IMG/VR virus record: IMGVR_UViG_3300035698_012357
Location: 1-23,923 of that record
Reading direction: 5' to 3' (one strand)
Source: a virus
DNA: 23,923 nucleotides
Shown: positions 1 through 23,923 of the stretch, one piece after another
Numbering within the stretch: the first letter of the stretch is position 1
How the letters are laid out: every line of letters starts with the position of its first letter
Translations under genes and position numbers: made by a program
The notes under the pieces: model-generated
What the model was told of the DNA's origin: nothing
Seen by the model: only the letters and a program-made list of their open reading frames with translations
Databases searched by the model: none

Positions 1-497
1 CCATACATGGAGGTTCCAACCAACTCATCTGTGCGGTATGTTCCATAGAGATTCATGCTTGTTCTTTTCTTAATTATTGTCGGCGGGGAAGCAATGTCAG
101 TGTCCACATTATAATAAAACAAGTAATCTTCTTGGACCAAAGAGGTATTTTTCGCTGTCACCGACGAAACCATTATGATTGTTCCTGATGAAGTTACAGT
201 GAACAAGTTGCTCGTAATTGAATTAGACGATTTCTGGATGACGAGGTATTCCCCCGAGTCGTCACTTTCATGGCGAATCACATGGCTCTTGGTCGTGAGT
301 TGGCCATCCACCGTTCCGCTTGAAACATAGAATGTGGAGCCGTCCTGGAGGGTGTTCAGATTCCAAATGAAGCTATCGGCACCATGCGTGTTGGTGCTGA
401 TGCTCCCAAGGCCACTGCCGCTAATACGGGCAGCAAACAGGTTGGATGCAAAAAGCATCATCATAGAAAGTGATATTAATTTTATCTTTGTAAACAT
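1..497 (-). CDS. Secreted/virion surface protein with signal peptide (3' end outside window)
   Basis: Not recognised as a named family. The ATG is at 495-497 and the frame is open for 165 codons to the window edge, so the C-terminus is missing. The N-terminus is a typical Sec signal peptide: KIK, then a hydrophobic stretch with MMM, then a probable cleavage site near SNLFA/A. The mature part is rich in Ser, Thr, Gly and Asn (SGSGLGSISTNTHGADSF), suggesting a beta-rich extracellular or virion surface protein. It starts 2 nt after the stop of the preceding gene, and its ribosome site is weak, so it is probably translationally coupled. It is the fourth signal-peptide gene in a row downstream of the major capsid gene. 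Confidence 0.7.
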   Translation of the reverse strand, partial: MFTKIKLISLSMMMLFASNLFAARISGSGLGSISTNTHGADSFIWNLNTLQDGSTFYVSSGTVDGQLTTKSHVIRHESDDSGEYLVIQKSSNSITSNLFTVTSSGTIIMVSSVTAKNTSLVQEDYLFYYNVDTDIASPPTIIKKRTSMNLYGTYRTDELVGTSMY

Positions 498-499
498 AA

Positions 500-916
500 T
501 TAATCTTTTGTCGAATATTCCACCACGCCAACAATATCAACAGAATTGCTTCCAGCCGTCTCTTCCAAAATACAATAGATGTCAGTATGGACATTTGTTG
601 TAAATCCAACTGGATTTTTAGGGAGGAGGAATCTTGGGCCGGATGAAGCGAGGGTTGTGGATGCTGTCCCACAATAAACATCGTAATCCAAGGATGTATT
701 CTGGAGAAGTATTTCACGATCCCAGAACCCAGAATTGGATGAATTGTAAACAAGTACAGCACTTGCTGTACTGATTGACACTGAGAAGGGTATTGCCTCA
801 TCGCCAGTTGTCAGGAAAGAAGGATCGGCTAAGTTGCCGCTTCTTCCATACGAAAAAACAATAAGGGGAGTAATGAGCAGCCCCATAAGGGTGATAACCC
901 CAACAAGATTTCTCAT
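500..916 (-). CDS. Small exported protein with N-terminal signal peptide
   Basis: A 138-residue hypothetical protein. Residues 1 to about 23 (MRNLVGVITLMGLLITPL, then VFSYG) form a hydrophobic signal or anchor segment. The rest is a polar Ser/Thr/Asn-rich beta-type sequence with two cysteines (DVYCGTAS and DIYCILEE) that could form a disulfide after export. A strong GGGGAGGGGA site sits just upstream of the ATG. It lies between two other signal-peptide genes and is probably in the same transcript. No family was recognised; the extracellular or virion location is inferred from the signal peptide and position only. Confidence 0.7.
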   Translation of the reverse strand: MRNLVGVITLMGLLITPLIVFSYGRSGNLADPSFLTTGDEAIPFSVSISTASAVLVYNSSNSGFWDREILLQNTSLDYDVYCGTASTTLASSGPRFLLPKNPVGFTTNVHTDIYCILEETAGSNSVDIVGVVEYSTKD

Positions 917-930
917 GTCGTCCCCTCCCC

Positions 931-1530
931 TTATCGTTTGCCGTGATAGATTAGGTCAATAATGAAACTTACTGCGTTACCATTTGCAGAAATATCAAGA
1001 AGCAAATCCCCAACAGCGGGGTATTCATATGCTTCTTTGAATGTCCTCAACACAATATCGCTCTGGATCTTTGCGGATGCAGAGTCAATAGAGTTGGAAA
1101 GGATGTATGGAGTCTCCCCGTCTTTGTATGTATTCTCTCGAACGTCTGTTCTAAGGAATGAAGGCGAATAATATTCGTCGCAATTAACAGTCGCGCTCGA
1201 ATCAAAATTGCCATAAGAACATTCGTAGAAGTAAGTCACACTGCCGGTAGACGTATTTACGAAATTAACAACCCCTATCCTCGCGTAGCCAGTCGCGCTC
1301 CCGAGCCTATCCGCTTGAAGTTTAATGGATGAAATAGAAATGAACCCATTATGGTCAAGGTTGTAAGTCGTGGAACTTGAAAGGTCAACGAGTATCATGG
1401 TCGTGCTTGCCACAACATTGTAAGTGGAGAAATGAATTCTCACGTTTGAGTCTTCATCACGAGGACTAATAGCGAAAACATTCGCTCCAATTCCAACACA
1501 TAGAAATAATATACCAAGAAACTTTTTCAT
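931..1530 (-). CDS. Exported hypothetical protein with signal peptide
   Basis: A 199-residue protein starting MKKFLGILFLCVGIG. I chose the ATG at 1528-1530 because a perfect GTAGGAGGAGAA site precedes it and it gives a clean signal peptide (KK, hydrophobic core, ANVFA/I cleavage). The frame stays open upstream, but that stretch runs through a terminator hairpin. The mature region is beta-rich (STTMILVDLSSSTTYNL, ISISSIKL) with a Cys pair around YFYECSYGNFDSSATVNC. No family was recognised. Because a terminator lies immediately upstream, expression would need read-through or a promoter I could not find. Confidence 0.75.
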   Translation of the reverse strand: MKKFLGILFLCVGIGANVFAISPRDEDSNVRIHFSTYNVVASTTMILVDLSSSTTYNLDHNGFISISSIKLQADRLGSATGYARIGVVNFVNTSTGSVTYFYECSYGNFDSSATVNCDEYYSPSFLRTDVRENTYKDGETPYILSNSIDSASAKIQSDIVLRTFKEAYEYPAVGDLLLDISANGNAVSFIIDLIYHGKR

Positions 1531-1546
1531 TTCTCCTCCTACAAGG

Positions 1547-1590
1547 AAAAACAAATTGGGGAAGCATGGGTTTGCCATGCCCCCCAATTT
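1547..1590 (-). terminator. Intrinsic terminator after the 1595-2284 gene
   Basis: On the minus strand the 9-bp stem AAATTGGGG/CCCCAATTT encloses a second 6-bp stem GCATGG/CCATGC with a 5-nt loop, and is followed by GTTTTTCC. It begins 5 nt past the stop of the 1595-2284 gene. This is a textbook Rho-independent terminator and probably ends most transcription of the capsid operon. Confidence 0.85.
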
Positions 1591-1594
1591 ATTA

Positions 1595-2284
1595 TTAACG
1601 AATTCTAATTTTTGTCAGTCCACCAGAAGCGGTGCCGTTACCAAGCGCGATCCCAACAACAGCACCAGTTTCGGTGTCAGCGGTTGACTTCGCCAAATAA
1701 CCAGTAGCGGAGAACGTGGTGACAAGGAGGTCACCAGAATTAACCGTGCCAGTTGTCAGCGCAAGGACGATGCCATCAATATAACAAAGGCCAATAGACC
1801 CCGTAGATATGTCAGCACCGGCAATTCCGAACCAATTACGAACTTCGGATCCTGAAGCGACATTGACCGTCAAGCTCGAAGCAGCCGAAGTAACAACCCC
1901 GGTAGCGATCAGCACCATGCCCTCAGAAACAGCGCGTCCCTGCCAGCCATCCAAAACAATGGCCGTGACTCCAATACCCTGACTCAAGCCAGAGGTATTG
2001 ACTGTCGAAACAGCAACCGATTCACTTCCCAAGATAATGTCGTCATCAGAGATGGTGACATTGCCAGTAAAAGTAGTGATGCCGGTCGTGGCAACTCCGA
2101 AAACCTCGGTTCCTGAAGAGTTGTTAAGACTGAGTCTCAGGTCGGTATCGACCCGAAAAATGTCCTGACCCCAGGAAGCACCCCGACCCGTAATAGTAAA
2201 CAGGTCAGTCGAGGCTGTAATTCCATATATGGTGGCTCCCAATAGAAGTGGGAGGACCAGTAAGTATTTTAAATATTTTTTCAT
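1595..2284 (-). CDS. Exported beta-rich protein, possible virion decoration or fibre-like protein
   Basis: A 229-residue protein with a clear signal peptide (MKKYLKYLLVLPLLLGATIYG) followed by a Gly/Ser/Thr/Val-rich body. The early part (DTDLRLSLNNSSGTEVFGVA, then TGNVTISDDDIILG) resembles the beta-repeat stalks of phage fibres and fibre-like surface proteins. The C-terminal half (SGDLLVTT, AVVGIALGNGTASGGL) resembles the barrel-like region of small phage decoration proteins. This is a pattern impression, not a firm family match. The SD AGGAG is well placed before the ATG. It lies two genes downstream of the major capsid gene and is followed by a strong terminator. A Sec signal on a virion protein is unusual. 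Confidence 0.65.
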   Translation of the reverse strand: MKKYLKYLLVLPLLLGATIYGITASTDLFTITGRGASWGQDIFRVDTDLRLSLNNSSGTEVFGVATTGITTFTGNVTISDDDIILGSESVAVSTVNTSGLSQGIGVTAIVLDGWQGRAVSEGMVLIATGVVTSAASSLTVNVASGSEVRNWFGIAGADISTGSIGLCYIDGIVLALTTGTVNSGDLLVTTFSATGYLAKSTADTETGAVVGIALGNGTASGGLTKIRIR

Positions 2285-2296
2285 TTTTTTGCTCTC

Positions 2297-2785
2297 CTAT
2301 TTGTCTGGAAACAATAACATCGTGTTTGTTGCTGTGGGATCATTTGGGTCCAGCTTCCTCCGTAAACGTCTCCATTCACGAATCTTTTGTTTCCGAACCG
2401 GGTCTGTTTCCCACTTCATAACAAGATTCTTCAGGTGAATATAAGCCATGCCATCTCGCCTTCGAGTATTTACATATTCTTTCCAAGTCGGCATATCTTT
2501 CTGGAGATCCTCTTCCAAAGCACTTATTTGCTTTGATATTTGATCTCTTTCCGATCCCGTGGCGACCTGGACACTTTTATTATCCAAGACCCAGTGAAGA
2601 TGTTTGATCTCTCGATCCACCTCCACTGGGTTCTTGGCCTCATAATTCAAACCTTGTACAATCTCTTTACCGTCTCTCGTATCTTCTAAAGTCCTCAGCT
2701 TCTTTCGCATAGCTTCCTCTTCCTTGAAAGAAAGAGAAGGCGATTTAACGACTGGCTGTCCTGATCTTTTTTGTTCAACATTCAT
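2297..2785 (-). CDS. Hypothetical coiled-coil protein downstream of major capsid gene
   Basis: A 162-residue, highly charged and predominantly helical protein. Residues about 20-50 and 75-100 (GSERDQISKQISALEEDL) look like coiled coil. A conserved-looking basic segment, KQKIREWRRLRRKLDPND, lies near the C-terminus. A strong SD (TTAGGAGAAA) precedes the ATG. The gene directly follows the major capsid gene in the transcript, where head-completion or internal head proteins are often encoded, but nothing in the sequence identifies it. No signal peptide is present, unlike the four genes downstream. Confidence 0.7.
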   Translation of the reverse strand: MNVEQKRSGQPVVKSPSLSFKEEEAMRKKLRTLEDTRDGKEIVQGLNYEAKNPVEVDREIKHLHWVLDNKSVQVATGSERDQISKQISALEEDLQKDMPTWKEYVNTRRRDGMAYIHLKNLVMKWETDPVRKQKIREWRRLRRKLDPNDPTATNTMLLFPDK

Positions 2786-2831
2786 ATTGATTTCTCCTAA
2801 TTACGCTTATATGCGTTTCTTGATTTATTTC

Positions 2832-3734
2832 TTAGACCGAGTGTCCGTAGACCCAAGGCCAATGCAACGGCTGTACGCCAAACCGAACATAGGACGACCA
2901 TTTTTTCACATAGGTATCGAAGTCCTGTGTTTTATTGAATTCCATGGGAATTCTCTGTTGCCAAATAAGGAACTGTTTCATCCGCTTGGAATCAATCAGG
3001 AACCAGTTATTTGTGTCAGACAAGAATTGCGTGGTGATAATCTTAAACTTCCGATTAAACACGTTGACATCATTGTTCGCGCTTCCGGCCTTGAGTTCGG
3101 ATTGGATAACTTCAGTGAACTGAGTTTCCAGATCCACAGGACCGAGCAACGTATCAGGCTTAACATTCAGGATAAGCCGATCTTGAGAATTCGTGAACTT
3201 CCGCATCAGCGTGAGAGTCGCATCCAAAGCCGCATAACTGAACGCGGTTGAACCGGCGTTGTCCTGCGTGGTGGATGTGCTAACAAACGTATGTGCGTTA
3301 GCGCACAACGCCTGAGAATCGAACGTGGTAAAAGTCCCAGTTCCAAAGGCGTTCACAAACGGAGAAGCAGCTTGCTCCTCAACTAAATAACGACCAACTT
3401 GGCCCATTTGCTTCACGATCTGTTCAACAACGTTGTACAAATCATCATCAAATAGCTTCCGTTGAATTTTAAGCCCAAGGGCAAATTCCGTCGGTGTGAC
3501 GGTCTTCTTGTTGCCTTCCTTGAACTCTGTATAGTTAATATCCCCGTTAAACTCAGGCATATTCCCTATGTCTTCAATCTCTAAGTAATCTTCGTTGGCC
3601 CTTTCGGAATTCACTGTCTGATAAAGAACTCCAACCAAAGACATATCTGGATCTTCGTTCAAAGCTCCAGTGAAAACCTTCTTTAGTCCAGGCTCAACAA
3701 CTTCACTCAATTGTGCTTCATTAACTACTGCCAT
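2832..3734 (-). CDS. Major capsid protein, Mu gpT-like (HK97-fold)
   Basis: A 300-residue shell protein that assembles the icosahedral head. The sequence follows the pattern of the Mu gpT-like major head subunits. An N-terminal domain with a predicted E-loop region (residues about 50-85, GDINYTEFKEGNKKTVTP) is followed by a helix with LKIQRKLFDDDLYNVVEQIV. The A-domain signature comes next: FVNAFGTGTFTTFDSQALCA with NAHTF, AALDATLTLMRKF and LILNVKPDTLLGPVDLE. The C-terminus is SSYVRFGVQPLHWPWVYGHSV-like and aromatic-rich. Length is typical for the family. An ideal AAAGGAGGT site precedes the ATG, consistent with very high expression. It lies just after a putative accessory gene and the scaffold-like gene, the standard head-gene order. 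Confidence 0.88.
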   Translation of the reverse strand: MAVVNEAQLSEVVEPGLKKVFTGALNEDPDMSLVGVLYQTVNSERANEDYLEIEDIGNMPEFNGDINYTEFKEGNKKTVTPTEFALGLKIQRKLFDDDLYNVVEQIVKQMGQVGRYLVEEQAASPFVNAFGTGTFTTFDSQALCANAHTFVSTSTTQDNAGSTAFSYAALDATLTLMRKFTNSQDRLILNVKPDTLLGPVDLETQFTEVIQSELKAGSANNDVNVFNRKFKIITTQFLSDTNNWFLIDSKRMKQFLIWQQRIPMEFNKTQDFDTYVKKWSSYVRFGVQPLHWPWVYGHSV

Positions 3735-3754
3735 AGTAACCTCCTTTCAATGCT

Positions 3755-3772
3755 CAACTGATTATTCAGTTG
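3755..3772 (-). promoter_or_regulatory. Hairpin spanning the stop codon upstream of the capsid gene
   Basis: CAACTGA-ATAA-TCAGTTG is a perfect 7-bp stem with a 4-nt loop. The stop TAA of the 239-residue gene falls in the loop. No T-run follows, so it is not an intrinsic terminator. It ends about 20 nt before the capsid start and could mark an mRNA processing or stabilising element for the abundant capsid message (inference). Confidence 0.5.
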
Positions 3773-4481
3773 TATGCCCAGCGGTATTTCTAACCAAAAT
3801 CTTGGCGTAGAAACGGGCCTTTGTCAAACTCAAATCATCATGTTTGGTTGGGTCAAGCGGTTGCAACGGATACCCTGTAGCTTCAAACCAATTTTCCATA
3901 ACGAAAATGGTCCAGGTACCAGCCGCAGCAGCGGATGCCATTTTGTTAGCAGCCGTATTAAGCGTTCCAACCTGATGTCCAAGCCGCAGAACCTTGATAA
4001 CAGTATCTCCAGAAACCCATCCGGTTGAGGACTTGGAGGTCGCTGAACCAGAGGCAGATGCGGTCAGGTATGCCGTATGGCATGTTCCTGCTCCATCTGT
4101 TTTGACCAAATACGAAGTGTCAATAGCGTCTTCTAACGAACCAATTGTGACGGTCGTGGTTGAAGTAGAATCAACCGTAGCCGTGGTCGATTGATCATAT
4201 TCAATCCACACGGGTTGATATTGGTCACAAAGCTCCACTTCTCCAAACACCCAAGTCGTTCCGGCAACAGCTGAGTCGCCAACAACGCTATAATCATGTA
4301 TTCCCTGCAAAACACCAACGGCATCCACACCAGCAGCCGCTTCGGTTCCCACAATGAAACAACCAAGGTCTGTTTCAGCGGTAACTCCGGGCATGATTAG
4401 GGCACCATCAGCAATATCCGCAGCAGCCCCGTATAGGGGCAACTTAACAATAACTGGATCTCGTCCACTTGCTGTTCTCAT
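3762..4481 (-). CDS. Putative head accessory/decoration protein upstream of the major capsid gene
   Basis: A 239-residue Ala/Thr/Ser/Gly-rich beta-type protein. The N-terminal part (VIVKLPLYGAAADIADGALIMPG, here abbreviated) followed by GVLQGIHDYS and WVFGEVELC resembles small barrel proteins that manage virion surfaces. The middle is a low-complexity Thr/Ser region (TTATVDSTSTTTVTIGS). The C-terminus (TWTIFVMENWFEATGYPL) is more conserved in appearance. It has a strong AAAGGAGAAA ribosome site and sits between the Zn-ribbon gene and the major capsid gene, where decoration or protease genes often lie. No protease motif is visible. Function is inferred from position only. Confidence 0.6.
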   Translation of the reverse strand: MRTASGRDPVIVKLPLYGAAADIADGALIMPGVTAETDLGCFIVGTEAAAGVDAVGVLQGIHDYSVVGDSAVAGTTWVFGEVELCDQYQPVWIEYDQSTTATVDSTSTTTVTIGSLEDAIDTSYLVKTDGAGTCHTAYLTASASGSATSKSSTGWVSGDTVIKVLRLGHQVGTLNTAANKMASAAAAGTWTIFVMENWFEATGYPLQPLDPTKHDDLSLTKARFYAKILVRNTAGHTTE

Positions 4482-4502
4482 TTTTTATTTCTCCTTTACC
4501 TT

Positions 4503-4814
4503 CTATTCAATTCTGCTGTTGGCAGATCCACACAGCGCACAAAAACCACGCCTATTTATTGGGTCACCAACACTACTTGTTACGGTTACGGATATTCCTC
4601 CATTACCGTCTGAGGTACCTCCGCCACTTGATACGCGCCTCTCATCATTCATAAATCCACACTGCATACACCTATAAATGCCAAGAGAAGCCTCGCCATC
4701 TAAGTCTCGGCGTTCTCCATCAAATTTCCCATTTCCGGCGGTAGGACCGGGATAGACTGCTCTACCAATTGTTCCATCAGCCACTTTTCTTTTCAAATCC
4801 TTTTTTGGGATCAC
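4503..4814 (-). CDS. Zn-ribbon protein in the head-gene cluster
   Basis: A 103-residue protein with two CxxC knuckles, YRCMQCGF (about residues 48-55) and FCALCGSAN (about 92-100), separated by a Gly/Ser/Thr-rich linker. Together they can form one structural zinc ribbon. The start is GTG at 4812-4814 with GGAG 9 nt upstream, giving a 38-nt overlap with the preceding scaffold-like gene. The long overlap makes the exact start less certain; a shorter form beginning near the first knuckle is possible. Small zinc-ribbon proteins of unknown role are frequent next to phage head genes. Confidence 0.65.
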   Translation of the reverse strand: MIPKKDLKRKVADGTIGRAVYPGPTAGNGKFDGERRDLDGEASLGIYRCMQCGFMNDERRVSSGGGTSDGNGGISVTVTSSVGDPINRRGFCALCGSANSRIE

Positions 4815-5601
4815 TGAATTTTACTCCGTGCCCAAAATCCATTTCTATGTAATTGGTGTCTCTGAATTTTTTCCGTTCTGACTCAGAGGTGATACCGAAC
4901 TTAGAAGCCAAAGATCGATCTGCTTCTGCAATCTCATCTCCATTCTTCTTCTGCTCGTCAATCAATTTATCATCAGGAACAACACCTGGGGTATGAAACC
5001 CGCTGTCGACAATCCTTTTTCCCATATCGTCCTCCTGTTTTTTAGAGGCTACCCTTTTTGGTGCCTTCGGCGCAGGTTCGTCTGCAATCAAAGCCTTCAA
5101 AGTCCTTTCAATATGCAAAGCCAAACGCTGCTGATTCTGCTTAACAGAAGGAGACAGATCCTTCACGGATTCATCAATCTGTTCCTGGTATTGCGAGTAT
5201 TTCTCGCCGTACTTCTTTGTGACCTGGTTTTCAGCCCGAAGGAATGCCATGTCCTCTTTATGGGCATTCGCGTCCCGTTCGCGCTCGTAAGTAACAAAAC
5301 GGACCCTTGCGTCGGCCTTCGTCATCTTGTACTTTTCCTGAAATGAATCTTCGTCTAAGGATCCAGAATCAGCCAACACTACGTTCTTTGTTTGCTGGTA
5401 CTGTTCCTCTTCTGGAGAAAATTCGGATGGCTTTCCCTTCCTTAATTCCTCGTGAACCTCGAGCTTGGCCTGTAGTTTTGCGTTCTCAATTTCCAGGTCC
5501 TTTGCGGCTTCCTCTTCTTCCTTGACTATCTCTTCCTCTTCCTTCTTGGGATCCTCAACTTTCCCCTCTTCTTTAATTTCTTCTTTTACTTCGACTTTCA
5601 T
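4777..5601 (-). CDS. Scaffold-like capsid assembly protein
   Basis: A 274-residue, extremely charged, helical protein. The N-terminus is a run of Glu/Lys coiled coil (MKVEVKEEIKEEGKVEDP, then KKEEEEIVKEEEEAAKDLEIE), followed by helical segments rich in Gln and Glu (EKYSQYQEQIDESVKDL) and a basic C-terminus (FSDPKKGFEKKSG). This composition and the place between portal and major capsid genes are characteristic of phage scaffolding proteins, which line the prohead interior and leave before DNA entry. I start at the ATG at 5599-5601 because AAGGAGGACAAA precedes it; a start six codons upstream lacks a site. No protease domain is fused to it. Confidence 0.65.
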   Translation of the reverse strand: MKVEVKEEIKEEGKVEDPKKEEEEIVKEEEEAAKDLEIENAKLQAKLEVHEELRKGKPSEFSPEEEQYQQTKNVVLADSGSLDEDSFQEKYKMTKADARVRFVTYERERDANAHKEDMAFLRAENQVTKKYGEKYSQYQEQIDESVKDLSPSVKQNQQRLALHIERTLKALIADEPAPKAPKRVASKKQEDDMGKRIVDSGFHTPGVVPDDKLIDEQKKNGDEIAEADRSLASKFGITSESERKKFRDTNYIEMDFGHGVKFSDPKKGFEKKSG

Positions 5602-5617
5602 TTTGTCCTCCTTGAAC

Positions 5618-5650
5618 AAAAAAAACCCAAGCGTGGATTACACACTTGAG
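5618..5650 (-). terminator. Intrinsic terminator just upstream of the scaffold-like gene
   Basis: The minus strand reads CTCAAGTGTG-TAATC-CACGCTTGGG (10-bp stem with two G-U pairs) followed by eight T residues. The T-run ends about 17 nt before the scaffold ATG and almost touches its ribosome site. It would separate the packaging genes from the head-assembly genes, or act as an attenuator between them. Confidence 0.8.
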
Positions 5651-5690
5651 CTTCAATACTCTTCTAGTTTATGCTCTTCTATTTGAGCTT

Positions 5691-5918
5691 TTAAGTTTTC
5701 AGCGACTCTCGACTCTTGGCTTCCAATTCATTGAGATCCAATTTGATCTCAATATTGTTAAACGAAGAATCGACACAACGACATTCTTGATGATTGCAAA
5801 TGATGTCAAACTTCAAGAACAGTTCTTTTTCCGTTATTCTGGAAATCCACCATTTGAAAAGTGGTTTTCCACAACTGGAACAGTACTTCGGGACCTTACC
5901 ACCATTGTTACTCTTCAC
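5691..5918 (-). CDS. Small zinc-finger protein, weakly Com-like
   Basis: A 75-residue protein with the knuckle KYCSSCGKPLFKW (residues about 11-23) and a second cysteine cluster IICNHQECRC (about 39-48). The spacing CxxC-xK-L-x...-C-x4-C resembles the small zinc-finger proteins of the Mu Com type, an RNA-binding translational activator. I call this only a resemblance. The tail is acidic and helical. The start is GTG at 5916-5918, with GAAAGAAG six bases upstream and an 11-nt overlap with the preceding stop. It is the last gene before the 5618-5650 terminator. Confidence 0.6.
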   Translation of the reverse strand: MKSNNGGKVPKYCSSCGKPLFKWWISRITEKELFLKFDIICNHQECRCVDSSFNNIEIKLDLNELEAKSRESLKT

Positions 5919-6261
5919 GGGATGCTTCTTTCAAGAAGACTTCATCCGCTTGTTTGTCCTTCTCGTATTGATCCAAAAATTCTTCTGGCTTCTCGAACAA
6001 CATTAAAACATCCTGGTATGCTTGTTGCATCCCAAGATTAAAACGTGCCAATTTGTCTGCTTGGTCCAACCCCTTCTTGAGAAGATCGGACACATTCAGT
6101 CTAGCAACATATTCCATATCACGAATAGTTTCCAGTGCGCTCTTTACAGCATCCTTGCTGCCACTCTGGTAATTCTTGACATACGAAATAACCTTATCAC
6201 AATAATCGATTCTATCCTTGGCCCGTTGGATTGATAGCGGGTCGTACCTTTTGTGCGCCAT
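5908..6261 (-). CDS. Hypothetical helical protein following the portal gene
   Basis: A 117-residue, all-helical-looking protein (MAHKRYDPLSIQRAKDRIDY start) without cysteine clusters or membrane segments. An excellent AAGGAGGACAAA site precedes the ATG, and the gene overlaps the portal 3' end by 50 nt in another frame, so both are expressed from one transcript. The last third is rich in Glu and Lys (KPEEFLDQYEKDKQADEVF). Its position between portal and scaffold suggests a head or neck role, but no family is recognised. Confidence 0.7.
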   Translation of the reverse strand: MAHKRYDPLSIQRAKDRIDYCDKVISYVKNYQSGSKDAVKSALETIRDMEYVARLNVSDLLKKGLDQADKLARFNLGMQQAYQDVLMLFEKPEEFLDQYEKDKQADEVFLKEASREE

Positions 6262-8425
6262 TTTGTCCTCCTTGTGGACTTCTTAACGATGCTGATTCTA
6301 TTGCTCCAACTTGTCTAATAAGTTCGGTATCACGAACAGAATTCAGCTTCTCTTTTGAGTCTCGTAATCTGTCAGCAGCCTTTTGTTCCTGAAGCGATTT
6401 CTTCGATTCAAGTTCAACATCTGCTTCTGTCGGAATGTTTCCGGCCTCATTTAAACCTATTTCTTCGTTCTTGGGAAGCAGATCCTTCTCGTCTTGTATT
6501 CTGCTAGAAGTTAAAACTCTCTGAAGCGAGTTTCTTCTGATCCGTGGATTCTGGCCGGTAATGGGGTCCTGGCCGAGAATCGAATGGATCTCCAGGTTGC
6601 GTTGGAATTCCTGTTCGGGATTGTCAAAAATGGATGTCCCGTGGACAACGAACATAACGTTCGGATTGAAGAGCTTCGTTCTTTCCATCTCTCTTTCGAC
6701 AATCGACTCATCCTCGTCGGTTGAATAATATTTTATCCGATCAGGTCCATGTTGGTAATAAAGATCTGTTACATGCTGACCCATTTTCGCCAGCGTTTCG
6801 ACAAGCGGCTCGGTGTAGTCGTCAATGCGATTCGACGACTGCCGAAGCTGCTGCTGCGCCTTACGCGCGGGAGCCCGAGGATCAATAGGGTTTGCTTGCC
6901 CTGAAAGCTGAGACGAGGACCCAGTCACCATGTCGATCAACTGGAATAACAAAAGCTCCTCATCAACGCTACCGCTCAAGTCAACAGGACGAATATCGAA
7001 TTGCTTAACATCCGTCATCTGGCGAACCCAGTAAACACGACCGGGCTGAAACCGGAGATTTCTGTTACCCGGGTCAAATCTGTCTTTGGCGGCAGAAAGG
7101 GCGAGGAAAGATGGAACGTGGGTTATAGTTCTCGAGTTGATTCTCTGTCGATGAATGATGTCCACTTCCTCGCTTAAATCGGCTATGTCATCCACCAGAC
7201 TCATCCCCAGAAGACGATTATCCCTCTTGATGAACCTCAGAATAAAATAAACAGGGCGACCCTTCCTAACTGGATATGGTTCGATTCGAAAAATTTGATT
7301 TGATGTCCTGTGATAGGTAATCAAATATTTCCTCTTTATTCCTCTTTCCCTGTCAGATTTCTTGACAGCAGAAGAATAAACAAGCTCAAAGAATTCGAAT
7401 TCTTTCGATTTTATTCTATCGCTTGATCTGTTTATTCCTTCAATTTGGTCCCTCGATGCAGTGTAATCATCTTCGTGGGGATCTGAGCTAGTGGCAATTA
7501 AATCTTTTACTTGTTCCTTGTTTGAAAATCTTTTCTGGTTGTACATATTAGAGACTTGATAATCTGTAAACCAGATTCGCTTACCATGGCAGACTGTGTC
7601 GTCGAGTTCCGACACATAAACTGGGTAATGAACAAAATCTATGAGAGGGACGATGTGCGCCTTTGGTCCATCATACTTGGCAACATCATATTCGTAACGA
7701 ATCTCGTGAGATATGCCTTCTGCCAATTTCTCGATTATTGCGTTATATTGATTATCCGAAACACCCGCTTCTTTTGGGGTTGGATAATCATTGAAAAAAT
7801 CGTCTGTTTTGGAATACATTTTGTAGTCAGTGACACGCTCCCATTCGGTTTCCCATGTGATCTGGATGGGGCAAGTCCCGTCTCGGAAGACTGGTATCAA
7901 GGCTTCCTTTAGGACGGAATGGATATTCGTCGCATTCTTAACTTTGTCCTCGACGAAATTCTCAAGTTCATTGGAGAACGAAACGCTTTCCTTTCGAAGG
8001 GAATCCGGGCCAGAATATTTGACAGTCAGGAATGGGATAGGTCTTAGGATGGATCGATTGATGGTTGATCGTATTTCCCTTGCCTTGATCTTGGGCATGG
8101 GCACATGGATGTGGGATGCTCCGACCCAGGGGAAGTCTGTTACGGTCACAACCCCTTCGTAGAGGTCATTCCAGTCGCGTAGTTTCCTTTGCAAGCCGGA
8201 ACGGGAGTCTTTCCACCCATCGATGATGCTTTGAAGTTCGAATTGGAGTTGCCCTCGCTCTTCGTCTGTTAGGTCTATTTCTTGACGACTGAAGCGAGCG
8301 GCAACCTCTAAAATGCTATCAGATGATTCCTTTAGGTCCTGAGGAGGTTTCTTTACTGAAGAGAACGACGTTTTTGATTCTTCTGGTCTTGTGTCTTTTG
8401 CTTGACGAAGTTCAATGCTATCCAT
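6212..8425 (-). CDS. Portal protein
   Basis: A 737-residue portal, the dodecameric ring at the head vertex through which DNA is packaged and ejected. The N-terminal third has the recurring portal pattern RDWNDLYEGVVTVTDFPWVG followed by ASHIHVPMPKIKAREI, then a wing region with SVLKEALIPVFRDGTCPIQI. A stem/clip-like region and the late segment SSSQLSGQANPIDPRAPARKA with QQQLRQSSNRIDDY match portals of many podo/siphovirus-like phages. Length fits the long (P22-like) class. The SD AGGTGAT precedes the ATG. It lies downstream of terminase and the GroES-like gene and upstream of the scaffold, the usual order. Confidence 0.85.
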   Translation of the reverse strand: MDSIELRQAKDTRPEESKTSFSSVKKPPQDLKESSDSILEVAARFSRQEIDLTDEERGQLQFELQSIIDGWKDSRSGLQRKLRDWNDLYEGVVTVTDFPWVGASHIHVPMPKIKAREIRSTINRSILRPIPFLTVKYSGPDSLRKESVSFSNELENFVEDKVKNATNIHSVLKEALIPVFRDGTCPIQITWETEWERVTDYKMYSKTDDFFNDYPTPKEAGVSDNQYNAIIEKLAEGISHEIRYEYDVAKYDGPKAHIVPLIDFVHYPVYVSELDDTVCHGKRIWFTDYQVSNMYNQKRFSNKEQVKDLIATSSDPHEDDYTASRDQIEGINRSSDRIKSKEFEFFELVYSSAVKKSDRERGIKRKYLITYHRTSNQIFRIEPYPVRKGRPVYFILRFIKRDNRLLGMSLVDDIADLSEEVDIIHRQRINSRTITHVPSFLALSAAKDRFDPGNRNLRFQPGRVYWVRQMTDVKQFDIRPVDLSGSVDEELLLFQLIDMVTGSSSQLSGQANPIDPRAPARKAQQQLRQSSNRIDDYTEPLVETLAKMGQHVTDLYYQHGPDRIKYYSTDEDESIVEREMERTKLFNPNVMFVVHGTSIFDNPEQEFQRNLEIHSILGQDPITGQNPRIRRNSLQRVLTSSRIQDEKDLLPKNEEIGLNEAGNIPTEADVELESKKSLQEQKAADRLRDSKEKLNSVRDTELIRQVGAIESASLRSPQGGQNGAQKVRPAINPTGQG

Positions 8426-8433
8426 GCAATCAC

Positions 8434-8757
8434 CTATTTCTTAAATTTATGCTTCCAGTTGTAAGGCCATTTCCCACCACCCGTGGGCTTGATAACTTTT
8501 TGCTTCTCTTGAATTTCCTTGGCCCTCTGGATCATGATGCTCTTAAAAAAAGATTTAGCTTCATCAAGAAAACCTATTATAGCCCAAGGGTTCTGAGAGA
8601 TATGGATTTTGGCGACAAAGTACCCTTCCGAATCGAGTCCAAGGAACGGGGGTTTTTCTGAAGGTTTCGCTTCTTTTTCTTGTTCCCCATTACCATCTTC
8701 GGAAGGGACATGTTGCGCATTTGCATTGTCTTTGCCACTATTATTAGTATTGTTCAC
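8434..8757 (-). CDS. Hypothetical protein upstream of portal
   Basis: A 107-residue protein with a disordered polar N-terminus (MNNTNNSGKDNANAQ, then an EKE/PSEKPP segment to about residue 38). A compact C-terminal part follows (GLDSEGYFVAKIHIS, FLDEAKSFFKSIMIQRAKEI) and a basic tail (GGGKWPYNWKHKFKK). The start is GTG at 8755-8757, preceded by AAAGGAGAAAAC at good spacing. It overlaps nothing downstream and ends 8 nt before the portal start. No family was recognised. The unusual GTG start with a very strong ribosome site supports it as a real gene. Confidence 0.65.
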   Translation of the reverse strand: MNNTNNSGKDNANAQHVPSEDGNGEQEKEAKPSEKPPFLGLDSEGYFVAKIHISQNPWAIIGFLDEAKSFFKSIMIQRAKEIQEKQKVIKPTGGGKWPYNWKHKFKK

Positions 8758-8770
8758 GTTTTCTCCTTTG

Positions 8771-9355
8771 TCAAGTCAAAATTTCAAAATTAAACTTTTT
8801 CTTATATAACATAATATTGGACATTTGGTTGTCTTCTGGGTTGTCCCACTTAAAAACAAGTTTGTCTTTGCCAAGTTTCCATTGGTCCCTTTCGCCCTTT
8901 TTCAGCCACAATTCGTCCCCAACCTCTATTGCTGCTACGGAGGTCGAGATAATCTTGACATGATAATAGGCGTATTTCTTTTCCTGCTTTTCCTCAAATG
9001 GCAACAATATCTTACTATCCTTCTTGACGTAATCCGGCACTAGAACACCAACCAAAACACCATTAACAGGAATCCCATTAACAAGCAAAATATGATCTTC
9101 ACTCCCACATATTCGCTCTTCATCAACATCGAGTTGTAGCCATGTCCAACGCTCAATAGTCGCTTTATCACCAACTTTTACAATCCCGCATCGTGGTCCA
9201 ACCTCCTCTACCATTCCGACGTAAGCATCCGGGGGGAACCTCCACCTTCGTGGATCCCTCTCAACAATCTGTAGGCCCTGGGGAGTCTTCTCCTCCACGG
9301 CAATATTTATGATGCAGTGCTTACCGGCTAAATTAAAATCACCCAATCCAGACAT
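8771..9355 (-). CDS. GroES-like co-chaperonin-fold protein, possibly tandem-domain
   Basis: A 194-residue protein. Residues about 10-95 follow the GroES/gp31 pattern: KHCIINIAVEEKTPQGLQIV (the N-terminal strand and mobile-loop region), YVGMVEEVGPRCGIVKVGDKA (the core strand pair) and EDHILLVNG (the C-terminal strand). Residues about 128-190 repeat a similar order (KIISTSVAAIEVGDELWLKKG, then SNIMLYKK), suggesting a second copy. T4 gp31, a GroES analogue, works with GroEL to fold its capsid protein; a similar role here is inference. The start overlaps the terminase stop (TAATG), with AGAGGAGG upstream, so it is translationally coupled to the terminase. An alternative is a small head protein with a similar barrel. 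Confidence 0.5.
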   Translation of the reverse strand: MSGLGDFNLAGKHCIINIAVEEKTPQGLQIVERDPRRWRFPPDAYVGMVEEVGPRCGIVKVGDKATIERWTWLQLDVDEERICGSEDHILLVNGIPVNGVLVGVLVPDYVKKDSKILLPFEEKQEKKYAYYHVKIISTSVAAIEVGDELWLKKGERDQWKLGKDKLVFKWDNPEDNQMSNIMLYKKKFNFEILT

Positions 9356-12300
9356 TAATATCCTCCTCTTGATCCAGGAAGCGGTATATCACTATAAAGA
9401 CGATTACCAGATTCCTTCTTTCCAAAAATCTTTTCATAACCAGATTCGTAAGGTGTTACCATTTTCTTGGGGATGTCGCCAAGCCCCACAACGCCGTACC
9501 GAAGCGTGTCGCAATTCGATACAAGTATTCCATTAGCAAAATATTCGTGATTTTTTTCTACGGTGAGATTATATACTGGTAGGCGTTTATTTGTTTTTTC
9601 TACATTTAAAACGTAAACGTTGCCCACAAACCCTTGAGCAAGTTTTTTGATTATCATAACGATTCGATTGGAATGCTTTTGAACAAACAATACAATGAGC
9701 CTGGATGTCGTCCTTTCCGATTTTTCTTCTCCACTTCGCCTTACAAGCATTGGAACAAAATTTGACATTCGTGATTTTGTGTGTTCCAAAACCCATATTG
9801 CACATTTGGCAAACAACATGCCTGTGGCCACGAGCAATTCTTTTTTTCCATGCGAGTTTCCCGCTTCTGACATGAACTTTTTTGTTTCGTGGGTCTTTGT
9901 GCCATGCAGATGCGAGTGGCCGAATTCTCTTGAGGTTTCTATATTGTAATTGACTGCATTTCCCAATGGAATGCTGGGATAAATGTTCACTGGCAGGCTT
10001 GCATTCGAGGTTGGAAATATTATTGTTGAGTGGGTTCCCGTCAATGTGGTGAATATGGGAATTCTTCGGTATAATTCCATTATGGGCCTTCCATATCTCC
10101 TGATGAAGTCGCCCAACACCCATCTTACGAAACAACCCACTTGGCGAATAATACAACCGACATTCCCGCCGAATGCTTTCTGGATACCGACGAAACCGAA
10201 TCCCGTTGTATGTGATTGTTTGTTGTCCCATATACTTAGTATATCACCATATCGCAGAGAGTCAATAGGTAAGAAATCTTTTTTATTAGCAACAAAAACA
10301 GGGTGATCGCCCGTCCCAGTAAGAATCGCACCATTCGAAAGTACAACTTTTCGAATTTCAGCTGATGCGTTTGTCATGGCCGATGCAATAACTCGTCTGG
10401 AGCCTTCCCTCGTTATAACCAAATCTCCAACCTGGACGCTATTGAGAGGGACTCCTCCTGTTGGCGTTTCCACAATCGTTTCCCCAGTAAGACAGGCGTG
10501 ATCCTCACATGCTTTGTCCGTATCTTCAGGCCGTATATCATCATGAATGATCGATGGGATCGTTCGAATGAGGTTATGGCAAGTGGGCGATATTTGAAGC
10601 CATGGGTAGCCGTCAGGAGCCTTGGTCATGTACTCTCGAACCTTCATCCACCCAGGAACACGGGAATTGTTGGCCTTGATCATGGGGAGATTATCACCAA
10701 ACACAGACTCCATGAGTTGTTGAATTGTCTCGCCGCCACCCTCCATATCGGCTGTTTTGCCCCAGATCTCAGGAGGAGCAACAAAATAGTCCATCGATTT
10801 AAGTTCGTCGTCAGGAGTCAGGTCGAGTATCTCCTTGGCAAGACGTTTTGGCCCAAAGCGGGTCACATATAGCTCCCTGTAAACGAAAACACGGCCCATA
10901 GGGGTAATTTCGTACCATAGAACACAGGCGGGTTCCGCAAAGCCCCAGTCCAGCGACATGATCTTGTGGGTTGTCCTTTCGGGGATGTGGGGGTTGGCCA
11001 AAACAGACTGACCAAGCGTGGAATCCCATTCGGTGAAAAAGGAACCCTCGAATACGTCCCACCGCCCCTCAGCCAGGGCGAGATATTTTTTCTCAGGAAG
11101 CGACTTCAAACGCTGGATGTAGGTGGGGTCAGCCTCAGCCAGTGCCGGGTTGTCCTTGATCTTGGCCGGGATGAAGGTCATCGTCCTGCTTGGGACCACC
11201 GGGTCGTTCCATTTCTTGTGAACGGTCCACGGTTCAATAAAACGTTTGAATAGGTACCCATGACCGACGTTCCCCGGGTTGGATGCCAGTCTGATGAGCG
11301 GCTTCACCGCCGGATCGGATGAGCGGCACCGGGAGGCCATGTAGGTCAACTGAAATTCGTTGAACATGCTGGCTTCATCGAACCCAATATCATGATATTG
11401 GGAACTGTGGTAGCGGTAAACGTCCATATCGCGTTCGCAATTCCCAGCAAGATAGGCTCTACCATTTCTCCTGACAACAATCTTCCCGTATGGCCTTGCC
11501 TCAACACAGTAAACCATGCCCGAATACTTTGTTTTCTTCACATCAGTTTTTCTAAACTCTGTATATTCACCAACACCAATAGAAACACAATATTGTTTTC
11601 GACAGTGATATTCCTTCCCTCGAAACATTCGGCAGCCATCACTTTTTTCTCCAATTGTCGCCCGAATACCTATTCTCAAACAAAGTTCCTGTATGTCGTC
11701 TGCCAATAATTTTGATGTCGTTGTATAAGAGTAGCGAAAGGTATCCTTCTTTCTCTTGTCATGATGACCATCACCGAGTAAAAGACCATCCAGCATATTT
11801 TTCAAACATTCATCTGACCAATCAAAACATTCCCGTGGTATTCTTTTCTCGTAAGCCAGTCCACCACAGTTATCTAAAATCCACGAATGAAGTTCCTTGC
11901 TCGATATTGTAACTCTTGGGACACCAATATTATCTTTGGGATATGAAACAAAGAAACCAAAATTACATTTTCTAACATCTTCTTTTAATTTGTCGAGATT
12001 ATTCTTCTGATATATAAAAACATCATACTTGTACCTGGATGTGCAGCCCTCTGAAATAAACCAGCCAAGAAATTTAGAAAAATCTTCGACCTTGCATTTT
12101 GTTATATTTTTGTGACCACCCTTGACGCTATTAAAATAAACGTATTCCGATTTGTTTAAGCAAGGACCCCTGGAAAAGGATCTCTGGATTCTACGTCTCC
12201 CATTGAAATCCTTTGCCATCTCAAACAATCCATCAGTCCATATTCTTTTTTTCTTGCCACCAGAATTTAATTTCTGAACAAAAAATCTATGTTCGGGAGT

Positions 12301-12819
12301 ACAACAAATATCAACACCATTTCTTTGCTGTATTGACATCATTTCTCCACTATATTGATATTTGATATATTTTTGTGGACGAACAAACACAATTTCGTTT
12401 TTGTCATTAACCGAAGCCACACACTCCGAACGACTTAGATCAGCGAATAATCTCCATCCAGAAGTTGTCAAAATTTCCGTTTTATCATCAAAACAATGTC
12501 CAAATTCCTGTACAGATCCGTTCTCAAACTCCCATAAATGCTTTGCCGACTTGTAGGTAGCCCCAAAATGGGGGTAAATCTTGTGGGATTCGCGGATAAT
12601 AGACCGTTCAAGCTCAGGATAGGTCCGTCTTAACAAAATTCCAGCCGTATTAGGGAATTCGAGCCGTCTTTTAAGCCCAAACAGCAGCATCGCAATGCTC
12701 TTCCCACCACCCGCAGCCCCACCATAGAGAACCTCATCGCAATCAGACCGAAGGAAGGCATCCTGCTTCGGGAAGATATTGATCTTGGCCTGTTTTCCTG
12801 ATATGTCAACAATGTCCAT
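9355..12819 (-). CDS. terL: Terminase large subunit precursor with two inteins
   Basis: A 1154-residue precursor. The ATPase/nuclease motor cuts and packages phage DNA. The extein carries Walker A GGAAGGGKS (residues 33-41), Walker B HDIGFDEAS (476-484) and a coupling motif RLASNPGN (510-517). The nuclease strand is MSLDWGF (D624), with the C-terminal acidic motif DHA/CDTLRYG split by the second intein. Exteins are residues 1-108, 461-775 and 1103-1154, so the spliced protein would be 475 aa, normal for TerL. Both inteins begin with Cys, end with Asn and are followed by Cys. The gene starts 3 nt after the candidate small subunit, with a weak GAGAAG site. Confidence 0.92.
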   Translation of the reverse strand: MDIVDISGKQAKINIFPKQDAFLRSDCDEVLYGGAAGGGKSIAMLLFGLKRRLEFPNTAGILLRRTYPELERSIIRESHKIYPHFGATYKSAKHLWEFENGSVQEFGHCFDDKTEILTTSGWRLFADLSRSECVASVNDKNEIVFVRPQKYIKYQYSGEMMSIQQRNGVDICCTPEHRFFVQKLNSGGKKKRIWTDGLFEMAKDFNGRRRIQRSFSRGPCLNKSEYVYFNSVKGGHKNITKCKVEDFSKFLGWFISEGCTSRYKYDVFIYQKNNLDKLKEDVRKCNFGFFVSYPKDNIGVPRVTISSKELHSWILDNCGGLAYEKRIPRECFDWSDECLKNMLDGLLLGDGHHDKRKKDTFRYSYTTTSKLLADDIQELCLRIGIRATIGEKSDGCRMFRGKEYHCRKQYCVSIGVGEYTEFRKTDVKKTKYSGMVYCVEARPYGKIVVRRNGRAYLAGNCERDMDVYRYHSSQYHDIGFDEASMFNEFQLTYMASRCRSSDPAVKPLIRLASNPGNVGHGYLFKRFIEPWTVHKKWNDPVVPSRTMTFIPAKIKDNPALAEADPTYIQRLKSLPEKKYLALAEGRWDVFEGSFFTEWDSTLGQSVLANPHIPERTTHKIMSLDWGFAEPACVLWYEITPMGRVFVYRELYVTRFGPKRLAKEILDLTPDDELKSMDYFVAPPEIWGKTADMEGGGETIQQLMESVFGDNLPMIKANNSRVPGWMKVREYMTKAPDGYPWLQISPTCHNLIRTIPSIIHDDIRPEDTDKACEDHACLTGETIVETPTGGVPLNSVQVGDLVITREGSRRVIASAMTNASAEIRKVVLSNGAILTGTGDHPVFVANKKDFLPIDSLRYGDILSIWDNKQSHTTGFGFVGIQKAFGGNVGCIIRQVGCFVRWVLGDFIRRYGRPIMELYRRIPIFTTLTGTHSTIIFPTSNASLPVNIYPSIPLGNAVNYNIETSREFGHSHLHGTKTHETKKFMSEAGNSHGKKELLVATGMLFAKCAIWVLEHTKSRMSNFVPMLVRRSGEEKSERTTSRLIVLFVQKHSNRIVMIIKKLAQGFVGNVYVLNVEKTNKRLPVYNLTVEKNHEYFANGILVSNCDTLRYGVVGLGDIPKKMVTPYESGYEKIFGKKESGNRLYSDIPLPGSRGGY
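9514..10494 (-). mobile_element. TerL intein 2, with an out-of-frame HNH gene inside
   Basis: A 327-residue intein (precursor residues 776-1102) inserted between DHA and CDTLRYG, in the last nuclease motif of TerL. Block A is CLTGETIVETPTGG and block B is LTGTGDHPVFV (intein residues about 58-68). Blocks F/G are PVYNLTVEKNHEYFANGILV followed by SN, then Cys+1. The penultimate residue is Ser instead of the usual His. Hint-domain sequence is recognisable at residues 1 to about 87 and about 290-327. The roughly 200 residues between them have no recognisable domain in this frame, because that DNA encodes the HNH gene at 9587-10231 in another frame. Confidence 0.88.
9587..10231 (-). CDS. HNH homing endonuclease with C-terminal zinc fingers, nested out of frame in intein 2
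   Basis: A 214-residue endonuclease predicted to cut intein-less terL alleles. Residues about 42-83 are a canonical HNH core: LHQEIWKAHNG, then HIHHIDGNPLNNNISNLE, with a further His at 83. The C-terminal third holds two treble-clef-like fingers, C141/C144/C159/C163 and C180/C183/C198/C202, typical DNA-binding add-ons of phage HNH enzymes. It has its own ATG (10229-10231) and TAA (9587-9589). An in-frame TGA lies 12 nt upstream of the ATG, so it is not a fusion to the intein. It is read on the same strand as terL but with codons starting on the third base of terL codons. The ribosome site is weak (GGTGAT, distant). Confidence 0.85.
   Translation of the reverse strand: MGQQTITYNGIRFRRYPESIRRECRLYYSPSGLFRKMGVGRLHQEIWKAHNGIIPKNSHIHHIDGNPLNNNISNLECKPASEHLSQHSIGKCSQLQYRNLKRIRPLASAWHKDPRNKKVHVRSGKLAWKKRIARGHRHVVCQMCNMGFGTHKITNVKFCSNACKAKWRRKIGKDDIQAHCIVCSKAFQSNRYDNQKTCSRVCGQRLRFKCRKNK
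11440..12495 (-). mobile_element. TerL intein 1 with in-frame LAGLIDADG endonuclease
   Basis: A 352-residue intein (precursor residues 109-460) inserted after ENGSVQEFGH, between Walker A and Walker B. Block A is CFDDKTEILTTSGW and block B is GVDICCTPEHRFFV (intein residues 60-73). Two LAGLIDADG-type helices are present: KFLGWFISEG (141-150) and MLDGLLLGDGHHD (234-246), each keeping its acidic residue. The C-terminal region MVYCVEARPYGKIV, then GRAYLAGN/C, is atypical: the penultimate residue is Gly, not His. The open frame, intact acidic residues and conserved terminal Cys/Asn suggest it still splices and could still home. Confidence 0.9.
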
Positions 12820-12822
12820 CGG

Positions 12823-13230
12823 TTATTGTTCTTCTCGCTTTGTCACGACGTTAAAAATGATCTGGGTGGGGTGGGAAGTCTTGGGGTCATCGTAGTCTTT
12901 GGATTTTAGCTTCATCAGTTTCATTGCCCGATCGAATCCATCCTTACGGGTAGACCAACTCGGGGATTCCCAAAACCCAATATCCTTGTTGTAGTTTTTG
13001 TCAGACGCATTGCAAAGCGAATCGAGCATCTTTGCCATTCGTTCTGGATCAAAATATTTGGAAAGGCACCTGTCAAACAGGATGAGTGCCACATCCTCAG
13101 AAACCTTTCCGTCCTTACGGGCCAGCAAAATCTGGTCAGGTGTTTTTACATCGTTCTCTTTTTCGAATACATTGGCAACGGCTGTGTCCCTTTCGAGTTT
13201 CTTCTTCTTCTCAAATTCTTCTGGTTTCAT
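12823..13230 (-). CDS. Candidate terminase small subunit
   Basis: A 135-residue hydrophilic protein ending 3 nt before terL. The small terminase subunit, which binds the packaging site, normally occupies this place. The N-terminus is Lys/Glu-rich and helical (MKPEEFEKKKKLERDTAV). The centre has a helical segment with LARKDGKVSEDVALILFDRC that could be a DNA-binding helix pair, and the C-terminus (SKDYDDPKTSHPTQIIFNVV) resembles an oligomerisation tail. I chose the ATG at 13228-13230, 4 nt after the preceding stop. A GTG start at 13281 would add 17 residues but has no proper ribosome spacing. The identity is inferred from position. Confidence 0.55.
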   Translation of the reverse strand: MKPEEFEKKKKLERDTAVANVFEKENDVKTPDQILLARKDGKVSEDVALILFDRCLSKYFDPERMAKMLDSLCNASDKNYNKDIGFWESPSWSTRKDGFDRAMKLMKLKSKDYDDPKTSHPTQIIFNVVTKREEQ

Positions 13231-13234
13231 ATGA

Positions 13235-13414
13235 TCAACCTTTTTTGGGGGCTCTGTAACGCCGCCATGTTTTCTTGCCACCCTTCCGAGACTTCTTGGT
13301 ATTGGCCTTCTTCTTCTTCTTACGTTTCTTTTTCTTCATCATCTTATGATAAAGATCCAGAAGCATTTGAATTGCCTTGTCGTTATCTGTCTCTTCTAGC
13401 GTATGGTAACTCAC
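13235..13414 (-). CDS. Small lysine-rich protein (tentative)
   Basis: About 59 residues from a GTG at 13412-13414 with GGTGG seven bases upstream. The frame stays open further upstream with a TTG at 13471, so the start is uncertain. After a short helical part (DNDKAIQMLLDLYHKMM) the protein becomes almost purely basic (KKKKRKKKKK, then KKSRKGGKKTWRRYRAPKKG), suggesting nucleic-acid binding. It overlaps the preceding small gene by 32 nt and ends just before the candidate small terminase. The low-complexity composition means it could be a fortuitous frame. Confidence 0.4.
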   Translation of the reverse strand: MSYHTLEETDNDKAIQMLLDLYHKMMKKKKRKKKKKANTKKSRKGGKKTWRRYRAPKKG

Positions 13415-13556
13415 AAATTTCCACCAAAAATTCTCTAAAGGATAGACTTCTAGCAGGGCATCCGAACTCAAGTAAAAATCCTAAATAACGATCAAAATAA
13501 TACTTATAAAGATCGTCCTTGAACTTGTCAAAATTAGTCCTTGTTTTTTTCCGCAT
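13383..13556 (-). CDS. Small hypothetical protein, 57 aa
   Basis: Starts at the ATG at 13554-13556 with AGAGGA eight bases upstream, and overlaps the preceding gene by 23 nt. The N-terminus is basic (MRKKTRTNFDKFKDD) and the rest is aromatic-rich and helical (LYKYYFDRYLGFLLEFG, then REFLVEICELPYARRD). No cysteine cluster or membrane segment is seen. It is unrecognised. The good ribosome site and the packing between neighbours support it as real. A longer reading of this frame starting at 13622 would run deep into the upstream gene and lacks a site. Confidence 0.5.
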   Translation of the reverse strand: MRKKTRTNFDKFKDDLYKYYFDRYLGFLLEFGCPARSLSFREFLVEICELPYARRDR

Positions 13557-13950
13557 TCTTAATTTCCTCTTGCTTGCACTTCTGCACCTCGTTGTCCAAC
13601 CACTCGAACACAGAATCGCCAACCCTTATGGAACAACAGGAACTGGCTATTTCAGATGAAATCTTCCGAAGTGCCTTCAAGTCTGCCCGAAGATCATTCA
13701 TGTCGTTCTGATGCTTTGCCATCAGGACACCAAACTTATTCTCAACCAGTAAACATCGTTTTCTCCAGTAATCTTCTGAACAAACAAGCCCACCAATCTT
13801 CCTGGTTCTCGCCATTTCATTCTCCTTCTCACTGTTTCTTGCGAAGTGAGCCAACTCGGTTCCGAGTTCGATTATTCTTTGACGAGCAATTTGCAGATCA
13901 TCTGTTTCGGCCATTATGACATCCCTCGGTAATTCGATTCCATCACCCAT
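13534..13950 (-). CDS. Hypothetical coiled-coil protein
   Basis: A 138-residue helical protein. Residues about 20-50 (IARQRIIELGTELAHFARN) and 68-105 (ENKFGVLMAKHQNDMNDLRA) have heptad-like hydrophobic spacing. Four or more cysteines occur, including CCSIRVGD, but no metal knuckle is formed. A strong GGGAGGTTAT site precedes the ATG. The C-terminus is highly charged (KCKQEEIKNAEKNKD). It lies between the methyltransferase and a run of small genes before terminase. Coiled-coil small terminases exist, so this is an alternative candidate for that subunit, though it is farther from terL. Confidence 0.6.
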   Translation of the reverse strand: MGDGIELPRDVIMAETDDLQIARQRIIELGTELAHFARNSEKENEMARTRKIGGLVCSEDYWRKRCLLVENKFGVLMAKHQNDMNDLRADLKALRKISSEIASSCCSIRVGDSVFEWLDNEVQKCKQEEIKNAEKNKD

Positions 13951-13968
13951 ATAACCTCCCTCAAGAAT

Positions 13969-14526
13969 TTACTTTACGACCAACAATTTGAATTCAACAT
14001 GATGAACTATGTTTGGAAAAATATAACTTATGCGCCTGAGAAGGTAACGCAGGAATTTATTTCTGATACCACTTCTCGTATAAATGCCAGTGTCAATATC
14101 CTTCGTTGTGTAATAAGCGCATTCCTTAACAACAAAATTGCAGAAGGTATAGTAGTGGTACTTGTGCCGTTCGATGCTATCAACATCGAAGTATTTAAAG
14201 GTGTCGAAGTCGAAGCGGCTCACGATGTTGGGATCGGTATAGGAGGAGGAACTATTCCAGAACGGAACACGAATAATAACTTCCGCGTTGTTTTGGGATA
14301 TGCGCCAAATCTCTTCCATGGTCCGAACAAAATCTGGGAGGTATTCCAAGACGTTGAAAGCGGCTATTCCCTTGAGTCTGTTCGTTCCGAATGGCCATGG
14401 GAATTTTCTCAGGTCATGCGTATTGTCAACTCCCGGGAAGGTATATATGTCGAGATTTTGAAACCCTTCATATATCCGTTTCCCGCAGCCGAGATTCAAA
14501 TACTCATGTGTTGTTTTATTACGCAT
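13969..14526 (-). CDS. SAM-dependent methyltransferase (class I)
   Basis: A 185-residue protein. Motif I, YLNLGCGKRIYEGFQNLDI (residues about 9-27), is the Gly-rich SAM-binding loop with the acidic residue at the end of strand 2. DLRKFPWPF and AAFNVLEYLPDFVRTMEEIW match motifs II and post-II of the methyltransferase-11-like group, and NAEVIIRVPFWNS matches motif III. Substrate cannot be read from the sequence. Its place near a glycosyltransferase and a CMP-sugar synthetase-like gene favours a sugar or surface-glycan substrate over DNA; no DNA methyltransferase catalytic motif (NPPY-like) is visible. The ATG directly follows the upstream stop (TAAATG). Confidence 0.8.
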   Translation of the reverse strand: MRNKTTHEYLNLGCGKRIYEGFQNLDIYTFPGVDNTHDLRKFPWPFGTNRLKGIAAFNVLEYLPDFVRTMEEIWRISQNNAEVIIRVPFWNSSSSYTDPNIVSRFDFDTFKYFDVDSIERHKYHYYTFCNFVVKECAYYTTKDIDTGIYTRSGIRNKFLRYLLRRISYIFPNIVHHVEFKLLVVK

Positions 14527-14775
14527 TTAGCTTGGTGCTTCGACCGTTAAAGTATGGTCACCCGCAACATTGTCGCTGACATATGCTGGTTCTACTTCTA
14601 CTTCCGTGAGATTGGTTTTTAAAATTACTGTTCGCTTTGCGTCTTTGTCATTATGAATATTCTTCACTTCCAACCAAACCAGTAAGCAATCATTACAAAC
14701 ATAAAGTGCTGTCCTGTTTGCAATGTTGGCTATGTGTTTTGAATTGTGCTGGCAACCATTCCCTGTGTTTTCCAT
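14527..14775 (-). CDS. Small putative zinc-binding protein
   Basis: An 82-residue protein started at the ATG at 14773-14775, which has GGAGG five bases upstream; the frame is open further upstream but only as a shadow of the nuclease gene. The N-terminal half has GCQHNSKHIAN and ALYVCNDCLLVWLEV, so a C-x-H...CxxC set could hold one zinc. The C-terminal half is beta-like (RTVILKTNLTEVEVE) and ends in DHTLTVEAPS. No family was recognised. It is coupled to the methyltransferase, whose ATG follows its stop immediately. Confidence 0.6.
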   Translation of the reverse strand: MENTGNGCQHNSKHIANIANRTALYVCNDCLLVWLEVKNIHNDKDAKRTVILKTNLTEVEVEPAYVSDNVAGDHTLTVEAPS

Positions 14776-14845
14776 TTCATCCTCCATCGTAAATTTCAAT
14801 ATAATGATTCTCTCATATTCACCCACATACCTGTCAACGCATAGA

Positions 14846-15235
14846 TTAAATATTATTGAATTGAGAAGCCCACCAAACATTCTTTTTCTGATTATTTTTG
14901 GAAGGAGAGACACGAAGATTAAATCGAGCATGGCCACCATCGAGCATACTCGACGGAACATAAAATATTTTATCAAGTTCGGGATTGTATACGGCGAGGA
15001 AGTCAAACATGTCGGAGGTATATTTGTAGGAACTCATGTAGCACCGAACGGGGATAAACCCTCCCTCCATCTTCGCGTACTTCACCTGAACTCGTATGAA
15101 CTCGTTACGACGAAACCCGATTAGATCAAATCTCCAATCAGACCCATACGGAATCGCAACCTTGAATCCCCTTCCAAGTAAATCGGACATCACTTTTGAT
15201 TCGCCAATGTCGCCTTTGGTGCAAGCTATCCCCAT
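14846..15235 (-). CDS. PD-(D/E)XK endonuclease, I-Ssp6803I-like
   Basis: A 129-residue nuclease. KGDIGESKVMSDLLGRGF (E12), YGSDWRFDLIGF (D37) and FIRVQVKYAK (Q50, K52) make the catalytic E...D...QxK core. The C-terminus FLAVYNPELDKIFYVP, followed by SPSKNNQKKNVWWA, matches the group that includes the group-I-intron homing endonuclease I-Ssp6803I (PDDEXK_5-type). Length is typical for the family. No intron is visible around it, so it is a free-standing nuclease, possibly a solitary mobile gene or one that guards against related phages (inference). The ribosome site is weak (TTAGG, 9 nt upstream). Confidence 0.75.
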   Translation of the reverse strand: MGIACTKGDIGESKVMSDLLGRGFKVAIPYGSDWRFDLIGFRRNEFIRVQVKYAKMEGGFIPVRCYMSSYKYTSDMFDFLAVYNPELDKIFYVPSSMLDGGHARFNLRVSPSKNNQKKNVWWASQFNNI

Positions 15236-15265
15236 ATTTACAACCTAACATCGGTGCTGAATATT

Positions 15266-15382
15266 TCAAGGGGTTCGGTAAGTTGTGTATCCTAAGTTTC
15301 CGTATTCAACTTGAGAATCTTTTGCGGATTTTAATTGCGGGTGCAGTTGCCATGGATCCAAAAACAAACCTGGAGAATTCAT
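15266..15382 (-). CDS. Possible 38-residue peptide (tentative)
   Basis: The ATG at 15380-15382 overlaps the stop of the CMP-sugar synthetase-like gene (TGATGA), with only AGGG nearby as a ribosome site. The peptide (MNSPGLFLDPWQLHP..., ending in YRTP) resembles nothing I know. The same frame is open upstream into the synthetase gene, but it does not complete that enzyme's fold. It is listed so that the 146-nt gap is accounted for; it may be non-coding. Confidence 0.2.
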   Translation of the reverse strand: MNSPGLFLDPWQLHPQLKSAKDSQVEYGNLGYTTYRTP

Positions 15383-15972
15383 CAGCCCTGTTCTTTCACG
15401 AATTTCAGGCGAACAGTAAAGTCGGGTGTTGTTTGGTAAGTTTTGGGAAGCAACTGCCGAGGGGAATTATAGCTCTCACGAACTCCTCTTTTCGTAACGA
15501 ATGGCTTCATTCTTTTTTTGTCAATCTTCCACATCTTGTACGGTGACACAACAGATTCCTTTACGGACCTTACGCTATGGGCTTTGGGGTGATCTATCAG
15601 TATTCCGATACTTTTATCAATATCCCGATAATCGCAAAATGGGGCTGTGGGCCGTAGGTGGACAACAATATCAGGATCTCCTTTGAGGGTATCCAAGCAA
15701 TGGCGAACAACAGAGTAATCAGTCACCTTGTCACCTGACAAACGCTTGGGCCGTTTGAATGGCACCTCAGCCGACCAATCCTCAGCAGCCCGGGCAATAT
15801 TGTTGTCATCCGTCGAAACGATAATCCGGTCAATGTAGCTCGTCATGTTCGCCGCAATGATGGGGTATGCCACCAGTGGCTTGCCTCTCAGCAGCCTCAG
15901 ATTCTTGTGAGGGATTCCTTTGGAACCACCACGCGCAGGTATAATCGCCCAAACCTCAAGTCCTTCAATCAT
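15382..15972 (-). CDS. CMP-sugar synthetase (NeuA/PseF-like cytidylyltransferase), C-terminally short
   Basis: A 196-residue nucleotidyltransferase. WAIIPARGGSKGIPHKN (residues 8-24) is the CTP-binding signature of acylneuraminate cytidylyltransferases. IDRIIVSTDDNNIA, EVPFKRPKRLSGDK, VVHLRPTAPF and VSPYKMWKIDKK follow in family order. These enzymes charge nonulosonic acids (sialic, pseudaminic, legionaminic) with CMP. Family members are usually near 230 residues and continue past RQLLPKTY with an NG-containing strand and an acidic metal-binding end. Here the sequence diverges after RQLLPKTY and stops about 17 residues later. The other frames do not restore the tail, so activity is uncertain. 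The start overlaps the upstream stop by 8 nt. Confidence 0.75.
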   Translation of the reverse strand: MIEGLEVWAIIPARGGSKGIPHKNLRLLRGKPLVAYPIIAANMTSYIDRIIVSTDDNNIARAAEDWSAEVPFKRPKRLSGDKVTDYSVVRHCLDTLKGDPDIVVHLRPTAPFCDYRDIDKSIGILIDHPKAHSVRSVKESVVSPYKMWKIDKKRMKPFVTKRGVRESYNSPRQLLPKTYQTTPDFTVRLKFVKEQG

Positions 15973-17047
15973 AATTTTTTAAACACTCCCCTGCTAAGTC
16001 AAAAATATCCTGATTCTCCAAAAACGATTTGTTGTGATCGTACACAACGCCGATGCCCAGCTTCTCCACCGTCTTGTTGTTGAAGTAGATTTCTGGGTCA
16101 TCGAATTCGTTGAACGGTAACGCGATCAATGGCTTTTTGTAGGCGAGTGATTTCCCAATGGTCCCCCAGCCAGCCCTGCCAGCAATAAATTTAATCTTGG
16201 GGTTCCCCATCTGGGAAGGATTCAAATATTGGCACAGCGAGAATGCCCGGAACGTGTCGTTCGAATACAGCTTCAGCCCATGGCGGGTCGCAATGCCGTA
16301 AAAATCAACCAAAGTTTTGAATAGCGAAGGCAGGTTGGGTATCCCACTGATGTTCAGGTACACCCCGTCTTTGATGCTGCAATTCCCATTCTTGGAGTAG
16401 GGAAGTTCGTCCAGAACCAAATCCACCTTCTCTTCGTTGTGACGAATGATTCGATTCGAACAAAAGGAAAATGAGCCCGGGCTGGCTATGTAGTTCATTG
16501 TGTAGTTGTCTTCCATGGCCTCAAAACGTTCTGCCGCCGCCAGCAGCAAGAATTCGTAAACCTCAGGAATTCCTTCGGTTTGGGAATATTGATCGCAAAC
16601 GTCAGACAAGAATCCAAACGAATAGTTCTCACGAATCGACTTGTCGAATGGGTACATCACGCGGGGGGATCTGGCCACCTCACAGATAATCTGCTTGGGG
16701 TTGACCACAAAATAGTCACCCTTGGTATTGTAAATTTCAAAATGGGTGGTAAGGAGTTGCTCGATTCTTGTTTCGGTCTTGTCTATCTTTTCGAGCCATT
16801 CGCACAAATAAACACAAAAGCTGGTGGACCCCTTCCAGAAAATATCCCTAAGGGAATCACCCAGCTTGTCAAAATAGAAAATATCCGCGTCGGGGAACTG
16901 CTCGCTTATGATTCGCTTCTGAGTCTCACCGTAAACGTTCGGAACAATTATCCCCACATCAGGCTCCCAAGACTCCAAAGCCCATTTCAAGCAACTCAAA
17001 TAGGATCCGTGTCCCCAGGAGAAATTCAGAATAACGTATTTCTTCAT
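15965..17047 (-). CDS. GT-B fold glycosyltransferase
   Basis: A 360-residue protein. The N-terminus MKKYVILNFSWGHGSYLSCLKWALES is a Rossmann-type beta strand with a Gly-rich loop, as in GT1/GT28 enzymes. The C-terminal donor site is recognisable at residues about 287-312: FIAGRAGWGTIGKSLAY, then KKPLIALPFNEFDDPEIY, the pattern in which a Gly-rich loop and acidic residues hold the nucleotide sugar. It probably transfers a sugar to a surface or virion glycan; the donor may be the product of the adjacent CMP-sugar gene (inference). Its start overlaps the upstream micropeptide stop by 4 nt (ATGA), and it overlaps the synthetase by 8 nt. Confidence 0.75.
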   Translation of the reverse strand: MKKYVILNFSWGHGSYLSCLKWALESWEPDVGIIVPNVYGETQKRIISEQFPDADIFYFDKLGDSLRDIFWKGSTSFCVYLCEWLEKIDKTETRIEQLLTTHFEIYNTKGDYFVVNPKQIICEVARSPRVMYPFDKSIRENYSFGFLSDVCDQYSQTEGIPEVYEFLLLAAAERFEAMEDNYTMNYIASPGSFSFCSNRIIRHNEEKVDLVLDELPYSKNGNCSIKDGVYLNISGIPNLPSLFKTLVDFYGIATRHGLKLYSNDTFRAFSLCQYLNPSQMGNPKIKFIAGRAGWGTIGKSLAYKKPLIALPFNEFDDPEIYFNNKTVEKLGIGVVYDHNKSFLENQDIFDLAGECLKNYD

Positions 17048-17169
17048 CTGTTCTTTCTATCGTTCCTTTCGTAATTAAAATCATTTGTCTGGGTTGTTAG
17101 CATCAAAATGCAACCCGCTAAACAAGTTGCGATAATAAGAATCACCATGATTGCAATCAACACTTGCAT
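17044..17169 (-). CDS. Small membrane protein, 41 aa, with lipobox-like LAGC
   Basis: Started at the ATG at 17167-17169 because GAAGGAGAAATA precedes it. Residues 2-26 form one hydrophobic helix (QVLIAIMVILIIATCLAGCI), and the tail is polar and basic (FNYERNDRKNR). The LAGC at residues 17-20 fits a lipobox, but the N-terminus lacks positive charges and the sequence stays hydrophobic afterwards, so a plain single-pass membrane peptide is as likely. It is coupled to the glycosyltransferase by an ATGA overlap. It follows another membrane micropeptide. Too small to assign a function. Confidence 0.55.
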   Translation of the reverse strand: MQVLIAIMVILIIATCLAGCILMLTTQTNDFNYERNDRKNR

Positions 17170-17179
17170 TATTTCTCCT

Positions 17180-17251
17180 TCATATGCGAAAACAGAAAAT
17201 GGCTGTCGCAATGAAAATACAAACAACTACAAAGATAACTATGAAATCCAT
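17180..17251 (-). CDS. Membrane micropeptide, 23 aa (tentative)
   Basis: The ATG is at 17249-17251 with GGGAG ten bases upstream. The peptide is almost wholly hydrophobic (MDFIVIFVVVCIFIATAIF, then CFRI). The stop overlaps the ribosome-binding region of the next membrane peptide (ATATGAAGGAG), a coupling arrangement typical of real phage microgenes. It is too short for homology. Confidence 0.4.
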   Translation of the reverse strand: MDFIVIFVVVCIFIATAIFCFRI

Positions 17252-17296
17252 AATAAGAATTCTCCCACACTTCCTCGTAATAGTCAACGCCAAGAC

Positions 17297-17331
17297 AAAA
17301 AAAATCCAGGTCCCGATTTCTCAGTACCTAG
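17297..17331 (-). terminator. Intrinsic terminator, possibly bidirectional
   Basis: The minus strand reads CTAGGT...ACCTGG (6-bp stem with one G-U pair, extended by a mismatch and further pairs) followed by A and eight T. On the plus strand the same stem is followed by GAATTTTTTA. It lies after the first two leftward genes and would end their short transcript or attenuate it before the late genes. Confidence 0.65.
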
Positions 17332-17358
17332 AATTTTTTAATTCACACGAGGGGGTTA

Positions 17359-17610
17359 CTACCGTGATCTTTTGCGACCACCAAAAACCTTACGAACCTT
17401 CCCAATATCCCCCAGAATAACCTTCGACTTCCCTGCGTTCTTGCTATCCAGAAACCGCTTCGGATTTTTCGCAGGACCCATCACAGTCACAAGCCCCTCC
17501 CGCCCAGGTTTAACCCGAATATGCCTAACCACCCCTGGCCCAATATTCTCAGCACCACGCTTGATTTTGAGAAGCTGCTCGTCAGTAAATCGTTTCTTAG
17601 GAGTTGCCAT
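17359..17610 (-). CDS. Small basic hypothetical protein
   Basis: An 83-residue, strongly basic protein (MATPKKRFTDEQLLKIKRGA start; GGRKRSR end) with a middle beta-like segment (PGVVRHIRVKPGREGLVTVM). Many Lys/Arg and few acidic residues suggest nucleic-acid binding, but no motif is decisive. The ribosome site is poor, so it may depend on coupling to the gene 9 nt upstream. It is one of two basic proteins at the head of the leftward operon, a place where transcription regulators or small DNA-binding proteins are often encoded. Confidence 0.6.
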   Translation of the reverse strand: MATPKKRFTDEQLLKIKRGAENIGPGVVRHIRVKPGREGLVTVMGPAKNPKRFLDSKNAGKSKVILGDIGKVRKVFGGRKRSR

Positions 17611-17619
17611 AATCTTGGA

Positions 17620-17838
17620 TTATCGCCCCCACTGACGCTTTTTCGCCCCTTTGTTCGCCCGCACAACAGTTCCATCGTCCACGTTCTTGTCATTCAAATT
17701 CTTAGGCTCGTCTTTTTGTTTTTTAGAAAAAAGAGACTTCACCTTTTCTACCACAGACTTTTCAGGTTCCCTATTATAGATTTCTCCAATTCTTCTGCGT
17801 TTTCTTCCTATGTGTCGCGTAGGTGCTTTTCTTCGCAT
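17620..17838 (-). CDS. Small basic hypothetical protein, first gene of the leftward operon
   Basis: A 72-residue protein with a very basic N-terminus (MRRKAPTRHIGRKRRRIGEI), a charged middle (EKVKSLFSKKQKDEPKN) and a basic C-terminus (RANKGAKKRQWGR). It looks disordered and nucleic-acid-binding. GGGGAG nine bases upstream supports the ATG at 17836-17838. It lies directly downstream of the leftward promoter at 17875-17903, so it is the first product of that transcript. An antitermination or other regulatory role would fit the position but is not shown by the sequence. Confidence 0.6.
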   Translation of the reverse strand: MRRKAPTRHIGRKRRRIGEIYNREPEKSVVEKVKSLFSKKQKDEPKNLNDKNVDDGTVVRANKGAKKRQWGR

Positions 17839-17874
17839 TACAATATTCTCCCCGTGTCGTTTGGCTATATAACT

Positions 17875-17903
17875 AAATTAACAGCACTTATAGCTCCTGT
17901 CAA
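17875..17903 (-). promoter_or_regulatory. Sigma70-like promoter of the leftward operon
   Basis: The -35 box is a perfect TTGACA (17898-17903). After a 17-nt spacer comes TAATTT (17875-17880), preceded by TGT, which makes an extended -10. The first leftward gene starts about 37 nt downstream with a good ribosome site. This is the best promoter match in the window. Confidence 0.75.
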
Positions 17904-18006
17904 GTGAATTCTGGAAAAAGAAGTTGATTTGTGTGTGTGGATATAGCCTAAACCCCTCTTAATATATACCGTTTGAATATTCGAAAATCGAGAATAATAG
18001 ATTCCT

Positions 18007-18023
18007 TACCCCCCCTGGGGGTA
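18007..18023. repeat. GC inverted repeat
   Basis: TACCCCC-CCT-GGGGGTA: a perfect 7-bp stem with a 3-nt loop, six bases before the heptamer array. It could be a hairpin or a protein site; no T-run follows on either strand. Confidence 0.6.
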
Positions 18024-18029
18024 GCCATA

Positions 18030-18099
18030 AGCTCACAGCTCACAGCTCACAGCTCACAGCTCACAGCTCACAGCTCACAGCTCACAGCTCACAGCTCAC
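18030..18099. repeat. Heptanucleotide tandem array, 10 copies of AGCTCAC
   Basis: Ten perfect head-to-tail copies of AGCTCAC (70 bp). The unit contains the AGCT palindrome. The absence of variants suggests recent expansion or active maintenance. It is not in a gene. Confidence 0.95.
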
Positions 18100-18205
18100 C
18101 GCATACCACAATGCACCACAATAATTGATAAACATACCTAGAAATAGAGGTATTTTGAGATTGTTGTTATAACAGTAAACTTCTAACCCTTTATATATCT
18201 TATAA

Positions 18206-18242
18206 GCTTATAGGCTTATAGGCTTATGGGCTTATAGGCTTA
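18206..18242. repeat. Octanucleotide tandem array, 4 copies of GCTTATAG plus a partial
   Basis: GCTTATAG repeated head to tail from 18206 to 18237, with one variant copy (GCTTATGG), then a partial GCTTA. It is separated by about 31 nt from the longer array of the same unit. Confidence 0.9.
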
Positions 18243-18273
18243 AGTAGCTACCTCTTCTGGATCTAGCTATAGG

Positions 18274-18353
18274 GCTTATAGGCTTATAGGCTTATAGGCT
18301 TATAGGCTTATAGGCTTATAGGCTTATAGGCTTATAGGCTTAAAGGCTTATAG
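18274..18353. repeat. Octanucleotide tandem array, 10 copies of GCTTATAG
   Basis: Ten head-to-tail copies (80 bp) with one variant (GCTTAAAG at 18338-18345). It uses the same unit as the array at 18206. AT-rich iteron-like units next to a divergent promoter region fit an origin or a strand-opening element, but this is inference. Confidence 0.95.
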
Positions 18354-18374
18354 TACTTTCCTCCGGCCCCTTGT

Positions 18375-18641
18375 GAGTATACCCAAGTGTCGCCTCGCCC
18401 CTTTTCGGCCAACCTTGGGCAAATTCAACCGGTTGAATAAATCTACCGACGGTGCTTTGCCGGTTCTCTCCTATTAAGTGTGTATACTCCATCCCTTCAA
18501 ATCTCCCCTCTTTAGAGTATGCCAACAAACCGAAACCCTTGAAAATACCTCATTATCAGGCAATAGACCAAAAACACCTTTTGTCTCATTATCAACACTT
18601 TTGAACGATTTTAGCGTGTTTTTCCTTCGCTCTGAGTATGA
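18375..18641. promoter_or_regulatory. Dispersed GAGTAT motif sites
   Basis: GAGTATAC at 18375-18382, its exact reverse complement GTATACTC at 18482-18489, GAGTATGC at 18515-18522 and GAGTATGA at 18634-18641. Two more inverted copies form the repeat at 18689-18710. Shared cores in both orientations ahead of the rightward operon suggest binding sites for one phage regulator. Confidence 0.45.
18423..18438. promoter_or_regulatory. 16-bp perfect palindrome, operator-like
   Basis: ATTCAACCGGTTGAAT is a perfect palindrome, the size and symmetry expected for a dimeric repressor. It lies about 70 bp right of the octamer array. Confidence 0.5.
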
Positions 18642-18674
18642 GCCACTTTGGAGTGAAAGTATATCGCGAAAACC

Positions 18675-18703
18675 TTGAATTGTCCTACATACTCTATTAA
18701 ACT
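18675..18703 (+). promoter_or_regulatory. Candidate rightward promoter
   Basis: TTGAAT (18675-18680), a 17-nt spacer and TAAACT (18698-18703). Both boxes are imperfect. The -10 lies inside the inverted repeat at 18689-18710, as expected for a repressible early promoter. The first rightward ATG is 58 nt downstream. Confidence 0.4.
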
Positions 18704-18710
18704 AGAGTAT
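18689..18710. promoter_or_regulatory. Inverted repeat overlapping the rightward -10, probable operator
   Basis: ATACTCTA-TTAAAC-TAGAGTAT: a perfect 8-bp inverted repeat with a 6-nt spacer. Its half-sites contain the GAGTAT core found four more times upstream. Its place over the candidate rightward -10 suggests repression by a dimeric regulator such as the XRE protein at 21319. Confidence 0.55.
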
Positions 18711-18760
18711 ATCCAAACCACATTGTGGATGCTAAAACTAAACTAAGGGGAGAAAACAAA

Positions 18761-18910
18761 ATGAAAAATCCAAATTCGAAAAAAGACTTGATTGCGATTC
18801 TAGAAGTGGCATTTGAGATTATTGACTCTTACCAAAAAATGACAATATCAGATGAATTGGAAAATGACACCGAGAAATTAAAATATGAATTCCTGGAAGG
18901 TTCAAAATGA
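18761..18910 (+). CDS. Small acidic hypothetical protein
   Basis: A 49-residue protein beginning MKNPNSKKDLIAILEVAFEI, helical and acidic toward the end (DELENDTEKLKYEFLEG). The ATG at 18761 has AGGGGAG nine bases upstream; a longer start at 18725 has none. It is the first gene of the rightward operon, 58 nt after the candidate promoter, and overlaps the next gene by 4 nt. First early genes of phages are often small regulators or host-takeover proteins. Nothing in this sequence shows which. Confidence 0.6.
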   Translation: MKNPNSKKDLIAILEVAFEIIDSYQKMTISDELENDTEKLKYEFLEGSK

Positions 18911-19110
18911 GATTATCAGAAAATGAGACAACCGACGGAAAGGTTTTAAACGGATTCGATTATCAATTCCAAGTTTGGGTTTTCAATGGGATTGTGCAAG
19001 GTTGTGGCCACCCCGAAGCGATGGGGCCGACGTGTTGTAACGGAAGGAAATATAAGGGAATGAAAATAGAAGAAATCAAATATTGTCACGCCGAAGGGGC
19101 CACAAAATGA
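18907..19110 (+). CDS. Conserved phage-type Cys/His protein, 67 aa
   Basis: A small protein with the pattern FDYQFQVWVFNGIVQGCGHP, then PTCCNGRKYKGMKI and YCHAEG. The set CGHP...CC...C-H could bind zinc. The pattern (a dyad of aromatic strand, then CGHP and CC) recurs in short hypothetical proteins of many phages, as I recall them; the function is unknown. GGAAGG precedes the ATG, which overlaps the upstream stop (ATGA). It is followed by another Cys-rich gene with the same 4-nt coupling, so the two are probably made together. Confidence 0.65.
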   Translation: MRLSENETTDGKVLNGFDYQFQVWVFNGIVQGCGHPEAMGPTCCNGRKYKGMKIEEIKYCHAEGATK

Positions 19111-19277
19111 GAACCGAACCGGATCCCATTAAATTCAATTGTGATGAGTGCTGGAAAACTATAACCCTAGACGGGCCAGGAGCGGGAGCGGACATTTTTG
19201 AATGTCCCGAATGTGGAAAAGTCGTTTGTGGACTATGTGAACAAAATCATATATGTGAAGGGGAAAAAAGTGAATAA
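19107..19277 (+). CDS. Small double zinc-knuckle protein
   Basis: A 56-residue protein started at the ATG at 19107, coupled to the upstream stop and preceded by GAAGGGG. The knuckles are FNCDECWK, FECPECGK and VVCGLCEQNHIC: six or seven Cys plus a His, enough for two zinc ions in a RING- or B-box-like cross-brace. A role in DNA, RNA or protein binding is plausible but cannot be chosen. It overlaps the next gene by 8 nt. Confidence 0.65.
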   Translation: MRTEPDPIKFNCDECWKTITLDGPGAGADIFECPECGKVVCGLCEQNHICEGEKSE

Positions 19278-19896
19278 AATAAACGCCTTAAGAATAGCAG
19301 GAACCCTTTCAAACCCATCAAAAATGCCCTGCAAGTCTTATTCTTTACCGGCGAAAAAATGCAAGGTAGGTTCCAAACTTAGGAAGGTGGCGGGGTCGGT
19401 ATGTTCCGCTTGTTACGCTTGCAAGGGTTGTTATCAATTCCCGTCGACGGTAGACGCTATGGCGAAGCGATATAAAGGTATTTTCAATAAAAACTGGGTC
19501 GATGCCATGGAAATTCTCATTAAATCATCCACCACAAAATCAAAATTTTTCAGGTGGCACGATTCTGGGGACATTCAAACCTTGGAACATTTGGGAAAAA
19601 TAATAGAAATAGCGAACCGATTGCCGGAGGTTCGGTTTTGGCTCCCAACTAAAGAAGCCAAAATGATCGTGCAGTGGATTAAAAACGGAAACCGAATACC
19701 AAATAACCTTGTCGTTAGAATATCGGCCTCTATGGTAGATGGGATCCCGCCGAGGACAACCTTTAACACTTCGACGGTAGCGAAGGAAAAATCTTTTGGA
19801 TTTAAGTGTCCGGCACCTAGTCAAAATGGGGAGTGCGGGGATTGCCGGAAGTGTTGGGATGTTAAAACTAAAAACGTTAGTTATAAATTGCATTAA
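19270..19896 (+). CDS. Phage gp88-family protein with cysteine clusters
   Basis: A 208-residue protein with the conserved order of the phage "gene product 88" family. It contains KMPCKSYSLPAKKCKVG, then SVCSACYACKGCY, then KFFRWHDSGDIQ, VRFWLPTKEAK and VVRISASMVDG, ending with CPAPSQNGECGDCRKCWD. No biochemical function is established that I know of. Two cysteine clusters (C45/C48/C51/C54 and C180/C189/C192/C195) look like iron-sulfur or zinc sites, and the RWHDSGDIQ motif could be catalytic. The start is GTG at 19270, six bases after AAGGGG; the track further upstream overlaps the previous gene. It is coupled to the neighbouring Zn gene by an 8-nt overlap. Confidence 0.75.
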   Translation: MNKINALRIAGTLSNPSKMPCKSYSLPAKKCKVGSKLRKVAGSVCSACYACKGCYQFPSTVDAMAKRYKGIFNKNWVDAMEILIKSSTTKSKFFRWHDSGDIQTLEHLGKIIEIANRLPEVRFWLPTKEAKMIVQWIKNGNRIPNNLVVRISASMVDGIPPRTTFNTSTVAKEKSFGFKCPAPSQNGECGDCRKCWDVKTKNVSYKLH

Positions 19897-19907
19897 GGGG
19901 GGATTGT

Positions 19908-20087
19908 ATGAAAATTAAAAAAGGCCAGTTTGTTTTAATCAGTGACGCGGTAACAGATGGGAAGAACATAATTGAAGTAAACCAGGAGTTGATTTTTGAC
20001 CACTGGGAAGACGGAAAAGCGGTTTGTTTCAATAACGATGGGGAAGACTTCCATGTGAAAGTGGAAGACATTGGGAGGGCAAGGTAA
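19908..20087 (+). CDS. Small hypothetical protein, 59 aa
   Basis: The ATG at 19908 follows AAGGGGGGATT. The sequence MKIKKGQFVLISDAVTDGKN looks like a small beta-barrel (SH3-like) start, continuing with LIFDHWEDGKAVCF and DFHVKVEDIGRAR. The stop overlaps the next gene's ATG (TAATG). The compact strand-turn-strand pattern resembles KOW/SH3-like small phage proteins, but that is only an impression. Confidence 0.6.
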   Translation: MKIKKGQFVLISDAVTDGKNIIEVNQELIFDHWEDGKAVCFNNDGEDFHVKVEDIGRAR

Positions 20088-20248
20088 TGGAAAAATTATT
20101 GGTAGCAGTATATCTTGATTGGGTAAACAATTATTTAACAATTAAAAAGATGGCAAAGGATTACCGATTAACGGAATCGGATTTGAAGAAAATTCTGCGG
20201 ATTGGGAAAAGCATATCAGAGAAAGGGGCAATAAAATGCAAAAGGTAA
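20087..20248 (+). CDS. Conserved small phage protein, helical, 53 aa
   Basis: Begins at the ATG that shares a base with the previous stop (TAATG). MEKLLVAVYLDWVNNYLTIK, then MAKDYRLTESDLKKILRIGK matches a short helical protein common in phages (pattern: YLDYVNNFLT...A..YG+TE..A). The spacing of the helices suggests a helix-turn-helix-like DNA-binding unit, but the family has no assigned role that I know of. It overlaps the next gene by 13 nt. Confidence 0.65.
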   Translation: MEKLLVAVYLDWVNNYLTIKKMAKDYRLTESDLKKILRIGKSISEKGAIKCKR

Positions 20249-20457
20249 GAGTAGGAAGTATCTACAGGTTGAAAGCGGTAGGTATTGACATATGCGATTC
20301 AAAACTCCAGGAAGGGGTTCTCGACGGCGACATGGTAAAGGTTGTAAACATACCAGGATGCCCAAGAGCCGGTACCATGGGCCACTGCCACATCCAAAAA
20401 AATGGAAAGTTTGCGGGATTGGTTTTAACCAATTCCCTTGAAAAAATAAATAAATAA
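20236..20457 (+). CDS. Small hypothetical protein, SH3-like
   Basis: A 73-residue protein starting MQKVRVGSIYRLKAVGIDIC, with VLDGDMVKVVNIPGCPRAGT and a hydrophobic finish (GKFAGLVLTNSLEKINK). Repeated Gly-Asp turns between short strands suggest an SH3-like barrel. AAAGGGG sits before the ATG at 20236. No family is assigned. Confidence 0.65.
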   Translation: MQKVRVGSIYRLKAVGIDICDSKLQEGVLDGDMVKVVNIPGCPRAGTMGHCHIQKNGKFAGLVLTNSLEKINK

Positions 20458-20470
20458 AAGGGGTTACAAA

Positions 20471-20734
20471 ATGATTACTGGAAAATCAAAAGGATTAAAA
20501 AAAGGGGATTTTGTCCACACTGGGGCATTCCCTGGAATAATTATAAGTGATGTAAATACGTTCGCCCCGTGTTGCGAGGTATGGGGGTTTGAACATGAAA
20601 GCGGTTCCGCATATGCGAGTGATATTCAAAAGATAACACGGGAAGAATTCACCCAGATGGCAAAGGATGAGGGCCACTCCGAGTTGAATCCCTACACAAA
20701 GGTGGCGAAGGATGCCCTGGCGGTGGCGATATGA
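20471..20734 (+). CDS. Small hypothetical protein, 87 aa
   Basis: MITGKSKGLKKGDFVHTGAF, then PGIIISDVNTFAPCCEVWGF has the strand-turn pattern of a small SH3-like barrel; the C-terminal 30 residues are helical (ITREEFTQMAKDEG). AAGGGG precedes the ATG. It overlaps the next gene by 4 nt (ATGA). Two adjacent cysteines (CC) are the only unusual residues. No family is assigned. Confidence 0.65.
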   Translation: MITGKSKGLKKGDFVHTGAFPGIIISDVNTFAPCCEVWGFEHESGSAYASDIQKITREEFTQMAKDEGHSELNPYTKVAKDALAVAI

Positions 20735-20925
20735 AGCGAGAAAGATATAGAAACGACCTTCGCTTCCATGTCTTTAACGTCGGGAAAGATTATTTTGACC
20801 AATACGAAATTGAGGCTGATCGTAATAGAAAGTTCTCCTGGGGAGAAGTTCTTGCCCAGTTCGCAATTGGTTGTGTGATGGGTTGCATCTTTCTGCTGGG
20901 GCTGACAGCTTTTTTGCTTCTATAG
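20731..20925 (+). CDS. Small membrane protein with C-terminal anchor
   Basis: A 64-residue protein. The N-terminal 40 residues are polar and charged (MKRERYRNDLRFHVFNVGKD), followed by one hydrophobic segment (EVLAQFAIGCVMGCIFLLGL, ending FLLL). The C-terminal tail anchor would place the charged domain in the cytoplasm. The ATG overlaps the upstream stop. The function is unknown. Confidence 0.6.
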   Translation: MKRERYRNDLRFHVFNVGKDYFDQYEIEADRNRKFSWGEVLAQFAIGCVMGCIFLLGLTAFLLL

Positions 20926-20982
20926 GACCCGGGTCACAACCCCGGCGGGGAATGGTTCGAGAGGGAGCCTCGCCCCGTCGGG
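20926..20982 (+). other. GC-rich palindrome and long stem-loop
   Basis: Immediately after the stop at 20925, GACCCGGGTC (20926-20935) is a perfect 10-bp palindrome. It is followed by a 10-bp stem CCCGGCGGGG/CCCCGTCGGG (20941-20950 with 20973-20982, one G-U pair), which encloses a 5-bp inner stem GGTTC/GAGCC with a 6-nt loop. No T-run follows, so it is not a classic terminator. The next ribosome site lies 13 nt downstream. It may be a structured leader or processing site. Confidence 0.6.
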
Positions 20983-21003
20983 ACAATTTAAGGGAGGATA
21001 AAA

Positions 21004-21072
21004 ATGTTTGAATTAATACTTCTGTGGTGTGTGTTCGTAACAGTTGGAAGTTATCTACTGGGGGTGACGTGA
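21004..21072 (+). CDS. Membrane micropeptide, 22 aa
   Basis: The ATG at 21004 follows the excellent AGGGAGGATAAAA. The peptide is hydrophobic throughout (MFELILLWCVFVTVGSYLL). The stop shares a base with the ATG of the next gene (TGATG), so translation is coupled. A strong ribosome site combined with coupling makes it credible despite its size. Confidence 0.5.
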   Translation: MFELILLWCVFVTVGSYLLGVT

Positions 21073-21329
21073 TGAAAATAAATAATAGAAACATTCAAAA
21101 AATACGGTCGGAGGTTCAAGAGATTCTAGAGAACAATGGAATCGAAAGGATCGATGCGTCAGACGTTAGCAATAGGCTAGTTGACAATATCCTTGAAAGA
21201 GAAAATTACAAGGAATATTCAGGCCTAGCGGATGATGCCCTAGAAATTACAAGGCTCCCCGACATTTCTCCCAATGCGTTTGGTAGAATATTCGGTGGGA
21301 CCAAAGGAAGGATAAATAATGGACGGTAA
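21072..21329 (+). CDS. Hypothetical protein, 85 aa
   Basis: Begins at the ATG at 21072 (MKINNRNIQKIRSEVQEIL), with GGGGGTGAC eight bases upstream and coupling to the upstream micropeptide. It is helical, with a mixed-charge middle (DASDVSNRLVDNILEREN) and a Gly/Arg-rich end (NAFGRIFGGTKGRINNGR). No family was recognised. It overlaps the XRE gene by 11 nt, so the two are probably co-expressed. Confidence 0.6.
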   Translation: MKINNRNIQKIRSEVQEILENNGIERIDASDVSNRLVDNILERENYKEYSGLADDALEITRLPDISPNAFGRIFGGTKGRINNGR

Positions 21330-21570
21330 ACACATAAGAGAAATCAGGGGAAGGCTGGGGAAAACCCAGTGGGAGTTGGGGGAGATGTTGGGGTATTCCC
21401 ACCCCCAAATCAGGATTAGTGAAGTTGAGAGGGGGGCCAAGCGTATGTCATCGGAGAAGAAAATGGTCCTGGCAGAGATGGAGAAGGCCCTCAATTCGCC
21501 GGAGGATCTAACTCATCAAGAAAAACGAGGATTCTTGGGCTGTCTTTATCCGGCGGGGGAAAGTGATTAA
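21319..21570 (+). CDS. XRE-family (Cro/CI-type) DNA-binding regulator
   Basis: An 83-residue protein. Residues about 5-50 form a Cro/CI-type helix-turn-helix: HIREIRGRLGKTQWELGEML, then GYSHPQIRISEVERGAKRMS. The second helix TQWELGEML and the recognition helix region HPQIRISEVE are clear. The 28-residue tail (LNSPEDLTHQEKRGF...) has no known domain. GGAAGGATAAAT precedes the ATG. Its 3' end overlaps the opposite-strand resolvase by 80 bp. It is the best candidate to bind the inverted repeat near the rightward promoter (inference). Confidence 0.8.
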   Translation: MDGKHIREIRGRLGKTQWELGEMLGYSHPQIRISEVERGAKRMSSEKKMVLAEMEKALNSPEDLTHQEKRGFLGCLYPAGESD

Positions 21571-21877
21571 TAATCTCTTTGATCCAGTGGCGGTTGTCGT
21601 TGGGGATCCGGCCCGTGTTTACGAGGGAATCCAGTATAAACTTGGACCCCGCCGACACCCCGTCAATGTCCCTCCTGGCGTTGGGTTCAACCCATTCGAT
21701 GGTAACCCGGAGGGGGTTCTTGATCTCGGGGATCTGGGCAGCTAGTATGTATTTCGACACGAGTTTATCAGTCGTTTTTTTAAGTTGGCCGTATGCAAAA
21801 CGATTTGCCTGGGCTGCCCCAATCATTTCATTTAAACATGGAAGTCGGCCGGGAATTTTGAAAAAATGTGACCCCAT
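21491..21877 (-). CDS. rusA: RusA-like Holliday junction resolvase
   Basis: A 128-residue protein on the minus strand inside a plus-strand run. FFKIPGRLPCLNEMI (start), IEWVEPNARRDIDGVSAGSK and FILDSLVNTGRIPNDNRHWI carry the RusA pattern: D70, D72, K79, D83 and D94 correspond to the Asp and Lys residues that bind Mg2+ and cut junctions. KEI...SPRILVFLDEL closes the fold. Size fits RusA (about 120). It resolves recombination or replication intermediates. No ribosome site is visible before the ATG, and a poor promoter-like pair (TTGATT-17-TATGTT) lies just upstream. Its 3' end overlaps the XRE gene tail to tail. Confidence 0.82.
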   Translation of the reverse strand: MGSHFFKIPGRLPCLNEMIGAAQANRFAYGQLKKTTDKLVSKYILAAQIPEIKNPLRVTIEWVEPNARRDIDGVSAGSKFILDSLVNTGRIPNDNRHWIKEIINHFPPPDKDSPRILVFLDELDPPAN

Positions 21878-21891
21878 AGGAAAAACATAAC

Positions 21892-21969
21892 ATGGATATT
21901 GGAATAAATCAAATAGTAATTTTAATCGTTTTGGGTGCCATTTTCTGGCAACTCACAAACACAAAATAA
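21892..21969 (+). CDS. Membrane micropeptide, 25 aa (tentative)
   Basis: The ATG at 21892 has AGGA nine bases upstream. The sequence is MDIGINQIVILIVLGAIFW, then QLTNTK: one hydrophobic helix with a short polar tail. The start lies just past the divergent resolvase start, in the short gap before the 146-residue gene. The low-information length keeps confidence modest. Confidence 0.4.
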   Translation: MDIGINQIVILIVLGAIFWQLTNTK

Positions 21970-21984
21970 AAAGGAGAAATAAAA

Positions 21985-22425
21985 ATGAAACCACAACAGC
22001 AGGTATATGAAAAGGTGCCGATCGGAGAATTGATTGGGGCTGTGATAGCAGACATTCAATATGAAGAAGAGCATACGTTCACATATAAGGGGAAGGAATC
22101 AACTTCTCCTGCCGTTCGATTCATATTCGAGATTGTCGGATGTGAAAAACCGCACGTTAGTAATTGGATGAAGTTCTTGTACACGGAGAAGGCGAACCTT
22201 TACAAGAAATATATTACGCCACTGGTAGAAGGGGCGCAGCCGGGGATGAGCTTTGACATCGACCACCTAAAAGGGTTCCGAGTCAAAATGCTTTGGTCCG
22301 ACGGCGAGAAGGGATACCAGAACATCGACGCGATGATGCCAATGGAGAAGAAATTCCCATTCACCACCGAAGATGCTGCCCCGCCAATAGAGGAGATAAA
22401 AGACAATGACGCAATTAACCAATAA
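21985..22425 (+). CDS. Conserved phage protein paired with the Cas4/RecB-like nuclease
   Basis: A 146-residue beta-rich protein. VPIGELIGAVIADIQYEEEH, PAVRFIFEIVGC, NWMKFLYTEKANLYKKYITP, LVEGAQPGMSFDID and GFRVKMLWSDGEKGYQNIDAMMP follow a pattern I recognise from phage proteins next to recombination or single-strand-binding genes. The C-terminus is acidic (EDAAPPIEEIKDNDAINQ), as in single-strand-binding proteins. The role is inferred from the neighbour and the tail. AAAAGGAGAAAT precedes the ATG. It overlaps the nuclease gene by 20 nt, a close functional link. Confidence 0.6.
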   Translation: MKPQQQVYEKVPIGELIGAVIADIQYEEEHTFTYKGKESTSPAVRFIFEIVGCEKPHVSNWMKFLYTEKANLYKKYITPLVEGAQPGMSFDIDHLKGFRVKMLWSDGEKGYQNIDAMMPMEKKFPFTTEDAAPPIEEIKDNDAINQ

Positions 22426-23164
22426 ACATGGGATCCATGACATAATTGTCCGGGCAATAGAGAAAAACTCCTATGATCCGGGGGAGTCCGACATCACCAC
22501 AACGCAGTTGATCGATCCACCTCAAATTGTTGCACTTAAAAAAATGCACAAAGATGAGATAGTGGAAGATGTTGCGGATCTGCTGTGGATCCTGGTTGGT
22601 TCTGCTGTCCATGTCATACTGGAGCGGGCTGCTGGGGACAACGTAATATCCGAGAAGCGGTTCTACGTTATGGTGAATGGTTGGAAAGTTGGGGGCCAAG
22701 TGGATATGATCGACGGGACCACGCTGTATGATTTCAAGGTAACGTCCGTCTGGAATTATATCTATGACGACCACAAAAAGTATGAAAACCAGGCGAATGT
22801 GAATCGGTATATCCTATCCAAAAATGGAATAAACATAGAGAAGTTGGATAATATTCTCATCCTGAGGGATTGGATAAAATCGAAGGCAACCGCAGCCAAG
22901 TCCACTGGGAGATACCCAAACGTCCAGGCCCAAACGGTTCCGTTACCGAAGTGGCCTATCGAGGGGTGCGAATACGTCGTAAATGAAAGAGTGAAGCTAC
23001 ACCAGGAGGCGCAGAAATTAACCGCAGAAGAGCTTGCCAGTCGATTCCCATGTTCAACGGAGGATCGGTGGTACAACCCGAAGAAGAAGGAGTTCATTCG
23101 GTGCAAGTCTTTTTGTTCTGTTAGGAATTTCTGTAAACAATACAAGGAAATAATTCCGGGGTGA
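22406..23164 (+). CDS. Cas4/RecB-like PD-(D/E)XK exonuclease with probable Fe-S cluster
   Basis: A 252-residue protein. The motifs in order are VGSAVHVILE (H69, E73), WKVGGQVDMID (D100), LYDFKVTSVW (D109, K111) and YENQANVNRY (Q129), the RecB/Cas4-type nuclease signature. The C-terminal part has four Cys (FPCSTEDRW, then FIRCKSFCSVRNFCKQY), typical of the 4Fe-4S cluster that staples such nucleases. It probably degrades or trims DNA ends in phage recombination. GAGGAGATAAAAG precedes the ATG, in overlap with the previous gene. Confidence 0.8.
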   Translation: MTQLTNKHGIHDIIVRAIEKNSYDPGESDITTTQLIDPPQIVALKKMHKDEIVEDVADLLWILVGSAVHVILERAAGDNVISEKRFYVMVNGWKVGGQVDMIDGTTLYDFKVTSVWNYIYDDHKKYENQANVNRYILSKNGINIEKLDNILILRDWIKSKATAAKSTGRYPNVQAQTVPLPKWPIEGCEYVVNERVKLHQEAQKLTAEELASRFPCSTEDRWYNPKKKEFIRCKSFCSVRNFCKQYKEIIPG

Positions 23165-23168
23165 AAAA

Positions 23169-23429
23169 ATGAGCCTTGTCCCACCTTGCTTTTCAAAGGA
23201 TGAGTTCAAAGAGTACAAGCTGTCAGCGAAGAGTCGAAACATATTGAGACATGAGTGGCAGGAAGATGGCCCGGTTGTTTTCTGCCAGGACTGCTTACCG
23301 GGGTTTAAGCTAAAAATGATGAACAGCGGAAAATGCACAAACACTGGAACGTTGTTTTTTATAACAGATGAAGGAATTATTGGGAGAACAAAAACAAGGA
23401 GAAGAAAATGGAAAAATGCAAAACAATAA
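23169..23429 (+). CDS. Hypothetical protein with Cys knuckle
   Basis: An 86-residue protein starting MSLVPPCFSKDEFKEYKLS, with VVFCQDCLPGFKLKMMNSGK and a following Cys (the CxxC...C set could bind one zinc), and a very basic tail (GRTKTRRRKWKNAKQ). GGGGTG precedes the ATG; it starts 4 nt after the nuclease stop. It overlaps the next gene by 22 nt. The basic tail suggests nucleic-acid binding. Confidence 0.6.
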   Translation: MSLVPPCFSKDEFKEYKLSAKSRNILRHEWQEDGPVVFCQDCLPGFKLKMMNSGKCTNTGTLFFITDEGIIGRTKTRRRKWKNAKQ

Positions 23430-23773
23430 AAATAGATGATGTGGAATACGTTAGGAAGGATGAGAGCAAAGAGGCAGAATCGTTTGATGGTATGCAATAC
23501 GTTATTATTCGATCTAAATCTGCGGGTGTTTTCGCAGGGTATCTAAAGGAAAAAAATGGGACGGAGGTTGTTCTTAAAAAATCCCGTCGTATTTGGTATT
23601 GGGACGGGGCCGCATCCTTATCGCAACTTGCGGTCGATGGGACATCTAAACCAACAAAATGCAAGTTCCCTTGCGAAGTTGAATCGATGATAATTACAGA
23701 TGTGCTTGAAATTATTCCATGCACACAAAAAGCAAAAGACGGTATCGGTAAGGTTTCTGTATGGAAGGAATAG
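23408..23773 (+). CDS. DUF6948-like conserved phage protein
   Basis: A 121-residue protein. The central block YVIIRSKSAGVFAGYLKEKN, then RRIWYWDGAASLSQLAVDG and CKFPCEVESMIIT, ending IIPCTQKAKDGIGKVSVWK, matches a widespread phage protein of unknown function (the DUF6948 pattern as I recall it). A good AAGGAGAAGAAA site precedes the ATG. Its stop lies inside the start of the following Gly-X repeat frame. The highly conserved WYWDGAASLSQLA core suggests a binding or enzymatic pocket, but no function is known. Confidence 0.75.
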   Translation: MEKCKTIKIDDVEYVRKDESKEAESFDGMQYVIIRSKSAGVFAGYLKEKNGTEVVLKKSRRIWYWDGAASLSQLAVDGTSKPTKCKFPCEVESMIITDVLEIIPCTQKAKDGIGKVSVWKE

Positions 23774-23923
23774 GCGACGGCTCCGGCTACGGCTCCGGCT
23801 ACGGCGACGGCGACGGCTCCGGCTCCGGCTGCGGCTGCGGCTACGGCTCCGGCTACGGCGACGGCTCCGGCTCCGGCTCCGGCTGCGGCTCCGGCTCCGG
23901 CTACGGCTACGACGACGGCTCCA
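23761..23923 (+). CDS. Gly-X dipeptide-repeat protein (3' end outside window)
   Basis: The ATG at 23761 has AAGG seven bases upstream and overlaps the preceding stop by 13 nt. After MEGI the frame is a repeat of GGC-NNC codons, read as GDGSGYGSGYGDGDGSGS and so on, with Ser, Tyr, Asp and Cys at every second position to the window edge (54 codons in all). Every repeat codon ends in C, and only the first two bases of the second codon vary. The other frames of the array are also open (Ala/Pro/Thr and Arg/Leu types), so coding in this frame is supported by the ATG and ribosome site but not proven. Confidence 0.5.
   Translation, partial: MEGIGDGSGYGSGYGDGDGSGSGCGCGYGSGYGDGSGSGSGCGSGSGYGYDDGS
23770..23923. 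repeat. GGC-NNC hexanucleotide-type array, continues beyond the window
   Basis: About 150 bp of GGC alternating with TCC, TAC, GAC or TGC, much richer in GC than the surrounding sequence. One unit near the end is GACGAC instead of GGC-NNC. The array runs off the window. Confidence 0.9.

What the first reader, a model, noticed from the sequence alone, without database searches (positions are those of the whole stretch)
9587..10231. HNH homing endonuclease gene nested out of frame inside a TerL intein (dual-coding)
Intein 2 has recognisable Hint halves (residues 1 to about 87 and about 290-327). Where an in-frame endonuclease domain is expected, the DNA encodes a complete 214-codon HNH/zinc-finger endonuclease in a different frame on the same strand, with its own ATG, its own TAA and an upstream in-frame TGA. 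Yet the terL/intein frame has no stop through the same 645 bp. Under a uniform 64-codon model, 215 stop-free codons would occur with a chance of roughly 3 in 100,000, and the AT-leaning composition makes it less likely. Selection must therefore be holding both frames open: terL must stay translatable, and the nuclease must stay functional. The gene behaves like a free-standing homing endonuclease using an intein as a safe, out-of-frame harbour. I do not know of this exact arrangement being described; in known inteins the endonuclease domain is in frame with the Hint domain, or the intein is split around a separate gene.
Basis: partly seen in the sequence, partly recalled or inferred. Interest (0 to 1): 0.88.

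Follow-up and report, generated by a model that had tools for sequence, protein, structure and literature searches.

The report
Homing endonuclease hidden inside TerL intein
In this virus the DNA-packaging gene carries a self-splicing protein insert (an intein), and the same DNA read in another frame encodes the DNA-cutting enzyme that probably spreads it; the arrangement is neither chance nor error but recurs in dozens of viruses of bacteria and archaea, one of which carries the marks of a recent jump.

Summary
A 214-codon HNH/zinc-finger gene (9587-10231, minus strand) lies in the +1 frame inside intein 2 (9514-10494) of an intact terL ORF.

It is not unique. 59 of 92 fetched loci have the same layout: Hint N-block, HNH in the same relative frame, Hint C-block. 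Four more are enclosed but lack a detected block. Intein-frame stops inside the HNH number 0 in those 59 against 131.6 expected. In 29 non-nested relatives there are 229 against 222.8.

In a nested clade the HNH frame has dN/dS 0.07-0.25, while the intein frame is only kept stop-free. AlphaFold agrees: the HNH is confident throughout (pLDDT 94), the Hint halves fold, and the middle of the intein frame is disordered.

Acinetobacter phage Highwayman differs from intein-free phage Acba_21 by an exact 981-bp insert. All 15 terL mismatches lie within about 165 bp of it: a co-conversion tract from recent homing. The insert's only recognised nuclease is the nested HNH.

Best reading: a composite mobile element, an intein with an overprinted, separately translated HNH. 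Closest published case: the out-of-frame HNH of the ShiLan domain (PMC11855218), which is not an intein. An unread 2025 preprint may already report this layout.

The parts
9355..12819 (-). terL ORF with two inteins; predicted spliced TerL 475 aa
   Evidence: PHROG terminase large subunit; 57% identical intein-free TerL in L097
9514..10494 (-). Intein 2 (327 aa, Hint domain, Cys1, TxxH, C-terminal Asn, +1 Cys) inserted in the conserved TerL motif DH(x)C-D-x-x-RY
   Evidence: Pfam Intein_splicing; NCBIfam intein_Cterm; junctions by L097
9587..10231 (-). Nested HNH/double zinc-finger endonuclease gene, 214 aa; intein frame = HNH frame +1
   Evidence: AF2 pLDDT 94.1
10228..10494 (-). Hint N-terminal half of intein 2 (intein residues ~1-89), blocks A and B
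   Evidence: AF2 pLDDT 94-98; Hint profile hit
9514..9618 (-). Hint C-terminal half of intein 2 (residues ~293-327); its first ~10 codons overlap the last HNH codons in the other frame
   Evidence: AF2 pLDDT 93-98; conserved in both frames across loci
9619..10227 (-). Overlap in which the intein frame is only a stop-free, mostly disordered linker while the HNH frame is the conserved one
   Evidence: AF2 pLDDT ~35-60 in most blocks; hardly any amino-acid conservation beyond null
10243..10248 (-). GGTGAT, a partial Shine-Dalgarno-like stretch 11 nt before the HNH ATG, inside the codons of the Hint 'YGD' motif; spacing is poor, so weak evidence here
   Evidence: Sequence; survey of start regions
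11440..12495 (-). Intein 1 (352 aa) with a conventional in-frame LAGLIDADG endonuclease, for contrast
   Evidence: LAGLIDADG_3 E=8e-11 and intein_Nterm

Best explanation
Intein 2 of this terL is a composite homing element. Its Hint halves are translated as part of TerL and should splice out. Its homing endonuclease is a separate HNH/zinc-finger protein encoded by the same DNA in the +1 frame and translated from its own start codon inside terL mRNA. Between the Hint halves the intein frame is only a stop-free linker: nonsense mutations are removed because they would truncate TerL, while amino-acid selection acts on the HNH frame. The HNH cuts intein-free terL alleles at the conserved nuclease motif (DH-x-C-D-x-x-RY) and repair copies intein and HNH in together. 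Shown: gene anatomy, recurrence, selection in the HNH frame (in a related clade), stop avoidance, and the homing footprint in Highwayman. Inferred: splicing, separate translation, DNA cleavage and target, all of them for the window's own copy.
For: Recurrence: 59 loci with both Hint blocks around a +1-frame HNH plus 4 enclosed loci; named examples are Highwayman (L003), Tetrasphaera TJE1 (L004), Rhodobacteraceae phage LS06-2018-MD07 (L005) and a Halobacterium plasmid prophage (L094). Stops in the intein frame: nested 0 vs 131.6 expected, non-nested 229 vs 222.8. Selection in the L071 clade: HNH-frame dN/dS 0.07-0.25, intein frame 1.2-2.1. Folds: HNH pLDDT 94.1; intein frame confident only at ~1-90 and 292-327. 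Homing: Highwayman vs Acba_21, exact 981-bp insert, 15 mismatches in 181 bp at the insertion and 0 in the other 1121 bp of terL (Fisher p=8e-14), 0 in 1000 bp downstream; the 8 next to the junction differ from all five empty alleles; +1 residue Leu to Cys. Gain or loss inside an intein: L033 and vir335 (L095) are 99.4-99.6% identical outside 818 bp (with HNH) vs 179 bp (mini-intein). Own starts: 24 of 63 nested copies have a Shine-Dalgarno match of 5 or more bases before the HNH start, up to TAAGGAGGTG.
Against: No expression, splicing or cleavage data. The window copy has only a weak, poorly spaced ribosome-binding site, and 39 of 63 nested copies lack a clear one; no shuffled control was run for that count. 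The homing footprint and dN/dS come from relatives (about 41% identical, and a distant clade), not from the window. The penultimate residue of intein 2 is Ser, not the usual His.
Confidence: 0.85

Rival explanations
1. The HNH is made as a fusion to the N-terminal Hint half by programmed frameshifting rather than from its own start.
For: The frames are one step apart and the HNH starts just after the Hint N-block.
Against: In the window only four codons separate the upstream in-frame TGA from the ATG, so a shift would have to fall in about 15 nt. Many relatives have as little room, and several have strong Shine-Dalgarno sequences instead.
Confidence: 0.06
2. Sequencing or assembly indels put a normal in-frame endonuclease domain out of frame.
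For: Single metagenomic contig with no reads available.
Against: The same layout in the same frame is found in many independent records, including isolate genomes. Two compensating indels would be needed every time.
Confidence: 0.01
3. The insert is a group I intron carrying an HNH ORF; the Hint similarity is secondary.
For: HNH genes are common in phage introns; [quoted passage not shown] the intron origin from general knowledge).
Against: No Rfam match in the window. Hint motifs, Hint fold and profile matches to solved inteins are clear. The terL frame is open throughout. A mini-intein without the HNH exists in a near-identical virus.
Confidence: 0.01
4. The HNH gene in the window is a decaying passenger that no longer works; the open frames are leftovers.
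For: Decayed copies exist: Brochothrix BL3 keeps only the last ~50 residues in a split intein.
Against: In the window the catalytic and zinc-binding positions invariant in the family are intact and the model is confident throughout. dN/dS in a nested clade is low.
Confidence: 0.07

Closest known systems
ShiLan domain and Pacc40 insertion, hidden out-of-frame HNH in phage DNA methylases (Arsenault, Gosselin, Gogarten 2025, PMC11855218)
   Same: Phage gene with an in-frame, stop-free insertion whose other frame encodes an HNH/zinc-finger endonuclease; sporadic distribution suggesting homing.
   Different: The ShiLan insertion has no intein splicing motifs and is thought to remain in the protein. 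Here the HNH sits inside a recognisable Hint intein, in terL, across viruses of bacteria and archaea, and in one relative with an exact empty site and co-conversion tract.
Actinobacteriophage inteins with 'non-canonical architecture' (Gosselin et al. 2025, bioRxiv 10.1101/2025.01.02.630785)
   Same: Phage inteins; PMC11855218 cites it, with another work, for overlapping reading frames being frequent in actinobacteriophages. It may include this arrangement.
   Different: Not held in the library, so its content could not be compared.
Fractured genes: split inteins flanking a free-standing endonuclease gene (Dassa et al. 2009, from memory)
   Same: Hint N, endonuclease gene, Hint C in that order. 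15 of the fetched relatives have this form with the same HNH family.
   Different: In the window the host frame is uninterrupted, so the intein can splice in cis. From memory, the 2009 endonucleases were of another family.
Conventional full-length intein with in-frame endonuclease (e.g. intein 1 of this same gene, LAGLIDADG)
   Same: Hint splicing domain with an endonuclease in the middle, in a conserved host motif.
   Different: In intein 2 the endonuclease is in another frame and is a separate protein.

Membership tests
Class 1 intein | N-terminal nucleophile Cys1 and block B TxxH | tested here: met
   C1, T61, H64 invariant in 43 aligned inteins
Class 1 intein | C-terminal Asn followed by Cys/Ser/Thr | tested here: met
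   ...GILVSN|C; N327 invariant
Class 1 intein | Penultimate His (usual, not strictly required; from memory) | tested here: not met
   Ser in the window, His in many relatives
Class 1 intein | Hint fold | tested here: met
   Pfam Intein_splicing; profile hits to solved gp41-1 inteins E=5e-19; AF2 halves pLDDT 93-98
Class 1 intein | Protein splicing activity | not testable with these tools
   Needs expression
HNH homing endonuclease | HNH motif and zinc-finger cysteines | tested here: met
   HNH_3 E=6e-15; H61 H62 N70 H83 and eight Cys invariant or nearly so
HNH homing endonuclease | Presence/absence polymorphism at an exact site with co-conversion | tested here: met
   Met in the relative Highwayman; for the window itself the closest TerL (57%) is only a distant empty site
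HNH homing endonuclease | Sequence-specific cleavage of the empty site | not testable with these tools
   Needs biochemistry
ShiLan-type hidden HNH insertion | Out-of-frame HNH in an in-frame, stop-free insertion | tested here: met
ShiLan-type hidden HNH insertion | No self-splicing domain in the host frame | tested here: not met
   Clear Hint domain, so not a ShiLan domain
Fractured gene with split intein | Host reading frame interrupted between the Hint halves | tested here: not met
   terL frame open across 9355-12819; met in 15 relatives

The most novel reading that the evidence does not exclude
A widespread, so far undescribed class of 'overprinted' inteins: in terminases of viruses of bacteria and archaea the homing endonuclease is a separately translated HNH gene fixed in the +1 frame of the intein, the stop-poor alternative frame. 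It forms an evolutionary series with mini-inteins, fractured split inteins and HNH genes lying near terL without Hint blocks, and moves by homing as one unit.
Probability: 0.5. Interest if true: 0.75.

Novelty: new variant of a known kind. Interest (0 to 1): 0.62.

Why it matters
It shows a third way for an intein to carry its endonuclease, besides in-frame fusion and split genes. The host frame pays only stop avoidance. It offers many natural replicates of overlapping genes with a clear asymmetry of selection, a matched pair with and without the HNH (L033/L095), and an exact empty site with a fresh homing scar (Highwayman/Acba_21). The order of events between mini-intein, nested, fractured and Hint-less forms therefore becomes testable. 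Gene finders usually report one frame only, so such nucleases are missed.

Tried and rejected
Intron: no Rfam family at gathering threshold in the window. Sequencing error: rejected by recurrence. Frameshift fusion: little room. Idea that the conserved Hint 'GD' codons GGTGAT always supply the HNH ribosome-binding site: seen in the window and some relatives, but the spacing is poor and most copies do not use it; dropped as a general rule. Mantel comparison of HNH, Hint and TerL distances: all weakly correlated (0.27-0.38), so it does not tell joint from separate inheritance. HNH tree: nested copies are clustered but not one clade; 11 changes by parsimony, at least 2 forced by well-supported branches; direction not inferred. 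Foldseek of the HNH model against PDB gave nothing significant; I-HmuI only at E=0.75. tblastn with a distant nested HNH found no phage records. The profile scan of genome contigs was not possible; the single-protein scan found one MAG, also enclosed. The library does not hold the key preprint or Gorbalenya 1998.

Full report
OBSERVATION. The window is a 23.9-kb linear virus record. On the minus strand an uninterrupted terL ORF (9355-12819, 1154 codons) contains two inteins: intein 1 at 11440-12495, with a normal in-frame LAGLIDADG endonuclease, and intein 2 at 9514-10494, 327 aa. Removing both gives a 475-aa TerL that aligns end to end, at 57% identity, with an intein-free TerL from another viral contig (L097), so both boundaries are right. 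Inside intein 2, in the +1 frame relation, lies a 214-codon ORF with ATG, TAA and an upstream in-frame TGA. It is an HNH_3 endonuclease (E=6e-15) with two zinc-finger-like sets of cysteines.

CHANCE. Shuffling the window's own HNH codons among synonymous sites leaves the intein frame open in about 1 of 300 shuffles. In non-nested relatives it has about 8 stops per gene against about 21 in the +2 frame (229 and 602 stops in 29 genes). This may also explain why every nested copy uses the +1 frame. Across 59 nested copies there are 0 stops where 131.6 are expected; in 29 non-nested copies 229 against 222.8. Being open was part of how the nested set was chosen, so the informative part is the contrast with relatives that lack an enclosing frame and show no avoidance.

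RECURRENCE. A profile scan of viral contigs and tblastn against named phages gave 92 HNH loci. 59 have Hint N-block, HNH and Hint C-block in one terL-like ORF, 4 more are enclosed but lack a detected block, and 29 are not enclosed. Of the 29, 15 are 'fractured': Hint blocks on both sides but the frame broken (one of them, L039, is cut by the contig start and shows only the C-block). The other 14 have no detected Hint blocks, though divergent Hint blocks may have been missed. Named nested cases are Highwayman, TJE1, LS06-2018-MD07 and a Halobacterium plasmid prophage, and a MAG contig (L134). A follow-up scan with one nested HNH gave 30 contigs; the 19 sequences of that clade that were checked are all enclosed in the same frame. 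Insertion is at the TerL motif DH(x)C-D-x-x-RY or a close variant in most loci.

SELECTION. In the clade of L071, closely related nested pairs have dN/dS 0.07-0.25 in the HNH frame and 1.2-2.1 in the intein frame. The second figure is what HNH constraint alone produces, not evidence of positive selection. Across distant pairs, intein-frame amino acids in the middle of the overlap are hardly more alike than in synonymous shuffles (25% vs 23% identity), but at the C-terminal end, where the HNH overlaps the Hint block, they are (32% vs 17%, pairs at 0.45-0.55 HNH distance); non-nested copies show no such excess. AlphaFold2 gives the same picture: HNH mean pLDDT 94.1; intein frame above 93 at residues 1-90 and 292-327 and mostly 35-60 between, apart from one helix.

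MOBILITY. Acinetobacter phage Highwayman terL equals that of Acba_21 plus an exact 981-bp insert. Of the 1302 shared bases, 15 differ and all lie in a 181-bp stretch around the insertion point; the first 1052 bases and 1000 bases downstream are identical (Fisher p=8e-14). The eight next to the junction are found in none of five empty alleles; of the other seven, five are shared with some other empty allele, so part of the tract could be ordinary variation. The residue after the intein is Leu when empty and Cys when occupied. This is the footprint of homing with co-conversion. No other nuclease is recognised in the insert, so the nested HNH is the likely driver. Separately, L033 and the archaeal virus vir335 (L095) are 99.4-99.6% identical apart from 818 bp with the HNH versus 179 bp without, inside the intein, so the HNH segment can be gained or lost while the intein stays.

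TRANSLATION. 24 of 63 nested copies have a Shine-Dalgarno match of at least 5 bases before a plausible start, including AAGGAGGT and TAAGGAGGTG; 17 of 29 non-nested do. The start was chosen partly by this match, so the count is generous. The window's own site is weak. Separate initiation is therefore an inference for the window.

NOVELTY. Full-text searches found one close precedent, the ShiLan domain (PMC11855218), which lacks any intein motif. Its authors cite their own intein preprint for overlapping frames being frequent in actinobacteriophages; that preprint is not held and may describe this layout. Hence 'new variant of a known kind' with moderate confidence.

Noticed in passing
L062:1-2832: One ORF seems to hold two intein units, each with a nested HNH-like stretch in the same +1 frame.
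   Followed up: partly
L006, L007, L055, L056, L076, L078, L090 and others: Same HNH family between the two halves of a split terL intein; terL in Lactobacillus CL2 and Brochothrix BL3 is thus probably trans-spliced, and BL3 keeps only the end of the HNH.
   Followed up: partly
L033 and L095 (NC_134205.1): Near-identical viruses, one assigned to Methanomassiliicoccales, differ in having a nested HNH versus a mini-intein.
   Followed up: yes
L002 (Acinetobacter phage BP10): A related HNH without Hint blocks lies upstream of terS and groups within the nested copies in the HNH tree, possibly an escape from an intein.
   Followed up: no
window 11440-12495 (-): The same terL carries a second intein with a conventional in-frame LAGLIDADG endonuclease, so one gene shows both architectures.
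   Followed up: partly
window 15382-17047 (-): By eye, ORFs resembling an acylneuraminate cytidylyltransferase and a further sugar-related protein; not searched.
   Followed up: no
window 14846-15235 (-) and 21491-21877 (-): By eye, a PD-(D/E)XK-type nuclease-like ORF and a RusA-like ORF; not searched.
   Followed up: no
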